From Arthrobacter sp. P2b (lineage in GTDB: Bacteria > Actinomycetota > Actinomycetes > Actinomycetales > Micrococcaceae): 64,000 bases of DNA. Positions 1 through 64,000 of this stretch are shown here, in pieces; positions within the stretch are counted from its first letter, which is position 1; every line of letters begins with the position of its first letter. Below the pieces are notes generated by a model. That model ran no database searches. It was given only the letters and a program-made list of their open reading frames with translations, and was not told where the DNA came from. The stretch spans positions 62,001 to 126,000 of the forward strand of contig NZ_FVZL01000004.1 of assembly GCF_900168295.1 (NCBI RefSeq). Direction: 5' to 3'. The position numbers and the translations under genes are program-made.

Positions 1-553
1 GCCCCTGCTGTTCGAGGTCCGCCGGACTGATTGCCGTGCCGCTGCGGGCCCGGCGGTAGGCCTGCACCGACCTGGCGAACGCCGACCCGTTGAACAGGCC
101 CATCGCCAGCAGGAACACGCCGGAAACGCCGCTCCCGATCAGCCCTAGCACCAGGTTCCCGGCGGACCCGTCCTGCATGAACCCGCCCACGATGCCGGCG
201 CCGGCGACCACCAGCACCCCGGCGAGGGTCACCACCGAACTGTGCCCCAGGCTGAAGGCAAAGCCGACACTGACAGGGTCCTGCCGCTGCGCCACGAACT
301 TCCGCGTCGAATTATCGATCGCAGCCAGGTGGTCCCAGTCGTAGCTGTGCTTCACGCCGGCCAGGTAGGCGGTCAGGACCAGGCCCCACGTGAGCGCGTG
401 GGCACCGGCCGCACCGGCGTTCCCTGCGAGCAGGAGTACGACGGCGGCCGCATGCAGCGCGGCCACCGCACCAAAGGTGAACATCAGGCGCGTCCGAACC
501 GGCAGTGCTTCCCGCTGCCGGTAGTAGGCGGCGATGTCCGTGATGGCCGTCAT
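1..553 (-). CDS. Nickel/cobalt permease, NiCoT family (partial, 3' end beyond window)
   Basis: Membrane permease expected to import Ni2+ for urease maturation. I translated the minus strand from the ATG at 553; it stays open to the window edge (about 184 codons), so the C-terminus is missing. An early membrane segment is followed by HSYDWDHLAAIDNSTRK, which fits the NiCoT signature HX4DH in helix II, and later by FSLGHSSVV, the second NiCoT motif. The start overlaps the ureD stop as ATGA, so it is translationally coupled as the last visible gene of the urease operon. The location after ureD strongly favours nickel over cobalt as substrate; that is inference from context. Confidence 0.88.
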   Translation of the reverse strand, partial: MTAITDIAAYYRQREALPVRTRLMFTFGAVAALHAAAVVLLLAGNAGAAGAHALTWGLVLTAYLAGVKHSYDWDHLAAIDNSTRKFVAQRQDPVSVGFAFSLGHSSVVTLAGVLVVAGAGIVGGFMQDGSAGNLVLGLIGSGVSGVFLLAMGLFNGSAFARSVQAYRRARSGTAISPADLEQQG

Positions 554-1530
554 CAGTGCTTCCTCAGGTTCAGCGGTCCCTGCCCGTGCCAGCGTTCCCG
601 CAGGAGGTTGGCGCAGGCCGAAAGAAGGAGGTTCAGTTCCCCGGTGCTGTTGGACAGGGCGCGGAGCACCAGGCCGGAAGTACCCGCGACGGCCCGGGTC
701 AGGGAGATGCCGGGCAACGCATCGAATCCGGCGGCGAGCAGGTGCAGTTCGTCGGCGAGCGCCTGGTCCACGCGGGCGTCCACCACCACGAGGGACCCCA
801 CGTGGCTGAAGCCCTCCATAAACCCGACCCCGGTGACATCGCCCGACGGCGGCCGGATCAGCAGGTTGTCCAGCGCCAGGAGTTCAGACGTCCCGCCGGC
901 GCCGTCGGGTTCCACCCGGATCTCGTTGCGCAGCCGGACTTGCTCGTACCGGAAGGCGGTCCCGTCCGGCGACCAGCCTGGGGTCACCACCTCAGCCATG
1001 ACCAGCGACGACGACGGCCGCAGGGCAATGGAGGTCCGCTGCCGGTAGCTGGCCTCCCGGTAGGCGATGAGCTGGTCGGGCATGAGCTCCAACCGCGCCC
1101 CCTCCCCCAGCCGGACAGTCATCCGCTGCTCAGCAAAAGACCCCGGAGTCCGGTAAACCTTCGTGGCGGACTGGGTAGTCAACAGGAGGTCAGCCCCATC
1201 CCCAACTTCAACATCCAGCACAAAAAGATCAGCCCCAAGATAAGCCCCGCCAGGATTCACCACGACGTAGCAAACCTGCCCCGAGTCATCGAGATAATGC
1301 GGCCGAAGAACTCTCAAGGCGCCCTGATGATACTGGTGCACGGCAACCGAGCGCTGGCCACGCACGGCGACCCGAAGCTCCAACCGGCCCATCGCGGGCC
1401 GATCAGCGGACGCGGGTGATAGGGGCCGCGGCGTGGCGGGCACCGCGAAGCGGGCACGGCCCCTATCACCCGCGGGCGCAGGCCCAGGTGCGATGAACGC
1501 CTTAGGCGCGGGGGCCGCCGTCGTGCTCAC
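553..1530 (-). CDS. ureD: Urease accessory protein UreD (UreH)
   Basis: UreD binds apo-urease and, with UreF and UreG, delivers nickel to the active site. The body of the protein ([43 protein letters not shown]-like segment) is typical of the family. The GTG at 1530 overlaps the ureG stop by 4 nt and gives 325 residues, longer than usual UreD (about 270-290). An internal ATG at 1392 would give 279 residues, but no clear ribosome-binding site precedes it. The extra N-terminal part is encoded partly by a perfect palindrome (1411-1474) that also occurs before ureF, so the N-terminus is either a late insertion read in frame or untranslated spacer. Confidence 0.9.
1411..1474. repeat. Palindromic element copy A (ure operon)
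   Basis: Perfect inverted repeat: 18-bp arms (1411-1428 and 1457-1474) around a 28-nt loop. The loop differs from the loop of the second copy at 2874-2939 by a single base, while the outer part of the arms differs but remains perfectly complementary in each copy. It lies within the extended 5' reading frame of ureD, or in the ureG-ureD spacer if the ATG at 1392 is the true start. Confidence 0.85.
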
Positions 1531-2144
1531 TGGGCGAGGTCGAGCATCAGGACGTCACGCCGAACCCATTCGATGACGGCGTCGAGTCCTTCGTCGGTTT
1601 TCAGGTTGGTGAAGCAGAACAGCTTTTCCCCGCGGAATTCCTTGGAGTCCCGTTCCATGACTGCGAGGTCCGCGCCGACGTGGGGTGCGAGGTCGGTTTT
1701 GTTGATGATGAAGAGGTCGGACTTGATCATGCCCTGGCCGGCTTTGCGGGGGATCTTCTCGCCTTGGGCCACATCGATGATGTAGATGGAGAAGTCGACG
1801 AGTTCAGGGCTGAAGGTGGCGGACAGGTTGTCGCCGCCGGATTCGACGAAGATCACCTGCAGGTCGGGATGGCGGGCTTTGAGTTCCTCGATGGCGGCGG
1901 TGTTCATGGAGGTGTCTTCGCGGATGGCGGTGTGCGGGCAGCCGCCGGTTTCGACGCCGATGATCCGGTCCACGGGGAGGATGCCATTGGCGGCGAGGAT
2001 TTTGGCGTCCTCGATGGTGTAGATGTCGTTGGTGATGGCGGCCATGGAGATTTCGCCGCTCATGTGCCGGGTGAGGCGCTCCACGAGCTGGGTCTTGCCT
2101 GCGCCGACGGGTCCGCCGATGCCGATCTTGATGGGTTCAGACAT
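1527..2144 (-). CDS. ureG: Urease accessory GTPase UreG
   Basis: SIMIBI-class GTPase that powers nickel insertion into urease. 205 residues, the usual family length. The P-loop GGPVGAGKT lies at about residues 9-17. Further UreG hallmarks are NDIYTIEDA (G2 region), [18 protein letters not shown] with the CPH nickel-binding Cys-His pair, [17 protein letters not shown] (G3) and [12 protein letters not shown] (G4). The start is well supported by AAAGGAGG six bases upstream of the ATG at 2144. Its stop overlaps the GTG proposed for ureD. Confidence 0.98.
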
Positions 2145-2171
2145 GTGTCCTCCTTTGAATCACAAGCACAG

Positions 2172-2840
2172 TCAGCTCATGAACATCCGGGCACGTTGGC
2201 GTTCGTGCCGCATTTGCGAAATTTCCAGTCCGGGCGTCACGGCCCCGAAGTCGTCCGGCGTGAGGTGGGCAATCCGTTCGACGGCGGCAGCAACGTCGTC
2301 GGCCGCTTGCCGCAGGAGCCGCTGGCCTGCGTTCTGGCCGAGCGGGATGGCCCGGACGGCGTTCTGGGTGAGCGACGTGACGGTGGCAAAAAGATAGGCA
2401 GCGAGCGCCTCCGGAAGCGGCACGCCAAGTGAACGGGCGACGACGGCGAACGCCAACGGCTGATGCCCCGCAGCCCGGCCACCGGTCACCAGCTCCCGGT
2501 AGGATGCGAGCTCATCCGAGGGAAACACCTCACCCCCAATCTCCAGCAACCGGAGCCCCATCTTCACGGAAGCCTCCCGAACCTGCCGAGGCAACAGCGA
2601 AGCAGACAAAAGAGCATCCAACTCCTCCAGGTCCACGCCCTCATACAAGAACCGAATGGCAAGCCCATCAGAGTAAGAAAGCGACTGCGAGATAAAGGCA
2701 CCGAGCCACACCCCAAAAGACGCCTCATCACGAACCACACCGGCGTCGACATAGGTCTCAAAGCCAAGAGAGTGCGCAAAGGCCCCGGTAGGAAGCGCAG
2801 AGTCAACGAGCTGCTGCAGCGCCAGCTGATAACCGCTCAC
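2172..2840 (-). CDS. ureF: Urease accessory protein UreF
   Basis: UreF is the all-helical partner of UreG and UreD in the urease activation complex. Recognisable family segments are LVDSALPTGAFAHSLGFETYV near the N-terminus and LTQNAVRAIPLGQNAGQRLL towards the end. I chose the GTG at 2840 (222 residues) because the homologous part begins right after it (VSGYQLALQQLVDSALPTG). The frame stays open to an ATG at 2921, but that extension runs through the palindromic element at 2874-2939 and reads like non-coding sequence. No strong ribosome-binding site precedes the GTG, so the exact start is uncertain. Confidence 0.92.
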   Translation of the reverse strand: MSGYQLALQQLVDSALPTGAFAHSLGFETYVDAGVVRDEASFGVWLGAFISQSLSYSDGLAIRFLYEGVDLEELDALLSASLLPRQVREASVKMGLRLLEIGGEVFPSDELASYRELVTGGRAAGHQPLAFAVVARSLGVPLPEALAAYLFATVTSLTQNAVRAIPLGQNAGQRLLRQAADDVAAAVERIAHLTPDDFGAVTPGLEISQMRHERQRARMFMS

Positions 2841-2873
2841 TGAACCACCGCCAGAGGTGAGGAACGCAAGCGA

Positions 2874-2939
2874 CGCGAGGGATATGGGGCCGCGGCGTGG
2901 CGGGCACCGCGGAGCGGGCACGGCCCCATATCCCTCGCG
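2874..2939. repeat. Palindromic element copy B (ureE-ureF spacer)
   Basis: Perfect inverted repeat: 19-bp arms (2874-2892 and 2921-2939) and a 28-nt loop that matches copy A (1411-1474) at 27 of 28 positions. It lies between the ureE stop and the proposed ureF start, so it is transcribed within the ure mRNA, where it would form a very stable hairpin. Confidence 0.85.
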
Positions 2940-2969
2940 GCGTCCCCAACCGCACCCGCGGTGGAAACT

Positions 2970-3455
2970 TTAGTGACTGTGCTCAGCATGGCGGAAAGGA
3001 ACAGGCATGACGCGTTCCTGCCGGGAGTAGGGCACGGCGACGTGGCGAAGGTAGTCCTCGACGGTGTGGTCGTAGGCGCACACCATGACGTCGGCTTCGT
3101 ACTCCGACGACGAGTCGAAGAACTGGGCCTGGAGGTGCCGGTTGCCGAGGGAGTGGGCCACGACGCCCATTTCGTGGATGGACCGGGGTGCGATGACCAG
3201 GACGTCGGTGGGCAGCACGGACACCACGATCATGTTGGAGTCCTCGACGTGCAGGATGTCGCCGTCGCGGAGGTCGCCGGAGCCGGACGGCAGCCGGATG
3301 CCGATTTCCTTGCCGTGGTCCGTCGTTGCGCGTTGGATCCGTTTGACCAGCTGGGCGCTGGGCAGCACCACTTTTTCCTGGTGCAGGCCTGCGTAGGCGG
3401 CGAGGTCGGTCGCGGGCAGTTCATGGAGGTTGCCGAGGACTTTGTCGATGATCAT
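2970..3455 (-). CDS. ureE: Urease accessory nickel metallochaperone UreE
   Basis: UreE is the dimeric chaperone that brings Ni2+ to the UreDFG-urease complex. 161 residues. The N-terminal peptide-binding domain is followed by the metal-binding domain with HSLGNRHLQAQF (the conserved GNRH region around residue 107) and YDHTVEDYLRHVAVP. The tail HAEHSH is short and only modestly histidine-rich, unlike the His-rich tails of enterobacterial UreE. It starts 15 bp after the ureC stop, in operon order. Confidence 0.96.
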   Translation of the reverse strand: MIIDKVLGNLHELPATDLAAYAGLHQEKVVLPSAQLVKRIQRATTDHGKEIGIRLPSGSGDLRDGDILHVEDSNMIVVSVLPTDVLVIAPRSIHEMGVVAHSLGNRHLQAQFFDSSSEYEADVMVCAYDHTVEDYLRHVAVPYSRQERVMPVPFRHAEHSH

Positions 3456-3470
3456 GTGGGCTCCGGAAAT

Positions 3471-5228
3471 CTAGAAGAGGAAGTAGCGCTGGGCCATGGG
3501 GAGGACGTCGGACGGCTCGCAGGTGACGTCCTCGCCGTCGACCGTTACCTGGTAGGTTTCCGGGTCCACCTGGATGTCCGGGGTGGCGTCGTTGTATTTC
3601 AGGTCCGCTTTGGTGAGGGTGCGGATCCCTGAAACGGGCCGGATGATCTTCCCGAGCCCCAGCTCTTGGGGGACGCCGGCGTCGATGGCCGCCTGGGACA
3701 GGAACGTGATGGACGATTGCTGCACGGCCTTCCCGTACGCGCCGAACATCGGCCGCATGGTCCGGGGCTGCGGTGTGGGGATGGAGGCATTTGCGTCGCC
3801 CATGAGCGCGTAGGCGATCTGCCCGCCCTTGATCACGAGCTCCGGTTTGACGCCGAAGAACGCGGGATCCCAGAGGACAAGGTCGGCGAATTTCCCTTCC
3901 TCCACGGAGCCGATGGAGTCCGCGATGCCCTGCGCGATGGCCGGGTTGATCGTGTACTTGGCCACGTAGCGCTTGAGGCGGAAGTTATCGCTGCCCGCCG
4001 AACCGTGGAGCCCGGCAGCGCTGTCCCCCCGGGGGTCTTCCAGCACACCCCGCTGCTTCTTCATCTTGTCCGCCACCTGCCAGGTGCGGGTGATCACCTC
4101 GCCCACGCGGCCCATGGCCTGCGAGTCGGAGGAGGTGATGGAGAAGATGCCCAGGTCCTGCAGGACGTCCTCGGCGGCGATGGTCTCGGCCCGGATCCGG
4201 GAGTCGGCGAAGGCCACGTCCTCCGGGATGTCCGGGTTGAGGTGGTGGCAGACCATCAGCATGTCCAGGTGCTCTTCGATGGTGTTGCGGGTGTAAGGCA
4301 GCGTGGGGTTGGTGGAGGCCGGCAGGACATTGGGCATCCCGGCGATTTTGATGATGTCCGGGGCGTGCCCGCCGCCGGCGCCCTCGGTGTGGAAGGTGTG
4401 GATGACCCGGCCGTCGATGGCGCGGATGGTGTCCTCCACGAAGCCGCACTCATTGAGGGTGTCGGTGTGGATGGCCACCTGGACGTCGTATTCGTCGGCC
4501 ACTTTCAGGGAGGTGTCCATGGAGGAGGTCGTTGAGCCCCAGTCCTCGTGGACCTTGAGCCCGATGGCACCCGCACGGATCTGCTCGGCGAGGGGTTCGA
4601 CGGCGGACGCGTGGCCCTTGCCGAACAGGCCGATATTGACGGGGAGCCCCTCCGCCGCCTGCAGCATCCGCTGGATGTGCCACTTTCCGGGCGTGACGGT
4701 GGTGGCCTTGGTGCCTTCGGCAGGGCCGGTGCCGCCGCCGATCATGGTGGTGATTCCGCTGGTCAGTGCGGTGGGCACCTGGTCCGGGGAGATGAAGTGG
4801 ATGTGCGTATCCACGCCGCCGGCGGTGAGGATCTTCCGCTCCCCCGCGATGATTTCGGTGCTGGCGCCGATCACGATGTCCACGCCGTCGGTGATCTGCG
4901 GGTTGCCGGCTTTGCCGATCCTGAAGATGTGGCCGTCCCTGATAGCCACGTCGGCCTTGTAGATGCCGGTGTAGTCGAGGATCACGGCATTGGTGATGAC
5001 GGTGTCCGGGACGTCTTCGCCGGAGCCGGCGCCATCCCTGGTGACCTGGCCGTTCTGGCCCATGCCGTCCCGGATTACCTTGCCGCCGCCGAACACCACT
5101 TCCTCGCCGTACACGGTGAGGTCTTTCTCGATCTCGAGGAACAGTTCGGTGTCGGCCAGGCGGACTTTGTCGCCCGTCGTTGGGCCGTACAGGTCGGCGT
5201 ACTGCCGCCGGGGAATGTCGAAGCTCAT
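3471..5228 (-). CDS. ureC: Urease alpha (catalytic) subunit
   Basis: Catalytic subunit of the nickel enzyme that hydrolyses urea to ammonia and carbamate. 585 residues, slightly longer than the usual 570. Visible active-site residues: THIH (His142, His144, nickel ligands), GLKVHEDWG (Lys225, carbamylated bridging ligand), AIHTDT (His254), [15 protein letters not shown] (His280), [20 protein letters not shown] (flap Cys327 and catalytic His328) and SSDSQAMGR (Asp368 ligand). All are present, so the enzyme should be active. The ATG overlaps the ureB stop (ATGA). Confidence 0.99.
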
Positions 5229-5554
5229 TTGTCGCCCGCCTTCGCGTCTGTCAGCGGGCCGTTGACGGCGTTGCTGAGTCCGTACACTTCCCGGGTGCCG
5301 GCCAGTTCGATGAGCCGGACAGTCCGGGAGTCCCCCGGTTCAAACCGGGCGGCAGTTCCGGCGGGAATGTCCAGCCGGCGGCCGTAGGCGGCGTCCCGGT
5401 CGAAGGTGAGGGCGGCGTTCGCCTCGGCGAAATGGAAATGGGACCCCACCTGCACGGGCCGGTCGCCGGTGTTGGTGACCGCAACTTCGACCGCATCGCG
5501 TCCGGCGTTGGCCGTCACGGGCTCGGGCCGAAGAATGTACTCCCCTGGAATCAT
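5225..5554 (-). CDS. ureB: Urease beta subunit
   Basis: Structural subunit of the trimeric urease core. 109 residues, starting MIPGEYIL, the usual start of free-standing bacterial UreB. Conserved segments are [21 protein letters not shown] and [18 protein letters not shown]. It lies 11 bp after ureA and overlaps ureC by 4 nt, so the three structural subunits are encoded as separate, tightly coupled genes. Confidence 0.98.
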
Positions 5555-5565
5555 GGCCTGCCCCT

Positions 5566-5868
5566 TTAGCGGATGGGATCGTGGACGGTGACGAGCTTGG
5601 TGCCGTCCGGAAAGGTTGCCTCGATCTGGACGTCGTGGATCATCTCGGGCACGCCCTCCATCACGTCGTCACGGGCGAGCAGCGTGGTGCCGTAGCTCAT
5701 CAGGTCAGCCACGGTGCGGCCGTCGCGGGCGCCTTCGATCAGCTCGTAGCTGATGATGGCCACAGCCTCGGGGTAGTTGAGCTTGAGGCCGCGGGCCTGG
5801 CGCCGGCGGGCGAGGTCGGCGGCCACCACGATCATGAGCTTTTCCTGCTCACGTGGCATCAGATGCAT
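5566..5868 (-). CDS. ureA: Urease gamma subunit
   Basis: Smallest structural urease subunit, 100 residues from the ATG at 5868. That start is chosen because the family begins MHL(M/T)PREQEKLM and because AAGGGGA precedes it at suitable spacing. The frame is open further upstream to 5934 without family similarity. The segments [14 protein letters not shown] and [16 protein letters not shown] are diagnostic. It is the first gene of the operon ureA-B-C-E-F-G-D-nickel permease. Confidence 0.98.
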
Positions 5869-5923
5869 GAGGGTCCCCTTCAACGGCCTGTGGACGGCGT
5901 GGGACCCACAGTAGGTGCCGAAC

Positions 5924-5950
5924 GTTTCGGCCACGTTTCGGGGGTGTAAT
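5924..5950 (-). promoter_or_regulatory. Candidate GlnR-type nitrogen box upstream of ureA
   Basis: Read on the minus strand, three pentamers follow one another at exact 11-bp spacing: ATTAC, GAAAC, GAAAC, each separated by 6 nt. This matches the arrangement of actinobacterial GlnR boxes (GTnAC-n6-GAAAC). It ends 56 bp before the ureA ATG. Urease is a known nitrogen-regulated GlnR target in other actinobacteria. The first pentamer has A in place of G, and no GlnR gene is visible in the window. Confidence 0.5.
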
Positions 5951-5985
5951 CCGGGGCTCTACGTGCCCTTCCCCCCATTAGCGGC

Positions 5986-6543
5986 CTACTTTGCCTCACT
6001 GAGGCGGGCGAGGATCTCGTCGGTGGACTGGACCGGCTGGCGGTAGCTGGTGGAGAGGATGCGCAGCATGTCCTTTGCGTCCTGGTTGTCTTCCGAGGCC
6101 ATGGCATCCTCGGCGTAGGTGACCCGGATGTTGTGGGCGAAGGCGTCTGCCCCGGTCTGGGCGATGCAGTTGTGGGTGGAGACGCCGGCCAGCACCACCT
6201 CGTCCGCGCCCCAGTTCCGCAGCCGGGACAGCAGGTTGGTCCCCACAAAGGCGCTGTCACGGGTCTTGTTCAACTGGGGCAGGCCATCCTTCGCCAGGCC
6301 GGGAACAGCCTCGGCCTGCTTGCTGCCGCGGAAGATGAAGCCCTGGTCGTCGTCGAGCATGTTCAGCGTCCAGGTGGACTTGTCCCGCTCGTGCTCCGTG
6401 CCCACCAGCAATGCCTTGTGGCCGCTGGACGTGAACCCCTCCACCAGCCTGTTGCAGGAGGCGACCAGCTGCTCCTGCCGGGCCGCCAGCTCCGGTGCTT
6501 CGAAGTACGCGTTCTGCATGTCGATGACAAGAAGAGCAATCAT
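5986..6543 (-). CDS. Cysteine hydrolase, isochorismatase/nicotinamidase-like family
   Basis: 185-residue alpha/beta hydrolase of the isochorismatase-like superfamily. The catalytic triad can be placed: Asp8 in LLVIDMQNAYF, Lys93 in NKTRDSAFVGTNL, and Cys126 in GVSTHNCIAQTGADAF. The substrate is not evident; relatives act on nicotinamide, isochorismate, ureidoacrylate or carbamoylated amines. Its position upstream of the urease operon on the same strand makes a link with amide or urea metabolism possible but unproven, since the candidate ureA promoter lies between them. Confidence 0.9.
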   Translation of the reverse strand: MIALLVIDMQNAYFEAPELAARQEQLVASCNRLVEGFTSSGHKALLVGTEHERDKSTWTLNMLDDDQGFIFRGSKQAEAVPGLAKDGLPQLNKTRDSAFVGTNLLSRLRNWGADEVVLAGVSTHNCIAQTGADAFAHNIRVTYAEDAMASEDNQDAKDMLRILSTSYRQPVQSTDEILARLSEAK

Positions 6544-6621
6544 GGAGGCACCTTTCCCTTGTTGAACCGGTGCCCAATCCGTACCCGCCTGTGGGGCCGG
6601 CGAAACCTGTGGAGACGGATC

Positions 6622-7626
6622 CTAGGGCGCGGATTCCCGGATTTTCAGCTCGAATCCGGCCTCCACGTGAACGCCCGTGGCGGCGGTCTCGTTCCCTGCG
6701 ATCCTGTCCAGGAGCAGGCCGATGGAGCGTTCGGCAATCTCATCCATGCCCGGGGAAACGGTGGTGAGGGAGGGCGAGGCAAACCGGGCTTCATCGATGT
6801 CGTCGAAGCCTGCCACGGCAACGTCCTGCGGAACCCTGACTCCACGGATCTGCAGCTCGTGCAGGGCGCCGAGCGCCAGCACGTCGTTGAGGCCGAACAC
6901 GGCGTCGAAGCGGACGCCGGCGTCCAGCAGCCCTGCCAGGGCGGTTGCCCCGTTGTCGCGGCGCCACACTGCCGGTGCCACCAGGGCCGGATCAAACGGG
7001 ACCCCCGCCTCCTCCAGCGCCGTGCGGTAACCGTTGAGCCGCAGCCCGGCACTGCCTGTTGACTCCCCGGGATGGGCGCCGATCACGGCAATGCGGCGGC
7101 GGCCGCTGCTTAGCAGGTGGGTGGTGATGGCAGCCGCAGCTTCCCGGTTCTTCATGGTGACCAGGTCAAAGCGCGGATCAACGATGTGTTCACCGAGCAT
7201 CACCAGGGGCTTCTTTCCCACCCGGGCGGCGACGGCATCGGCGTCGATGGCCAGCGGGGTGAACAGCAGGCCGTCGGTGAGCTGCCGGAACGGCCCCTGC
7301 AGGGCATTCAATTCCACGCTGCCTTCGGCGTCGGACTGTTCCACCAGGACGCGGTACCCGCGCTGCGCGGCCGCCTTCATCAGTTTGGACGCAAGCTCGG
7401 CGTAGTAGGGCGCGGAGAGATCGGACAGGACCAGGCCGAGCATGGAGGTTTTTCCGGACCGCAGGCTCCGTGCGGTGAGGTTCGCTTCGTAGCCCAGCTC
7501 GGCGATGGCGTCCTGGACCCGCTGCTTGGTGGCAGGGCGGATGAACTCGTAGTCATTCAGGACGTTGGAGACCGTCTTGAGCGACACACCCGCCGCCCTC
7601 GCTACGTCGTTCATGGTGACCGCCAT
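6622..7626 (-). CDS. LacI-family transcriptional regulator
   Basis: 334 residues. The N-terminal LacI helix-turn-helix (MNDVARAAGVSLKTVSNVLND) is followed by the hinge (TARSLRSGKTSMLGLVLSDLS) and a periplasmic-binding-protein-like sensor domain ending GVHVEAGFELKIRESAP. The ATG at 7626 is chosen because AAGGAG lies 7 bp upstream and the HTH begins directly after it; the frame continues upstream without similarity. It lies close to the arabinofuranosidase gene (8434-9960), and a similar 12-bp site occurs upstream of both, so control of arabinose polymer use is plausible. Confidence 0.95.
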   Translation of the reverse strand: MAVTMNDVARAAGVSLKTVSNVLNDYEFIRPATKQRVQDAIAELGYEANLTARSLRSGKTSMLGLVLSDLSAPYYAELASKLMKAAAQRGYRVLVEQSDAEGSVELNALQGPFRQLTDGLLFTPLAIDADAVAARVGKKPLVMLGEHIVDPRFDLVTMKNREAAAAITTHLLSSGRRRIAVIGAHPGESTGSAGLRLNGYRTALEEAGVPFDPALVAPAVWRRDNGATALAGLLDAGVRFDAVFGLNDVLALGALHELQIRGVRVPQDVAVAGFDDIDEARFASPSLTTVSPGMDEIAERSIGLLLDRIAGNETAATGVHVEAGFELKIRESAP

Positions 7627-7663
7627 GTCTGGCTCCTTCGTGTGGTTCCGCCGGTTTCCGGGA

Positions 7664-7675
7664 TACATCGTTGCA
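7664..7675. promoter_or_regulatory. Candidate LacI-type operator upstream of the 6622-7626 regulator
   Basis: TACATCGTTGCA, 38 bp upstream of the regulator's ATG, matches TACAACGTTATA upstream of the arabinofuranosidase gene at 9 of 12 positions. The site is weakly palindromic around CG. This is a low-confidence autoregulation candidate. Confidence 0.3.
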
Positions 7676-7760
7676 GAGAAAGGCCTCCGCACGGGAACCG
7701 CCCGTCACAAGGGAGTCCCCGGCTTCCGGTCCCTTCCCCCGACGGCGGTCCGCGGGCGGG

Positions 7761-8342
7761 TCAGTCCTTGGCCTTCGCCGCTTTCGCTGCCGCCTTGGCG
7801 GCCTGCTTGCTGGCGCGCACCTTGACCAGGGATTCGGGATCCACGATGTCCGCGACGGACAGGTAGGCACCCTCCTCGCCGTAGTGCCCGGCGGCCTCAC
7901 GCCAGCCCGGCGCCTGAAGTCCGCGCTGCTTACCCAGCAGGGCAAGGAAGATCTTTGCCTTCTGCTCACCGAACCCCGGCAGGGCCTTCAGCCGTCGGAG
8001 CACTTCCGCACCATCCGGGCCGCCCTTGGTCCAGATCGCGGCGGCGTCGCCGTCCCACTCACTCTGCACTGCCTCGGCGAGCGCCTGCACCCGCGCGGCC
8101 ATGGAACCGGGGAAACGGTGGACGGCCGGCCGTTCCTTGAACATTTCCACGAAGGCCTGCGGATCGTGGGCGGCGATGGCTTCGGGTTGCATGGACCCGA
8201 TCCGGGTCTTGATCTTTTCGGGCCCGGCAAACGCGGATTCCATGGTCACCTGCTGGTCCAGCAGCATGCCGGTCAGCAGGGCGAAGTCGTCCTCGCTCAA
8301 GAGTTTGTCCGCGGCGGGGTCGCCCGTGATGTGCAGTTCCAT
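7761..8342 (-). CDS. HhH-GPD-type base-excision DNA repair protein
   Basis: 193 residues. The N-terminal GMLLDQQVTMESAFAGP resembles the start of the HhH-GPD glycosylase fold of the actinobacterial class, and LKALPGFGEQKAKIFLALLGKQ is the helix-hairpin-helix. A catalytic Asp as in classical HhH-GPD enzymes is not obvious. The C-terminus is a Lys/Ala-rich tail (KQAAKAAAKAAKAKD) likely to contact DNA non-specifically. I chose the ATG at 8342 because GGGAGG lies 9 bp upstream; the ATG at 8351 abuts that site directly. The substrate lesion is unknown. Confidence 0.8.
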   Translation of the reverse strand: MELHITGDPAADKLLSEDDFALLTGMLLDQQVTMESAFAGPEKIKTRIGSMQPEAIAAHDPQAFVEMFKERPAVHRFPGSMAARVQALAEAVQSEWDGDAAAIWTKGGPDGAEVLRRLKALPGFGEQKAKIFLALLGKQRGLQAPGWREAAGHYGEEGAYLSVADIVDPESLVKVRASKQAAKAAAKAAKAKD

Positions 8343-8433
8343 GCGGTCCATCCTCCCAGAGGTGGGCAGGGGCGTCAGCGGGTGCCGGATTGTTGCATCG
8401 GGCACCCCGCCGGGCTTGGTCCCGCCAGGCGGG

Positions 8434-9960
8434 TTATCCGCCCACGGCCAGCCTGATCATGGACCAGGACACAGCGGGCAACTCGGCGGTGAGGAGGCCG
8501 CCGTCGGCCTTTGCCGTGACGTTCTCCGTGGGAAGCACGGAGGTGGAATCATCAGCGGTGGCCTGCCAGTACGGGTCCTTGTTCGTGTAGGTGACGGCCT
8601 CCACAACGCGCACCGTGCCCAGTCCGGACACCACGGCGTCCAGGCGCAGCGCGTCCGTCACCGAGCGGTTGACGGCGAACACCACGGCCTCGCCCTTCTC
8701 CGCGTCGTAGGTGGCGACGGCGGAGACCGCGGCGAAGTCTGCGGTCTTGCCGCCGCTCAGCAGCGGGGACTCGACGGCGAGCTGCAGCACGGTGCCGGAG
8801 GCATGCCGGGAAGTCAGTGCGAAGGGATGGAACGTGGTCTGCTTCCAGGCGCGCCCGCCCGGCTCGGTCATGATCGGGGCAATGACGTTCACCAACTGCG
8901 CCAGGCTGGCGGAATGGACACGGTCCGTGTTGCGGAGCAGCGTGATCAGCAGGTCACCCACGACGACCGCGTCCGCCACCGTATATGTGTCCTCGAGCAG
9001 GACGGGGGCCACGGGCCAGTCCTTGCCGGTGGGAGGCTTCGATGCGTCGCGGCTCATGTGCCAGACGTTCCACTCGTCGAAGGAGATGTTCACCTGCCTG
9101 GTGGACTTCTTCACCGACTTTACATGGTCGATGTGGCTCACAATGTCATGGATGAACGCCTGCATCCGATGGCCGGCGGAGAGGAATTCCTGCAGGTCGC
9201 CGAAGTCCTCGAAGTACTGGTGCGCTGAGATGAAGTCCACCAGCTCGTAGGTCTCCGTGAGCACCACCCGTTCCCATTCCCCGAACGTGTTCATGGTGGG
9301 ACCGGAGCTGCCGCAGGCCACGAGTTCGAGGTCGGGGTCGAGCATCCGCATGCCACGCGCGGTGTCTGCCGCCAGCCGGCCGTATTCCTGCGCGCTCTTG
9401 TGCCCGATCTGCCAGGGCCCGTCCATCTCGTTGCCCAGGCACCACATTCTGATGCCATAGCCGTTCTCCGCACCGTTGGCCCTGCGCTGGTCGGACAGGG
9501 CCGTCCCGCCGTCGATGTTGCAGTACTCCAGCAGGTCCAGCGCCTCCTGGGTGCCGCGCGTGCCGAGGTTCACGGCCATCATGGTTTCGATGCCGGCCTT
9601 GGCTGACCACTTGGCGAACTCGTCGACGCCCACCAGGTTGGGGTCGGTCGAGTGCCAGGCCAGGTCCAGGCGCACGGGGCGCTTCTCCGCCGGGCCCACT
9701 CCGTCCTCCCAGCGGTAGCCGGACACGAAGTTTCCGCCGGGATAACGCACGGTGGAAATTCCCAGTTCCCGGGTCAGTTCCAGGACGTCCTTCCGGAACC
9801 CGTCGCTGTCCGCCGTCGGATGCTCCGGCTCAAAAATGCCGGTGTACACACAGCGTCCGAGGTGCTCCACAAAGGCGCCGAAAGTGCGCCGCCGGACCGG
9901 TCCCACCGCGAAAGCAGGGTCCATGGTGATTTTCGCCGCGGCTGGTTCTGCTGGGGTCAC
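8434..9960 (-). CDS. abfA: Alpha-L-arabinofuranosidase, GH51
   Basis: Releases terminal L-arabinofuranose from arabinan or arabinoxylan oligosaccharides. 508 residues without a signal peptide, so probably intracellular and fed by an arabino-oligosaccharide transporter not seen here. The acid/base Glu178 is in MWCLGNEMDGPW and the nucleophile Glu296 in ISFDEWNVW, both at the usual GH51 positions; VRYPGGNFVSGYRWEDG is another family signature. It starts with GTG and has a GAGGA ribosome-binding site. The liberated arabinose would be handled by araBDA (11316-15337). Confidence 0.97.
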   Translation of the reverse strand: MTPAEPAAAKITMDPAFAVGPVRRRTFGAFVEHLGRCVYTGIFEPEHPTADSDGFRKDVLELTRELGISTVRYPGGNFVSGYRWEDGVGPAEKRPVRLDLAWHSTDPNLVGVDEFAKWSAKAGIETMMAVNLGTRGTQEALDLLEYCNIDGGTALSDQRRANGAENGYGIRMWCLGNEMDGPWQIGHKSAQEYGRLAADTARGMRMLDPDLELVACGSSGPTMNTFGEWERVVLTETYELVDFISAHQYFEDFGDLQEFLSAGHRMQAFIHDIVSHIDHVKSVKKSTRQVNISFDEWNVWHMSRDASKPPTGKDWPVAPVLLEDTYTVADAVVVGDLLITLLRNTDRVHSASLAQLVNVIAPIMTEPGGRAWKQTTFHPFALTSRHASGTVLQLAVESPLLSGGKTADFAAVSAVATYDAEKGEAVVFAVNRSVTDALRLDAVVSGLGTVRVVEAVTYTNKDPYWQATADDSTSVLPTENVTAKADGGLLTAELPAVSWSMIRLAVGG

Positions 9961-10254
9961 GAAACATCCTCACTTCTGATTTACAACGTTATAGAAATAA
10001 TTGTTGGTGCTCGTGCTTCGCGAGTCAAGCGGTCGGGTGACGCGAATCGGAAGGGCGGCATTAATTTCCCGACTGAGAGGTCCGGGCCGCCCACCTGCGG
10101 CAACACCGAAAGCAAGTAATCGGCACCCAAAACCAAGTAGTACCTAATCTCAAAAACGAGTACCTCCTACGCGTTCACCGCCCGCGGCCGCCCAACTAAG
10201 TTCATCTCAGAGACAAGACGTGTTCTGGCTCGCGGTACTTGCTCACGAGGGGGT
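9961..10254. other. Intergenic region between abfA and the GAF-ANTAR gene
   Basis: About 294 bp of divergent promoter region, more AT-rich close to abfA. Apart from the candidate operator at 9982-9993, I find no open frame with coding character and no strong hairpin. Confidence 0.5.
9982..9993. promoter_or_regulatory. Candidate LacI-type operator upstream of abfA
   Basis: TACAACGTTATA, an imperfect palindrome centred on AACGTT, 22 bp upstream of the abfA GTG. It has the short CG-centred form typical of LacI-family sites and resembles the site before the LacI gene at 6622-7626. Confidence 0.4.
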
Positions 10255-11226
10255 GTGAGACTGGCAATGCATGCACGACACATAAGCTCAGGCTTCCCGG
10301 TCCGACGGACACGGGTAATGAGCGGGGCCGGCGACGAGGAGGCCTTTGAGACCAAGGCCTCTCCCCCAGCCGTCGCCGGCCCTCTTGTTCCTCCGAGGAC
10401 CCACACCGCCCGCCCGGCTCCTGCCGTCGGAACGGCCGCCCACCCGGACAAAGCATCCCGGGACGCCAAGCCCCAGGACAACGGAAACCCGGGCCTCCTG
10501 CTGGACCTGGTCACGGGCACGGACTCGTTGGCAGAGTCCCTCAACCGGCTGGTGACCGCCTCCGCACAGTCGGTGGTCCGGACGGCAGGGCTCCGCATCG
10601 AGTGCGGCGTGGTGGTGCACCAGCCCAAAAGGGCACCTGCCATCACAGGCACCTCCGACGACGTGGTGAAACTGCTGGAATGGGAGCACCAGGCGGCGGA
10701 AGGACCGGTGTGCGAGGTGCTGACCGGCGGCCAGCCCGTGGCCGTGCTCCAGCGCAACGGGGACTTCCGCTGGCCGCACTACTGCAACCAACTCCAGCTG
10801 ACCGGATTCGGCAGCGTGCTGGGCGTGCGGCTGCTGGTGAACAGCAGTGCCGGCAACGATGACGCCGGGGCACAGGAAACTCCCGCAGCACTGGCGTTTT
10901 TTGCCCAGGACGCGAAGGCGTTCCCGCTCCAGGTCATCGCCGAAGCCCGCGCTTTCGCCGGCCTGGCAGCCAAGAGCCTGCAGATGGCCATCGACCTGCA
11001 CACGGCCCGCTCCATGGCCTCAGACCTGCGCTCCGCGCTGGACAGCCGCACGTCGATCAATGTTGCGTGCGGTGTGATCATGGCGCAGAACAGGTGCTCG
11101 TACCATGAGGCCTTTTCGATCCTTGCCAAAGCGTCCAGCCACCGGAACATCAAGGTGCGCAGGATCGCCGAGGACATCCTGGAACGGCTTCCGGAAGGTC
11201 CGCCGCGCGCACATTTCGGTCACTGA
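10255..11226 (+). CDS. GAF and ANTAR domain transcription antitermination regulator
   Basis: 323 residues from GTG 10255; ATG 10267 and ATG 10318 are alternative starts, and the first 60 residues are low complexity. A GAF-like sensor follows (SLAESLNRLVTASAQSV, EHQAAEGPVCEVLTGG, NQLQLTGFGSVLGVRLL). The C-terminal ANTAR domain (MASDLRSALDSRTSINVACGVIMAQNRCSYHEAFSILAKASSH, with KVRRIAEDILE closing) has the form of known RNA-binding antiterminators that bind paired hexaloop hairpins in nascent RNA. No kinase or partner lies beside it, so signal and targets are unknown. It sits alone between arabinose genes, facing the opposite way. Confidence 0.85.
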   Translation: MRLAMHARHISSGFPVRRTRVMSGAGDEEAFETKASPPAVAGPLVPPRTHTARPAPAVGTAAHPDKASRDAKPQDNGNPGLLLDLVTGTDSLAESLNRLVTASAQSVVRTAGLRIECGVVVHQPKRAPAITGTSDDVVKLLEWEHQAAEGPVCEVLTGGQPVAVLQRNGDFRWPHYCNQLQLTGFGSVLGVRLLVNSSAGNDDAGAQETPAALAFFAQDAKAFPLQVIAEARAFAGLAAKSLQMAIDLHTARSMASDLRSALDSRTSINVACGVIMAQNRCSYHEAFSILAKASSHRNIKVRRIAEDILERLPEGPPRAHFGH

Positions 11227-11259
11227 CGGCTGACCGCCGAACCGCGGACAGACACAGCA

Positions 11260-11288
11260 GGCTCCGGAGGCTTTTGGCCCCCGGAGCC
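11260..11288. terminator. Terminator between GAF-ANTAR gene and araA
   Basis: GGCTCCGG and CCGGAGCC (8 bp) form a hairpin with a 13-nt loop, followed by TTTGTCTG on the plus strand. It lies between convergent genes and probably serves both. Confidence 0.65.
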
Positions 11289-11315
11289 TTTGTCTGTCCG
11301 GCTCAGGCGTGCAGC

Positions 11316-12836
11316 CTAGATGCCGCCGGCCAGCTTGTAGTACGCGGCGTTCCAGTTCAGGTCCTTCTTGAACTGGCGGATGGTGGTGCCTTCGTCGATG
11401 GTGAGCAGTTCGGTCCTGGCGATCTCCGCGAAGTCCTCGAAGACGTCCATGCCCACCTGCGTGGACAGGACGGTGTGGTGCGCGGCGCCGGCGGTGAGCC
11501 AGGCGGCGGCGGAGGTGGCGAAGTCCGGCTTGGGCTGCCACAGGGCGCGTGCCACCGGCAGGTTGGGCAGCGGCTGGTCCAGCGGCACCACGTCGACGGC
11601 GTTGGCTACCAGGCGGAAGCGGTCCCGCATGTCGGACAGGGCGACGACGACGCCCGGGGAAGCATCGGCGTCGAACACCAGGCGGACCGGATCCTCCTTG
11701 CCGCCGATGCCCAGCGGATGGATTTCAAGCCGGGGCTTCCCTGCGGTCAGCGACGGGCAGACCTCCAGCATGTGCGCCCCCAGGATCTTTTCCGCGCCGG
11801 GTTCCAGGTGGTAGGTGTAGTCCTCCATCAGGGAGGCCCCGCCGGGCAGGTCCCCGCCCATCACCTTCGCGGCCCGGACCAGGATGGCGGTCTTCCAGTC
11901 ACCCTCCGCGCCGAACCCGTAACCGGCAGCCATCAGCCGCTGGACAGCCAGGCCGGGAAGCTGGCGGAGAGCTCCGAGGTCCTCGAACGAGGTAGTGAAA
12001 GCTGCGGAGCCATTCGCTTCCAGGAAGCTCCGCAGTCCCAATTCGATCCGGGCGCCATACCGGAGGGACTCGTGGCGGGCTGCGCCTGCGCGGAGCTCCG
12101 GAACCACGTCGTAAAGGTCCTCGTACTCTGCCACCAGCGCGTCGACGTCGGACTCGGCAGCGCCGTGCACGGCGTCGGCGAGCTCATTGACGGACCACGT
12201 GTTGACCGCGACGCCGAAGCGCAGCTCAGCCTCGGTCTTGTCGCCTTCGGTGACGGCCACGTTGCGCATGTTGTCACCGAAGCGGGTCAGCTTCATGGTC
12301 CGCACGGCGGCCCAGCCGGCGGCCGCGCGCTGCCAGGAGCCCACCTGGCGTGCCACCTCGGGGTTGGACACATGCCCGACGACGGTCTTCCGGGCGATGC
12401 CCAGGCGGGACTGGATGTACCCGAACTCGCGGTCACCGTGCGCCGCCTGGTTGAGGTTCATGAAGTCGAAGTCGATGTCCGCCCACGGCAGGTCGCGGTT
12501 GGCCTGGGTGTGCAGGTGCAGGAGCGGCTTGCGGAGCAGGTCCAGGCCCTGGATCCACATCTTGGCGGGGCTGAAGGTGTGCATCCAGGCGGTCACGCCG
12601 ATGACGGAATCATCCGAGTTGGCCTCCAGGGCGGTCCGGCGGATGGCGTCCGAGTCGGTCAGGACCGGCTTCCAGACAATGCGCACCGGGACGGCGGAGC
12701 TGGCGTTGAGCTGGTTGGCGATTTCCTGCGACTGGGCTGCCACCTGCTTGAGGACGTCCTCACCGTAGAGGTGCTGGCTGCCGGTGAGGAACCAGACCTC
12801 GTAACCGTCGAGGGAGGTGTTTGCTGCGGTGCTCAT
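11316..12836 (-). CDS. araA: L-arabinose isomerase
   Basis: Converts L-arabinose to L-ribulose, the first step of the isomerase pathway. 506 residues, the usual length. Family segments include [24 protein letters not shown] at the N-terminus, [45 protein letters not shown], and [24 protein letters not shown] with active-site residues. Last gene of the operon araB-araD-araA, 66 bp after araD, with AGGAGAA upstream of the ATG. Confidence 0.98.
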
Positions 12837-12902
12837 GGGTTCTCCTGGAAAAGTTTCGTGACAACGGCGGGCGCTGTTGCCCGGGGTGTTGCTAACCGGC
12901 TG

Positions 12903-13598
12903 TTATTGGCCGTAGATGTTTTGGTAGCGGGCGTAGAGCGAGTCGATGTGGCCCTGGTCGATGGGCACGGGCTCACCCAGTTGCCGCGAGATGTGGACGG
13001 TGCGGGCCACTTCCTCGCACATCACCGCCGCCTTCACCGCCGATGCGGCGTCCTTGCCGATGGTGAACGGACCGTGGTTCTGCATCAGCACCGCGGGTGA
13101 GTTCGAGTTCTTTAGCGTCTCCACGATGCCGTGGCCGATCGAATCGTCGCCGATCAGTGCGAACGGCCCCACGGGGATGGATCCGCCGAATTCGTCGCTC
13201 ATCATGGTGAGCACGCACGGGATGGCCTCCCCGCGGGCGGCCCAGGCCGTGGCGTAGGTGGAGTGCGTATGCACCACCCCGCCCACGTCGGGCATGTGCC
13301 GGTACACGTAGGCATGCGCGGCCGTGTCCGACGACGGCGACAGCGCCGGATTGCCCCACTCGCCGTCGTCGTTGCCCGCCACTGGAACGCCGTACAGGTC
13401 GGTGACCACCATCTGCTCCGCCGTCAGGGCGTCATAGGACACGCCTGACGGCTTGATGACCATCAGGTCATGGCCCGGTACCCGGGCGGAGACGTTGCCC
13501 GCCGTCCACACCACCAGTTCGTAGCGGGTCAGCTCGGCGTGCAGGGCGCAGACCTCTTCCCGGATCCGTGCAATGGTCCCAAGGATTTCCGGGCTCAT
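12903..13598 (-). CDS. araD: L-ribulose-5-phosphate 4-epimerase
   Basis: Zn-dependent class II aldolase-fold epimerase that makes D-xylulose 5-phosphate from L-ribulose 5-phosphate. 231 residues. Visible are WTAGNVSARV (phosphate-binding region), VVHTHSTYATAWAARGE with the HTH zinc ligands, and NHGPFTIGKDA. The start codon overlaps the araB stop (ATGA), so it is coupled to araB. Confidence 0.97.
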   Translation of the reverse strand: MSPEILGTIARIREEVCALHAELTRYELVVWTAGNVSARVPGHDLMVIKPSGVSYDALTAEQMVVTDLYGVPVAGNDDGEWGNPALSPSSDTAAHAYVYRHMPDVGGVVHTHSTYATAWAARGEAIPCVLTMMSDEFGGSIPVGPFALIGDDSIGHGIVETLKNSNSPAVLMQNHGPFTIGKDAASAVKAAVMCEEVARTVHISRQLGEPVPIDQGHIDSLYARYQNIYGQ

Positions 13599-15337
13599 GC
13601 GGACACCTCCTCGGCGACCTGGGTTGTGACTGCCGGGGAACCCGGGAGCGGTCCGGCCGCCCTGCGCTGGATGGCCTTGAGCCGGTGCATCACATCGTTG
13701 CTTCCCCGGCCGAAGTAGTCATGCAGGCTCTTGTACTCCTGGAAGAGTTCGTCGTACGCTGCCACGTTTTCCGGGATGGGGGTGTACACCTCGCCCGGCT
13801 CCGCTCCCATGGCGGCGGCGGCCGCCCGGATGTCAGCGTACTTCCCGGCGGCGACGGCAGCGTGGATGGCGGACCCGAGCGCCGGGCCCTGCTCCGAGCC
13901 AATGGTGGACAGCTGCAGCCCGGTGGCGTCCGCGTAGATCTGCATCAGGAGCTTGTTCTTGAGCAGCCCGCCGGCAACGATGAACTCCTTCACCGGAACG
14001 CCGGAGTTACGGAAAGCGTCCACGATGGTGCGGGTACCGAAGGCGGTGGCTTCGAGCAGGGCGCGGTAGGTATCCTCAGGCTTGGTGGCTAGGGTCTGGC
14101 CCACCACAATGCCGGAGAGCTCGTGGTCCACCAGGACGGAGCGGTTGCCGGAGTGCCAGTCCAGGGCGATCAGGCCGTGCTCCCCGATGGCCTGGGATGA
14201 GGCGAGTTCGGTGAGGTATTCGTGGATCCCCAGGCCCGCGGCCTCGGCGGCCTCGTGGTACGCGGGCGGCACGCCGTACTTGGTGAGCCAGCCGAAGATA
14301 TCGCCGACGCCGGACTGGCCGGCCTCGTAGCCCCAGAGGCCCTCCACGATGCCGCCGTCCACCACGCCGCACATGCCCGGAACTTCGTGGAGCTCGGTGC
14401 CGTTCATGACGTGGCAGGTGGAGGTGCCCATGATCGCCACCAGCTGGCCGGGATCCACCGCCCTTGCTGCGGGGGCAGTGACATGTGCATCCACGTTGCC
14501 CACTGCAACGGCGATGCCTTCCGGCAACCCCGTCCACGCGGCCGCTTCGGCCGTGAGGTACCCGGCGGCGTCGCCCAGCCGGCCGATGGTGTGCTCGAGC
14601 TTGCTGCTGACGAAGTCCTTGAACTGCGGGTTCAGGGCGGCCAGGAAGTCCTCCGACGGGTAGCGCCCGTCCTGGTAGATCCCCTTGTAGCCGGCCGTGC
14701 AGGCGTTGCGGACATACCGGCCGCAGAGCTGCCACACGATCCAGTCCGCGGCCTCCACCCAGTGGTCCATCTCGGCGTACGCTTCGGGATCCTCCTCCAG
14801 CAGCTGCAGGCCCTTGGCGAACTCCCATTCAGAGGAAATCAGCCCACCGTACCGGGGCAGCCACTCCTCCCCGCGCTCGGCGGCCAGCTGGTTGATCCGG
14901 TCTGCCTGCGGCTGCGCCGCATGGTGGCGCCAGAGCTTGACATAGGCGTGCGGCCGGTCCGCAAAGCCGGGCAGTTCGTTCAGCGGGGTACCGTCGGCCT
15001 TCACCGGCACCATGGTGCAGGCGGTAAAGTCCGTGGCAATTCCGACGACGGCGGCCGGGTCGATCCCCGCGTCCGCGACGGCGGCGGGAACGGCATTCCG
15101 CAGGACATCCCGGTAGTCGTTCGGCACCTGCAGCGCCCATTCGCCGGGAAGCCGGACGCTTGCCCCGCCCCCTGCCGCGTCCCGGGGCAGGGCATCGGTA
15201 ACCACTGCATGCGGGTAGTCGAACACGCCGCTGCCGAGCTCCTTGCCGTCCCGCACCCGCACTACGACGGCACGGCCGGAAAGGGTCCCGTAGTCCACGC
15301 CGATGACAAAGACGTCCGAGCCGTCCACTGCGTTCAT
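13595..15337 (-). CDS. araB: Ribulokinase
   Basis: FGGY-family kinase that phosphorylates L-ribulose. 580 residues from the ATG at 15337, chosen because GGAGG precedes it by 8 bp and the sugar-kinase phosphate-1 motif VIGVDYGTLSGRAVVV follows at once; the frame is open much further upstream but overlaps the operator. Later signatures are ALDWHSGNRSVLVDHELSG and EFIVAGGLLKNKLLMQIYAD, the FGGY C-terminal motif. First gene of araBDA. Confidence 0.97.
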   Translation of the reverse strand: MNAVDGSDVFVIGVDYGTLSGRAVVVRVRDGKELGSGVFDYPHAVVTDALPRDAAGGGASVRLPGEWALQVPNDYRDVLRNAVPAAVADAGIDPAAVVGIATDFTACTMVPVKADGTPLNELPGFADRPHAYVKLWRHHAAQPQADRINQLAAERGEEWLPRYGGLISSEWEFAKGLQLLEEDPEAYAEMDHWVEAADWIVWQLCGRYVRNACTAGYKGIYQDGRYPSEDFLAALNPQFKDFVSSKLEHTIGRLGDAAGYLTAEAAAWTGLPEGIAVAVGNVDAHVTAPAARAVDPGQLVAIMGTSTCHVMNGTELHEVPGMCGVVDGGIVEGLWGYEAGQSGVGDIFGWLTKYGVPPAYHEAAEAAGLGIHEYLTELASSQAIGEHGLIALDWHSGNRSVLVDHELSGIVVGQTLATKPEDTYRALLEATAFGTRTIVDAFRNSGVPVKEFIVAGGLLKNKLLMQIYADATGLQLSTIGSEQGPALGSAIHAAVAAGKYADIRAAAAAMGAEPGEVYTPIPENVAAYDELFQEYKSLHDYFGRGSNDVMHRLKAIQRRAAGPLPGSPAVTTQVAEEVSA

Positions 15338-15384
15338 AAGAATGTTCCTCCAATAGCTGCCGCAACATCGCGGCTTGCTCTTAA

Positions 15385-15400
15385 TTGTGAGCGCTAACAA
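15385..15400. promoter_or_regulatory. LacI-family operator upstream of araB
   Basis: TTGTGAGCGCTAACAA is a nearly perfect palindrome around AGCGCT and of the classical LacI-family form. It ends 48 bp upstream of the araB ATG and should control araBDA. Which of the LacI regulators in the genome binds it cannot be told from sequence. Confidence 0.75.
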
Positions 15401-15520
15401 GAACCAAGTCAACAGCTCGACAGCCATCTGCCGCAGTTTCCCTGCAGCCCATGGGTGCTTGGGCTGCAGAATGGGTAAGGACAGGAGGCAGGGAAAGACC
15501 TCAACGGACAGGGGAACCAC

Positions 15521-16006
15521 ATGCACAACCCCCGGCACCCGGTTCCCGCGGGGAGCGGGGCCCCGGTCTGGCTGGCAGGTCCCCTTGCCACCGGACTTGG
15601 CTGGGCCGCGCACGTGGCGTCGGGCGGCCAGTCCCCGGCGGTCCTGATCGTCCTGGCCCTGGCCGCGCTGCTCGGGATGGCCGCGTCCATGGTCGGGCCC
15701 CGGCAGCTCCCGGCCTGGGCAATCCTGCTGGCAGCCGGACTTGTGCAGCAGCTCCTGCACCTGGCCTTCGCCGCCTTCTCGGTCTCTTCCGGCGTTCCGC
15801 TGCCGGGGCACGGGCATGACGCGGGAGCTCCGCCGGCCGAACCAGGATCCCAGGAAGCTGCGGCCCCGCATTCGCTGCACCTCATGCTGTACGCGCACAC
15901 GGCCGCCGCGCTGGTAACCATGGCCGTTGTCACGCAGTGGAGCAAGATGGGGAGGTTGGGCCTGCTCTTCCAGGAACGGCGGAAGGAACGCGCCGGGAAG
16001 GACTGA
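15521..16006 (+). CDS. Small membrane protein with histidine-rich loop, unknown function
   Basis: 161 residues with about four hydrophobic segments (roughly residues 15-32, 40-58, 65-87 and 120-140). Between the third and fourth lies a Gly/His/Pro-rich stretch (GVPLPGHGHDAGAPP ... APHSLHL) that could bind metal. I do not recognise a named family. It is divergent from araB and convergent with the anti-sigma gene, so it appears to be its own transcription unit. The C-terminal tail is basic (ERRKERAGKD) and likely cytoplasmic. Confidence 0.7.
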   Translation: MHNPRHPVPAGSGAPVWLAGPLATGLGWAAHVASGGQSPAVLIVLALAALLGMAASMVGPRQLPAWAILLAAGLVQQLLHLAFAAFSVSSGVPLPGHGHDAGAPPAEPGSQEAAAPHSLHLMLYAHTAAALVTMAVVTQWSKMGRLGLLFQERRKERAGKD

Positions 16007-16064
16007 AAATCCCGGGCGGCAGGGCCCGGTCAGGAGGCGGCAGGGGCCCCGTCAGGAAGCCGCG

Positions 16065-16961
16065 TCAGGAAGAGAGCGTTCCCCTGACGATGCTGACGCT
16101 GGAGTGCGCGGGGTTGCCGTCAACGGGTTCGTCCGAGACGTCCACGATGGGATAGTCGGCGAGCTCCAGTCCCTCGGGCACCTGGAACGTCCCCGAGTCC
16201 GCATTCATCACGCCCAGGCTCACCAGCCGCGAAAGATCGGGAGCGATCAGCCACACTTCCTGGTAGCCCTGCGCCTCGTCCTTGTCGAGGGTGACTTCCA
16301 GGGTGCGCGAGCCGCCCGCCGTTTCAACCACCCGCGCCGATCCCGTGGCTGAGTATTCTGCCAGCGGCGTCAGCTGGGCTTCCGCGAGCGGCTGTGGCTG
16401 CGGCGGGCGGTTGAGCGCCCAGATCCCGCCCACGGCCACCAGGACCGCTGCCGCAGCCGCGGCCATCCAGGTTCCGGTGCGCTGCCACCAGGCGGGATTC
16501 TTTCGCGGGTAGACGTTGGCGTGGGGAGCGTCCGACGGCGGGACGCGGCCCTGCTGTCCAGCGTCCCGGACTGCACGTCGCGGATCGGCCTCCCGAGGGG
16601 CGGCACCTTGATCGGCATCCCGAGGGGCGGCGGACTGCACGTCGCCGGCAACCGGCCGTTCCGCATGGGGCAGGGCGGCGTGCTGTTCGGTGCCACGCCG
16701 GGCGGCACTCAGCGGATCCTCCTGAACCGACGGTGACAGGCCAAGTTCCCGGTGAATGCCGGCCCATACCTGCGGACCGGGGACGGACAGGCTGCTGGTG
16801 TCCGGCGCAGTTTTCACGGCGTCCACGGTGCGGCGCAGCGCCGCATAGTCCGAGGCGCAGGAAGGGCAAACCCTCAGGTGCTCCCTGCTGGCCTCGTCCT
16901 CCCAGTCGCCATACAGGGCAAGGAGGCTCAACTCTTCCGGATCAAGGTGCGGCATGGTCAA
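16065..16961 (-). CDS. RskA-family anti-sigma factor
   Basis: 298-residue single-pass membrane anti-sigma factor. The N-terminal zinc-binding anti-sigma motif is His28-X3-Cys32-X2-Cys35 (EHLRVCPSCASDY). A long Ala/Arg/Asp-rich linker follows, in which a short motif (SAAPRDAD, GAAPREAD) is repeated at DNA level as well. The membrane segment lies at about residues 165-185 (WMAAAAAAVLVAVGGIWAL). The extracytoplasmic RskA domain contains TLEVTLDKDEAQGYQEVWLIAPD and ends SIVRGTLSS. It overlaps the sigma gene by 20 bp and would hold that sigma factor inactive until proteolysis. Confidence 0.93.
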   Translation of the reverse strand: MTMPHLDPEELSLLALYGDWEDEASREHLRVCPSCASDYAALRRTVDAVKTAPDTSSLSVPGPQVWAGIHRELGLSPSVQEDPLSAARRGTEQHAALPHAERPVAGDVQSAAPRDADQGAAPREADPRRAVRDAGQQGRVPPSDAPHANVYPRKNPAWWQRTGTWMAAAAAAVLVAVGGIWALNRPPQPQPLAEAQLTPLAEYSATGSARVVETAGGSRTLEVTLDKDEAQGYQEVWLIAPDLSRLVSLGVMNADSGTFQVPEGLELADYPIVDVSDEPVDGNPAHSSVSIVRGTLSS

Positions 16962-17574
16962 CCTCCAATCTTTTCCTTAGGTGCGTCAGGCTGCGGCGGA
17001 TGTGGCTCTTGACCGTACCAAGGGGCAGGTCCAGTTTCCGCGAAATCTGCTCGTGCGTCAGGTCTTCGTAAAAGGCGAGTTTCATGATGGAGCCCTGGGG
17101 TTCGCCCAACCTGTCCAGTTCCCCGTCCAGCAACAGCCGGTCCGCCAGCGCCTCGGCTGCCTCGGTTCCCGGGCCTGCTTCATCGGCCATCCCGGCACCC
17201 ACTGCCGCCACGGCCTTGCGCGCTTCCCGTGCGGACGCGGAGTGCATGTCCGAGATGACGTTCCGGGTGATGCCCACGATCCAGGCCGGGAGCCGTGCCA
17301 CCTGCGGATTGAACGTGCCCCGGGAGCGCCAGACCCGGATGAAGACTTCCTGGGTTACGTCGTCGGCAGCCGCACGGTCCGCCAGCGAGCGCAGGGCCAG
17401 GGTGTGGACCAACGGCGCAAATTCACGGTAGGCGGTAGCCAGTGCCTGCTCATCCCCCGCGAGGAAGGAATCGGTCAGCCCGTCTTCCCATCCACGGGAA
17501 GGCTGCCCAGGAAGTGTCACGAGGGACTCCTTCCCGGCATCGGTGGCGAGAATCACGGCTGGCTCACCGCTCAT
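16942..17574 (-). CDS. ECF RNA polymerase sigma factor
   Basis: 210-residue ECF (group 4) sigma factor. Region 2 spans ATAYREFAPLVHTLALRSLADRAAADDVTQEVFIRVWR, and region 4 spans GEPQGSIMKLAFYEDLTHEQISRKLDLPLGTVKSHIRR with its helix-turn-helix. Pairing with an RskA-type anti-sigma suggests a SigK/SigL-like group, though no group-specific residue allows certainty. It is coupled to the sortase gene upstream by an ATGA overlap. The probable target promoter is the 46-bp element found before both DUF4397 genes. Confidence 0.94.
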   Translation of the reverse strand: MSGEPAVILATDAGKESLVTLPGQPSRGWEDGLTDSFLAGDEQALATAYREFAPLVHTLALRSLADRAAADDVTQEVFIRVWRSRGTFNPQVARLPAWIVGITRNVISDMHSASAREARKAVAAVGAGMADEAGPGTEAAEALADRLLLDGELDRLGEPQGSIMKLAFYEDLTHEQISRKLDLPLGTVKSHIRRSLTHLRKRLEVDHAAP

Positions 17575-18314
17575 TCAAGGACCGCGGTGACAATCACATT
17601 GTCGCTGTAGTCCATCCGCTCGTCCAGCCACCTGCCGCCGCAGGTCACCACTTTCAGTTCGTGCGGCCCGGACCTGCGGAACAGTGCCTCGCCGTCAAAG
17701 CTGTCCTTGGCCATCAATTCGACCTTGACCACCCGGTAATTCAGGGCGGGAGCACCATCACGCCCCACGCGGATGGCTGTTCCTGCGGCCAGCGATTTCA
17801 GCTGCGAAAACGGTGCATTGTCCGACTTTGTGTCGATGTGGCCTGCGATCACGGCAGTGCCGGCCGTTGCTCCGGGGGCAGGGCCAAACCGGTACCAGGC
17901 AGCCAGGTCGAACGCGTCCGGGATCTCCATCGCACCTTCGTCCGACACTCCCCCGGGCACCACGGGGAAGTCGATCGACGTTCCGGCGACGGTAAGGGAC
18001 GTTGGGGCCGGCTCTTGTGGCGCCGCGGCCGGTGGGGTGGCGGGCCGGACCGGGACGACCGGCGCCGCCGCTTCCGGCGATGCCGCGGGAGCGGTGGTGG
18101 CGGGAGGCGCAGGCGGGGAGGTTGCTCCGTCCGCTGTGGCAGCCGGACTGGAGGTGGCCGCGGGGCTGGAAGCTGCGGCCGGAGGTTGCGGCGGGGTGGG
18201 ACCGGCAGGGGCACAGGCGGGAAGAAGCAGCGCGGCCGCCACGAGGAAGGCAGCACCCGCAAAATCGAAAGAACGACGGCGGGACTCCCCTGCCGTCGTC
18301 GTACCTCTGTTCAT
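17571..18314 (-). CDS. Class F-like sortase, possible lipoprotein
   Basis: 247 residues. The N-terminus is a signal or anchor ending LLLPACAPAG, a lipobox-like site with an unusual Pro. A Pro/Ala/Thr-rich linker follows (about residues 35-105). The sortase domain shows AVIAGHIDTK (catalytic His), VVTCGGRW (catalytic Cys) and the ERMDYSDNVIV region with Arg. Sortases of this kind cleave LPXTG-like signals, but no clear LPXTG protein occurs in the window. It lies 127 bp after the membrane-anchored DUF4397 gene, separated by a strong hairpin, and directly precedes the sigma gene. Confidence 0.88.
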   Translation of the reverse strand: MNRGTTTAGESRRRSFDFAGAAFLVAAALLLPACAPAGPTPPQPPAAASSPAATSSPAATADGATSPPAPPATTAPAASPEAAAPVVPVRPATPPAAAPQEPAPTSLTVAGTSIDFPVVPGGVSDEGAMEIPDAFDLAAWYRFGPAPGATAGTAVIAGHIDTKSDNAPFSQLKSLAAGTAIRVGRDGAPALNYRVVKVELMAKDSFDGEALFRRSGPHELKVVTCGGRWLDERMDYSDNVIVTAVLE

Positions 18315-18365
18315 CTCGCTGGCCTTTCCCGCATCACCGGAGGATTGCTGGTGTCGATGGATGAT

Positions 18366-18398
18366 GGCCGGCCGCCGGGTTGCCCCGGGCAGCCGGCC
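18366..18398 (-). terminator. Intra-operon hairpin between DUF4397 gene and sortase
   Basis: GGCCGGC and GCCGGCC enclose a second stem (CCCGG and CCCGG-side G/C pairs) with a small GCAA-type loop on the minus strand. There is no clear U-tract, so it may be a leaky terminator or 3'-end stabiliser that makes the DUF4397 transcript more abundant than the downstream sortase-sigma part. Confidence 0.5.
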
Positions 18399-18441
18399 CG
18401 CTCCTGCAGTTCGTGAAAACTGCTGTTACTGCTTTTTCTTG

Positions 18442-19278
18442 TTACCGCTGCTTGCGCAGTCCGCCCAGTGCCCGGGCTGCACCCATGCCACCGAACAGGA
18501 GGGCGATCGCGATGGCGCCGAAGCCGAGGGCGATGGCAGCCGGTTCTACCGCTGCTGTCTTGGCGGAGCCGTCAAGGGCGCCCGGTACTGAACCCGGAGC
18601 GGAGTGCAGGCCTTCGATGGTCTGGACCGCCAGCTGCAGGTTCTTGTCCGTCAGGCTGCCCCACGCGTAGACGATGGTGTGCGTACCCTCGGCAACGGTG
18701 ACATCGGCCGGGCCGATCACCGGGGCCGTGGTGCCGGCGGCGGCAACTGCTGCCGGGATGGTTCCGGGATCCAGCGTGAGGGTCTGTTCGTTGGGGTTGG
18801 CCAGGTTGCTGATGACGGCGGTGCCGCCGGCCAGGACATCAACGGCGGGGGCAGCTGCGGTATGGCGGACGGTCAGCTTGCCCTTGCCAGCTTCGATCTG
18901 CGACACGTTATTGGTGAAGAGGTTGGCGGTGGGCTTTCCTGCGGCGTCCAGGTTGGCGACGGCGGTGTAGTTTCCGTTGGCGGCCAGGGTTACGCTGACG
19001 GGCCCGATGACGGCGGCGGAAGCGTCTGCGGCATCCGAGGCCGTGATGGCCAGGTCATAGGCTCCGGCCGGCAGGGCGAGCGGTCCGGCCAGGGTGCCCG
19101 GGGTGAAGTCGTCCAGGGTGCGTTCGCCGTTGACCCAGACGTCCACGGTCAGCCCGGGGACGCCGTGCAGCACGGAGAGCTGGGCGTCTCCTTCGGCTGC
19201 CTGGGCTGGGCCGGCGAGAGCGATTGCAGCCGCAATTGCCGCTGCACCGGCACCTGCTGTGAAGATCGTGTTGCGCAT
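18442..19278 (-). CDS. DUF4397 surface protein with C-terminal membrane anchor
   Basis: 278 residues. A signal peptide ends AGPAQA at about residue 27. Two DUF4397-type repeats follow: QLSVLHGVPGLTVDVWVNGE and KLTVRHTAAAPAVDVLAGGTAV, each with a VIGP motif further on. The C-terminus carries a hydrophobic segment (AIALGFGAIAIALLFGGMGA) and a basic tail GGLRKQR, the layout of a wall-sorting or membrane anchor, but no LPXTG motif is visible before it. First gene of an operon with sortase, ECF sigma and anti-sigma. Its paralogue at 21307-22017 lacks the anchor. Confidence 0.9.
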   Translation of the reverse strand: MRNTIFTAGAGAAAIAAAIALAGPAQAAEGDAQLSVLHGVPGLTVDVWVNGERTLDDFTPGTLAGPLALPAGAYDLAITASDAADASAAVIGPVSVTLAANGNYTAVANLDAAGKPTANLFTNNVSQIEAGKGKLTVRHTAAAPAVDVLAGGTAVISNLANPNEQTLTLDPGTIPAAVAAAGTTAPVIGPADVTVAEGTHTIVYAWGSLTDKNLQLAVQTIEGLHSAPGSVPGALDGSAKTAAVEPAAIALGFGAIAIALLFGGMGAARALGGLRKQR

Positions 19279-19322
19279 GTCCTTCTCCTTGATCGGCCCG
19301 GCTGGCGGGCGTTTTTTGCTTA

Positions 19323-19368
19323 CACCTCTACTACTGGCGCAGGCCCGGAGTTGGATGCAGATTCATGG
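19323..19368 (-). promoter_or_regulatory. Candidate ECF sigma promoter of the DUF4397-sortase-sigma operon
   Basis: On the minus strand CCATGAATCTGCATCCA is followed after 17 nt by GTAGTAGAGGTG. The same two blocks with the same 17-nt gap stand in front of the second DUF4397 gene (21213-21258). The GCATCC core resembles -35 elements of SigK-like ECF factors. Autoregulation of the sigma gene through this promoter is likely. Confidence 0.75.
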
Positions 19369-19411
19369 AAAATTCTTTGCGCGGATTTTTGCGGTGCGCC
19401 GCTGCGGTCCC

Positions 19412-20434
19412 TTATCCGGCGGCGGCCGGCGGCGCGGTGCTGGCCCGGAGGACCAGTTCCGGGGTGACAACGGTGTAGCTGACGCCTGCCCCGGCTTCGA
19501 TCTCCTTCAGCATGATGTCCATGCAGCGCCGGCCGAGCTCCTCGAAGTCCTGGCGGACGGTGGTGAGGGGCGGGGTGAAGTACCCCGATTCCGGCTGGTC
19601 ATCGAAGCCCACGACGGAGACGTCGTCGGGCACCCGGACGCCCGCTTCGGCAAACGCCCGCAGCAGGCCCAGTGCCATCTGGTCGTTGCCCACGAAAACC
19701 GCCGTGGCGTTGCGTTTAGCCGCGAGCCTGCGGCCGATGTCGTAGCCGCTGCCGGCGCTCCAGTCGCCTTCCGCCAGGAGGCCGTCAGGGAGCCCGGCCT
19801 CCCCGAGGGCCTCCCGCCACCCTTCGGCGCGCTCGCCGGCGTCCGTCCAATCCGGCGGTCCGGAGACGTGGCCGATCTGCCGGTGCCCCAGGCCGATGAG
19901 ATGCTCGACGGCGAGCCTGGCGCCTTGGCGCTGGTCCACCATTGCCCCGCTGACATTGCTGTTGCCGAGGGACCCCACCGCAACCACGGGAACTGAAAGC
20001 TCCATTTCGTCCAGGGCCAGCAGGGTGTCCGAGTGCGGCACCAGCACCACGATCCCGTCCACGGCCTGGTCCATGAAGTGGCTGACGGCGTCCAAAATTG
20101 CGTCGCGGCTGACTTCACGCAGCGCGGCGATGCTGACAAAGTAGCCGGCGTCGCGGGCGGCCTGCTCCACGCCCAGGAGCGTGTTGGCCGGGCCGTACTG
20201 GGCCAGCTCGCTGGCCAGCACGCCGATGGTCTGCGAGCGCCGGGTCACCAGGCTCCGGGCAGCGGTGTTCCGCCGGTACCCCAGCTCCGCAATGGCCGCC
20301 TCCACCTTTTCGCGGGTGGCCTTGCTGACGTTGGGATGGTTGTTGACCACCCGGGAGACCGTCTGATGGGAAACACCGGCAACGTCCGCCACGTCTTCCA
20401 GACGCGGCATCCTGCCCTTGCTGCTTTTTGCCAT
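19412..20434 (-). CDS. LacI-family transcriptional regulator
   Basis: 340 residues from the ATG at 20434, chosen because the HTH (PRLEDVADVAGVSHQTVSRVVNNHPNVSKAT) follows within 10 residues; the frame is open 26 codons further upstream without similarity. The hinge is AARSLVTRRSQTIGVLASEL, and the effector domain includes SVVGFDDQPESGYFTPPLTTVRQDFEELGR. No sugar genes are adjacent, so its regulon lies elsewhere. A long inverted repeat (20485-20535) sits just upstream. Confidence 0.93.
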   Translation of the reverse strand: MAKSSKGRMPRLEDVADVAGVSHQTVSRVVNNHPNVSKATREKVEAAIAELGYRRNTAARSLVTRRSQTIGVLASELAQYGPANTLLGVEQAARDAGYFVSIAALREVSRDAILDAVSHFMDQAVDGIVVLVPHSDTLLALDEMELSVPVVAVGSLGNSNVSGAMVDQRQGARLAVEHLIGLGHRQIGHVSGPPDWTDAGERAEGWREALGEAGLPDGLLAEGDWSAGSGYDIGRRLAAKRNATAVFVGNDQMALGLLRAFAEAGVRVPDDVSVVGFDDQPESGYFTPPLTTVRQDFEELGRRCMDIMLKEIEAGAGVSYTVVTPELVLRASTAPPAAAG

Positions 20435-20484
20435 GTGCCTATTGTGGGCGGGGAGGACGCCCACGGCACAACCGGGGCCGTCCG

Positions 20485-20535
20485 GGGCTTGTTCGCGGAT
20501 CGGGGCCTTCAAGGTTCTGAACCGCGAACAAGCCC
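20485..20535. repeat. Long inverted repeat between LacI gene and M23 gene
   Basis: Arms GGGCTTGTTCGCGG (20485-20498) and CCGCGAACAAGCCC (20522-20535) are perfectly complementary over 14 bp, with a 23-nt spacer. The arm core TTGTTCGCG / CGCGAACAA looks like one half of a LacI-type palindrome, so this may be a pair of operator-like sites in the divergent promoter region; it would also form a hairpin in either transcript. Confidence 0.55.
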
Positions 20536-20565
20536 GGGAGCAGCGGGCGGGCCTAGGCTCGGTGC

Positions 20566-21171
20566 ATGACGGTGAACCTCTCCTATCCGTTCACGGGCCG
20601 GTGGCTGGTGCAGAACTCCCCCGCGAACCGGGTGCCCAGCCACGGCACGCACCTGTTCGGCACGGGTTATTCAATAGATTTCACGCCCGTCGACGGCAGC
20701 GGACGCTCTGCGCCGTTCAGCCTGCTGTCGGCCTTCCGGCCCGAGCGGCCGGAGAAGTTCGTCGGGTTCGGATGGCGTGTGATCGCTCCGGTGGCGGGGA
20801 CCGTGAGGACGGTCCATGACGGCGAACCGGATCACGGGAGCTTCCGTGGCTTTCCGTCGATCGGCTACGCAGCCACCCAAGCCGGCAGGGTGCGCAGGGG
20901 CTGGGTTGGCCTGGGAGGCAATCACGTGGTCCTCGAAAGCAGCGGGGTGTTCATCGCCCTGTGCCACCTCAAGCGCGGGAGCATCCGCGTGCAACCGGGC
21001 CAGGCGGTTGTACCCGGCGATCAGGTGGGGACCTGTGGCAACTCCGGCAACAGCACCGAGCCGCACCTTCACCTGCAGGCGATGGACTCCCCCGACCCGG
21101 CAGTGGCCGCCCCGGTTCCCATCATGTTCCCGGACGGGCTGCCGCCGAACGGCACAGTCATCCTGGCGTAG
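20566..21171 (+). CDS. M23-family peptidase-like protein
   Basis: 201 residues. The LytM/M23 metal site can be traced: a His with GYSIDF (H-x-D type) near residue 30, and PHLHLQ (HxH) near residue 167, with NHVVLESSGVFIALCHL and GTCGNSGNSTEPH in between. No signal peptide or membrane segment is seen, which is unusual for peptidoglycan endopeptidases; it may act on another substrate or be released by lysis. No clear ribosome-binding site precedes the ATG. Transcribed away from the LacI gene. Confidence 0.8.
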   Translation: MTVNLSYPFTGRWLVQNSPANRVPSHGTHLFGTGYSIDFTPVDGSGRSAPFSLLSAFRPERPEKFVGFGWRVIAPVAGTVRTVHDGEPDHGSFRGFPSIGYAATQAGRVRRGWVGLGGNHVVLESSGVFIALCHLKRGSIRVQPGQAVVPGDQVGTCGNSGNSTEPHLHLQAMDSPDPAVAAPVPIMFPDGLPPNGTVILA

Positions 21172-21212
21172 CAGCAGCGGGGTGACGCAACCAGCCCCGC
21201 GTTTAAGAAGAT

Positions 21213-21258
21213 CCATGAATTTGCATCCACAGAGGACAGTCCGCCGGTAGTAGAGGTG
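21213..21258 (+). promoter_or_regulatory. Candidate ECF sigma promoter of the second DUF4397 gene
   Basis: CCATGAATTTGCATCCA, 17 nt, GTAGTAGAGGTG, ending 48 bp before the ATG at 21307. This is the same element as at 19323-19368: the conserved blocks differ by one base while the 17-nt spacer is mostly different. Confidence 0.75.
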
Positions 21259-21306
21259 TCAGCACAAACACAGCCCGTCCCCGGGCATCCCTCTGAGGAG
21301 TTTGAA

Positions 21307-22017
21307 ATGCGCAAAACACCCATCGCCGCCGGAGCACTGTCGCTCGCAGCCGCACTGACCTTCGCGGCTCCAGCCCAGGCCGGAGGCTGGCACCACCACG
21401 GTGAGGACCCAGCCAAGCTCTCGGTCCTGCACGCTGTACCCGACATAACCGTGGACGTGTGGGTCAACGGCAAACTGACCCTGGACGACTTCGAACCCGG
21501 AAGCCTCGCCGGTCCCCTGGAACTTGCAGCCGGCGACTACAAAATTGCCATCACCGGCTCCGACGCCCCCAACGCCGACAATCCGGTGATCGGACCCGTT
21601 GCCGTTGAACTCGACAACGGCGGAAATTACACTGCGGTGGCCCACCTCGACGCCGGCGGTGCCCCAACAGCCACACTCTTCACCAACGACACCAAGGCTC
21701 CCCGCAACGACAATAAAGGCAAGCTGACGGTCAGGCACGTAGCCGCAGCCCCCGCCGTCGACGTCCTGGCCGGTGGAACCGCAGTGATCGAAGGGCTCAG
21801 CAATCCTGACGAGGCGACCCTGAAGCTGAAGGCCGGCACCATCTCAGCCTCCGTTGCCGCCGCCGGGACAACCGCCCCCGTGATCGGGCCGGTCGACATC
21901 ACCGTCGCGGGCGGCAAAAACACGATCATTTATGCCTGGGGCAGCCTGGCTGACGGCAACTTGGCCGCCGCAGTACAGGTTGTTGACTCCGGGAAGAAGT
22001 GGCGCGGTGGCCACTGA
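21307..22017 (+). CDS. Secreted DUF4397 protein
   Basis: 236 residues from the ATG at 21307 (GAGGAG 7 bp upstream). A signal peptide ends AAPAQAGG near residue 25, followed by WHHHGEDP, a small His cluster. Two DUF4397 repeats align closely with the paralogue at 18442-19278 (LSVLHAVPDITVDVWVNGK; KLTVRHVAAAPAVDVLAGGTAV; TTAPVIGPVDITVAGG). It ends KKWRGGH without a membrane anchor, so it is presumably released or bound non-covalently. Monocistronic, with its own terminator. Confidence 0.9.
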   Translation: MRKTPIAAGALSLAAALTFAAPAQAGGWHHHGEDPAKLSVLHAVPDITVDVWVNGKLTLDDFEPGSLAGPLELAAGDYKIAITGSDAPNADNPVIGPVAVELDNGGNYTAVAHLDAGGAPTATLFTNDTKAPRNDNKGKLTVRHVAAAPAVDVLAGGTAVIEGLSNPDEATLKLKAGTISASVAAAGTTAPVIGPVDITVAGGKNTIIYAWGSLADGNLAAAVQVVDSGKKWRGGH

Positions 22018-22071
22018 CATCCACTTGTAACGGCGTTCGCAGTAAACGACGGCGCCACCACATCGCATGTG

Positions 22072-22102
22072 CAGCGGGGTCACCTTACGGGTGGCCCCGC
22101 TG
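22072..22102 (+). terminator. Terminator of the secreted DUF4397 gene
   Basis: CAGCGGGGTCACC and GGTGGCCCCGCTG pair over 13 bp (one U-G) around the loop TTACG, followed by TCTTGTCTTG. Confidence 0.75.
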
Positions 22103-22391
22103 TCTTGTCTTGGCCAAACAGGGAGTGCGTGTTCACGGGCTCGGTATGGGCTGAGGGGTCCCTTATGGGTGCCGTCGTCGCAGACGGTCCGCTGGAGCGA
22201 TATTCCGAACGACCGCATCCTTGAGTTCAGCCAGAGTCAAGGATGCCAGGGCCGGCGCCTTGTTTCCGCCTGGGCGCTCGGAACCACCCGGTAGCGCACA
22301 TGCGTCACGAGGCGGGTCGCTTACTTCCGTCGGTTCAGGCGTGAGGTTTCCGACGCCGTCCAGCAGCCCCTCGCCGTGCCCGGAAAACCAC

Positions 22392-22423
22392 AGCAGGCCA
22401 GAGGCTAATGCCTCTGACCTGCT
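22392..22423 (-). terminator. Terminator downstream of tRNA-Lys
   Basis: On the minus strand AGCAGGTCAGAGGC pairs with GCCTCTGGCCTGCT around ATTA (14 bp with one U-G pair), followed by GTGGTTTTC. The wobble pair would be a C-A mismatch in the plus-strand transcript, so it fits the tRNA strand. Confidence 0.75.
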
Positions 22424-22430
22424 TAAACGG

Positions 22431-22503
22431 TGGGCCCTGTGGGGCTCGAACCCACGACCCACGGATTAAAAGTCCGATGCTCTACCAACTGAGCTAAAGG
22501 CCC
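22431..22503 (-). tRNA. tRNA-Lys (anticodon UUU)
   Basis: 73 nt. Acceptor stem GGGCCTT / AGGGCCC with discriminator A; D-arm AGCTCAGTTGGTAGAGC; anticodon arm CGGAC-TTTTAAT-CCG with anticodon TTT; T-arm with GGTTCGAGCC. The 3' CCA is not encoded in full (CCG follows the A), as is common in actinobacteria. Confidence 0.97.
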
Positions 22504-22680
22504 CTGCCGGCTGGTTGGAAACACGCTGCGTCCGCCCGTCCGGCCCAATCCATTTCTGGACGTTAATACTCTAACCCATGGTTCCGGCGTCTCCGCACAC
22601 AACCCGGGCGCCGCCGTCGGACATGGAAGAGGGCCCCCGGATGCTCGATTTCCATTGCGGCACAGGAGTAGCGTGGGGGC

Positions 22681-23340
22681 ATGAGTGAGCAAGCAGGATC
22701 CAGTCCTTACGGCGGCGCGAACCGGCACCACAAGCCCAAACCCTTCGCTCCCATCGACTTCGAACCGTTCGCGGGCGGCGCCGATCCCGCCCGCGTCTCG
22801 GAAGCCGCCCACCTTGCCGCCCAGGCGCTGGTCCGCCACGGCCGGGACAGCGACGATCCCGTGGTCACCGAACGGTTGGTGAAGCTCGCCGACGAGCAGG
22901 GCCTTGAAGCCATCGCCGAGATGTGGGCCGAAAGTCCCGCCCGTTCACTTCCCGGTGCGCTGTGGCGGCTCTATGCCCTGCGTGCCGCCACCGTCCAGGA
23001 CCCGGAGCGCATTTCCGTGTACTTCCGTGCGGGCAAGGACACCGCGCAGGTCTCCAATGTGGTGGCAGGTGCAGCCGAGCCTCCCGGCGCGGACGAGATG
23101 ATCGCCATGGCCGATGCCATCCTGTCCGGGGCGTTCGACGGCGAGTTCGACGTCGCGCTGGAACGTTCCGCCGCTTTCTGCCGCGTGGTAGCCCTCGGCC
23201 AGGCAACCATCGCCGATGGCGCCGAGCACGCCAACGAGGCGCACGCCAGCAGGCTGACCCGCAATTCGCACCAGCTGGTCAAAACAGCCGAAGACCTGGA
23301 GCACGCCGCCAACGCATGGCGTCTGGGCGAACTGGACTGA
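22681..23340 (+). CDS. Conserved protein of unknown function
   Basis: 219 residues, soluble, Ala-rich and mostly helical, no signal peptide or metal motif. The N-terminus is polar (HHKPKPFAPIDFEPFAGG); the body has recognisable helices such as VSEAAHLAAQALVRHGR and VSNVVAGAAEPPGADEMIAMADAILSG. I do not recognise the family with confidence. It is monocistronic, followed by the branched hairpin at 23407-23497. Codon use is like its neighbours, so it is very probably a real gene. Confidence 0.75.
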   Translation: MSEQAGSSPYGGANRHHKPKPFAPIDFEPFAGGADPARVSEAAHLAAQALVRHGRDSDDPVVTERLVKLADEQGLEAIAEMWAESPARSLPGALWRLYALRAATVQDPERISVYFRAGKDTAQVSNVVAGAAEPPGADEMIAMADAILSGAFDGEFDVALERSAAFCRVVALGQATIADGAEHANEAHASRLTRNSHQLVKTAEDLEHAANAWRLGELD

Positions 23341-23643
23341 CCCGTCCCCCGCAGTGGCCCACCTGTCAAGATTGACTTGCGGGCGGCAACGTAGAAAACT
23401 GAAACCGGTGCCGAACCGCGAAACCCCCGGGCTTCAACACTCAGCCGCCTAGAGCGGCCTACCGCCGAGAGGCGTATCCGGTTCGGCACCATTTTTCTGC
23501 CCGTTTCCTGTCAGCCGATTTTCCGCGGGCCCTTTTCAGCCGTGCAGTTACGGACCGGTAGAGTTAGCGTCAGTTGCCTGCCGGGGTCAAGTCACACGGC
23601 GGCAATCCCCGCCCTGTACTTTCCCCGGAGACCGGTAATTACT
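23341..23643. other. Intergenic region with branched hairpin, upstream of the DUF47-Pit pair
   Basis: About 300 bp between the 22681-23340 gene and the GTG at 23644. The first part holds the structured element at 23407-23497. The remainder is presumably the promoter and leader of the phosphate uptake pair; no open frame with family similarity is seen before the GTG. Confidence 0.6.
23407..23497 (+). ncRNA. Candidate structured RNA or composite terminator
   Basis: A perfect 12-bp outer stem (GGTGCCGAACCG at 23407-23418 with CGGTTCGGCACC at 23479-23490) encloses 60 nt that contain two more hairpins: GCCGC-CTAGA-GCGGC (23444-23458) and CGCC-GAGA-GGCG (23463-23474) with a GNRA loop. The outer stem is followed by ATTTTTC. 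It could end the 22681-23340 transcript, be an independent small RNA, or act as leader of the DUF47-Pit operon that starts 150 nt later. It is not a tRNA. Confidence 0.45.
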
Positions 23644-24261
23644 GTGAAGCTGCGCCTTTTTCCCCAGGAGCCCGCCGGGCTGAACCTCCTCTCTGAGATG
23701 GCACAGCAGATTGTGCTGGCCGGCGCCACCCTCGCGGAAATCCTGGGAGTCCCCGCGGCGGAACACGGCAAACTCGTTGAGGACATGCACAACCACGAGG
23801 CCAAGTCCGCGGAACTGCATTTCGCCCTCCTGACCCACATGCGCACCAGCTTCGTGAACCCGCTCCCCCGGGAGGACATGTACGCCCTCTCCCGCTACCT
23901 CAACGAAGCCATGGAGAAGTTGGACGCCGCCGCGGAGCTGGTGGCCCTGTACAAGCTGGAGCGGCTGCCCAAGCGGGCGGCGGACCAGCTGGAGATCATC
24001 AGCCGGCAGGCCGAACTGACCGTGGATGCCATGCGCCGGCTGAACAACCTCGATGACCTTGAGGATTACTGGATCGAAATCCTGCGCCTGGCCAAACGCG
24101 CCGAGCGGACGCACCGGGTGTGGGTGGCGGACATGATCAAGGACATGAAGTGGGCTCAGTACTCGCGCAACCGGGACATCGCCATCCAGCTGGTGGAGGT
24201 CACCAAGGACATGCGGCGGATCGCCACCCAGGTGGGCAGCATCATCGTCAAGGAATCCTAG
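23644..24261 (+). CDS. DUF47 (PhoU-like) protein, Pit accessory
   Basis: 205 residues from the GTG at 23644; the family begins (M/V)KLRLFPQ and the upstream extension has no similarity. Entirely helical, with PhoU-like antiparallel helices (HNHEAKSAELHFALLTHMRTSFVNPLPREDMYALSRYLNEAMEKLD). DUF47 proteins sit next to Pit phosphate transporters and are thought to control them. One base separates its stop from the start of the transporter gene, so the two are certainly co-transcribed. Confidence 0.93.
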   Translation: MKLRLFPQEPAGLNLLSEMAQQIVLAGATLAEILGVPAAEHGKLVEDMHNHEAKSAELHFALLTHMRTSFVNPLPREDMYALSRYLNEAMEKLDAAAELVALYKLERLPKRAADQLEIISRQAELTVDAMRRLNNLDDLEDYWIEILRLAKRAERTHRVWVADMIKDMKWAQYSRNRDIAIQLVEVTKDMRRIATQVGSIIVKES

Positions 24262-24262
24262 G

Positions 24263-25276
24263 GTGACGCCAGTCATCTTCGGCGTGGTGGTCCTGCTGGC
24301 CGCCGGGTTTGCATTCCTGAACGGCTTCCGCGACGTCTCCACCTCGGTTGCGGTGGCCACCCGTACCCGTGCGCTGACTCCCAGCGTCGCGGTACTGCTG
24401 GCCGCCTTCTTCAACTTCATTGGTGCACTGCTGAGTGCCACCCTGGCCGTGGCCGTCAGCCAGCACTGGATCACCCTGCCGCCGGGGACGGACGGCCTCA
24501 GCATCGTGGTGGCCGGACTGGCGAGCGCCTTCGCCTGGGGGCTGCTGATGTGGTGGCGCGGCATTCCCGCATCCTCCACCCATGCGCTGGTGGGCGGCCT
24601 GGCCGGTGCCGGCCTGGCGAGCCTGGCGGTGGGCGGCACCGGCGTGGGCGGCGTGGACCAGTCGCTGCTGTTCCAGGTGGTCCTCCCGCTGGTCCTGTCC
24701 CCCCTGGTGGCCTACAGCGGAGCATTCATGCTGGTCTACCCCGCCACCTGGGCGGCACGCCACACCCAGCCCAACGTGGTCAACCAGCGGTTCCGCCGCA
24801 GCCAGGCCATCGCGGCGGGAGCCGTCGCCTTCGGCCACGGCCTGCAGGACGGCCAGCGGGTCAGCGCGGTCCTGCTGCTTTCCCTCCTGGCCGCAGGCTA
24901 TTCCGACGGCGGCACCATCCCCATGTGGGTGGCCCTGCTTTCCGCGGTAATGATTACGGCGGGGACGCTGTTCGGCGGCTGGCGGATATCCCACACCATC
25001 GGATACAAGATCACCCGCATCGATCCGCTGCGGGGCTCCGTGGCGCAAATCTTCAGCGCCGTAATACTGTTCCTGGGCGCCATCGGGCTGCACTGGCCGC
25101 TGTCCACCACGCATACGGTCACCTCGGCCGTCCTGGGTGCGGGCGAGAACCAGCACTTTTCGGTCACCAACCGGAAGCTGGTGATCCAGATCGTGGGCCT
25201 CTGGGTCCTGACACCGGCCGCCACGGCTGCCCTGGCCTTCGTCCTGGCACTGGCCCTTTCCCCGATCGGCGGCTGA
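24263..25276 (+). CDS. pit: Inorganic phosphate transporter, Pit family
   Basis: 337-residue low-affinity phosphate permease, about ten membrane helices. Pit signatures are near the N-terminus (GFAFLNGFRDVSTSVAVATRTRAL, corresponding to the GxNDxxN region although the Asn/Asp pair is written NGFRDVS) and in the second repeat (GHGLQDGQR and STTHTVTSAVLGAG). It starts with GTG immediately after the DUF47 gene. Complementary to the high-affinity PstSCAB system encoded 0.7 kb downstream on the other strand. Confidence 0.93.
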   Translation: MTPVIFGVVVLLAAGFAFLNGFRDVSTSVAVATRTRALTPSVAVLLAAFFNFIGALLSATLAVAVSQHWITLPPGTDGLSIVVAGLASAFAWGLLMWWRGIPASSTHALVGGLAGAGLASLAVGGTGVGGVDQSLLFQVVLPLVLSPLVAYSGAFMLVYPATWAARHTQPNVVNQRFRRSQAIAAGAVAFGHGLQDGQRVSAVLLLSLLAAGYSDGGTIPMWVALLSAVMITAGTLFGGWRISHTIGYKITRIDPLRGSVAQIFSAVILFLGAIGLHWPLSTTHTVTSAVLGAGENQHFSVTNRKLVIQIVGLWVLTPAATAALAFVLALALSPIGG

Positions 25277-25441
25277 CCCCCAAAACCCTGTACAGCCGTA
25301 CGCCGGTGACGTAGATTCGGATGAAGCCCCCTCCGCACTGTCGCCGGGGACTGCCGCCCGCCGCCGCGTGCAGGGCCACGGGCGTTAGCCGCTGCAGGAT
25401 GCCGGCGGCCCGGATGCACATCGCGGAAATGAGCAGGCATC

Positions 25442-25843
25442 ATGTCTACCTCGAATCCCCGGCACCCCCAGCCACGGCCGCTCCAATGCGGGAACTGCGG
25501 AACCGAACACCGGCTCACCATCCACGCCATCATGGCCTTGGGAGCCGTGGGCGGGGACCTGGTCACCGTCTGCTACACCTGCAATGACTGCAACATGTTC
25601 CAGGAGCACCTTGCCTACGCCGCCGATGTTGCGGCGGCACTGCACCAGGTGCGCTGGATGGCGAAAGTGATTGTTTTCGGGGACGACTACATCCACTGCG
25701 GCTTTCCCATGGAGGAAGCCGAGTTCGAGATCGAGCGGCTCTGCTACCGGAGCAGCACCAGCGGAAGCGGGCTCAGCGCCGTGTGCCTGCCCACCAGGGT
25801 GCTGCGCTGCCGCTGCGGGTTCCAGCTGGAAGTCCCGGAATAG
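25442..25843 (+). CDS. Cysteine-rich small protein, unknown function
   Basis: 133 residues. Cys pairs occur in three places: CGNC (about residues 16-19), CYTCNDC (about 44-50) and CRCG near the C-terminus, together with CGFP and LCYR; this pattern suggests one or two zinc ribbons. No known domain name comes to mind. It lies between the Pit gene and the convergent pst operon, and ends at a bidirectional terminator. The ATG at 25442 follows weak ribosome-binding sequence. Confidence 0.65.
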   Translation: MSTSNPRHPQPRPLQCGNCGTEHRLTIHAIMALGAVGGDLVTVCYTCNDCNMFQEHLAYAADVAAALHQVRWMAKVIVFGDDYIHCGFPMEEAEFEIERLCYRSSTSGSGLSAVCLPTRVLRCRCGFQLEVPE

Positions 25844-25863
25844 CACGGCCGCCACAAGCACAC

Positions 25864-25901
25864 AAAAACGCCGCTGCCGCCCTCAGGCAGCAGCGGCGTT
25901 T
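25864..25901. terminator. Bidirectional terminator between 25442-25843 gene and pstB
   Basis: AACGCCGCTGC pairs with GCAGCGGCGTT, flanked by an A-run on the left and TTT on the right, so it works for both convergent units. Just beyond it, a 12-bp piece containing the pstB stop is duplicated. Confidence 0.85.
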
Positions 25902-25928
25902 CCAGCGGTGTTTATCCGAAGCGGATGT

Positions 25929-26708
25929 TTATCCGAAACGGCCGGAGACGTAGTCCTCAGTGGCCTTCTGGCTCGGGTTGCTGAAGATGGTGTGGGTATC
26001 CCCCACCTCGATCAGCTTGCCCGGCTTGCCGGTGCCGGCGATGTTGAAGAACGCGGTCCGGTCCGAAACGCGGGCGGCCTGCTGCATGTTGTGCGTCACG
26101 ATCACCACGGTGTACTGGTCCTTGAGCTCGTTGATGAGGTCCTCAATGGCCAGGGTGGAGATGGGGTCCAGGGCGGAGCACGGCTCGTCCATGAGGATCA
26201 CCTGCGGCTCCACCGCGATGGCGCGGGCGATGCAGAGGCGCTGCTGCTGGCCGCCGGACAGCCCCGAACCGGGCTTCTCCAGGCGGTCCTTGACCTCGTT
26301 CCACAGGTTGGCGCCCTTCAGCGAGCGTTCCACCAGGACATCCGCCTCGCCCTTGGATATCTTCTTGTTGTTCAGCTTGACGCCCGCCAGCACGTTGTCC
26401 CGGATGGACATGGTGGGGAACGGGTTGGGACGCTGGAACACCATGCCGATCTGCGAGCGCACCGTGACCGGGTCCACGCCGGGGCCGTACAGGTTGTCGC
26501 CGTCGAGCAGGACCTCGCCCTCCACCCGGGCGCCGGGAAGGACCTCGTGCATGCGGTTCAGGGTCCGCAGGAACGTGGACTTGCCGCAGCCGGACGGGCC
26601 GATGAAGGCGGTGACGGACTTGGCCTCGATGTTGATGGTGACGTCCTCCACGGCGAGGAAATCGCCGTAGTACACGTTCAGGTCCTTGACGTCGATGCGC
26701 TTAGACAT
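25929..26708 (-). CDS. pstB: Phosphate ABC transporter ATP-binding protein
   Basis: 259 residues, the usual PstB length. Walker [10 protein letters not shown] (about residues 37-45), the PstB-type RTLNRMHE, Q-loop in [13 protein letters not shown], signature [16 protein letters not shown], Walker [14 protein letters not shown] and the switch His in THNMQQA. Last gene of pstSCAB; AAGGAA precedes the ATG. Confidence 0.99.
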
Positions 26709-26782
26709 GGTGTTCCTTCACTAACTGGGTATGAATTGAAGTCTAGGATCCGGCGGGGTGTACCGGAAGGGCAGTGCGGCGG

Positions 26783-27895
26783 TCAGCGGCCGGTCTTGGG
26801 GGCGAAGACCCTGGCGATCAGCCGGGCCCCCAGGTTGAGGATCATCACCAGGATGATCAGCACCAGGGCGGCGCCCCAGGCACGCTGGGAGGACGGGTCC
26901 GGGTTGGCCGGCGAGGTGGGGTTCAGGATCTGCGTGTAGATGAACGTGGGAAGCGAGGCCATCCAGCCGCCAAAGACGTTGGAGTTGATGCTGGTGGCAA
27001 AGCCCGCCGTGACCAGGATGGGCGCCGTCTCGCCGATAACCCGGGCGATGGCCAAGGTAACGCCGGACGCGATGCCGGAGATCGCCGTCGGGATGACCAC
27101 CTTGACGATGGTGCGCCACTTGCGCACGCCCAGGGCGTACGCCGCCTCGCGCAGCTCGTTGGGGACAATCTTCAGCATCTCCTCGCTGGACCTCACCACC
27201 ACGGGGATCATCAGCACTGAGAGGGCGACGGCGGCCACGGCACCGGTCTTGGTGCCCGGGCCCACCACGGCGAAGAAGAAGGCCGCGGCGAACAGGCCGG
27301 CAACGATGGAGGGGATGCCGGTCATCACGTCCACGAAGAAGGTGATGGCCCGGGCAAGGCGGCCGTCGTTGCCGTACTCCACCAGGTAGATGGCCGTGAG
27401 CAGGCCCACCGGGACGGAGATGAGGGTGGCCAGCAGGGTGATCTGCACGGTGCCCAGGAGGGCGTGATAAATGCCGCCCAGCACAGGGGTACCGTTCTCC
27501 ACTGCCCGGTTGTCGAACACGCCGGTGACGCCGTTCATGGAGGTGGTGAGGAACCCGGGGTTCAGGAGGCCGGGCACGCCGTTCACGAGGACGGTCCAGA
27601 TCACCGAAATCAGCGGAAGCAGTGCCACCAGGAAGGATCCCACCACCAGGCAGGTGGCCAGTTTGTCCTTCGCCTTGCGGGAACCCTCAACCACGGCGCT
27701 CCAGGACACCAGGCCGATGGCGAACAGCAGTGCCGAGACGATACCCCAGCCGAAGGCATTGAAGCCCACGAGCGCCAGGATGGCCGCGCCCACAATGAGC
27801 GCGGCGGCCAGGACCACGTAGGGGGCGTACTTGGGCAGCTGGCCCTTGGTGAGTGCCGAGCGCTTGCTGCGCACCGGGGTAAGCGTGGAGGTCAT
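26783..27895 (-). CDS. pstA: Phosphate ABC transporter permease PstA
   Basis: 370 residues, longer than the usual 280-300 because of an N-terminal extension with extra hydrophobic segments, a feature common in actinobacterial PstA. The permease core carries GVTGVFDNRAVENGTPVLGGIYHALLGTVQ and the EAA loop ELREAAYALGVRKWRTIVKVVIPTA. Starts directly at the pstC stop (TAAATG). Confidence 0.96.
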   Translation of the reverse strand: MTSTLTPVRSKRSALTKGQLPKYAPYVVLAAALIVGAAILALVGFNAFGWGIVSALLFAIGLVSWSAVVEGSRKAKDKLATCLVVGSFLVALLPLISVIWTVLVNGVPGLLNPGFLTTSMNGVTGVFDNRAVENGTPVLGGIYHALLGTVQITLLATLISVPVGLLTAIYLVEYGNDGRLARAITFFVDVMTGIPSIVAGLFAAAFFFAVVGPGTKTGAVAAVALSVLMIPVVVRSSEEMLKIVPNELREAAYALGVRKWRTIVKVVIPTAISGIASGVTLAIARVIGETAPILVTAGFATSINSNVFGGWMASLPTFIYTQILNPTSPANPDPSSQRAWGAALVLIILVMILNLGARLIARVFAPKTGR

Positions 27896-28828
27896 TTAGT
27901 TGGCTCCCGAGAATTCTTTGTGCCGGGTGATGATCCAGCGCGCGATCATGTTCACGGCCAGGGTGATGACGAACAGGACCAGGCCGGCGGCGATCAGCGT
28001 GCTGACCTTGAGACCGCTTGCCTCCGGGAAGTTCAGGGCGATTTCCGCGGCGATGGTCTGGTTGCCGGACTGGATCAGGCTGGCGGTCAGTGCGCCGGAG
28101 GAGAGCACCAGGGCCACGGCCATGGTCTCGCCGAGCGCACGGCCCAGGCCCAGCATGACGGCGCTGATGATGCCGGGCCGGGCGAAGGGCAGGACGGACA
28201 TTTTGATCATTTCCCAGCGCGTGGCACCGAGGGCAAGCGCGGCTTCCTCGTGCAGTTTGGGGGTCTGCAGGAAGATCTCGCGGGACAGGGAGGTGATGAT
28301 GGGCAGCACCATAACGGACAGGACGATGCCGGCCGTCAGGATGGTCTTGCCGGTGGCGGAGGCAGGTCCCTGGAAAATGGGCAGCCAGGCCATGTTCGCG
28401 GCGAGCCAGTTGTAGGCCGGGGAGATTTCCTTGGCCAGGAAAGCGGCACCCCAGGCGCCGTAGATCACGGACGGGATGGCGGCGAGCAGGTCCACCACGT
28501 AGCCCAGTCCTGCCGCCAGGCGGCGGGGGGCGAAGTGCGAGATAAACAGGGCAACACCGATGGAGATCGGAGTGGCGATCACCAGTGCGATGGCAGCCGC
28601 AATGAGCGTGCCGATCACGATGGGCCAGATGTAGGCGAAGAAGCCTTCCCCGCCCTGGATCTCGGCGGCCGGGGCTGTGAGCGCAGGGATTGCCTGGACC
28701 ACCAGGAAGAGCGCGACGCCGAAGAGGACGGCGAGGATGAGGCAACCGGCGGCCAGTGCTGCGCCGGAAAATATCTTGTCCCCGGCGCGGGCGGCGCCCT
28801 GGTTACTGGTCAAGGGGGTGGCGGTCAT
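27896..28828 (-). CDS. pstC: Phosphate ABC transporter permease PstC
   Basis: 310 residues from the ATG at 28828, preceded by GAAGGG at 8 bp; an ATG 16 codons upstream is also in frame. Six membrane helices, with the EAA motif HEEAALALGATRWEMIKMSVLPFARPGI and GRALGETMAVALVL. It sits between pstS and pstA in the standard order. Confidence 0.97.
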   Translation of the reverse strand: MTATPLTSNQGAARAGDKIFSGAALAAGCLILAVLFGVALFLVVQAIPALTAPAAEIQGGEGFFAYIWPIVIGTLIAAAIALVIATPISIGVALFISHFAPRRLAAGLGYVVDLLAAIPSVIYGAWGAAFLAKEISPAYNWLAANMAWLPIFQGPASATGKTILTAGIVLSVMVLPIITSLSREIFLQTPKLHEEAALALGATRWEMIKMSVLPFARPGIISAVMLGLGRALGETMAVALVLSSGALTASLIQSGNQTIAAEIALNFPEASGLKVSTLIAAGLVLFVITLAVNMIARWIITRHKEFSGAN

Positions 28829-28933
28829 TCGACGGCCCTTCGATCGTTTACTGACACTGGAAGATGTTGGGGTCAAACCGAAGTTCCCCGCACTGCCTTG
28901 TGGCAGGCGGGGAACCCGAATTTGGTGCGGTGA

Positions 28934-30055
28934 TTAGGACTTGACCTTGATGGAATCGATGGCCTTGGCGGCCTTCTCAGCCAGCTCGGAGGAGAGCGGA
29001 GCGGACTTGGCGGAATCCGCGGCGGCCTGCTGGCCTTCCTCGGAGACTACGTAGTTCTCGAAGGCCTTGACCAGGTCAACGGTTTCCTGGCTGTCGTAGG
29101 TGGAGCAGACGACGTGGAAGGACACCAGCACGATGGGGTAAGCGCCCTCGTTGGTGGTCTTGCGGTCCAGCTTGATGGACAGGTCGTTGGCGGAGCGGCC
29201 TTCAACCGGGGTGCCTGCGTCAACAGCCTTCGCTGCGGCTTCGGCGGAGATTTCGGTGAAGGATTCGCCGACCTTGATCTGCGCAACACCGAGGGTTCCG
29301 CCCACTGCGGAGTCGTCCGCGTAGGTGATGGCGCCGGGGGTGTCGGTGACGGTCTTGACCACGCCGGAGGTGCCCTTGGCGTTCTCGCCCTGCAGGGATG
29401 CAGGCCAAACACCGGAGGCCTTGTCCGTCCAGACCTCGGGTGCAGCGGCAGCCAGGTAGTCGGTGAAGTTGGTGGTGGTGCCCGAGTCATCGGAGCGGTT
29501 CACCGGGGTGACCTTGAGGTCCGGCAGGTTCACGCCTTCGTTGAGGGCGGCGATGGCGGGATCGTTCCAGTTGGCGATCTCGCCGCGGAAGATCTTGGCA
29601 ACGGTGGCGGCGTCAAGCTTCAGTTCGGTGATGCCGGGCAGGTTGAAGGCGACGGCGATCGGGGAGATGTAGACCGGGATGTTCAGTGCGCCGTCAGGAC
29701 CGCAGACGGTCTGGGACGTGGCGTACTCGTCGTCCTTCAGGTAAGCGTCGGAGCCGCCGAACTGGGCGGATCCGTCCAGGAGGGCCTTGCGGCCTGCACC
29801 GGAACCGTCCGGGGAGTACTGCACAGTGGCGCCGGGGTTGGCGGCGGCGAACTCGGTCTTCCAGGCGTCCATTGCCGCGCCCTGCGCGGAGGAGCCGATG
29901 CCGGTGAGCGTGCCGGTGACCTTGGGGCCGCCAGCAGTCTGGGTGCCGCCGGGCGCGGTGTTGGTGGCGTTGTCTGAACCGCAGGAGGTGAGCGCGAGTG
30001 CGCCGGCTGCGATAACAGCGATAGCCGCGTGGCGGCCGAAGCGGAGTGCCTTCAC
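28934..30055 (-). CDS. pstS: Phosphate-binding lipoprotein PstS
   Basis: 373 residues. Lipoprotein signal with lipobox LALTSCGSD (lipidated Cys25). Phosphate-binding segments: TGIGSSAQGAAMDAW, PDGSGAGRKALLDGSAQFGGSDA, and NRSDDSGTTTNFTDYL. The start is GTG with GGAAGGGG upstream. It captures phosphate at the outer face of the membrane and delivers it to PstCA. A candidate Pho box lies 120 bp upstream. Confidence 0.98.
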   Translation of the reverse strand: MKALRFGRHAAIAVIAAGALALTSCGSDNATNTAPGGTQTAGGPKVTGTLTGIGSSAQGAAMDAWKTEFAAANPGATVQYSPDGSGAGRKALLDGSAQFGGSDAYLKDDEYATSQTVCGPDGALNIPVYISPIAVAFNLPGITELKLDAATVAKIFRGEIANWNDPAIAALNEGVNLPDLKVTPVNRSDDSGTTTNFTDYLAAAAPEVWTDKASGVWPASLQGENAKGTSGVVKTVTDTPGAITYADDSAVGGTLGVAQIKVGESFTEISAEAAAKAVDAGTPVEGRSANDLSIKLDRKTTNEGAYPIVLVSFHVVCSTYDSQETVDLVKAFENYVVSEEGQQAAADSAKSAPLSSELAEKAAKAIDSIKVKS

Positions 30056-30174
30056 TAGATGTACCCCTTCCAGGGTTATTCAGGTGCGGGACAGGGACGG
30101 AGAACCCTGCAGCGCGATGCGTACGTTTTGTACCTTCATCGAAGTTAGGGGCCGCAGGTAAAGGGATGCCCTGC

Positions 30175-30196
30175 CCAAGGTGAACGGAACATTAAC
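30175..30196 (-). promoter_or_regulatory. Candidate PhoP box upstream of pstS
   Basis: On the minus strand two 11-nt units stand head to tail: GTTAATGTTCC and GTTCACCTTGG. The 11-nt direct repeat with GTTCAC core is the form of actinobacterial Pho boxes. Expected role is induction of pstSCAB under phosphate limitation by a PhoRP system not seen in this window. Confidence 0.65.
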
Positions 30197-30309
30197 GACC
30201 GCGGGATATTGGCTTACAAATGCCGGGTCACCATTGCGCGGATCACATCTGCGGCCGTAGTGGGCCAGCCGCAAAATAAACGTCACAGGCAGCAAATAGA
30301 CTGGACGGC

Positions 30310-31437
30310 ATGGCTCCCGCAGCAGGACTTTCAGCAGGCAGGCGTTTCCTGCGCGGCCGTATCCGCACCGGACTGATCCGGAGCCGGAACTCGCTTGTTC
30401 CGGCCATCCAGATGACCGTGTGTGCGGTGGGTGCCTACGCCTTCGCCGAATACGTCTTGGGCCACTCGGGGCCGCTCTTCGCGGCCACCTCGTCGCTGAT
30501 TGCGCTGGGGTTTTCCCGGGAACCGCGGCTGCGGCGCGTGGTGGAGGTGGGCCTGGGCTGCACCATCGGCATCGCGGTGGGTGACCTGCTCCTGCACTGG
30601 CTGGGCAGCGGAATCTGGCAGGCCGCCGTCGTCCTTCTGTTCTCCATCCTGCTGGCCCGCTTCCTGGACAGCGGCAACATCTTCACCACGCAGCTGGGCC
30701 TGCAGTCTCTCTTGGTAGTGCTGCTCCCGGCCCCCGCCGGCGGGCCCTTCACCCGAAGCATCGACGCCGTCATCGGCGGGCTGTTCGCCCTGCTGGTGAC
30801 AATCCTGGTCCCCAAGGATCCCCGCAGGGAGCCCCGGAAGGACGTGCAGAAGCTCCTCCATGAGCTGGCGGAGGTGCTGCGTGAGTGCGCGGAGGCCTTG
30901 GCTGACAGCGATTCGACGCGGGCCTGGCATGCGCTGGTCCGGGGCAGGAACTGCCAGCCCCTGGTGGACGCGATGCGGCATTCGCTGCGGGCGTCGGGCG
31001 AGGTGGCCAGGCTCGCGCCCGCGTACCGGCGGCACCGTGAGGAACTGGACCAGCTGAAGCAGTCGCTCGATTTCATCGACCTGGCGCTGAGGAACAGCCG
31101 GGTTTTTGCGCGCCGCCTCACCAGCGCCATCAATCACGCCGCCCTCTCCGACGAAGCCACCGCGAACATTGCGGAGGTGCTGCAGGAGACCGCTGCCGCG
31201 ATTGACGAATTGTCGCTGGGCCTCGCGGAAACGCACGACGGCGTCCGCCGCGCCCACCTGCGCACGGCCCGGCGGGACCTGAGCGAGATTGCGCTGCGGC
31301 TGCACCCGAGGTTGCTGGAGGTGCAGCGGCTCGAAGGCGAAACAGTGGTGATGCTGTACCGGCCGCTGATGGTGGACCTGCTGGAGGCCACGGGCATGGA
31401 CGCCCGCGAAGCCCGGGACGTGCTGCCGGCGCTTTAG
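30310..31437 (+). CDS. FUSC/ArAE-type membrane protein
   Basis: 375 residues. The N-terminal half has about six hydrophobic helices with the FUSC-like PAIQMTVCAVGAYAFAEYVLGHSGPLFAATSSLIALGFSRE and VEVGLGCTIGIAVGDLLLHWLG. The C-terminal half is soluble and helical (coiled, charged). The architecture is that of aromatic-acid-exporter-like FUSC proteins; substrate unknown. Divergent from pstS, so it shares that intergenic region. Its stop overlaps the stop of the convergent oxidoreductase gene by 4 nt, so no terminator fits between them. Confidence 0.82.
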   Translation: MAPAAGLSAGRRFLRGRIRTGLIRSRNSLVPAIQMTVCAVGAYAFAEYVLGHSGPLFAATSSLIALGFSREPRLRRVVEVGLGCTIGIAVGDLLLHWLGSGIWQAAVVLLFSILLARFLDSGNIFTTQLGLQSLLVVLLPAPAGGPFTRSIDAVIGGLFALLVTILVPKDPRREPRKDVQKLLHELAEVLRECAEALADSDSTRAWHALVRGRNCQPLVDAMRHSLRASGEVARLAPAYRRHREELDQLKQSLDFIDLALRNSRVFARRLTSAINHAALSDEATANIAEVLQETAAAIDELSLGLAETHDGVRRAHLRTARRDLSEIALRLHPRLLEVQRLEGETVVMLYRPLMVDLLEATGMDAREARDVLPAL

Positions 31438-32513
31438 TTTCCGGCGGTTGGGCCCGTCCCGGCGGTTGGGGACGAAACTTCGTCGTTCGGGTAGCGAAGC
31501 CCCAGCTGCTGCCGTGCTTCGTCCAGCAGCTGCATAACCTGCACCGTGTCGTTCCACGGCATCAGGGGGCTCTCCTGCAGACCGGTGCGGATGCACCGGG
31601 CGGTTTCGCGCAGCTCGTGGATGAAGCCCTCGGTGTCCTCGGGGAATTCCTCAATCCTGGTGCGGCCGTCGCGCCCGCAGATTTCCACGGTCCTTGGGTT
31701 GTAGAGCGGAGCGCCTGTCCTGATCCAGCCCGCCGTTCCACTGAGGGTGACCATGCCCGGGCCGGCGGACTGGATCGATGAGATCAGCTGGGCTGCGGCA
31801 CCCTCCGGGTATTCCAGGGAGAGGGTGGTCTGGACGTCCACGCCGTCCTGGTTCAGGTGCCCTTTGGCCTTGAGCGCGGCGGGAAATCCGAGGGCCGCCA
31901 CCGCCCAGGTCAGCGGATACACCGCGAGATCCAGCAGCGCGCCGCCGCCGGCAGCCGGATCCCACAGCCTGTCGGTCGGATCGTACACAGCGGGGAACCC
32001 CAGATCCGCCTGCACCCAGCGGACGGCGCCGATCTCACCCTCGCGGATAAGCTGCAGGACGCGGCGGGTTGCCGGCAGGAAGCGGGTCCAGACTGCCTCC
32101 ATCAGGAACAGTCCCCGTTCGCCGGCCAGCCGGACCAGCTCCCGGGCCTCGCGGGCGTTGATGGTGAGCGGCTTTTCGCACAGCACATGCTTGCCGGCGT
32201 CGAGGGCTGCACGGGCAACCTCGAAGTGCTGGGCGTGCGGCGTGGCGATGTACACCACGTCCACCATGGGGTCGGCAAACAACTGCCGGTGGCCGGTTGC
32301 GGCCGGTGTGTCGTGGTAGCTCAGGGCAAAGCCGTGCTGCTCGGCGAAGGCGCGGGCGGAATCCTCGCTCCGGGAACTCACGGCATGCAGTTCCGCGTCC
32401 TCAAGGCAAGCAAGGTCGCGGGTGACCCGGTGGGCGATCCTTCCCGTGGCAACAACACCCCACCGCAGGACGCGCTTGGCGTTGCCGGCGATGTTTTCTC
32501 CTGGCGCCCCCAT
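31434..32513 (-). CDS. Gfo/Idh/MocA-family oxidoreductase
   Basis: 359 residues. N-terminal Rossmann fold (RWGVVATGRIAHRV), with the family's YIATPHAQHFEVARAALDAGKHVLCEKPLT (the EKP motif carries the catalytic Lys), then the C-terminal alpha/beta substrate domain. It probably oxidises or reduces a sugar or sugar derivative with NAD(P). It is coupled to the LacI gene (TGATG overlap) and thus belongs to the beta-glucoside cluster, where it may process the aglycone-free sugar or an inducer-like derivative; that role is inference. Confidence 0.92.
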   Translation of the reverse strand: MGAPGENIAGNAKRVLRWGVVATGRIAHRVTRDLACLEDAELHAVSSRSEDSARAFAEQHGFALSYHDTPAATGHRQLFADPMVDVVYIATPHAQHFEVARAALDAGKHVLCEKPLTINAREARELVRLAGERGLFLMEAVWTRFLPATRRVLQLIREGEIGAVRWVQADLGFPAVYDPTDRLWDPAAGGGALLDLAVYPLTWAVAALGFPAALKAKGHLNQDGVDVQTTLSLEYPEGAAAQLISSIQSAGPGMVTLSGTAGWIRTGAPLYNPRTVEICGRDGRTRIEEFPEDTEGFIHELRETARCIRTGLQESPLMPWNDTVQVMQLLDEARQQLGLRYPNDEVSSPTAGTGPTAGN

Positions 32514-33529
32514 CAGGCGGAGTCCCGGACCACGAGGGACGTGGGAATCTGCGTTACACGGTCGGCGTCCTTCCCCTCAATCAGGTTCACCAGGATCTCG
32601 GCCATTTTCTTTCCCATCTCGATAATCGGGTGATGGACCGTGGTCAGCTGGGGATTGACGGATGTGGCGAACGAATCGTCATCGAACCCCACCACCGCAA
32701 CGTCATCGGGAATCCGCAGCCCGCGTTCCTGCAGTACCGTGTAGGCACCTGCGGCCATCTGGTCATTGGCGACAAAGAGCCCGTCCACCGGCCGCCCGCT
32801 GCCCAGCAGCCGGCGCATCGCTTTCGCTCCTGATGCAAGGGTGAAATCCCCGTACTCCACCAGGGAGTCATCCAGTCCGGCCTCCGCCATGGCCTTTCTC
32901 CAGCCGCTGACGCGGTCGATGCCCGGCGGCATGTCCTGGGGCCCGGCGATGGTGGCAATGTTGGTCCGCCCACGCTTGATCAGCAACCGGGTTGCTCCTG
33001 CGGCTGCGGCCTCGTTGTCCACGTCCACGTAGTAGCTGGCACTCTCGCCCAGCGGCCTGCCGGCGAACACCATGGGGATGTAGTCACTCAGGTGCGTCCA
33101 GGACCTGTCCCCCGCATGGTGTGACACCACCAGGGCACCGGCCACATTGCCGCCCAGCAGGAATGCCCTGGTCTTTTCCGGCTTGGCTTCGGAGGCGATC
33201 ACCATGTTCAGCGTGTAGTCCGTGTCCGCCAGGTACAGGGCCACACCCTGCACCACTGACGCGAAGAATGGGTCCGCGAACACCTTGGACGTGGACTCCG
33301 GCACAATGAGCGTCACCGAGTTGGGCCGCCTGCTGGCCAGGGAACGCGCCGCCCGGTTGGGCGTGTAGTTCACTGCGAGAATGGCCTGCCGCACCTTGGC
33401 AGCTATCTCTTCATCGACGCTCGGCACGTCATTAACCACCCGCGAGACAGTGGCGCGGGAGACGCCGGCCAGCGCTGCCACCATTTCAAGGGTGGGCGTT
33501 GGCCGGCTTCCGCTCGGGTCTGGCTTCAC
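32513..33529 (-). CDS. LacI-family regulator of the beta-glucoside cluster
   Basis: 338 residues from the GTG at 33529, which has GGAG 8 bp upstream. HTH: PTLEMVAALAGVSRATVSRVVNDVPSVDEE; hinge: AARSLASRRPNSVTLIVPES; the effector domain ends DRVTQIPTSLVVRDSA. It lies directly downstream of the GH1 gene. The likely binding site is the palindrome AGAGAGCGCTCTCT, present twice upstream of the solute-binding protein gene (38361-38374, 38416-38429). Similar in role to CebR-type cellobiose repressors. Confidence 0.94.
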   Translation of the reverse strand: MKPDPSGSRPTPTLEMVAALAGVSRATVSRVVNDVPSVDEEIAAKVRQAILAVNYTPNRAARSLASRRPNSVTLIVPESTSKVFADPFFASVVQGVALYLADTDYTLNMVIASEAKPEKTRAFLLGGNVAGALVVSHHAGDRSWTHLSDYIPMVFAGRPLGESASYYVDVDNEAAAAGATRLLIKRGRTNIATIAGPQDMPPGIDRVSGWRKAMAEAGLDDSLVEYGDFTLASGAKAMRRLLGSGRPVDGLFVANDQMAAGAYTVLQERGLRIPDDVAVVGFDDDSFATSVNPQLTTVHHPIIEMGKKMAEILVNLIEGKDADRVTQIPTSLVVRDSA

Positions 33530-33541
33530 AATCTTCGCTCC

Positions 33542-33575
33542 GTGATCTAGCTGGCACAGTGATCTAGCTGGCACT
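33542..33575. repeat. Tandem 17-bp duplication upstream of the LacI gene
   Basis: Two adjacent copies of GTGATCTAGCTGGCAC(A/T), 33542-33558 and 33559-33575, in the short spacer between the GH1 stop and the LacI GTG. Identical in 16 of 17 positions. It could be a recent slippage duplication or a doubled regulatory site. Confidence 0.8.
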
Positions 33576-33592
33576 GGGCCGGGGATTTCAGT

Positions 33593-35035
33593 TTAGGCGG
33601 GCAGGGATGCAGCGAGCCGGGAGGCGTTCCGCTTCGCGGCGGCAATCAGTTCCGCGTAGGCCTTGCCGCTGTCCTTGACCGTTCTTTCGAATGTGCCGTA
33701 ATCGACGCGGACAATACCGAAGCGCTTCCCGTAGCCCCACGACCATTCGAAGTTGTCCAGCAGGGACCAGACGAAGTAGCCGCGCACATCCGCGCCCTGG
33801 TCTATTGCTTCGCCGACGGCGGCCACGTGCTCCAGGATGAACCCGGTCCGCTCTTCATCGTGCACGGCGCCGTCGGGGCTGACAGTGTCCTCGTACGCGG
33901 CGCCGTTTTCGGTGATGTACAACGGCGGCAAGGACGGGTACTCCTCCCCCAGCCGGACCAGCAGGGTGCGCAGCCCGCCCGGGTTCACTTCCCAGCCCAT
34001 TGCTGTCCGCGGCAGCCCGCGGCTGGGAAACGCGATGTCCTCGGAACCGATCCAGGGTGAGGCGGAGGGCCGTTCGGCGCCGCCGGAGTGGCCGTCGCTT
34101 CCGGCGTCGTCGGCGTGGCCGCTGATGAGGTCGTCGTGGTAGTGGTTCACTCCCAGGAAATCCAGCGGCGCACTGATGGTTTCCAGGTCCCCCGGAAGAA
34201 TGACGTCCTGCAAGCCGAATGGTGCCAGGTCACGGAGGGTGTCTTCCGGGTAGCTTCCCCGCAGGAGGGGGTCAAGGAAGATCCTGTTCTGCAGCGAATC
34301 GAACCGGCGTGCGGCGTCGAGGTCCACCGGATCCGTGCTGTCCCGCGGGATGGAATTGCTCAGGTTGAGGGTGATCCCCAGCTGCTGGGCTCCCCGGCTG
34401 CGCAGCGCATTTACCGCCAGCCCGTGGGCCAGGTGCTGGTGGTGCACGGCGGCGATCGCCGCCGCCGGGTCCTGCCGGCCGGGAGCGTGGACGCCGGACC
34501 CGTAGCCCAGGAGTGAAGAGCAGAACGGCTCGTTGAACGTGGTCCAGTGGCGGACCCTGTCCCCCAGTGCCGAGTAGACGTCGTTTGCGTACTCCACGAA
34601 CCGGTAGGCGGTGTCCCTGTTGGCCCAGCCGCCCTTTTCTTCAAGCGCCTGGGGCAGGTCCCAGTGGTAAAGGGTAAGCCACGGCAGGATGTCCGCTTCG
34701 AGGAGCTCATCCACCAGCCGGGAGTAGAAATCCAGTCCCTCGTGGTTGACGGCCCTGTCCCCCGGCCGCACCCGGGCCCAGCTGGTGGAAAACCGGTAGG
34801 AGTCCAGTCCCAGCTCCTTCATCAGCCGGACATCCTGGGGCATCCGGTGGTAGTGGTCCACTGCCTGCTCAAGGTTGTCGCCCTGGGCAATGGCGCCCGG
34901 AATCCTGGCAAAGCGGTCCCACACGGAATCTTCCTTGCCGCCTTCGTGGCCGGCGCCCTCGATCTGTGCGGCCGCCGTCGCCGATCCCCACAGGAAGCCC
35001 TCGGGCCATTGCCTTGCGTACGTTGGGTGCTGCAT
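33593..35035 (-). CDS. Beta-glucosidase, GH1
   Basis: 480 residues from the ATG at 35035. GH1 signatures: FLWGSATAAAQIEGA at the N-terminus, acid/base Glu169 in WTTFNEPFCSS, nucleophile Glu376 in PLYITENGAAY, and WSLLDNFEWSWGYGKRFG near the end. No signal peptide, so it hydrolyses imported cellobiose or other beta-glucosides in the cytoplasm. The start overlaps the stop of the upstream permease by one base (TAATG). The open frame continues far upstream but only as the shadow of the permease gene. Confidence 0.97.
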   Translation of the reverse strand: MQHPTYARQWPEGFLWGSATAAAQIEGAGHEGGKEDSVWDRFARIPGAIAQGDNLEQAVDHYHRMPQDVRLMKELGLDSYRFSTSWARVRPGDRAVNHEGLDFYSRLVDELLEADILPWLTLYHWDLPQALEEKGGWANRDTAYRFVEYANDVYSALGDRVRHWTTFNEPFCSSLLGYGSGVHAPGRQDPAAAIAAVHHQHLAHGLAVNALRSRGAQQLGITLNLSNSIPRDSTDPVDLDAARRFDSLQNRIFLDPLLRGSYPEDTLRDLAPFGLQDVILPGDLETISAPLDFLGVNHYHDDLISGHADDAGSDGHSGGAERPSASPWIGSEDIAFPSRGLPRTAMGWEVNPGGLRTLLVRLGEEYPSLPPLYITENGAAYEDTVSPDGAVHDEERTGFILEHVAAVGEAIDQGADVRGYFVWSLLDNFEWSWGYGKRFGIVRVDYGTFERTVKDSGKAYAELIAAAKRNASRLAASLPA

Positions 35036-35952
35036 TAGCCCTTCACTGCTCCTTGCATGATTCCTGAGATGAGTTGTTTGCCGGCCAGTACGAAGAGCAC
35101 CAGCAGCGGGAGGGTTGCCAGCACCGCTCCGGCGAGGACCACGGAGTAGTCCACGTAGCGGGCAGACTGCAGTTGGCTGAGCGCCGTCTGCAAAGTGGGG
35201 TTGCCGGCGTCGAGTACCAGCAGCGGCCAGAGGAAATCCGTCCAGGCCGTCATGAAAGTAAAGAGCCCCAGAATGGCCATGGCGGGCCGTGCGGCCGGGA
35301 TGGCCACATGCCGGAAAGTGGAAATCATGCTGGCGCCGTCCATCCTGGCGGACTCGATGAGTTCGTCCGGGATCACATCCACCAGGTACTGCCGCATGAA
35401 GAAGACGCCGAACGCCGTGACCAGCGTGGGCACCACCACGGCGCCGATCTCGCCGGTCCATCCCAGGGTGCGCATCACCATGAAGAGCGGGATGATGCCC
35501 AGCTGGGTGGGGATGGCCATGGTGGCCACGACCATCAGCATGAGCCCGTTCCGGCCCTTGAAGCGCAGTTTGGCAAAGGCGTACCCGGCCAGGGTGGAGA
35601 ACCCGACCACCGAGACGGTGATGATGCAGGAAATCAGGACACTGTTGCCCAGCGCGAGCCAGAACGGGATGGTGTCGAAGACCTCGCCCACATTGGTCCA
35701 GAAGTTTCCGCCCGGCAGCAGGGGCGGCCAGGTTTCACCGAGGGCTTCGTTGGAACGGCTGCCGATCACCGCGGACCACCAGAGGGGGTAGGCCGAGGAC
35801 AGCAGGAACGCCAGGAGCAGGCCGTAGGTCAGGAATCCGGGCTTTTCCCCGGAGCCGAAAATGCGCTTGCGGAGGGTGGAACGGGCAGGCGCGGGCGCGG
35901 GTCTGCCGGCGGTGCTGGATCCGGCGGGCGCTGCCCCCTCGATGGTGCTCAT
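35035..35952 (-). CDS. Carbohydrate ABC transporter permease (MalG type)
   Basis: 305 residues from the ATG at 35952. Six membrane helices and the EAA loop PDELIESARMDGASMISTFRHVAIPAARPAM. CUT1-type inner-membrane permease, second of the pair, ending LISGIMQGAVKG as is typical. It overlaps the upstream permease stop by 4 nt. No ATPase gene is present; CUT1 systems of actinobacteria often share a general ATPase (MsiK) encoded elsewhere. Confidence 0.95.
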   Translation of the reverse strand: MSTIEGAAPAGSSTAGRPAPAPARSTLRKRIFGSGEKPGFLTYGLLLAFLLSSAYPLWWSAVIGSRSNEALGETWPPLLPGGNFWTNVGEVFDTIPFWLALGNSVLISCIITVSVVGFSTLAGYAFAKLRFKGRNGLMLMVVATMAIPTQLGIIPLFMVMRTLGWTGEIGAVVVPTLVTAFGVFFMRQYLVDVIPDELIESARMDGASMISTFRHVAIPAARPAMAILGLFTFMTAWTDFLWPLLVLDAGNPTLQTALSQLQSARYVDYSVVLAGAVLATLPLLVLFVLAGKQLISGIMQGAVKG

Positions 35953-36953
35953 CGTTTGGTCCTTTCTGCACGTTTCCGGGCAGCCCTGGAGGGCTTGGCG
36001 GCATCGGCGGTGGCGATCCGCCGGGAGATGAGGTAGTTGATGACGCCGAACAGCACGATGATCAGGAAAAGCAGCCAGGCGATGGTGGATGCCTTGCCGA
36101 AGTTCTGGCGCTGGAAGGCCATTTCCCAGAGGTACAGGACCGTGGTCTGGAACTGCCGCTGGGAGCCGCCGGCCGTGGCGGGATCGAACAGGCGCGGTTC
36201 GGTGAAGATCTGCAGGCCGCCGATGGTGGACGTGATGACCACAAAGACCATGGTGGGACGGATGCTGGGCAGGGTGATGCTGAAAAACCGGCGGACGGCT
36301 CCGGCGCCGTCCAGGGCGGCGGACTCGTAGAGGTCGCGGGGAACGGCCTGCATTGCGGCCAGCAGGATCAGGGCGTTGTAGCCGGTCCAGCGCCAGTTCA
36401 CCATGGTGGCAATGGCGATGTGGCTGGGCAGCGTTTCGCTCTTCCACATCACGGGGTCCAGGCCGAAGTTGCCCAGCACGTTGTTGATCAGGCCGTACTG
36501 CTCGCCGAACATGTTGGTGAAGATCATGGCCACGGCCACGGGCGTCACGATGTATGGCAGGAGGACGCTCATCCGCCAGAACGTCCTGGCCCGGATGTTC
36601 TGGTCGAGCATGGCGGCCAGGAAGAGCGCGACGGCGAGCTGCGGGATGGCGGAGAGCAGGAAGATGCTCAGGGTGTTGAACAGGGAGTTCCAGAAGAAGC
36701 GGTCCTGCAGGACCTCCGTGAAGTTTTGCAGGCCCACGAATTCGCCCTGGCCCTTGAGCAGGTGCCAGTCGAAGAGGCTCACCACGAAGGTATAGATCAG
36801 GGGGAAGAGTCCCACCAGGGCGAAGAGGATGAAGAACGGGGCGATGTAGAGGTAGGGCGATGCTTTGACATCGAAGACGTTAAGGCGCTGCCTGAAGGTG
36901 GGTTTCGGTTTGATGGCCGCGGGTTTCGCGGGGCGGTTCAGGGTAGTTGTCAT
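35949..36953 (-). CDS. Carbohydrate ABC transporter permease (MalF type)
   Basis: 334 residues. Basic N-terminus, then six helices beginning SPYLYIAPFFILFALVGLFPLIYTF; EAA loop VPRDLYESAALDGAGAVRRFFSITLPSIRPT. First of the permease pair; the C-terminus is very basic (AAKPSRAARKRAERTKR). Ribosome-binding site GGAGGG. It lies 58 bp after the binding-protein gene. Confidence 0.95.
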   Translation of the reverse strand: MTTTLNRPAKPAAIKPKPTFRQRLNVFDVKASPYLYIAPFFILFALVGLFPLIYTFVVSLFDWHLLKGQGEFVGLQNFTEVLQDRFFWNSLFNTLSIFLLSAIPQLAVALFLAAMLDQNIRARTFWRMSVLLPYIVTPVAVAMIFTNMFGEQYGLINNVLGNFGLDPVMWKSETLPSHIAIATMVNWRWTGYNALILLAAMQAVPRDLYESAALDGAGAVRRFFSITLPSIRPTMVFVVITSTIGGLQIFTEPRLFDPATAGGSQRQFQTTVLYLWEMAFQRQNFGKASTIAWLLFLIIVLFGVINYLISRRIATADAAKPSRAARKRAERTKR

Positions 36954-37010
36954 GGGCTTTTGCCCTCCATCGGGGGGCCTCCCGTCGGGGAGGCCCCACA
37001 GCGGGTGGTG

Positions 37011-38327
37011 CTAGTTCTTTACGACCAGGTCGTTGAGGAGGGTCAATGCTTCTGACCAGGCCTTGTCAGCGTCGGCGGTTCCGGCGTCGAGCATTTTCAG
37101 CGCGGGGCCGAACACGTTCTCCTGGATGACGGAATCGTCGGGTCCCTTGAACTGTGCCACCACACCTTTGGCGCGGTTGGCAAGGATGACGCCGGTGGGC
37201 GCGTTGTTGAAGAGCACGTTGGGGGTGGCGTCCGCTACGAGCTTCTCCTGCGCCTTGAGGGTGCTGGGGAAGTTGTTGGCGGCGGCCGACTGCTTGACCT
37301 GCTGCTCAGGTGCGGTCAGCCAGGCGGCGAGCTTTGCAGCTTCTGCCGGATGTTCGGAGGTCTTGGGCACGGAGAGGAAAGCGCCGCCCCAGTTGGAGGC
37401 CCCGCCGGGGAAGACGTCGGCGAAGTCCCAGCCGCTGTCCGTGCCGCCGCCCGCTGATTCCAGCTGGCCCTTGATGGTGCCGAGCATCCAGCCGGGGCAG
37501 ACGAAGGTGGCAAAGGAGCCGTCAGTGAACGCCTTGCCGTTGCCCCAGTCCCATTGGGTCTGGTTGGCGGACAGCCCTGCGGCGGTACCGGCGGCCAGCA
37601 GCTCGAACTTGTCCTTCATCTCCGCGTTGCCGTCGACGTTAAGGTCGCCGTCCTTGGTGTAGTAGCCCTCTTCCATCTGGTTCACCATCGAGTTCCAGAC
37701 GAATCCGGACTGGTCGTACCAGGCCTTGCCGGTGGCCGCCTTGTACTGTTCGCCGAGCTTGAAGTAGGTCTCCCAGGTGGCGTCCTCGCCGCCGAAGAGC
37801 TTGGCGACGGATTCGCGGTCCTTGGGCAGGCCGGCAGCCTCGAACAGTTTCCCGTTGTAGCAGAGGCCCTGCGGTCCGATGTCTGTTCCGTACCCGATGA
37901 CGCGGCCGTCCGGATCGGTGCCCTGCTTGAACTTCCAGTCCACCCAGTTGTCCTTGATGTCCGCTGCTCCGTGCTCGTTCAGGTCCACGAACTGGTCCGA
38001 GACTTCCATGATGGATCCCAGCCAGCCCTCCTCGATGGCTACGACGTCGCTCAGGCCGGAGCCGGCCGCGAGCTTGGTGAAGGCGTCGGTGCGGGCGTTG
38101 GATCCGCGGTCGATGTTGGTGGCCTTGATCTTGATTCCGGGGTTGGCCTGCTCGTATTCACCGTAGAGATCGTCGTAGCCGAACGTTCCGAAGGTGGTGA
38201 CCGTGAGTTCCACGGGGTTGTCTGCGCTTGCTGCCTGTTCTGAGTTGCCGCTGCAGCCGGTGGCCATCAGGGCCAGGGCTGCTGCGCCCGCTATTGCGGC
38301 CGCGGTATGTCGACGTGCAAATTTCAA
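37011..38327 (-). CDS. Sugar ABC transporter solute-binding lipoprotein
   Basis: About 438 residues. The lipobox LALMATGCSGNS marks a lipoprotein. The CUT1 binding-protein fold is seen in VELTVTTFGTFGYDDLYGEYEQANPGIKI, WLTAPEQQVKQSAAANNFPST and VFGPALKMLDAGTADADKAWSEAL. I favour the TTG at 38327 because AAAGGAG lies 5 bp before it; GTG at 38333 would have no spacing to that site. Substrate probably cellobiose or a related beta-glucoside, from the GH1 neighbour. Confidence 0.93.
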   Translation of the reverse strand: MKFARRHTAAAIAGAAALALMATGCSGNSEQAASADNPVELTVTTFGTFGYDDLYGEYEQANPGIKIKATNIDRGSNARTDAFTKLAAGSGLSDVVAIEEGWLGSIMEVSDQFVDLNEHGAADIKDNWVDWKFKQGTDPDGRVIGYGTDIGPQGLCYNGKLFEAAGLPKDRESVAKLFGGEDATWETYFKLGEQYKAATGKAWYDQSGFVWNSMVNQMEEGYYTKDGDLNVDGNAEMKDKFELLAAGTAAGLSANQTQWDWGNGKAFTDGSFATFVCPGWMLGTIKGQLESAGGGTDSGWDFADVFPGGASNWGGAFLSVPKTSEHPAEAAKLAAWLTAPEQQVKQSAAANNFPSTLKAQEKLVADATPNVLFNNAPTGVILANRAKGVVAQFKGPDDSVIQENVFGPALKMLDAGTADADKAWSEALTLLNDLVVKN

Positions 38328-38360
38328 GGTCACTCCTTTGTGGGGGAACTACCGGCGCTG

Positions 38361-38374
38361 AGAGAGCGCTCTCT
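38361..38374. promoter_or_regulatory. LacI-family operator, proximal
   Basis: Perfect 14-bp palindrome AGAGAGCGCTCTCT, 28-34 bp upstream of the binding-protein start. It has the CG-centred form of LacI-family sites and is repeated exactly at 38416-38429. Confidence 0.9.
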
Positions 38375-38415
38375 GGCAAGTTCCTCAACTGTAAGCGTGG
38401 CGCAGATCACTGTCA

Positions 38416-38429
38416 AGAGAGCGCTCTCT
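38416..38429. promoter_or_regulatory. LacI-family operator, distal
   Basis: Second exact copy of AGAGAGCGCTCTCT, 55 bp centre to centre from the first (about five helical turns). The spacing suggests cooperative binding or looping around the promoter, which would lie between them. Confidence 0.9.
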
Positions 38430-38542
38430 GAACATTTTTCGGCGCCTCCGGTTCGGTTAGTGGTTGAGCCTGCAGCCGGGTAATTGAGCCTGTCGAAACG
38501 CAGGGCGCTGGATTGTCGGTGGCCGCCGCTAGGGTTGAACGC

Positions 38543-39916
38543 ATGGCAACAAAGACTTCCCGGGCTTCCAAAGCGCCCGCCTACAAATGCGCCGAATGCG
38601 GCTGGACCACCGTCAAATGGGTGGGGCGCTGCGGCGAGTGCCAGGCGTGGGGGACCGTGGAGGAAACGGGCACGGCTGTTGCGCGTACGACGGCGGCCAC
38701 AACGGTCCTTGAGCCGGCCCGCCGGATTGCCGAGGTTGACGCCACCACGGCGGCTTTCCTGCCCACGGGCGTGGATGAACTGGACCGTGTGCTCGGCGGC
38801 GGCCTGGTGCCGGGCGCGGTCATCCTGCTGGCGGGTGAGCCGGGTGTCGGTAAGTCCACCCTCCTGCTGGATGTCGCGGCGAAGTTCGCCCGGACGGCGC
38901 AGGACGTTCTGTACGTGACGGGCGAGGAATCCGCGGCACAGGTGAAGCTGCGGGCGGAGCGGATCGACGCCGTCGCGGAATCCCTGTACCTCTCCGCCGA
39001 GACGGACCTGGGCCAGGCGCTGGGGCAGGTGGAGAAGATCGAGCCGCGGCTCCTGATCGTGGACTCGGTCCAGACCCTGAGCAGCGCGGACGTGGACGGC
39101 AGCGCCGGCGGCGTCTCCCAGGTCCGCGAAGTGGCGGCCTCCATCATCGCCGCGGCAAAGCGCCGGAACATGACCACCCTGCTGGTGGGCCACGTGACCA
39201 AGGACGGGTCCATCGCCGGGCCCCGGCTGCTGGAGCACCTGGTGGATGTGGTGTGCCAGTTCGAAGGCGAACGGCACTCGCGGCTGCGGTTGCTCCGTGC
39301 GGTCAAGAACCGTTATGGACCCACCGACGACGTCGGCTGCTTCGACCTGAACGAAAACGGCATTGAAGGGCTCGCGGATCCCAGCGGACTGTTCGTCAGC
39401 CGCACCAAGGATCCGGTCTCCGGCACGTGCATCACCGTGACCATGGAAGGCCGCAGGCCGTTGCTCGCGGAGGTGCAGTCGCTGCTGGCCGAGAGCCCCA
39501 ACTCGCAGCCGCGCCGTGCCACCAGCGGCCTGGACAGTTCCCGCGTCTCGATGCTCCTGGCGGTGCTGCAGCAGCGTGCCGGCACCCTGCTGCACAAGGA
39601 CGATTCCTATGTGGCCACCGTGGGCGGCGTGAAGCTCAGTGAGCCTGCCACGGACCTGGCGGTTGCCCTTGCCGTCGCTTCGGCCAAGGCGCGCAAACCC
39701 CTGCCCATCCGGCTGATTGCCTTCGGCGAGGTGGGGCTCGCCGGTGAGGTCCGGCCGGTGCCCGGCATCAACCAGCGCATCCAGGAAGCCCACCGGCTGG
39801 GGTTCACCCACGCAGTGGTCCCGGCCAGCCATGCCGGGCCGGGACCCATACCCGCCGGATTCTCCGTGCGGGAAGTGGAGCACCTGACGGAGGCGCTGAG
39901 TTTGCTGATCGGGTAG
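38543..39916 (+). CDS. radA: DNA repair protein RadA
   Basis: 457 residues from the ATG at 38543. N-terminal zinc finger CAEC...CGEC, RecA-like core with Walker A GEPGVGKST and Walker B LLIVDSVQTL, the RadA-specific KNRYG motif (VKNRYGPTDDVG), and the C-terminal Lon-like domain (VGGVKLSEPATDLAVALAVASA, GEVGLAGEVRPVPGINQRI). It processes recombination intermediates and drives branch migration. In many actinobacteria it lies next to disA; here disA is 23 kb downstream. Confidence 0.99.
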   Translation: MATKTSRASKAPAYKCAECGWTTVKWVGRCGECQAWGTVEETGTAVARTTAATTVLEPARRIAEVDATTAAFLPTGVDELDRVLGGGLVPGAVILLAGEPGVGKSTLLLDVAAKFARTAQDVLYVTGEESAAQVKLRAERIDAVAESLYLSAETDLGQALGQVEKIEPRLLIVDSVQTLSSADVDGSAGGVSQVREVAASIIAAAKRRNMTTLLVGHVTKDGSIAGPRLLEHLVDVVCQFEGERHSRLRLLRAVKNRYGPTDDVGCFDLNENGIEGLADPSGLFVSRTKDPVSGTCITVTMEGRRPLLAEVQSLLAESPNSQPRRATSGLDSSRVSMLLAVLQQRAGTLLHKDDSYVATVGGVKLSEPATDLAVALAVASAKARKPLPIRLIAFGEVGLAGEVRPVPGINQRIQEAHRLGFTHAVVPASHAGPGPIPAGFSVREVEHLTEALSLLIG

Positions 39917-39918
39917 CA

Positions 39919-39936
39919 CCCGCCGATGATGGCGGG
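39919..39936. terminator. Possible terminator after radA
   Basis: CCCGCC-GATGAT-GGCGGG, a 6-bp GC-only stem right after the radA stop and before the convergent 39947-40216 gene. No U-tract follows, so it is a weak call. Confidence 0.45.
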
Positions 39937-39946
39937 CACGTAACGC

Positions 39947-40216
39947 CTAAGGGTGCCGCGGAAGCTGGTCCGGATCGTCCCGGTGTGCGCTGAAGAGCCA
40001 GCCGGACACGTCACTGCGGAGCACCAGCAGCGGGCCGCCGGTGGCGCTGACGTTTCCGGTGGGCACGTAGTACCCGCGCCCGTTTCCGGGGCCGCCCGCA
40101 GCACGGTCCAGGGCATCGAGCAGGTGCCGCGGCAGGTGGCCCTGCGGGCCAAGGCTGCGAAGCTCATCAAGTTCTTCCGGCGTGAGCCGGCCCAAAACCT
40201 CAGCAATGTTGGCCAT
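39947..40216 (-). CDS. Small conserved protein, unknown function
   Basis: 89 residues. Helical N-terminus MANIAEVLGRLTPEELDELRSLG, then a beta-rich C-terminal part (GYYVPTGNVSATGGPLLVLRSDVSGWLFSAHRDDP). Proper start codon and coding-like composition, but I do not recognise the family. Convergent with radA. Confidence 0.6.
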   Translation of the reverse strand: MANIAEVLGRLTPEELDELRSLGPQGHLPRHLLDALDRAAGGPGNGRGYYVPTGNVSATGGPLLVLRSDVSGWLFSAHRDDPDQLPRHP

Positions 40217-40334
40217 GACGGGTCCCTTCGAGGAAAGTGCCTGAAGGAATAACCTAAAGCAGGGCCGTGAACTGCCGGTTAACGCTGGACGGCGAATTTG
40301 CTACTTGTTGAATGCGGCTGGAAATGGAGGACAC

Positions 40335-40856
40335 ATGCCGGTCCGAAGCGCAGGGATCCTCCTGTACAGGCTGGGCACAACGCCCGGGGCCGCCGCCGGC
40401 CAACAGCCAAGCAGCGCACCTTATGTTCCCGGGGCACTGCAGGTGTGGATCGCCCACATGGGCGGGCCATTCTGGGCCCGCAAGGACGCGCACGCCTGGT
40501 CCATTCCGAAAGGCGAGTACAGCGAGGACGAGGATCCGCTCGCGGCCGCCCTGCGGGAATTCGCCGAGGAAATGGGAACTCCCGCACCTGCTGCTGACTA
40601 CGAACACCTCGGCGAATTCCGCCAGCCCTCCGGCAAGATCATCACCGTTTATGCGGCCGATCAGGACTTCCAGCCGGAACGGATTGCCAGCAACACCTTC
40701 CCCCTCGAGTGGCCAAAGGGGTCAGGCAGGATCCAGGAGTACCCGGAGATCGACGACGCCCGCTGGTTCCCACTGCCGGAGGCAAGGCTCAAGCTGGTCA
40801 AGGGCCAGATTCCGGTCCTCGACGCCCTCGCCGAGCACGTCCGCGCGAAGTCCTAG
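40335..40856 (+). CDS. NUDIX hydrolase
   Basis: 173 residues from the ATG at 40335 (GGAGG 5 bp upstream). The NUDIX box is GEYSEDEDPLAAALREFAEEMG, with the REFAEE core intact, preceded by WSIPKG. The extra N-terminal strand (RSAGILLYR) and the C-terminal FPLEWPKGSGRIQEYPEIDDARWFPLPEARLKL resemble the actinobacterial group related to diadenosine-polyphosphate hydrolases. It removes pyrophosphate from a nucleoside diphosphate derivative; the substrate is unknown. Confidence 0.93.
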   Translation: MPVRSAGILLYRLGTTPGAAAGQQPSSAPYVPGALQVWIAHMGGPFWARKDAHAWSIPKGEYSEDEDPLAAALREFAEEMGTPAPAADYEHLGEFRQPSGKIITVYAADQDFQPERIASNTFPLEWPKGSGRIQEYPEIDDARWFPLPEARLKLVKGQIPVLDALAEHVRAKS

Positions 40857-40933
40857 CAAGCGAACTTCCGTACGCCGAGTCACAGTCAAGGGGCCTTGCA
40901 CCGGAAGCTGCCCGCCCACAGCCCAAGACACAG

Positions 40934-40967
40934 GAAGACCGGGAATCCGCTGGGATTCCCGGCCTTC
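40934..40967. terminator. Bidirectional terminator between NUDIX gene and 40994-41269
   Basis: CCGGGAATCC-GCTG-GGATTCCCGG, a 10-bp perfect stem extended by GAAG/CTTC beyond one mismatch. It lies between convergent genes. Confidence 0.75.
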
Positions 40968-40993
40968 GTGTCCGCGCCAGACGTTGCATGTTG

Positions 40994-41269
40994 TCAGGCA
41001 GCTGCGTGGATTCTCCCTGCCATCGTATTGGCTGACGCAACCTTGACCACGGTCACGTCGTCTCCGCAGCACACCATGGTCCTGCCTGCGCCGTCGTCCC
41101 GGATCATCCAAAAGACAGTGCGGTCCGCGGCGATCATGTCGATGATTCCGGACATTGGGCCGCCGCCGTCGCTGTGGACCTCGACGTGGTCCTTGCGGCA
41201 GAGCCTGGACCAGTCAGGAATGGGCGGTGCGGCGTTGACCGTTCCGCGGGCTGGTTTGTGGATGTACAT
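40994..41269 (-). CDS. Small conserved protein, unknown function
   Basis: 91 residues. Contains WSRLCRKDHVEVHSDGGGPMSGIIDMIAADRTVFWMIRDDGAGRTMVCCGDDVTVVKV, which looks like a small beta-barrel (a KOW- or SH3-like pattern), without signal peptide. GGAGAGG precedes the ATG. It follows the usp gene on the same strand, 24 bp away, so it is probably the last gene of the tct-usp operon. Confidence 0.65.
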   Translation of the reverse strand: MYIHKPARGTVNAAPPIPDWSRLCRKDHVEVHSDGGGPMSGIIDMIAADRTVFWMIRDDGAGRTMVCCGDDVTVVKVASANTMAGRIHAAA

Positions 41270-41293
41270 GGTGCCTCTCCAAAGGGCTTTCTG

Positions 41294-41698
41294 CTAGAAG
41301 TTTCCGCCGTCGGCCTTGACCGCAAGTACCGGCCGGTCCGCCTGCATCAGGATGCGCTGGGCGTGGCTGCCCAGGATGAACTTCCCCACCTGGGTGCGGT
41401 GCCGGAGGCCTATCACGATCAGGGATGCATTGGCGTCCCGGGCCACATCCAGGAACTCGTCGGCGAGGTCATGCTGGTACGGCGGCTGGATGACGCTCGC
41501 CTGGACACCGGCCTCGGTGGCCCGGCGGGCGGCCTGCTCCAGCAGCTCTTCGGGTACCACCGACTTGTCCACCAGTGCGCCTTCCCGGGCGGAGTTGACG
41601 ATCAGGAGATCCTCATTCCGCAGGCGGGCTTCGGCGATGCCGGCCTTGAGGGCGGCTTCTCCCGCGGGTGTTGGAACGAATCCGACGACGATGCTCAT
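41294..41698 (-). CDS. Universal stress protein (UspA family)
   Basis: 134-residue single Usp domain. Ser/Val-Val-Gly start (MSIVVGFVPTPAGEAAL), and the ATP-binding G-2X-G-9X-G(S/T)-like segment GLRHRTQVGKFILGSHAQRIL near the C-terminus. Its ATG overlaps the tctA stop by 4 nt, so translation is coupled to the transporter. Usp domains attached to TctABC operons recur in actinobacteria; the role there is unknown. Confidence 0.93.
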   Translation of the reverse strand: MSIVVGFVPTPAGEAALKAGIAEARLRNEDLLIVNSAREGALVDKSVVPEELLEQAARRATEAGVQASVIQPPYQHDLADEFLDVARDANASLIVIGLRHRTQVGKFILGSHAQRILMQADRPVLAVKADGGNF

Positions 41699-43227
41699 AC
41701 TTTCTCCTTGATGTCCGGCCGTGCTGCGGATGCAGTAGCGGGTAGCTTGCGCTTGGCGATGGAGGTGCGGATAAACGGCAGCACTGCCACCAGGACGAAA
41801 ACGACCAGCAGTGTGGCCGAAATGGGACGGCCGAAGAAGCCCAGCGGGTCGCCGCCAAAGACCAGCAGGGAACGCCGCATGGAACTTTCGAGGAGTCCGC
41901 CCAGCACGAAGGCGAGCACCAGGGGGCCCGGTTCGAAGCCGAACTTCTTCATGAGGTAGCCGATGATGCCGAAGACCACCACGAGCGTGACATCGAACAT
42001 GCTGTTGTTGATGGTGTAGGCGCCGAGCAGCGTGATCAGAGCAGTGACGGGGGCCAGGATAGCTGCGCGGACGCGCAGGATCCTGACGAAGATTCCCACA
42101 AGCGGCAGGCTCATGATCAGCAGGAGGATGTTGCCGATGTACATCGAGTTCACAACGCCCCAGAACAGATCCGGGTTCTGCTCCACCAGCTGCGGGCCGG
42201 GGGTCACACCCTGGATGAGCAGCGCACCGAACATCAGTGCCATGGTGGCGTTGGCCGGAATGCCAAGAGTCAGCAGCGGAATGAACGACGACGTGGCGGC
42301 AGCGTTGTTGGCCGCCTCCGGGCCGGCGACGCCTTCCGGCGCCCCCTTCCCGAACCGTTCGGGCTGCTTGGCCCGCTTCTTCTCCATGGCGTAGGAGGCC
42401 ATGGAGGCGATGGTGGCGCCACCGCCCGGGAGGATGCCCAGGAAGAAGCCGAGGACGGATCCGCGGCCGATGGAGCCGGACGCCTGCTTGAGGTCCTTCC
42501 GGGAAGGCCAGACGTTGGCCACTTTCGAGGGCGCCTTCGCGGCCCGGTGCCGTTCCTCCAGGTTGTAGAGGATCTCACCCAGCCCGAAGATGCCCATGGC
42601 AATCGGCACGAAGTCGATGCCGTCGGCAAGCTCCAGGCTGCCGAAGGTGAACCGGCTTTCCCCGGTGAAGACGTCCCGGCCCACAGTCGCGAGCAGGAGG
42701 CCGAGGGCGGCGGCAATCAGCGCCTTGGCTTTCGCGCCGCTGCTGATGGTTGCCACCAGGAGGATGCCCAGCAGCGCAAGGGCGGTGTACTCCGGCGGGC
42801 CGAAGTCCAGCGCGAAGCTGGCAACGATGGGCGCCAGGAACGTCAGGCCGATGATGGCTGCCGTGCCGCCGACAAAGGAACCGATGGATGCCAGGCCCAA
42901 CGCGGTGCCGGCCTTCCCCTGCCGGGCCATCTGGTAGCCGTCAAAAACCGTGACGACGGAGGACGCTTCGCCGGGAAGCCGGAGGAGTACGGAGGTGATG
43001 GTGCCGCCGTACTGGGCGCCGTAAAAAATGCCGGCCAGCATGATGATGGCGGTGACGGGTTCCACGTTGTAGGTCAGGGGCAGCAGGATGGCGATGGTTG
43101 CCGCGGGCCCCAGTCCGGGCAGTACGCCGATCAGCATGCCGATGACGACGCCGACCAGGCAGTAGAGGAGGTTGGTCGGCTCCAGGACAACCGCAAATCC
43201 GTTGATAACGGGATTCAGAAAATCCAC
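41695..43227 (-). CDS. tctA: Tripartite tricarboxylate transporter, large permease TctA
   Basis: 510 residues, about 11-12 membrane helices. Family segments: GVVIGMLIGVLPGLGPAATIAILLPLTY at the N-terminus, GTITSVLLRLPGEASSVVTVFDGYQMARQGKAG, and GILPGGGATIASMASYAMEKK with GIPANATMALMFGAL in the second half. Starts with GTG after AGGAG. Transports a carboxylate with TctB and the TctC binding protein; the link to glucarate genes suggests an aldarate substrate. Confidence 0.97.
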   Translation of the reverse strand: MDFLNPVINGFAVVLEPTNLLYCLVGVVIGMLIGVLPGLGPAATIAILLPLTYNVEPVTAIIMLAGIFYGAQYGGTITSVLLRLPGEASSVVTVFDGYQMARQGKAGTALGLASIGSFVGGTAAIIGLTFLAPIVASFALDFGPPEYTALALLGILLVATISSGAKAKALIAAALGLLLATVGRDVFTGESRFTFGSLELADGIDFVPIAMGIFGLGEILYNLEERHRAAKAPSKVANVWPSRKDLKQASGSIGRGSVLGFFLGILPGGGATIASMASYAMEKKRAKQPERFGKGAPEGVAGPEAANNAAATSSFIPLLTLGIPANATMALMFGALLIQGVTPGPQLVEQNPDLFWGVVNSMYIGNILLLIMSLPLVGIFVRILRVRAAILAPVTALITLLGAYTINNSMFDVTLVVVFGIIGYLMKKFGFEPGPLVLAFVLGGLLESSMRRSLLVFGGDPLGFFGRPISATLLVVFVLVAVLPFIRTSIAKRKLPATASAARPDIKEKV

Positions 43228-43236
43228 GGGGGTCTC

Positions 43237-43791
43237 CTAGAAGAGGTGGGGGATGGAAGTGCCGAGCGCCAGGACAAAGATGCCGTAGAACGCCGCTACA
43301 ACGATGACGCTGACCAGCAGGGTGGAACGCCAGGTCTCGCCGCCCAGGAAGCGCATCCAGATGATGCAGAGGATCAGCGCCGGGATCTCGAAACCGATGA
43401 GCGGCATGAGGGCAACCATGGCTGCCAGCGTCACCAGGCCTGTGAGAGGGGCAAGGGACATGCGCGTGAACTTTTCGGCATCCCGGTTGTGCCGGCCCAG
43501 GACCAGCTGGAACAGGCCCAACGCCACCATGACGCAGCTGATGATGAAGGGCCAAAGGCCCGGCTGCGGGCTGGCCGGGGTGCCCAGTCCCATGGCGACG
43601 GACAGGATGATGGCACCGATCCCGACGCCGAGGACCACCAGCGAGGATGCCATGCTGGCCAGCGCACCGGCCGCCGGCGGCTTTTCCTCTTCCCATTGGG
43701 CTGCCAGTTGCTCCGGTGTCAGTTCATCAAGGACGTCGCCCGGGACGTCGTTATGAGCGTGGGGGGCGCCCCCGCCGGAGGGAGCAGCCAT
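43237..43791 (-). CDS. tctB: Tripartite tricarboxylate transporter, small permease TctB
   Basis: 184 residues from the ATG at 43791, chosen because GGAGGAAG lies just upstream. A GTG at 43839, overlapping the tctC stop, is the alternative. After a polar N-terminus (TPEQLAAQWEEEKPP) there are four hydrophobic segments, with PQPGLWPFIISCVMVALGLFQLVLG typical of TctB. Second gene of tctCBA. Confidence 0.9.
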   Translation of the reverse strand: MAAPSGGGAPHAHNDVPGDVLDELTPEQLAAQWEEEKPPAAGALASMASSLVVLGVGIGAIILSVAMGLGTPASPQPGLWPFIISCVMVALGLFQLVLGRHNRDAEKFTRMSLAPLTGLVTLAAMVALMPLIGFEIPALILCIIWMRFLGGETWRSTLLVSVIVVAAFYGIFVLALGTSIPHLF

Positions 43792-43835
43792 GCTGCTTCC
43801 TCCGGCGGGTACTGCGGGGGTTCCTTTCACAGGAA

Positions 43836-44837
43836 TCACTTATTTCCGCTCAGGCTGATGTCGTACTTCTCCACCAGCTCCTTGTACTTCGCTGCGTAGC
43901 CCTTCCATTCGGTGACTACTTCCTCGCCGGAGATCTCCTTGGGCGTCAGCATGTTCTTCTTGTTGAACTCCTTGTAGGCCTCGGACTTGAAGGTCTCCTG
44001 GAATGCGGAGTACAGCTTGTCCTTGACGTCCTGGGGAGTGCCCTTGGGGGCGGCGACCGCCCGGTACTGCGCCACCGGAACGTCGTATCCGGCTTCCTTG
44101 GCGGTGGGGGTGTCGGGCAGGAAGCTGTTGCGCTCCTCCGAGAAGACCAGCAGCGGGGATACCTTGCCGGCCTCGATCTGGGGCATGGCCTCGCCCAGCT
44201 GGATGGTGGCGAGTTCCACCTGGTTGCCCAGGACGGCCGTCAACGCCGGCTTGCCGCTGTCGAACGGGATGTCCGTGCCGGTAACGCTGGCCTGCTTGAA
44301 GAGCACGGTCTGCGCCAGCTGGCTTCCGGTGCCAACGCCGGTGGTGCCGAAGGTGACGTTGCGGCCGGCGTCGGTCACGTCCTTGAAGGACTTGAAGCCG
44401 GACTCCGGGCTGGCCACCAGGACATAGTCGTCCTGGGACAGGCCAGCGATGATGTCCAGATCGTCGATGTTGACCGCTTCGTCGGCGGAGACTGCCAGCG
44501 GCGTGATGGTGATCAGGGACGCGGTCAGCAGGACCAGTTCCTGTCCGTCGGCCGGCTTGCCGGCAACTTCCTTGGTAGCGAGGGCTCCGTTGGCGCCGGG
44601 CTTGTTGACCACGGGCATCGGCTTGCCGAGCGTCTTCGAGGTTCCCTCGGCAAGGGCACGGGCGATCAGGTCTGTGCTGCCGCCGGCTGCCTGGCCGACC
44701 GTGAGGTTGACCGGTCCGGAGGGGTACTCGGCCGTGGTGGACTGGCCGCCGGCGACGTTGCCGCAGGCAGTCATGGCCAGCAGCGTGATGGCCGATGCCG
44801 CGCCGAGGACCGAGCGGCGGGTGGGGAAGTGCTTCAT
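43836..44837 (-). CDS. tctC: Tripartite tricarboxylate transporter substrate-binding protein TctC
   Basis: 333 residues. Lipoprotein signal with LLAMTACGNVAGG. TctC (Bug family) signatures: VNLTVGQAAGGSTDLIARALAEG, PMPVVNKPGANGALATKEVAG, and FGTTGVGTGSQLAQTVLF. Extracytoplasmic receptor that feeds TctAB. Promoter and regulator site lie in the divergent region shared with the LysR gene. Confidence 0.96.
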   Translation of the reverse strand: MKHFPTRRSVLGAASAITLLAMTACGNVAGGQSTTAEYPSGPVNLTVGQAAGGSTDLIARALAEGTSKTLGKPMPVVNKPGANGALATKEVAGKPADGQELVLLTASLITITPLAVSADEAVNIDDLDIIAGLSQDDYVLVASPESGFKSFKDVTDAGRNVTFGTTGVGTGSQLAQTVLFKQASVTGTDIPFDSGKPALTAVLGNQVELATIQLGEAMPQIEAGKVSPLLVFSEERNSFLPDTPTAKEAGYDVPVAQYRAVAAPKGTPQDVKDKLYSAFQETFKSEAYKEFNKKNMLTPKEISGEEVVTEWKGYAAKYKELVEKYDISLSGNK

Positions 44838-44930
44838 TGGGACTCCTCATAAAAGCTCCGGGATGCTCCCGGACGGTGCTGTGAACCGAATCACTTCGGG
44901 TTGCTGGATCGAGTTTAGGGACGCGCTATG

Positions 44931-44966
44931 ATGCCTGTCTAAGCCCAAATCAGTATCAAGTGATAC
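44931..44966 (-). promoter_or_regulatory. LysR site and promoter of tctCBA (copy 1 of shared element)
   Basis: On the minus strand GTATCACTTGATAC, 9 nt, CTTAGACAGGCAT, then a possible -10 TAAACT (44912-44917) 19 nt after TTAGAC. The dyad GTATCA-AG-TGATAC fits a LysR-type site. The element recurs with identical spacing upstream of kdgD (45888-45923). It lies 13 bp from the lysR ATG, so it may also mediate autorepression. Confidence 0.8.
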
Positions 44967-44978
44967 CCGGAAGGCATC

Positions 44979-45863
44979 ATGTTTACGTTTGACCAGCTGG
45001 CGGGATTTATTGCCGTCGCAGAGGAACTCCACTTTGGGCGCGCCGCGGAGCGGCTCAACATGACCCAGCCGCCTCTCAGCCGGCAGATCCAGAAACTGGA
45101 GAAAATCATCGGCGCTGAACTCCTTGAGCGGGACAACAGGCGGGTGGAGCTCACCTCGGCAGGGGAGACGTTCCTTGAGGAAGCGCGCCGGCTGATGGCG
45201 CTGGCGGAGCGTGCCCCGGTCACAGCCCGCCGCATCGCGTCCGGACGCTCGGGCGTCCTGCGGATCGGTTTCACGGCAGCAAGTGGTTTCAGCATCCTGG
45301 GCCCTCTGCTGGAAGAGATCTCGGGCATCATGCCGGACGTGGACATCGACCTGCAGGAGTTGGTGACGCGCGAGCAGCTCAACGGCCTGCTGACCGGCGA
45401 ACTCGACCTTGGCTTCGCGCGCCCTCCCTTTGACAGCGAAACCTTTGATTCGCACTTGCTCTACCGCGAGTCCATGGTGCTCGCGGTTCCCTCAAGCCAT
45501 CCCCTGACGCTGCTGGGACGGGACCTCACCGCCGAGGATTTCAAGGACGAGCCCCTGATCATGCACTCCCCCACCCAGGCGCGCTATTTCTACGACCTGG
45601 TGGTCCGCATGCTCCCCATCCAGCATGCCAACGTGGTGCACACGGTCAGCCAGATCCTCACGATGGTCTCGCTCGTTGCGGCAAAACGCGGGCTGGCCTT
45701 CGTGCCCCATTCGGCTACCCTCCTGGGCATCAAAGGCGTGGAATTCCTGCCGTTGGAAGCAGGGAGGGAGGAACAGGTGGAGCTGCACGCGCTCTGGAAC
45801 CGCAGGATCACCAACCCGGCACTGGCCCGCCTCCTGCGCGACCTTGAGTTTGCCATGGAGTAG
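44979..45863 (+). CDS. LysR-family regulator of glucarate genes
   Basis: 294 residues. N-terminal winged HTH: FDQLAGFIAVAEELHFGRAAERLNMTQPPLSRQIQKLEKIIGAELLERDNRRVELTSAG, close to the CatR/BenM-type subgroup; the effector domain follows. It lies between tctCBA and kdgD and is flanked on both sides by copies of the same bipartite element, so it very probably controls both units in response to glucarate or a degradation product. Confidence 0.96.
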   Translation: MFTFDQLAGFIAVAEELHFGRAAERLNMTQPPLSRQIQKLEKIIGAELLERDNRRVELTSAGETFLEEARRLMALAERAPVTARRIASGRSGVLRIGFTAASGFSILGPLLEEISGIMPDVDIDLQELVTREQLNGLLTGELDLGFARPPFDSETFDSHLLYRESMVLAVPSSHPLTLLGRDLTAEDFKDEPLIMHSPTQARYFYDLVVRMLPIQHANVVHTVSQILTMVSLVAAKRGLAFVPHSATLLGIKGVEFLPLEAGREEQVELHALWNRRITNPALARLLRDLEFAME

Positions 45864-45887
45864 ACGCACACGGTTCATGCACCGAAG

Positions 45888-45923
45888 GTATCAATACATA
45901 CAAAAATGCACTTAGACAGGCAT
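45888..45923 (+). promoter_or_regulatory. LysR site and promoter of kdgD operon (copy 2 of shared element)
   Basis: GTATCAATACATAC, 9 nt, CTTAGACAGGCAT, then TAACCT (45937-45942) 19 nt after TTAGAC as possible -10. The 13-bp CTTAGACAGGCAT block is identical to the one upstream of tctC. Confidence 0.8.
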
Positions 45924-45996
45924 TACGTCCTCTGCCTAACCTGAACAGGAATCCACCACCAGCCGCCCTCCCGGCGCTCACACAGAGGACAACATC

Positions 45997-46911
45997 GTGG
46001 CAAAGTACACCCCGCAGGAACTGGCAAACACCCTGAAAGACGGCCTGCTGTCGTTCCCGGTGACGTCCTTTGACAGCCAGCTGCAGTTCGACGAGGAAAA
46101 TTACCGGAAGCACCTTGCCTGGCAGGCGAGCTTCCCGGTGGCAGGCCTGTTCGCAGCGGGCGGCACCGGCGAAGGCTTCTCCCTCACCCCCGCCGAATCC
46201 GCCCACGTGGTGCGCACCGCCGTCGAAGAAGTCGGCAACCAGGTGCCGGTACTTGCATCAGCCGGCGGATCAACAGCACAGGCAATCGAGAATGCCAAGG
46301 CTGCAGAAGCAGCAGGCGCCGACGGCCTCCTGCTCCTCCCGCCTTACCTGACCGAAGCCGACCAGGCCGGCCTGATCGACCACGTCAGCGCCATCTGCAG
46401 CGCCACCTCACTGGGTGTCATCATCTACAACCGCGCCAACGCCATCTACAAGGACACCACTGTTGCCGCCCTCGCGGACCGGCACGAAAACCTCATCGGG
46501 TTCAAGGACGGTGTTGGCGACCTCGAACACGACGCCCGCGTTTACGCCAAGCTTGGCGACCGCCTCTTCTACCTGGGCGGCCTTCCCACCGCGGAAACCT
46601 TCGCCCTCCCCCTGCTGCAGCTGGGCATGAGCACCTACTCCAGCGCGATGTACAACTTCGTCCCGCAGTTCGCGCTGGACTTCTACCAGGATGTCCGCAA
46701 CAACGACCGCGTGGCCGTCAACAAGAAGCTGAACGACTTCGTGATCCCCTACCTGGACATCCGCGACCGCGTGAAGGGCTACGCTGTCTCCATCGTCAAG
46801 GGCGGCCTGGACGCCATCGGCCGCTCCGCCGGCCCGGTCCGCCCCCCTCTGCAGAACATGGCGGAGCAGGACCTGGCGGACCTCAAGGCCCTTATCGCCC
46901 GCGTATCCTGA
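45997..46911 (+). CDS. kdgD: 5-dehydro-4-deoxyglucarate dehydratase
   Basis: 304-residue enzyme of the DapA/NAL superfamily that converts 5-keto-4-deoxy-glucarate to 2,5-dioxopentanoate with loss of water and CO2. Features: [49 protein letters not shown] (the Tyr position) and [16 protein letters not shown] with the Schiff-base Lys. GTG start with AGAGGAC upstream. First gene of kdgD-ALDH-gudD; the order of the reactions is gudD, kdgD, dehydrogenase. Confidence 0.97.
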
Positions 46912-46943
46912 CCCTGATCCACCGCTTCCCAGGAGGAACCATC

Positions 46944-48560
46944 GTGACCCTCACCGGACACTCCCTGATCGCCGGACAGACCGTCGTCGGCGACGGCAAG
47001 ACAGCCTTCGGCTTCAACCCGGCCACCAATGAACAGCTCGATCCCGCGTACTCCCTGATCACCGAGGACCAACTGAAGCTGGCCACCGCCGCGGCAGCTG
47101 ACGCGTACCCGTCCTTCTCCACACTGGACCCGGAAACCCACGCCGGGTTCCTTGAAGCGATCGCGGACAACATCGAAGCCATCGGCGAGGAACTGATCGT
47201 CCGCGCCGGGCAGGAAACTGGGCTGCCCGCCGCCCGCCTGCAGGGTGAGCGTGCCCGCACCACCGGCCAGCTGCGGCTCTTCGCCAACGTGGTCCGCCAG
47301 GGCGACTTCCGCGGAGTCCGCGTGGACCCCGCCATCCCGGACCGCACCCCGCTGCCCCGGGCGGACATCCGCCAGCGCCAGATCCCGCTCGGCCCCGTTG
47401 CGGTATTCGGCGCCAGCAACTTCCCGCTCGCCTTCTCCACCGCAGGCGGCGACACCGCCTCGGCCCTGGCCGCAGGCTGCCCCGTCGTCTTCAAGGCACA
47501 CAACGCCCACCCCGGCACCGGCGAACTCGTCGGCCAGGCCGTGGCCAAAGCCGTCAAAGACTTCGGCCTGCACCCCGGCGTGTTCTCCCTCATCTACGGC
47601 CCCGGCGCCAGCATCGGCCAGGCCCTCGTCGCCGACCCCAACATCAAAGCCGTCGGCTTCACCGGCTCCCAGGCCGCCGGCATCTCCCTGATGCGCACCG
47701 CCGCGGCCCGCCGCGTACCCATCCCCGTCTACGCCGAAATGTCCTCCCTGAACCCCGTCTTCGTCTTCGAAGGCGCCCTCAAAGGCTCCGCCGAAGACAT
47801 CGACGCCCTCGCGGCCCAGTACGTTACCGCCGTCACCGGCAGCTCCGGCCAACTTTGCACCTCCCCCGGCCTGCTCTTCGCCCCCGAAGGCGAACTGGGC
47901 GACAAACTCGCCGCCGCCGTCGGCCGCGCCGTCTCCGCCTGCTCCGGACAGACCATGCTCACAGCGGGCATCGCCGGTTCGTGGAACGCCGGGGCAGAAG
48001 CTTTGGGCAGCGCTGACGGCGTGAACCTGATCGGAAAGGGCGCCGCCGGTGCCACCGAAAACGCCCCGGCACCCACCATCTTCGGCACCCAGGTCCGCGA
48101 CTTCGTCACCAACCACGTCCTGCACGAGGAAATCTTCGGCGCCGCGTCCCTGGTCATCCGCTACGGAAGCACCGACGAACTCCTCGACGCCATCAAACGC
48201 CTCGAAGGCCAACTCACCGCATCACTGCAGCTCACCGAAGAGGACTACCCCACCGCGGCACCCCTGATCCCCGCGCTCGAGCAGAAAGTGGGCCGCATCA
48301 TCGTCAACGGCTGGCCCACCGGCGTCGAAGTCGGCCACGCCATGGTCCACGGCGGCCCCTTCCCCGCCACCTCCGACTCCCGCACCACCTCCGTCGGAAC
48401 CCTCGCCATCAACCGCTTCCTGCGCCCCGTCGCCTACCAGAACATCCCCCAGGAACTCCTCCCCACACCCCTGCAGGACACCAACCCCTGGCACCTGAAC
48501 CGCAGGATCGATGGCGTTGTGGAAGCCGCCGAAGCACAGAAAGCAGGAATTAACGCATGA
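46944..48560 (+). CDS. Alpha-ketoglutaric semialdehyde dehydrogenase (NADP+)
   Basis: 538 residues. Oxidises 2,5-dioxopentanoate to 2-oxoglutarate, completing the pathway. ALDH signatures: [63 protein letters not shown] with the general-base Glu, and the catalytic Cys in [10 protein letters not shown]. This long form (KGSADH type III) is typical for aldarate operons. GTG start with AGGAGGAA upstream; it overlaps gudD by 4 nt. Confidence 0.95.
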
Positions 48561-49885
48561 CCTCCCAGCCAAGCATTGCCCGGGTCGAGGTTGTCCCGGT
48601 TGCCGGGCACGACAGCATGCTGATGAACCTCAGCGGCGCGCACGGCCCGTTCTTCACCCGCAATGTTGTGATCATCACCGATTCGGACGGCAGGACCGGC
48701 CTGGGTGAAGTTCCCGGCGGCGAAAAGATCCGCAACACCATCGAGGAAGCCGGCGCCCTGATTACCGGAAAGCCGGTGGCCCGCTACCGCTCGCTTTTGC
48801 GTGAAATCGCTGCCGAGTTCGCTGACCGCGACGCCGGCGGCCGCGGCCTCCAGACCTTCGACCTGCGCACCACGGTCCATGCCGTCACCGCCGTCGAATC
48901 CGCGCTGCTGGACCTGCACGGGCAGTACCTCGGCGTTCCCGTGGCTGAACTGCTCGGCGACGGCCAACAGCGCACCTCCGTCCCGATGCTCGGCTACCTC
49001 TTCTTCGTGGGGGACCACAAGCGGACTGACCTGCCCTACCTCGTGGAGGACGCACCCGCGGACCGCTGGGAGGAACTCCGCCGGCAGGAAGCCATGACGC
49101 CCGAGGCCGTGGTGGCGCTGGCTGAGGCCGCCCAGGAACGGTACGGGTTCAGCGACTTCAAGCTCAAGGGCGGCGTGCTGTCCGGCGACGACGAAGTGGA
49201 CGTGGTCACGGCCCTCGCCAAGCGCTTCCCCGAGGCCCGGGTGACCCTCGACCCCAACGGCGGCTGGCTCCTGGACGAGGCAATCCGGCTGGGCAAGCGG
49301 ATGCAGGGCGTTGTGGCCTACGCGGAAGACCCCTGCGGCGCAGAAGGCCGCTTCTCCGGCCGGGAAGTCATGGCGGAGTTCCGCAGGGCCACGGGCCTGA
49401 AGACGGCCACCAACATGATTGCCACGGACTGGCGGGAGATGTCGCACGCGATCCGCAGCAACGCCGTGGACATCCCCCTGGCTGACCCGCACTTCTGGAC
49501 CATGCACGGCTCGGTGCGGGTGGCGCAGATGTGCCACGAGTTCGGCCTCACCTGGGGCTCGCACTCGAACAACCACTTTGACATCTCGCTGGCCATGTTT
49601 ACCCACACCGGTGCCGCGGCTCCGGGTGAAATCACCGCCCTGGACACGCACTGGATCTGGCAGGACGGCCAGGGCCTCACCAAGGAACCGCTGCAGATCA
49701 AGGACGGCGCCATCGAGGTTCCGGCCGCCCCGGGCCTCGGCATCGAGCTGGACCGCGACGCCCTGGACAAGGCCCACAAGCTGTATCTGGAACAGGGCCT
49801 GAATGCCCGCGACGACAGCATCGGCATGCAGTACTACATCGAGGGCTGGTCCTTCGACCCGAAGCGGCCCTGCCTCGTTCGGTAG
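48557..49885 (+). CDS. gudD: Glucarate dehydratase
   Basis: 442-residue enolase-superfamily enzyme that dehydrates D-glucarate (and L-idarate) to 5-keto-4-deoxyglucarate. Visible are [31 protein letters not shown] with the KxK-type catalytic Lys, metal ligands in [16 protein letters not shown] and ATNMIATDW, and the His/Asn motif [16 protein letters not shown]. It ends RPCLVR, as the family does. A hairpin follows before the transporter gene. Confidence 0.97.
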
Positions 49886-49908
49886 CAGCCTCCGGCAGCA
49901 CTTTCGGT

Positions 49909-49946
49909 AAAGTAGTGGGGTCCGCTGTGGCGTGCCCCACTACTTT
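49909..49946 (+). terminator. Hairpin between gudD and the MFS gene
   Basis: AAAGTAGTGGGG and CCCCACTACTTT form a perfect 12-bp stem with a 14-nt loop, 23 bp after the gudD stop. No U-run follows. It may partially terminate or protect the upstream mRNA, so the permease would be made at a different level from the enzymes. Confidence 0.6.
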
Positions 49947-50009
49947 CCTGTGCCCCCGCATTGGGCCCCGCAGCCGGCCTGCGTTATCTATCCAAAGGAA
50001 ATACATTCA

Positions 50010-51359
50010 ATGAAGTCTGCAGACAATGCTGTCTCGGACGTGGCGACAGCCACGAAGAAGTTCTTCAAACGCGTTCTGCCCATCATGCTGGTCATGCTGG
50101 TCTGCAACCAGCTGAACCGGTCCAACATCGGCTACGCCCAGGACCACCTCCAGGCGGATGTGGGCATCGGCGCCGCCGCCTACGGGTTCGGTGCGGGCCT
50201 GTTCTTCATCGCCTATGCCATCTTTGAACTCCCCAGCAACGTGATGATGGAAAAGTACGGCGCCAAGGTCTGGCTGACCCGCATCATGGTCAGCTGGGGC
50301 ATCGTTTCCTTCCTGATGGCGTTCGTGCAGAACGAAACCATGTTCTACGTCCTGCGCTTCCTGCTGGGTGCCGCGGAGGCCGGCTTCTTCCCCGCCGTCA
50401 TCTTCTACTTTGCCCGCTGGGTTCCGGCGGGCCAGCGCGGCAAGGCCACCGCGATCTTCATCGCGGGCTCCTCCATCGCCGCGGCAATTTCCGGCCCCAT
50501 CGCCGGCATGCTGCTCAGCCTCCACGGCACCCTGGGGCTGCGCGGCTGGCAGTGGCTCTTCGGCTTCGAAGGCGCCCTCTCCGTGGTGGTGGGCATGGCC
50601 GTGTTCTTTGTCCTGGACGCCCGCATCAAGGACGCCAAGTGGCTCTCCCCCGCCGAAAAGGACGCCCTGTCCCAGGCCATCAGCGACGAGGACGCACAGC
50701 ACACCACGGCCGGCGGCGCCAAGATCAACCGCTGGAAGATGCTGCTCAACCCGCAGATCCTGCTGCTGTGCGGCATCTACTTCTCGGTGCAGCTGTCCAT
50801 CTACGCCAACACGTTCTGGCTCCCCAGCATCATCAAGCAGATCCCCGGCACCACGGACCTGACCGTGGGGTTCCTGTCCTCCATCCCGTGGGTCTGCGCC
50901 GTCTTCGCCATGTACTTCGCCGCTAAATTGCAGGACAAGGCCAAGTCCAAGCGCCCGCTGCTGGTGGTTGCCCTGCTGGTGGCAGCCGTCGGCACGTTCG
51001 CCGCCGCCATCGCATCTCCGGTCATGGCCCTGGTCTTCCTGGCCATCGCGGCCATGGGTTTCAAGAGCGCCTCGCCACTGTTCTGGACCATCCCGCAGTC
51101 CGGCCTGCACCCGATGATCCTCGCCCCGGCCATCGCCATCATCAATTCGCTGGGAAACCTGGGCGGCTTTGTGGCCCCCTTCGGCTTCGGCATCATCAAG
51201 GAGCAGACCGGCAGCGTTATCCCCGGCCTGTTCGCGCTGGCCGCCGCCTCCACCATCGCTGCCGGGCTGGTGTACTTCCTGAAAGAGCGCCGAACCGATG
51301 GCGCTCCAGTGCAGGTTGAGGAAGCCGCCGTGCAGGAACCGGTCGCCAGCCGCGCCTAA
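50010..51359 (+). CDS. MFS transporter, anion:cation symporter type (probable glucarate permease)
   Basis: 449 residues from the ATG at 50010 (AAAGGAA upstream). Twelve membrane helices; the N-terminal LVMLVCNQLNRSNIGYAQDHLQADVGIG, ELPSNVMMEKYGAKVWLTRIMVSWGIVS and GAAEAGFFPAVIFYFARWVPAGQRGKATA are typical of ACS-family permeases such as GudP and relatives. Position after gudD suggests D-glucarate as substrate. With tctCBA this makes two uptake systems in one regulon region. Confidence 0.93.
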   Translation: MKSADNAVSDVATATKKFFKRVLPIMLVMLVCNQLNRSNIGYAQDHLQADVGIGAAAYGFGAGLFFIAYAIFELPSNVMMEKYGAKVWLTRIMVSWGIVSFLMAFVQNETMFYVLRFLLGAAEAGFFPAVIFYFARWVPAGQRGKATAIFIAGSSIAAAISGPIAGMLLSLHGTLGLRGWQWLFGFEGALSVVVGMAVFFVLDARIKDAKWLSPAEKDALSQAISDEDAQHTTAGGAKINRWKMLLNPQILLLCGIYFSVQLSIYANTFWLPSIIKQIPGTTDLTVGFLSSIPWVCAVFAMYFAAKLQDKAKSKRPLLVVALLVAAVGTFAAAIASPVMALVFLAIAAMGFKSASPLFWTIPQSGLHPMILAPAIAIINSLGNLGGFVAPFGFGIIKEQTGSVIPGLFALAAASTIAAGLVYFLKERRTDGAPVQVEEAAVQEPVASRA

Positions 51360-51452
51360 ACGGGAGTACGACGGCGGCTCGTACGACGGCGGCGCCAGGC
51401 GCCACTGGGGTATTGATCGCCACGGCTGACGAACCTCCCAACAAGGACCTCA

Positions 51453-51500
51453 GGGCGGGCCGCGCAAGAATTGTTCAACAATCTCTTGCGCGGCCCGCCC
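51453..51500. promoter_or_regulatory. Composite hairpin with operator palindrome in its loop
   Basis: Perfect 17-bp arms (51453-51469 GGGCGGGCCGCGCAAGA; 51484-51500 its complement) enclose ATTGTTCAACAAT (51470-51482), itself a palindrome and identical to the core of the site upstream of pxpA (57400-57414). Lying 94-141 bp after the MFS stop and 75 bp before the next ATG, it may end one unit and regulate the next. The operator form fits GntR/FCD-family repressors. Confidence 0.75.
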
Positions 51501-51574
51501 TTCGGTCGTTAAGCTGGCAAAAGACCCTGTGATTGCAGTCACTGAACCCCCTTTGTGCCCGGCAGGAGCCCGCC

Positions 51575-52399
51575 ATGACCATCCCCGCAAACCCGCCCGC
51601 CGCCGTCGTGCGTCCGGAGAACCCGGCCGCGTTGTCCCCCGCCCAGGCGCGGGCCCTCTTCCGGGCTGGCCTGGTGACGCCCACGTCAGGGTGGAGTGCA
51701 GGCTACACGCAGGCCAACCTGATGATCGTTCCGAAGGCGCAGGCCTTCGACGTGCTGCTGTTCGCGCAGCGGAACCCCAAGCCGTGCCCCGTCCTGGGGG
51801 TGCTCGACGCCGGCGAGACGAGCAGTGCGCTGCTCGCCGGCGGTGACATCCGGACTGACGTGCCGAAGTACGCCGTCTACGAAAACGGCGTGAAGGTGGA
51901 CGAGCCAACGGACATCACGGAGTACTGGCGGGATGACCTGGTCACCTTCATCGTGGGCTGCAGCTTCACGTTCGAGGCCGCGCTGCAGGAGGGCGGCATC
52001 CGCATCGCCCACATCGACCAGGGCGTCAACGTCCCGATGTACCGGACCTCCGTCCGCTGCGAACCGGCCGGCGCCCTGGCCGGGCCGCTGGTAGTGTCCA
52101 TGCGGCCTGTTCCGGCCTCGCAGGTGGCCGACGCCGTCCGCATCACGTCGCGCTACCCCGCCGTCCATGGCGCCCCGGTCCACGTGGGCAATCCGTCCGA
52201 GATTGGCATTGCGGACCTGTCCCGTCCCGACTTCGGCGATCCCGTCCGGATTCCGGAGGGGCACATTCCGGTGTTCTGGGCATGCGGGGTGACCCCGCAG
52301 GCAATGGTGATGGAATCCCGGCCGGCACTGGCCATCGGGCACGCGCCGGGGCACATGCTGATTACGGACGCCCGGGACAGCTCCTACCTGGTGCCCTAG
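51575..52399 (+). CDS. Putative hydro-lyase / D-glutamate cyclase, DUF1445 family
   Basis: 274 residues from the ATG at 51575. Family segments: [68 protein letters not shown], and [33 protein letters not shown]. Relatives include the C-terminal domain of human D-glutamate cyclase, which makes 5-oxo-D-proline from D-glutamate. The neighbouring pxp genes for 5-oxoprolinase, and a shared operator, strongly support an oxoproline role here. Confidence 0.88.
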
Positions 52400-52423
52400 G
52401 CACTGCTGCAGAAGTCAGGCAGC

Positions 52424-53137
52424 TTAGGCAGGGTCCACGGCGGCCGGCCCGGCCGGGACAGCGCCGATATGGACCAGCAGCTCATGCTCAGCGGTGTCCA
52501 GGTAGCGCCGGAGCTCGGCGGCTGCCTCTTCGCGCTGGCCGGCACGGATTTGCTGCACGAGGGCGACGTTCCGGTCCACGTAGTGGCTGTGGAAGTCAGG
52601 CGTGGTGGCCATCGCATGGAAGACCAGGCGCATTTCCGCGAGCACCTTTTCCATCAGCTCGGACAGTGATGCGCTGCCGGACAGGGCCACCAGGGCCTTG
52701 TGCAGCTCCTGGTTGGCGTCGGCCATCTCGGGCACCGAGTTGGCAGCCTTGGCCGCCTGCGCCCTGGCAACAATGGCCTCCAGGTGTTCCAGCGCCCCGG
52801 GCGGCATCTCGCCCCATTGGACGGCGGCCGGCTCGATCAGCCGGCGAACCCGGTAGATCTCCCGCACATCCTCAGCTCCGGGAGCGGCAACATAGACGCC
52901 CCGGTTGGGAATCCGCTGCACCATCGACTCCCCGGCCAGGACCGTAAAGGCCTCGCGCAGAGTATTCCGGGAAACGCCGAGGGCTTCAGAGAGCTTCTGC
53001 TCCGAGAGTTTGGTCCCCGGCGGAAGCTCACCGGCCGAAATGCGCGAGCGGAGCACGCTGGCCACCCACGCCCCCGTGTGGGCGTGGGCTGCCTGGGCGC
53101 CGTCGGCGATCCCCTGGAGTGCTGCGTTCATGGGCAT
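52424..53137 (-). CDS. GntR-family regulator with FCD domain
   Basis: 237 residues. N-terminal winged HTH (LRSRISAGELPPGTKLSEQKLSEALGVSRNTLREAFTVLAGESMVQRIPNRGVYV) and an all-helical FCD effector domain (EHLEAIVARAQAA, DANQELHKALVALSGS, NVALVQQIRAGQREEAAAELRRYLDTAE) with metal-binding His/Asp positions. It is the last gene of the pxp operon and convergent with the D-glutamate cyclase gene, so it is the obvious candidate to bind the palindromes at 51470 and 57400. Confidence 0.94.
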   Translation of the reverse strand: MPMNAALQGIADGAQAAHAHTGAWVASVLRSRISAGELPPGTKLSEQKLSEALGVSRNTLREAFTVLAGESMVQRIPNRGVYVAAPGAEDVREIYRVRRLIEPAAVQWGEMPPGALEHLEAIVARAQAAKAANSVPEMADANQELHKALVALSGSASLSELMEKVLAEMRLVFHAMATTPDFHSHYVDRNVALVQQIRAGQREEAAAELRRYLDTAEHELLVHIGAVPAGPAAVDPA

Positions 53138-53141
53138 CGTT

Positions 53142-53161
53142 CCAATCTATCGAAAGATTGG
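53142..53161. promoter_or_regulatory. Palindrome upstream of gntR
   Basis: CCAATCTATCGAAAGATTGG: 7-bp arms CCAATCT / AGATTGG around a 6-nt centre, ending 5 bp from the gntR ATG. It differs from the ATTGTTCAACAAT sites. It may be an internal operator or promoter-linked site for gntR. Confidence 0.55.
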
Positions 53162-53183
53162 CCTTCCCCAGTTCAGGCGGCCG

Positions 53184-54917
53184 CTATGCGATCCGGCAAA
53201 GGACGTCACCGCGGCCGACGACGTTGCCGGGCTCCTGCGGGCCCCGCGCCAGGGTGCCGCTGCGGTGGGCGGGCACCACGGTTTCCATCTTCATCGCCTC
53301 CAGCACGGCCACCGGCTGGCCGGCCTCAACGTGTTCGCCATCCTCGGCCACCCATTTCACCAGGGAACCTGACATCGGTGAGGCGAGTTCGGCGTCGTCC
53401 TCTTCCTCGGCCGCCGCAGAGGAGTGGCCTGCGCCGCCGCCTCCGCTGAGCAGGGCTTCGTACAGCTTCGCCGGCAACCCGAGCTGCACGGCCTTGCCGT
53501 CCAGCTCCACCGTGAAGGTCCTGCGGGCGGCACCGGGCTGGGTGCGGGCTATCTCCGGAGAGGCCGCCAGCTGCTCCGCGAATTCATTCTCGATCCAGGT
53601 GGTGTGCACGCCCAGTCCTTCCTCGGCCGTGAAGGCGGGATGGCGGACCACGGCACGGTGGAACGGCAGGACGGTGGGCAGCCCCACGATGCGCATCTCC
53701 TCGAGCGCGGCGGCGGCGCGGCGGAGCGCCTGCGGCCGGTCCTCGCCGTGGACGATGAGCTTGGCGAGCAGGGAATCGTATTCACCCGGGACCACGGAGC
53801 CGGACCGGACGCCGGAGTCGACGCGGATGCCGGCGCCGGTGGGCGGTTCAAAGGCCTCAATGGTGCCCGGGCCGGGGAGGAAGCCGCGGGCCGGGTCCTC
53901 GGCATTGAGCCGGAATTCGATGGCATGGCCGCGGGGCTCGGGGTCGGACGTGATGCCAAGGACGCCGCCGGCGGCGATGCGGAACTGCTCGCGGACCAGG
54001 TCCACGCCGGACGTTTCTTCGGTGACGGGATGCTCCACCTGCAGGCGGGTGTTCACCTCAAGGAAGGAGATGATCCCGTCCTTGCCCACCAGGAACTCGA
54101 CGGTCCCGGCGCCGTGGTAGTCCGCTTCCCGGCAGATCGCCTTGGCGGATTCGTGGATCAGCGAGCGCTGCTCCACTGTGAGGAACGGTGCCGGGGCTTC
54201 CTCCACGAGCTTCTGGTTGCGGCGCTGCAGCGAGCAGTCGCGGGTTCCCAGGACCACCACGTTGCCGTGGGTATCGGCCAGGACCTGCGCTTCGACGTGC
54301 CGGGGCTGGTCCAGGAACCGCTCCACAAAGCACTCGCCGCGGCCGAACGCCACAGTGGATTCGCGGACCGCGGATTCGAACGCGTCTTCCACGTCCTCCA
54401 TCCGCCGGGCCACCTTCAGTCCCCGGCCGCCGCCGCCGAACGCGGCCTTGATGGCCACCGGCAGGCCGTATTCCCGGGCGAAGGCCAGCACTTCCTCGGC
54501 ATTGGCTAGGGGTCCGTCGCTGCCGGGCACAAGCGGCGCGCCGGCCCGGACGGCGATCTCCCGGGCGGTCACCTTGTTGCCCAGGGCACGGATCGAATCG
54601 GGCGACGGACCCACCCACGCCAGGCCAGCATTGATGACGGCTTCGGCAAAGTCCGCATTCTCGGAGAGGAACCCGTAGCCGGGGTGGATGGCGTCCGCAC
54701 CTGAGCGCTTGGCGGCGTCCAGGAGCTTGGCGATGTCCAGGTACGTTTCGGCGCTGGCGGTGCCGCCCAGAGCGTACGCCTCGTCAGCGAGCCGCACGTG
54801 CAGGCTGTCGGCGTCCGGGTCGGAGTAGACGGCGACGGACCCGAGCCCGGAGTCCGAGCACGCCCGGGCAATCCGCACTGCAATTTCGCCGCGGTTGGCA
54901 ATCAGGACTTTTTTCAT
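53184..54917 (-). CDS. Biotin carboxylase fused to biotin carboxyl carrier protein
   Basis: 577 residues. Residues 1-450 are biotin carboxylase: [34 protein letters not shown], the ATP-grasp Gly-rich loop [29 protein letters not shown]. The C-terminal biotinyl domain carries EAMKMET with the biotinylated Lys. An acidic linker ([18 protein letters not shown]) joins them. It overlaps pxpBC. This AccA3-like layout normally works with an acyl-CoA carboxyltransferase, absent here; the only carboxyltransferase-like partner in the operon is PxpBC. Confidence 0.95.
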
Positions 54918-56593
54918 GGCTGGCTTCCTTCAAACGCGGTGGCGCCTACGGCTGATTCACGGGGGGTTTCCTGGCGGGCTGCCTGGTCAACAACTTCCTG
55001 GTCAACAGGCTCCAGGGTGCGGGGGTCCACGATGGTGAACTCCACGTGGCGCCCGGGCGGCAACTGGGCAGCCAGGGGCAGGTCTTCGGGCACGACGACG
55101 GCGATCACCGGGTATCCGCCGGTCACCGGGTGGTCGGCCAGGAACAGGACCGGGTGTCCGTTGGGCGGCATCTGCAGTGCCCCGGCCACCGTTCCTTCAC
55201 TGGGCAGTTCACCGTCCCGGGCGCGTTCAAGGGCGCGGCCCTCCTCCGGCGGGGCGAGCCGGACACCGATCCGGTTGGACTGCTCGGTGACCAGCCACTG
55301 CTGGCCGGTGAAGAGACCGATGGCTTCGGCGTCGAACCAGTCATCACGGGGGCCGAGTGTCACGCGCAGGGTGGTGGTCGATGACCCGGCTTCCAGCATG
55401 CCGTCCTCCGGTATTCCCACCGGCCAGACTCCTGTTATGGGGGCAACGGGCACGAAAGTCCCCGCCGCCAGCGGGGCCGGTCCGATGCCGGACATCGAAT
55501 CGCTGGAACGGCTGCCCAGGACCGGGGGAACATCGAACCCGCCGCGCACGGCCAGGTAGCTCCGCACGCCGGCGCTGGGCGGACTGATGGTGAGCGTCTC
55601 GCCGTCGAGCAGGGCAAAGGGTGTATGCATGGCCGGGTGCCGCAGGAGCGTCCGGGATTCGTCGCGGATTTCAAGGACAGCCGGAGCACCGGCAACAGCC
55701 AGCACCTGGTCGCCATCGGCCCGCACGGCGAGGCCGCCGAGGAGGTTTTCGACGACGGCAGCATCGGGCCCGTTGCCTGCCAACCGGTTCGCCTGACGGA
55801 CGGAGCGCTGGTCGGCAGCACCGGACACGGAGACACCGAGGTCCCCGAAACCGGGCCGGCCCAGGTCCTGGACCAGGGACTGCAGCCCCGGGGCCTGGAC
55901 GGTGAGCCCGGAGCGGGATTCCGTGTTTTCGGGAGAAGCCGGCTTTACCTCTTCAGCTGAGGGGGCTGCCACTGCTTCCCGCACCGCGACGTAGCGGACG
56001 GTATCGCCCGGGCGGACCAGTGCCGGGGACTCCCGGCCCAGGTCCCACATCACCGCGCTGGTGTGGCCGAGGAGCTGCCAGCCGCCCGGGGACTGACGCG
56101 GGTAGACGGCGGAGAATGCGCCGCCAAGCGCCACGGAGCCGGCGGGCACGGCGGTGCGGGGCGAGCTGCGGCGGGGCACGTTCAGCGAGCCGTTCTCGCC
56201 CACCAGGTAGGTGAAGCCGGGGGCAAAGCCGCCGAACGCCCCGGTCCATGCCTGCCCGGTGTGGGCGGCAATCACGCCGTCGGCACCCAGTCCGGTAAGC
56301 CGGCCCACTTCGGCGAGGTCTTCGCCGTCGTACACCACTTCGATGGTGACCTCGTTGCCGGTGCCATGGTGGCGGGCCGTGAGGTCAAGGTGCGGAAGCA
56401 GTTCGCGGGCGGCGCCGGTGTGGAACCGGGAAGCAAACTTGACCAGCACGGTGGCAGCGCCGGCGATGGCATCCAGCTGGCCCGGCAGGGGGTCGGCCTC
56501 CAGCCGGTGGTGCAGGGCGAGCACCGACGCGAGGTCGGTCAGCTCTACGAGGACCGCACGGGGACCGGCCCAACGGATACCGGTGATGCTCAT
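54914..56593 (-). CDS. pxpBC: 5-oxoprolinase subunits PxpB-PxpC fusion (KipI-KipA type)
   Basis: 559 residues. Residues about 1-210 match PxpB/KipI ([67 protein letters not shown]). Residues about 230-540 match PxpC/KipA ([65 protein letters not shown]). PxpABC cleave 5-oxoproline to glutamate with ATP. These domains also resemble the carboxyltransferase part of urea amidolyase. Coupled to pxpA by a 4-nt overlap. Confidence 0.95.
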
Positions 56594-57348
56594 GCAAAGC
56601 TCCGGACGGTGACGCCGGCTTGTTCGAGTCCCGCGCGTACCGCTCCGGCCATGGCAACGGCACCCGGGGTGTCACCGTGGACGCAGATGCTGTCCGCCTG
56701 GACCTGCAGCACGGACCCGTCACGGGCAATGATCGTCCTGTCGGTGGCGAGCCGGACCATGTTCTCGGTGATGGCGCTGTGGTCGTGCAGTACGGCACCT
56801 TCCTCCCGGCGGGAGACGAGGGTTCCGTCGGGGTTGTAGGCGCGGTCCGCGAAGGCTTCGGAGAGCGGCGTAAGGCCCCGCGCAGCGGCCTTTTTCCCTG
56901 CAACGGCGCCCGGGAGGAGCAGCAGCGGGAGGTCCGGGTTGAACGCATGCACGGCGTCCACCACCGCCTGGGCGTGGACCTCGTGGTGCACGATGGTGTT
57001 GTAGAGGGCACCGTGGGGTTTGACGTACTTGACCTCGGCGCCGGCTGCGCGGGCAAGGGCCTGCAGCGCGCCGAGCTGGTACAGGACATCATCGGCAAGC
57101 TCGGTGGCGGAGCAGTCGAGGAACCGGCGGCCGAAGCCGGCAAGGTCACGGTAGCCCACGTGCGCGCCGATGGTAACGCCGGCGGCGACAGCATCCCGGC
57201 AGGTGCGGGCAATGGTGGAAGGATCGCCCGCGTGGAAGCCGCAGGCCACGTTGGCGCTGGTCACGTGGCGGAAGACGGCGGCATCGTCGCCCATGGTCCA
57301 GTTGCCGAAGGATTCCCCGACGTCGCTGTTCAGATCGATGAAAGGCAT
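56590..57348 (-). CDS. pxpA: 5-oxoprolinase subunit PxpA (LamB/YcsF family)
   Basis: 252 residues, standard length. Family motifs: [65 protein letters not shown] and [10 protein letters not shown]. First gene of the operon pxpA-pxpBC-BC/BCCP-gntR. The GntR-type palindrome lies 52-66 bp upstream of its ATG, a position suited to repression. Confidence 0.97.
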
Positions 57349-57399
57349 GTGACCCTCGTCTCAGGTTGGATTCTTCATCCATCATGCCTCAAGAACCAG

Positions 57400-57414
57400 G
57401 ATTGTTCAACAATC
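57400..57414. promoter_or_regulatory. GntR-type operator upstream of pxpA
   Basis: Perfect palindrome GATTGTTCAACAATC. The inner 13 bp plus the final C are identical to the palindrome at 51470-51483 in front of the D-glutamate cyclase gene, 5.9 kb away. It lies between the fabF hairpin and pxpA. Confidence 0.85.
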
Positions 57415-57435
57415 TTTTTACCGCAGTCTGGTTAG

Positions 57436-57502
57436 AGCAACGCGGGGTCACTTTCGGCCCAATCCGCACCTCGGATTGGGCCCGTAGTGACCCCGCGTTG
57501 CT
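57436..57502 (-). terminator. Very long two-part hairpin after fabF
   Basis: A 17-bp perfect outer stem (57436-57452 and 57486-57502), a 3x3 internal loop, then an 11-bp inner stem (GGCCCAATCCG / CGGATTGGGCC) with a 5-nt loop. It begins 4 nt after the fabF stop. There is no U-tract, so it may stop transcription by another route, protect the mRNA end, or be a palindromic mobile element. Confidence 0.7.
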
Positions 57503-57506
57503 GTGC

Positions 57507-58736
57507 TTACTCCCCGGTGATCACCAAGGCGACACTGTGCCCGCCGAAGCCGAAGGCGTTCACCAGGCCGGCCCGGGGATTTCCCGCCGGCAGGGCGTAC
57601 GCTTCCTCGGTGATGACGTTCAGGTCCACTTCGGGGTCCTGCGCCTCAACGTTCAGGGTGCCCGGAAGCTGGCCGGTCCGCAGGGCTTCAAGCACAACGA
57701 CGGCGGCCAGCGCGCCGGCCCCGCCCAGCAGGTGGCCGGTGTGCCCCTTGGTGGAGGTGACGGGTAGGTCCGCGCCGAAGATCGCGTTGATGGCCTGGCC
57801 TTCGAGCCGGTCCCCCACCGGGGTGGAGGTGGCGTGGGCGTGGACGAAGCCGATGTCCGCGGGCTCCATGCCCGCCGACTCCAGGGCCTTCTGCATCACG
57901 CGCCGCTGCATCGCGGGGTCTGCCGCCACGATGTCGTTCGCGTCGGAGGTGACCGCGCCGCCGGCTACGGCTCCCAGCACCAAAGCGCCGCGGGCGCGGG
58001 CGTGCTCTTCGCTTTCCAGCACCACGACGCCGGCGCCTTCCGCGAGAACAAAGCCGTCCCGGCCGCCGTCGAACGGGCGCGAGGCCCGCTGTGGATCGTC
58101 GGAGCGGGTGGACAGTGCACGGATCTGGGAGAAGCCGGTGATCACCAGGTCGTTGACGGAGGCGTCAACACCGCCTGCAATGACGACGTCGGCAGCGCCG
58201 GAGCGGATCATCTCGGCTGCCTGGACAATCGCCTCGGCGCCGGATGCGCAGGCGCTGACGGGCGTTCGGGCGCCGCCGCGGGCGCCGAGGTCGATGGACA
58301 CCCAGGCCGCGGGGCCGTTGACCATGAGCCGGGTCAGGGTATGGGGAGACACCTTGCGGGGCCCGGATTCCGCGAGGGTGCGATCCTGTTCCAGAGTGGA
58401 GCCAAGGCCGCCGTACGCGGAGCCGATCACCACGGCGAAGCGTTCCGGGTCCACCTCAGGGGCGCCGGCCTGCTTCCACGCTTCCCGCGCGGCAATGAGC
58501 GCGAGCTGGCCGCAGCGGTCCATCCGCTTGATCTCGCGGGTGCTCAGGTGCTCGGAAAGGTCGGCGGGCGCCTGGCCGGCGATCTTGACGGGCAGCTGCT
58601 CAGCCCACTCCTCCTCCAGGGCGGCGATGCCGGACTGCCCGGCCAGGAGGGCCGTCCAGGTTTCGGCCACCGACGATCCGAGCGGGTTGATGGTCCCGGC
58701 ACCGGTGACCAGCGCGCGTGGTTGTGATGCTGTCAT
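57507..58736 (-). CDS. fabF: Beta-ketoacyl-ACP synthase II
   Basis: 409 residues. Condensing enzyme of fatty-acid elongation. Catalytic triad: Cys in VSACASGAEAIVQA, His in HAHATSTPVGD, and His in STKGHTGHLLGGAGALA. N-terminus ALVTGAGTINPLGSSVAETW and C-terminus NAFGFGGHSVALVI are as in FabF. It lies 6 bp after prfC on the same strand, away from other fatty-acid genes, so it may be an additional synthase rather than the main FabF. Confidence 0.95.
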   Translation of the reverse strand: MTASQPRALVTGAGTINPLGSSVAETWTALLAGQSGIAALEEEWAEQLPVKIAGQAPADLSEHLSTREIKRMDRCGQLALIAAREAWKQAGAPEVDPERFAVVIGSAYGGLGSTLEQDRTLAESGPRKVSPHTLTRLMVNGPAAWVSIDLGARGGARTPVSACASGAEAIVQAAEMIRSGAADVVIAGGVDASVNDLVITGFSQIRALSTRSDDPQRASRPFDGGRDGFVLAEGAGVVVLESEEHARARGALVLGAVAGGAVTSDANDIVAADPAMQRRVMQKALESAGMEPADIGFVHAHATSTPVGDRLEGQAINAIFGADLPVTSTKGHTGHLLGGAGALAAVVVLEALRTGQLPGTLNVEAQDPEVDLNVITEEAYALPAGNPRAGLVNAFGFGGHSVALVITGE

Positions 58737-58742
58737 ATCGCC

Positions 58743-60356
58743 CTACTTCGCGGGGTTGTGGGTGCCGATGGGCACCAGGGTGAGGTCCGGGTGGTTCTTT
58801 TCGATCCGCCGCAGTGCCCAGACGTCGTTGAACAGTGCGAGGTATTCGCCGTCTGACCGCAAAAGCACCTCGGCGCCCGGCACGTTTGCCAGCGCCGGCA
58901 TGGCATCCGCCGTCGAAATCCTGGCCAGTGAGTACGGCAGGCGCTCCAGGCGCATGGGGGCGCTGAAGTCGTGGGCCATGCGGTCCTCCACCACTTCGAA
59001 CTGCATGGGGCCGACGGCGGCGAGCACCGGCGCCTGGTCTCCGCGGACGTCGGAGCGGAGCACCTGGATGACGCCCTCGTGCTCGAGTTGTTCGATGCCG
59101 CGGCGGAATTGCTTGAACTTGCTGGGGTCCTTGGAGCGCGCAACCTGGAAATGCTCGGGAGCGAACAACGGGATGGCGGGATACTCCACCGGTTCCTCCA
59201 GGAACAGGCTGTCACCGACGCGCAGGGAGGAGGCGTTGACCAGGCCCACCACGTCGCCGGGATAGGCCTCGTCAATGACTTCGCGTTCCCGGCCGAACAC
59301 CTGCTGGGCGTACTTGGTGGCGAAGGACTTGCCGGTGCGGGTCTGGGTGACCACCATGCCGCGCTCGAAGACGCCGGAGCAGACGCGGATGAAGGCCACA
59401 TGGTCGCGGTGGGCCTTGTTCATGCCGGCCTGGACCTTGAAGACAAAGCCGGAGAACGGCGACTCGACGGGCCTCGGCGTGCCGTCCACGTCGGGGCGGG
59501 GCGCTGCGGGCGGGGCAAAGTCCACCAGCGCGTCCAGCAACTCCTTGACGCCGAAGTTGAGCGCGGCGGAGCTGAACAGGATGGGGGTCGCCTTGCCGGC
59601 GTGGAAGCTCTCGACGTCGAACTCCAGGTTCGATTCGATCACCAGGCCGGCCTCGTCCACGGCGTCCGACCAGTTGCTGCCCTGGCTTTCCGCCGCTTCC
59701 TCGGGGGTGAAGTATTCGGTGATGGCGATCTGCGCGCCGGCGTTGTTGCGCTGGAACCGGGCGAAGCGGTCATTGCGCAGGTCCCACACGCCGCGGAAAT
59801 CGCCGGAGATGCCCACCGCCCAGGTCAGGGGCATGGGCTGCAGGCCGGTGCGCTCGGTGATTTCGTCCATCAGGGCCAGGGCGTCGAGTCCGGGGCGGTC
59901 CCACTTGTTGATGACGGTGATGATGGGAAGGTTGCGCTGCTTGCAGACCTCGAACAGCTTCATGGTCTGGGTTTCCAGGCCCTTGGCGGCGTCCACCAGC
60001 ATCACGGCGCAGTCGACGGCGGCGAGCACTCGGTAGGTGTCTTCGGAGAAGTCGGCGTGGCCGGGGGTGTCCAGCAGGTTGATGACGGTGTCCCGGTAGG
60101 AGAACTGCAGGGCCGCCGAGCTGATGGAGATGCCGCGGTCCTTCTCCATCTGCATCCAGTCCGAGACGGTCTCCTTGCGGTTCGCCTTGCCGCTGGAGGC
60201 GCCGGCAGTGCCGATCACCTTGGCATGCAGTGCGAGCGCCTCGGTCAGCGTGGACTTGCCGGCATCGGGGTGCGAAATGACAGCAAAGGTCCGACGGCGG
60301 CCTGCCTCTTTGTGAATCGCCGAGATCCGGGCGGGGGTCAGGACATCTTGGGACAC
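58743..60356 (-). CDS. prfC: Peptide chain release factor 3
   Basis: 537-residue translational GTPase that recycles RF1/RF2. I chose the GTG at 60356, giving VSQDVLTPARISAIHKEAGRRRTFAVISHPDAGKSTLTEAL, with the P-loop SHPDAGKST, then DTPGHADFSEDTYRVL (G3) and NKWDRPG (G4). The frame stays open another 122 codons upstream but crosses a 2x33-bp tandem repeat and lacks similarity. First gene of prfC-fabF. Confidence 0.97.
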   Translation of the reverse strand: MSQDVLTPARISAIHKEAGRRRTFAVISHPDAGKSTLTEALALHAKVIGTAGASSGKANRKETVSDWMQMEKDRGISISSAALQFSYRDTVINLLDTPGHADFSEDTYRVLAAVDCAVMLVDAAKGLETQTMKLFEVCKQRNLPIITVINKWDRPGLDALALMDEITERTGLQPMPLTWAVGISGDFRGVWDLRNDRFARFQRNNAGAQIAITEYFTPEEAAESQGSNWSDAVDEAGLVIESNLEFDVESFHAGKATPILFSSAALNFGVKELLDALVDFAPPAAPRPDVDGTPRPVESPFSGFVFKVQAGMNKAHRDHVAFIRVCSGVFERGMVVTQTRTGKSFATKYAQQVFGREREVIDEAYPGDVVGLVNASSLRVGDSLFLEEPVEYPAIPLFAPEHFQVARSKDPSKFKQFRRGIEQLEHEGVIQVLRSDVRGDQAPVLAAVGPMQFEVVEDRMAHDFSAPMRLERLPYSLARISTADAMPALANVPGAEVLLRSDGEYLALFNDVWALRRIEKNHPDLTLVPIGTHNPAK

Positions 60357-60658
60357 GGTGCTACTTTCGCTGCGGGTGGGACTGCCCGGGCGCCTTTCGG
60401 GCACTGCGCGCCGGGGCGCTGCGGCCCGAGGCCGGGAAACGGGCTGGCGGAAAGCCAAGTTCCAGTTTATCGCAGGGCGGCAAATCCCAGCGGTCCCGTT
60501 TATCGCAGGGCGGCAAATCCCAGCGGTCCCGCTTAACGCCGCCGAAACCAGCAGTTCAAAGCCGCGAAATGAGTCCCCGCTACCGTGGCCGCATGATGAC
60601 GCGTGGCAATGCCTTCCGCGGCAGTTGCACATCCTGCGGGGAAAGGAACTGATCAGCC
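60357..60658. other. Intergenic region upstream of prfC with 33-bp tandem repeat
   Basis: About 300 bp between prfC and the small plus-strand gene at 60659. Its main feature is the tandem repeat at 60465-60530; otherwise it would be a GC-rich divergent promoter region. Confidence 0.5.
60465..60530. repeat. Perfect tandem repeat, 2 x 33 bp
   Basis: Two identical 33-bp units, 60465-60497 and 60498-60530, each beginning GTTTATCGCAGGGCGGCAAA. The following bases (GCTTAACGC) look like the start of a decayed third unit. It lies 109-174 bp upstream of the prfC GTG, within its expected promoter or leader. Confidence 0.9.
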
Positions 60659-60895
60659 GTGCACGGTATCTATTTTTCGGGCAACCTCTTTTTTGATCCC
60701 CTTGCGGGCGGGCTGTCAGCACCCGGCGGTGGCGCCGGTGTGCGCGGAGGCGAGCCCGTGGACAGTGCAGGCGGCAGGCCCCCGCGCCGCGGGACGCAGA
60801 CGCTGGCCGAACAGAAGGCGCTCCGCGCCGCGTCCCTTGTGAAAGTCAGCAGGGACCTGGAACGGATGGTGCGGGAGCGCACACGCTCCCGGTGA
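60659..60895 (+). CDS. Small protein, unknown function
   Basis: 78 residues from GTG. N-terminal MHGIYFSGNLFFDPLAGGLSAPGGG is hydrophobic to neutral; the C-terminal half (TLAEQKALRAASLVKVSRDLERMVRERTRSR) is a basic helix. AAAGGAA lies upstream. It ends 41 bp before the 2H-phosphoesterase gene. Family not recognised; moderate coding character. Confidence 0.5.
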   Translation: MHGIYFSGNLFFDPLAGGLSAPGGGAGVRGGEPVDSAGGRPPRRGTQTLAEQKALRAASLVKVSRDLERMVRERTRSR

Positions 60896-60936
60896 CGCTT
60901 CCCGGTGTTTATGGCCTGTAGCGGCATGATGGGTGC

Positions 60937-61443
60937 ATGCGCAGTATCGAGTTGACGTTCGACGACGATACGGACGCCCGCATCAGGTCCGACTGGGCCA
61001 GGCTCGCCGGGGCGGACGTGCCCAGCCTTGCTGCCCACACGGCCCCCAGCAACCGCCCGCACATCACCCTCGCGGCGGGTGCCGGCCTGCAGCTTTCCGG
61101 CGATAATCAGGAGTTTCTGCAGATGCTGCCGGTTCCCGTTGAGTTTTCCGGTGTCCTCGTTTTCCCCGGCGGTCCGGGAAAGTACGTTCTCTCCCGCTCC
61201 ATCGTGCTGACCCGGCAGCTTCTGGAACTGCATCGCCTCGTGCATAAGGCGGCAGCTGGAGCCGTACCCCTCACCCGTCCCGATGCCTGGACACCGCACG
61301 TCACCCTCGCCCGCCGCGTCCCGCACCACCTGCTCGGCAGGGCAGCGGAACTTCTGGACCTGCGGCTGGAGGGCGAATGCACCAACGCCAGGCTGTGGGA
61401 CAGCGGCACCAAAACGGTCACGTCACTCGGAAGCCACCCCTAG
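60937..61443 (+). CDS. 2H phosphoesterase (2'-5' RNA ligase-like)
   Basis: 168 residues. The two HxT motifs that define the 2H superfamily are RPHITLAAG (about residue 41) and TPHVTLARR (about residue 120). Such proteins act on cyclic phosphodiester bonds in RNA or nucleotides, or as RNA ligases. The start MRSIELTFDDDTDARIRSDWARL is typical of the YfcL/LigT-like group. Substrate not evident. Convergent with the DUF808 gene; only 27 bp separate the stops. Confidence 0.85.
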   Translation: MRSIELTFDDDTDARIRSDWARLAGADVPSLAAHTAPSNRPHITLAAGAGLQLSGDNQEFLQMLPVPVEFSGVLVFPGGPGKYVLSRSIVLTRQLLELHRLVHKAAAGAVPLTRPDAWTPHVTLARRVPHHLLGRAAELLDLRLEGECTNARLWDSGTKTVTSLGSHP

Positions 61444-61470
61444 GTCTGGCTTGGGCGTACCGGCCGGAAC

Positions 61471-62493
61471 CTAAGGGGCGGGATCGTGAGGTTTTGCCGG
61501 CTTGTAGCCGGCGAGTTCGGCGCGGATGTCGCCCTCCTCGTGCCCGCCCTTTTTCTTGCCAATGGGCAGCGCTTTCAGCAGGGGGTGCACAACAGCCATG
61601 ACGACGAGGCCCCAGGCCAGGCCGACGACGGCCGAGCACAGGGTGTTCACAAGCCAGCCCAGGAAGCCGCCAACTACGGCGATGCCGGCGAAGGGCTTCT
61701 CCAGGACATGGACCAGGTCGTAAGGGGCGTGCCAGCCAAGGTCGTGTGCACCCTGGAGCATGATGTGGCCGCCCACCCACAGCATGGCGATCGTCCCCAC
61801 AAACGTGATCCCGGCCAGAACGGCGGGCATCCCCTTGACGAGCAGCTCACCGAAGCGCTTGGAGCCGGCAGAGTCCTTGGTGGTCAGGTGGAGGCCGATG
61901 TCGTCCATCTTGACGATGAGGGCAACGGCACCGTAAACCAGCACCGTGATGACGAGTGCCACCACTACCAGGATGAGCGCGCGGACCCACAGGGATTCAT
62001 CGGCCACCTCGTTCATCGAGATGACCATGATTTCGCAGGACAGGATGAAGTCGGTGGTGATGGCGCCCTTGACCACCTTGGCTTCCGCGCCCGGTCCGCG
62101 GTCCACCGCCGGTGCGTCCTCCTCGGCGGTGTGGTGGCCGCGGAGCTTGTGCCAGACCTTTTCGGCACCCTCGTAGCAGAGGTAGGTGCCGCCCAGCATC
62201 AGGATGAACGGGATGGCCCAGGGGACGAAGGCGCTCACCAGCAGCAGCGCCGGCAGGATGATGAGCAGCTTGTTCCGCAGTGAGCCCCAGAAGATCTTCT
62301 TGATCATGGGAAGTTCGCGGGACGGGTCCCTCCCGGACACGTACTGCGGTGTGACGGCGGCGTCGTCAATCACCACGCCGGCGGCCTTGGCGCCTGCCTT
62401 GGCGGCGCCGGCCGCGACGTCGTCCACCGAGGCTGCCGCGATGCGGGCCAGGGCTGCGACATCGTCCAGCAGGGCGACGAGACCGCCGCTCAC
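61471..62493 (-). CDS. DUF808 family inner-membrane protein
   Basis: 340 residues from the GTG at 62493, where similarity begins (SGGLVALLDDVAALARIAAASVDDVAAGAAKAGAKAAGVVIDDAAVTPQYV). About eight membrane helices. Conserved are SLRNKLLIILPALLLVSAFVPWAIPFILMLGG and GAITTDFILSCEIMVISMNEV. It is related to E. coli YedI; function unknown. C-terminus is basic and polar. The ribosome-binding site is weak, so the start is approximate. Confidence 0.88.
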   Translation of the reverse strand: MSGGLVALLDDVAALARIAAASVDDVAAGAAKAGAKAAGVVIDDAAVTPQYVSGRDPSRELPMIKKIFWGSLRNKLLIILPALLLVSAFVPWAIPFILMLGGTYLCYEGAEKVWHKLRGHHTAEEDAPAVDRGPGAEAKVVKGAITTDFILSCEIMVISMNEVADESLWVRALILVVVALVITVLVYGAVALIVKMDDIGLHLTTKDSAGSKRFGELLVKGMPAVLAGITFVGTIAMLWVGGHIMLQGAHDLGWHAPYDLVHVLEKPFAGIAVVGGFLGWLVNTLCSAVVGLAWGLVVMAVVHPLLKALPIGKKKGGHEEGDIRAELAGYKPAKPHDPAP

Positions 62494-62893
62494 AGGAGGT
62501 CCCCGTGCTGCGCGACGGCGGACGGCTGGGCGGATATGCGTCGGTTCAGGCGCGTGTTTGGCATGTTTGGAGTATATGACGGCGGGACTCGCGTCGGTGA
62601 GAGCAGGAAGGTTAACAGGGAGGGTGCCAGCGCCCGGGTGCACCCAACCTGCTTCTCCGTCCGGAAGCAGGTCCAAGCCAAAGTGCCTTTCGGGCACCCG
62701 CCGCGGAACGCGCTTCCAGCGGCTTCCGCAGCAGCCCCTAATGGGGCACTTTGGGGCTTGCCCGTGCGGAAGTTGGGGTTTCTTACCCCTATCATTGAGC
62801 TTGCGGGAAACTGAGCATTTTCAGATCCTGCCGGCCATCCAATAAAGCCGGCATTCTTGCGGGCGGCGGTCCGCACCTTTGAAGGGAACACCT
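62494..62893. other. Structured intergenic region upstream of disA
   Basis: 400 bp between the divergent DUF808 and disA genes. It holds several perfect inverted repeats: ACCTGCTTC / GAAGCAGGT (62647-62672) and CCAAAGTGCC / GGCACTTTGG (62678-62687 with 62745-62754), the latter enclosing smaller stems such as GCCCC-TAAT-GGGGC. No open frame looks real. It is likely to contain both promoters and a folded disA leader. Confidence 0.55.
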
Positions 62894-63970
62894 ATGGCGC
62901 GGAGCCCCGAAGAGTCACTCAGGGCAACTCTGGGCAGGGTGGCACCCGGAACCCCCCTCCGTGACGGCCTTGAGCGGATCCTGCGGGGGCGGACCGGCGC
63001 GCTGATTGTCCTGGGCTCGGACCGGACCATCGACTCCATCTGTTCCGGCGGGTTCGATATCGGCATCGACTTCTCCCCCACCCGCCTCCGCGAACTCGCC
63101 AAGATGGACGGCGCCATCATCTGCGACAAGGACGCCGGAAACATCCTCCGCGCCGCCGTACAGCTTGTCCCCGACTCAAGCATCGAAACGCAGGAATCCG
63201 GCACCCGGCACCGCACCGCGGAACGCGTGGCCATCCAGACCGGCGTTCCCGTGATCTCGGTCAGCCAGTCCATGCAGATCATCGCCCTCTACGTCAACGG
63301 CCTGCGCCACGTGCTGGAAGGCTCGGAAAAGGTCCTGGCCCGCGCCAACCAGGCACTGGCAACCCTGGAACGCTACCGCTCCCGCCTGGACCAGGTCACC
63401 AGCTCACTCTCGGCCCTCGAGATCGAAGCAATGGTCACCGTACGGGACGTCGCCGTCACACTGCAGCGGCAGGAAATGGTCCGGCGCATCTCGGAGGAGA
63501 TCTCCCAGTACGTCCTGGAACTCGGCGAGGATGGCCGCCTGCTCTCGCTGCAGCTTGACGAACTGACGGTAGGCCGCGGGCCGGGCAGCGACGTCATTAT
63601 CCGCGACTATGCGAGCCCGGACGCCTCCGCCGAGGACATCGAAAAGGCCGTCAGCGAGCTGGTGAACCTCGGCCCCACCGAGCTGATCGACCTCGGAAAA
63701 ATTTCCGGGATTGTTGGCTTCGCCGGCGGTGAAGCCAACCTCGATGCCGTGGTCCAGCCCCGCGGCTACCGCCTCCTGTCCGGCCTGAAGGCAGTACCCA
63801 AGGCCGTCGCCGACCGCCTGGTGGACCACTTCGGGGGGCTGCAGTTCCTGATGGCCGCCACCATCGACGACCTCATGACCGTGGACGGGATCGGCGACCA
63901 GCGCGCCCGGACAGTCCGCGAAGGCCTGAGCCGCATGGCTGAAGCAAGCCTGCTGGACCGCTTCCTCTAG
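62894..63970 (+). CDS. disA: Diadenylate cyclase / DNA integrity scanning protein DisA
   Basis: 358 residues from the ATG at 62894. Makes c-di-AMP from two ATP, modulated by branched DNA. The DAC domain is N-terminal (GALIVLGSDRTIDSICSGGFDIGIDFSPTRLRELAKMDGAIICD with the DGA motif; SGTRHRTAERVAIQTG with the RHR motif). A helical spine follows, and the C-terminal RuvA-like HhH domain ends LMTVDGIGDQRARTVREGLSRM. Complete within the window. Confidence 0.99.
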   Translation: MARSPEESLRATLGRVAPGTPLRDGLERILRGRTGALIVLGSDRTIDSICSGGFDIGIDFSPTRLRELAKMDGAIICDKDAGNILRAAVQLVPDSSIETQESGTRHRTAERVAIQTGVPVISVSQSMQIIALYVNGLRHVLEGSEKVLARANQALATLERYRSRLDQVTSSLSALEIEAMVTVRDVAVTLQRQEMVRRISEEISQYVLELGEDGRLLSLQLDELTVGRGPGSDVIIRDYASPDASAEDIEKAVSELVNLGPTELIDLGKISGIVGFAGGEANLDAVVQPRGYRLLSGLKAVPKAVADRLVDHFGGLQFLMAATIDDLMTVDGIGDQRARTVREGLSRMAEASLLDRFL

Positions 63971-63976
63971 GCAGCC

Positions 63977-63994
63977 CTCCGGAGCCAGCCGGAG
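63977..63994 (+). terminator. Possible terminator after disA
   Basis: CTCCGG-AGCCAG-CCGGAG, a 6-bp stem 6 bp after the disA stop. The window ends before any U-tract could be seen. Confidence 0.45.
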
Positions 63995-64000
63995 ACTAGT

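Follow-up and report, generated by a model that had tools for sequence, protein, structure and literature searches.

Three minus-strand genes of the window (the whole stretch of DNA analyzed here, 64,000 nucleotides of Arthrobacter sp. P2b) form one operon that, according to open reading frame (ORF) calls and Pfam matches, encodes a LamB/YcsF protein (PxpA), a carboxyltransferase (CT) fusion, and a biotin carboxylase with a biotin carboxyl carrier domain (BC-BCCP). Judging from sequence, we lean slightly towards the view that the three products constitute one biotin-dependent lactam-opening enzyme, which would N-carboxylate 5-oxoproline (or a close lactam) before PxpA opens the ring. 5-Oxoproline is a waste form of glutamate. 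Glutamate and glutamine give rise to it spontaneously (PMC13274462), and among bacteria PxpABC is a widespread means of reopening it.

The operon starts with the PxpA-like LamB/YcsF gene (positions 56590..57348, minus strand; 252 aa; Pfam and NCBIfam), followed by the CT fusion gene (54914..56593, minus strand; 559 aa; Pfam), in which CT_C_D (PxpB-like) precedes CT_A_B (PxpC-like), and by the gene of an AccA3-like BC with a C-terminal BCCP (53184..54917, minus strand; 577 aa; Pfam). Both junctions, PxpA/CT fusion and CT fusion/BC-BCCP, are 4-base gene overlaps. The ORFs, Pfam matches and overlaps bear out the original prediction that a gene for BC plus a biotinyl domain lies inside an oxoprolinase-type operon and overlaps the CT gene. 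A GntR/FCD regulator gene (52424..53137, minus strand; 237 aa; Pfam), 46 bases 3' of the BC gene, possibly encodes a PxpR counterpart. Convergent to the operon is a gene of the DUF1445 or 'D-glutamate cyclase' family (51533..52399, plus strand; 288 aa; Pfam PF07286, NCBIfam NF003969). The MFS transporter encoded at 49932..51359 (plus strand; Pfam MFS_1) is a possible substrate importer; it had a homologue in 0 of 37 BC-linked survey loci (E 1e-15) and is not conserved with the operon. Neither a true NRAMP query nor Pfam gave an NRAMP match in the window. A ketoacyl synthase gene just upstream of the operon (57507-58736) was considered as a hint of lipid chemistry and dropped, its homologues being found in 0 of the 37 BC-linked loci.

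The CT fusion holds the CT_C_D and CT_A_B domains in one chain (Pfam). It had been called a PxpB-PxpC fusion; the fusion of the two domains stands, but the protein is not clearly PxpB/PxpC by NCBIfam, scoring 119 against the PxpB equivalog (TIGR00370; cut-off 145.55) and 168.6 against the PxpC equivalog (NF045499; cut-off 500). These cut-offs are uninformative as a test of true PxpB/PxpC, because the separate PxpB-PxpC pair of the same genome (C21) fails likewise (118.6 and 141.9, respectively). The AlphaFold2 model of the fusion (pLDDT 90.3) matched M. smegmatis 3mml (Z 39.4) and 5i8i, the urea amidolyase of K. lactis (Z 36.2, with an rmsd of 1.8 across 305 residues), the latter match being in keeping with the predicted likeness to the CT half of urea amidolyase. 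Two alignments were searched for CT residues that would mark biotin dependence, and none separated BC-linked from BC-less forms. When 13 of the 38 AccA3-type rows and seven rows with separate BC were compared (the last five rows of the output being gap artefacts), E. coli PxpC differed from the CT_A_B columns conserved in both BC-linked kinds solely at V500, by a V/I exchange. Since it keeps nearly all such columns, the sequence is no marker of biotin dependence. E. coli also differs at several columns fixed in the 44-row CT clade described below (e.g., R416, W419, E466, H488, and P489), and these are mostly common to BC-less actinobacterial CTs too.

The window PxpA matched Pfam LamB_YcsF with 331 bits and passed the cut-off of the NCBIfam PxpA subfamily NF003814 (360 bits vs 226). 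D9, E12, H39, K110, H112, D168, H224, and D226 were invariant across the BC-linked PxpA rows; the PxpA tree was a 'quick' tree without bootstrap. Beyond the window operon, the genome has two more PxpA genes and the C21 PxpB-PxpC pair. The PxpA of the C21 set carries Ala at the position of Lys110.

The window BC has all 12 examined catalytic residues, which, with their numbers and roles, we take to be those known from work on E. coli AccC, and its biotinylation motif is EAMKMET. The 12 residues were kept in 48/48 rows (the window, 37 survey loci, and 10 re-fetched or second copies). The BCCP acceptor Lys (AMK[MT]) was found in the window and in 36 of the 37 survey loci, the exception being frame-broken. 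Mycobacterial AccA3 chains (5mlk and 30hu) were the closest solved chains. In the BC tree, eight housekeeping AccA3 rows formed their own clade (100/99) with the window BC outside, and both fell in a joint 29-row clade (100/100). Its sequence thus relates the dedicated BC-BCCP to AccA3. In the five proteobacterial genomes searched, no BC apart from the CT-linked ones was AccA3-like (57-65% identity for these, at most 51% for the rest), and Acidovorax had two such copies, both CT-linked. Each of the four genomes searched that lack a BC in the operon had one AccA3-like copy (58-60%).

To see how widespread the pairing is, 108 PxpA loci were surveyed. Fused CT with BC was found at 36 loci, split CT with BC at one, fused CT without BC at 12, and split CT without BC at 38; at the remaining 21, a CT was absent from the 9.5 kb around PxpA. 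Fusion of the CT was compared with BC presence by a Fisher test on the counts 36, 12, 1, and 38, which ignores kinship among loci. Because 80 named loci were chosen by likeness to the window PxpA, their share with BC is not a frequency, and several loci scored as without BC or CT (e.g., L061) end at contig ends. The window CT and the 37 BC-linked survey CTs (38 rows) grouped together in a clade of 44 rows (SH-aLRT 96 by the quick method), which spans Micrococcales and Proteobacteria. The other six rows lacked an operon BC, one of them at a contig end. This 'quick' tree, without bootstrap, comprised the survey loci, E. coli, C21, and the urea carboxylase of the genome, with separate-BC loci left out.

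In the class sample of 60 genomes, 29 had PxpA, the window's own included; 28 of 29 matches outside it were fetched, a 48-position fragment being left out. A BC lay near PxpA at one of these 28 loci and at 27 there was none nearby, some loci stopping at contig ends. CT genes were found in 34 of 120 pseudomonadotal genomes. The analysis continued with 29 of the 34, after removal of the centre genome, which is BC-linked too, and of four genomes whose only frames were long ones of urea-carboxylase size. A BC lay within 6 kb of 11 of the 31 CT loci of these 29 genomes that were not urea carboxylases, vs 0.28 expected (at one of the 11, the CT is 5.2 kb away on the other strand), and 20/31 had no BC nearby. 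The survey counts, the CT clade and this excess rule out that the linkage is due to chance or is a local oddity. The BC-linked form is a minority form. Within the BC-linked branch the association is tight rather than loose, crosses phyla and involves two kinds of BC. The original wording 'in this lineage' was too narrow for a pairing seen in Actinomycetota, Pseudomonadota, and Bacillota.

The second kind consists of an AccC-like BC and a separate BCCP linked with pxp genes in Rhizobium and Lactiplantibacillus and at five genome loci; nine plasmid regions, hand-picked out of 50 rows, were examined. The acceptor Lys was present in all seven separate BCCPs. The AccC-like BCs stood apart from the AccA3 branch in the BC tree, where separate BCs and AccC-type enzymes formed a fairly supported group (82/91) with the Lactiplantibacillus BC as a long branch. 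BC genes within such pxp clusters carry the annotation 'acetyl-CoA carboxylase'. In one paper, an extra BC and BCCP and a pxpB-pxpC cluster of L. pentosus are given as separate items (PMC12427679). That the partnership recurs elsewhere, in some cases with a different biotin protein, suggests biotin-dependent carboxylation for this version of the enzyme.

The gene neighbours bear on the substrate. An NRAMP homologue was found at 19/37 BC-linked loci (true NRAMP query alone), a D-glutamate cyclase family (DUF1445) gene within 9.5 kb at 15/37 vs 11/38 split, BC-less loci, and a GntR homologue anywhere in the fetched stretch at 33/37 vs 18/71 other loci. Neighbour families were built from 111 of 151 script-called ORFs in 19 of the 37 BC-linked loci. 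In C. glutamicum, an NRAMP protein (PxpT), PxpABC, and a GntR regulator (PxpR) serve 5-oxoproline (PMC13274462). The neighbours of the BC-linked loci are thus those of 5-oxoproline operons and favour 5-oxoproline over an unrelated substrate, which goes against the earlier alternative that the enzyme has another substrate.

Based on the domains and conserved residues, the reaction would proceed in three steps. With ATP and bicarbonate, the BC domain would first load a carboxyl group onto the biotin of its own BCCP. The CT fusion would then transfer the carboxyl group from carboxybiotin to the ring nitrogen of the lactam, presumably 5-oxoproline (L, or the D form that the neighbouring cyclase family makes) or a closely related lactam. 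Finally, PxpA would hydrolyze the ring amide so activated, leaving glutamate once the N-carboxy group has departed as CO2. PxpA would then be to the CT fusion what allophanate hydrolase is to urea carboxylase. In relatives without a dedicated BC-BCCP, AccA3 itself probably serves, as suggested by PDB entry 9yx5.

The enzyme may instead be a biotin-dependent carboxylase of another ring, such as 2-pyrrolidinone or a substituted lactam, which we consider unlikely. The extra PxpA genes and the second PxpB-PxpC pair mean that one set could be a 5-oxoprolinase and the other not, and the possible importer encoded in the window is an MFS protein, with no NRAMP match obtained there. A fungal lactam system, LamA/LamB, is known. 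However, BC-linked relatives carry NRAMP (19/37) and D-glutamate cyclase family (15/37) genes, and a eukaryotic-type oxoprolinase (Hydantoinase_B) was not found in the genome. Furthermore, the Ala at Lys110 of the C21 PxpA makes the C21 set likelier than the window set to have changed its substrate.

Biotin-dependent lactam carboxylation as such is opposed by several points. B. subtilis PxpABC was reportedly reconstituted by Niehaus in 2017 from three proteins alone. Most pxp loci have no nearby BC, the CT shows no signature, and ATP hydrolysis is reported for co-purified PxpB-PxpC (PMC8453981). The CT pair of 9yx5 sits on an acyl-CoA carboxylase complex in which PxpA was not found by sequence, a urea phenotype is published for the related mumC gene, and one chain of the P. 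putida 5-oxoprolinase deviates in size from the CT fusion (see below). Phosphorylation of 5-oxoproline by PxpB/PxpC is a working assumption in PMC13274462. PxpA and the CT fusion could be a classical PxpABC using ATP-dependent phosphorylation without biotin, in which case the BC-BCCP would be a regulator, a spare copy of AccA3 or simply a passenger. This is also the direction of the shared CT_A_B residues of BC-linked and BC-less forms and of the six clade rows without operon BC, one at a contig end. We nevertheless regard it as improbable, as a passenger would hardly have kept every BC residue and the biotin Lys in different phyla, nor would a second, AccC-type BC with BCCP be expected beside other pxp genes. 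AccA3 is still present in the four genomes without an operon BC, and a related CT pair is bound to the AccA3-containing complex of 9yx5.

A broader view, which we hold to be improbable, is that all PxpABC enzymes, also in E. coli and B. subtilis, are of the carboxyltransferase type and borrow a cellular BC-BCCP (AccA3 or AccBC) as ATP-using subunit, with N-carboxy-5-oxoproline as the general intermediate; the lineages with an operon BC would then just have made the partnership private. This view fits 9yx5, AccA3 in genomes without operon BC, the recruitment of BCs of two kinds, and the fact that E. coli PxpC retains almost all CT_A_B columns that both BC-linked kinds conserve. Against it stand the reported reconstitution of the B. 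subtilis enzyme from three proteins and the ATP hydrolysis reported for co-purified PxpB-PxpC (PMC8453981), the latter making the view slightly less probable.

It is very improbable that the operon encodes a urea carboxylase or urea amidolyase, as published for the A. baumannii mum operon (mumTLUHC; urea carboxylase plus allophanate hydrolase): the CT shares the fold of urea carboxylase, and deletion of mumC (BC-BCCP) impaired the use of urea as nitrogen source, but deletion of mumH did not (PMC5050338), yet the MumH counterpart in Acinetobacter sp. NIPH 2100 is a CT and the MumC counterpart there matches BC and BCCP only; urea-carboxylase-type BC-CT-BCCP proteins occur elsewhere in that genome and in the genome of the window; a Pfam scan of six window proteins gave no match to an amidase (allophanate hydrolase) domain; and BC (536) and CT (150) score far under the TIGR02712 cut-off of 1303.85. 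The other, BC-CT-BCCP protein of the window's genome scored 1766 against this model, which spans BC-CT-BCCP in one chain. A 594-aa amidase-like ORF (named by eye) adjoins this true urea carboxylase on the same contig.

If the pxp branch is biotin-dependent, N-carboxylation as in urea carboxylase would be the natural mechanism, and the mum operon, published as a urea carboxylase, would have to be reconsidered. The label 'acetyl-CoA carboxylase' now on BC genes of pxp clusters calls for caution in annotation.

The operon shares with PxpABC of B. subtilis, E. coli, and C. glutamicum the PxpA (LamB/YcsF) protein and two CT halves and, across the operon family, the GntR regulator and the D-glutamate cyclase and NRAMP neighbours. 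It differs in that its CT halves are fused and a dedicated BC-BCCP is present; a need for biotin is not described for PxpABC in the literature found, and no proposal of a biotin-dependent PxpABC turned up in the literature searched, which covered few subscription papers and some sources in part. Urea carboxylase/amidolyase (K. lactis 3va7 and 5i8i) has BC, BCCP, the same CT fold, and many of the CT residues, whereas the window chains are separate, the BC belongs to the AccA3 branch, and PxpA takes the place of the amidase partner.

The P. putida 5-oxoprolinase is reported to consist of component A, with chains of 64 and 51 kDa (a hexamer of dimers), and component B of 82 kDa, and no biotin or bicarbonate need is reported in the available part of the source (PMC8453981). 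At four BC-linked Pseudomonas loci, predicted sizes were 61.6-62.1 kDa for BC-BCCP and 27 kDa for PxpA (~81 kDa as a trimer), both from guessed starts, and at most 56.8-57.6 kDa for CT, from stop-to-stop frames. Compared by size only, the P. putida components are nearer to BC-BCCP, CT fusion, and PxpA trimer than to unfused PxpB and PxpC (23.9 and 34.4 kDa in E. coli); the 51-kDa chain is ~6 kDa off the CT fusion. These chain sizes are a weak hint to the substrate.

The Acinetobacter mum operon appears to be a BC-linked pxp system, and its urea reading seems to fit the domains poorly. The gene order in Acinetobacter sp. NIPH 2100 (NRAMP, PxpA, DUF1445, CT fusion, BC-BCCP) matches T-L-U-H-C, the A. 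baumannii operon being compared by description; the H counterpart is here a CT and the C counterpart a BC-BCCP without CT. A. baylyi is likewise reported to carry the mum operon (PMC5050338). Counterparts of L, H, and C are present in the window, where MFS replaces NRAMP and the DUF1445 gene is convergent. PDB entry 9yx5 is described as 'long chain acyl-CoA carboxylase complex from M. smegmatis with MSMEG_0435-MSMEG_0436 bound'; no paper on it was found in the literature searched, which covered few subscription papers. No PxpA was found in the complex by sequence, its CT halves are separate, and AccA3 is shared with acyl-CoA CTs. Its CT pair is 42-50% identical to the window fusion and is bound to an AccA3-containing complex; biotin dependence of the pxp branch would offer a reason why a PxpB/C-like pair sits on that carboxylase.

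The operon comprises three reverse-strand genes: a LamB/YcsF (PxpA) gene (56590-57348), a fused carboxyltransferase (CT) gene in which CT_C_D (PxpB-like) precedes CT_A_B (PxpC-like) (54914-56593), and a biotin carboxylase-BCCP (BC-BCCP) gene (53184-54917). Adjacent genes overlap by four bases at each junction, and the domains were found, bearing out the original prediction that a gene for biotin carboxylase (BC) plus a biotinyl domain overlaps the CT fusion gene. All 12 BC residues listed by E. coli AccC numbering were present in the window BC-BCCP, and its biotinyl motif is EAMKMET. Its closest solved protein is AccA3, the mycobacterial acyl-CoA carboxylase alpha subunit. The closest solved proteins to the CT are T. 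thermophilus TTHA0988 and M. smegmatis Msmeg0435-0436, and its AlphaFold2 model (pLDDT 90.3) resembles the CT of urea amidolyase (Z 36.2). A GntR/FCD regulator gene lies 46 bases downstream of the BC-BCCP gene; beyond it, on the opposite strand to the operon, are a DUF1445 ('D-glutamate cyclase') gene and an MFS transporter gene, the latter shared with 0/37 BC-linked survey loci (PxpA loci with a CT and a BC gene alongside). On the operon strand, 158 bases upstream of pxpA, is a beta-ketoacyl synthase gene (57507-58736), followed by an RF3-type release factor gene; no homologue of this synthase was found among the 37 BC-linked loci.

The genome has three PxpA genes, in the window and on contigs C3 and C21, and three CT_C_D genes, in the window, on C21, and in a true urea carboxylase (1251 aa). 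Therefore, the genome has no more than two complete PxpABC-like sets, counting the window operon, and a urea carboxylase gene at another site. No Hydantoinase_B match was found in the genome, and thus no eukaryotic-type oxoprolinase was seen. Six genes contain Biotin_carb_C, including the window gene and an AccA3-like copy; the BC domains of these two are 66% identical. The C3 PxpA (L015:6888-7637; 64% identical to the window PxpA) stands alone, with neither CT nor BC nearby, and in the PxpA tree it groups with good support with other Micrococcaceae PxpA genes, most of them lone. The C21 PxpA (49% identical) adjoins separate PxpB and PxpC genes, forming a second PxpA-PxpB-PxpC set (L013:5061-7586). 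It carries Ala at the Lys110 position (APHG for KPHG), where nearly all other PxpA have Lys; a changed substrate is likely for this set.

We surveyed 108 PxpA loci together with their flanks; 80 came from the named genomes nearest the window PxpA and 28 from 60 genomes sampled across the class. A fused CT with adjacent BC-BCCP was present in 36/108 and a broken CT with BC in 1/108; the others had a fused CT without BC (12/108), separate CT halves without BC (38/108), or no CT in reach (21/108). The window and the 37 BC-linked rows fell in one 44-row CT clade (SH-aLRT 96 by a quick method without bootstrap), made up of Micrococcales plus a branch of Proteobacteria that has Cryobacterium beside it; the clade also contains six fused CTs without BC, one at a contig end. 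A spread sample of 120 Pseudomonadota genomes supplied 29 genomes with 31 non-urea-carboxylase CT loci; 11 of these loci had a BC within 6 kb, versus 0.28 expected from BC gene number, and 20 had none. The proposed coupling of CT and BC thus recurs, but most loci of the class lack it: in the spread class sample, only 1/28 had the BC-linked form. In one actinomycete (L134), PxpA follows a CT_C_D gene and the closest CT_A_B match is ca. 9 kb off; adjacency of the CT halves may therefore not be required. Three PxpA genes (L238:5995-6747, L239:5989-6753, and L240:5995-6723) had no annotated CT within 6 kb; their neighbors are TRAP transporters (Thermus and Phaeobacter plasmids) or, in Pseudoalteromonas, a glycoside hydrolase 3 gene. 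PxpA may also act with partners besides PxpB/C.

Two kinds of BC accompany these operons. The first, that of the window, fuses BC and BCCP and belongs to the AccA3 branch: one clade (100/100) united 21 pxp-linked rows with 8 AccA3 rows, the latter in their own subclade (100/99). In five proteobacterial genomes, the CT-linked BCs were the only AccA3-like ones (57-65% identical to the window BC; the rest ≤51%), and therefore these BCs travelled with the operon. The second kind, a free AccC-like BC and a free BCCP joined to pxpB, pxpC, and pxpA, occurs on Rhizobium and Lactiplantibacillus plasmids and at five genome loci. Its seven BCs grouped with AccC-type enzymes (82/91 for that group), away from the AccA3 branch, and 7/7 examined BCCPs have the acceptor lysine. 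The BC tree needs four changes of BC kind, two forced by well-supported branches; this, with the tree placement, indicates acquisition from at least two sources. Of the sequence evidence, this argues most strongly that the CT would need carboxybiotin. The biotinylation site is AMKT in L066, L069, and L125 (Bowdeniella, Rothia) and AMKM in the other intact survey rows. A Rhizobium cluster has an extra 145-aa BCCP-like protein beside BC and BCCP (L236:3824-4261), which by eye seems to lack the biotin lysine. Klebsiella plasmid L234 has a BC-linked pxp operon whose BC, absent from the gene table, was found in translation, and a second BC-BCCP gene (L234:1524-3725) beside a DUF1989 gene, with its N-terminal part missing and touching an IS1 copy.

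Given the established domains, residues, overlaps, clade, and repeated association, BC-BCCP would form carboxybiotin, CT would move the carboxyl group onto the lactam nitrogen, PxpA would hydrolyze the N-carboxylated lactam, and CO2 would then be lost. That PxpABC works unaided with BC as a passenger keeps some weight: BC-less loci outnumber BC-linked ones, B. subtilis PxpABC is reportedly active from its three proteins, and of the CT_A_B columns that both BC-linked kinds conserve, only one is changed in E. coli PxpC. ATP hydrolysis is also reported for co-purified PxpB-PxpC (PMC8453981). Because these CT residues are nearly unchanged in E. coli PxpC, there is a slim chance that every PxpABC borrows the cell's biotin carboxylase.

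For the biotin-dependent route, 5-oxoproline is the likely substrate, judging from the neighborhood. A GntR homologue accompanied 33/37 BC-linked loci versus 18/71 of all others; compared with split, BC-less loci, NRAMP occurred in 19/37 versus 11/38 and DUF1445 in 15/37 versus 11/38. In our analysis, these neighbors are those of 5-oxoproline operons; C. glutamicum uses PxpABC, the NRAMP protein PxpT, and the GntR protein PxpR for 5-oxoproline (PMC13274462). The NRAMP may feed metal rather than substrate, since YcsG of the B. subtilis pxp operon is reported to be a manganese importer (PMC10448178).

Urea fits poorly. Juttukonda et al. 2016 (PMC5050338) described the A. baumannii mumTLUHC genes as an NRAMP (T), L, U, an 'allophanate hydrolase' (H), and a 'urea carboxylase' (C). 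This order is matched by NRAMP, PxpA, DUF1445, CT fusion, and BC-BCCP in the surveyed Acinetobacter sp. NIPH 2100. If roles carry over, H would be the carboxyltransferase and C would have none. Since mumH deletion leaves urea use intact but mumC deletion does not (PMC5050338), urea as the carboxylated substrate is then hard to reconcile. The surveyed Acinetobacter also encodes two proteins of urea carboxylase type, each combining BC and CT in a single chain; one, translated whole, includes BCCP.

PDB 9yx5 ('Structure of the long chain acyl-CoA carboxylase complex from Mycobacterium smegmatis with MSMEG_0435-MSMEG_0436 bound') has AccA3 and both CT halves among its chains, a probable physical precedent for CT-BC partnership; sequence comparison found no PxpA among its chains. 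The M. smegmatis CT pair is induced ca. two-fold under nitrogen limitation (PMC4617892). Four BC-clade genomes without an operon BC each have exactly one AccA3-like protein (58-60%), which would fit AccA3 serving in trans. In the two-component 5-oxoprolinase purified from P. putida, component A (64 and 51 kDa chains, a hexamer of dimers) hydrolyzes ATP with oxoproline, and component B (82 kDa) is needed for ring opening (PMC8453981). Predicted sizes at four BC-linked Pseudomonas loci are 62 kDa (BC-BCCP), ≤57 kDa (CT), and 27 kDa (PxpA; trimer 81 kDa); the unfused E. coli proteins are 24 kDa (PxpB) and 34 kDa (PxpC). The match is a lead on the substrate and no more, because the 51 kDa chain is 6 kDa off the predicted CT fusion and no dependence on bicarbonate is reported for the P. 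putida enzyme (PMC8453981). The unrelated caprolactamase CapAB needs bicarbonate for ATP and caprolactam hydrolysis (PMC8453981), which sets a precedent for a role of bicarbonate when a lactam is opened by an enzyme that is not one of the biotin enzymes.
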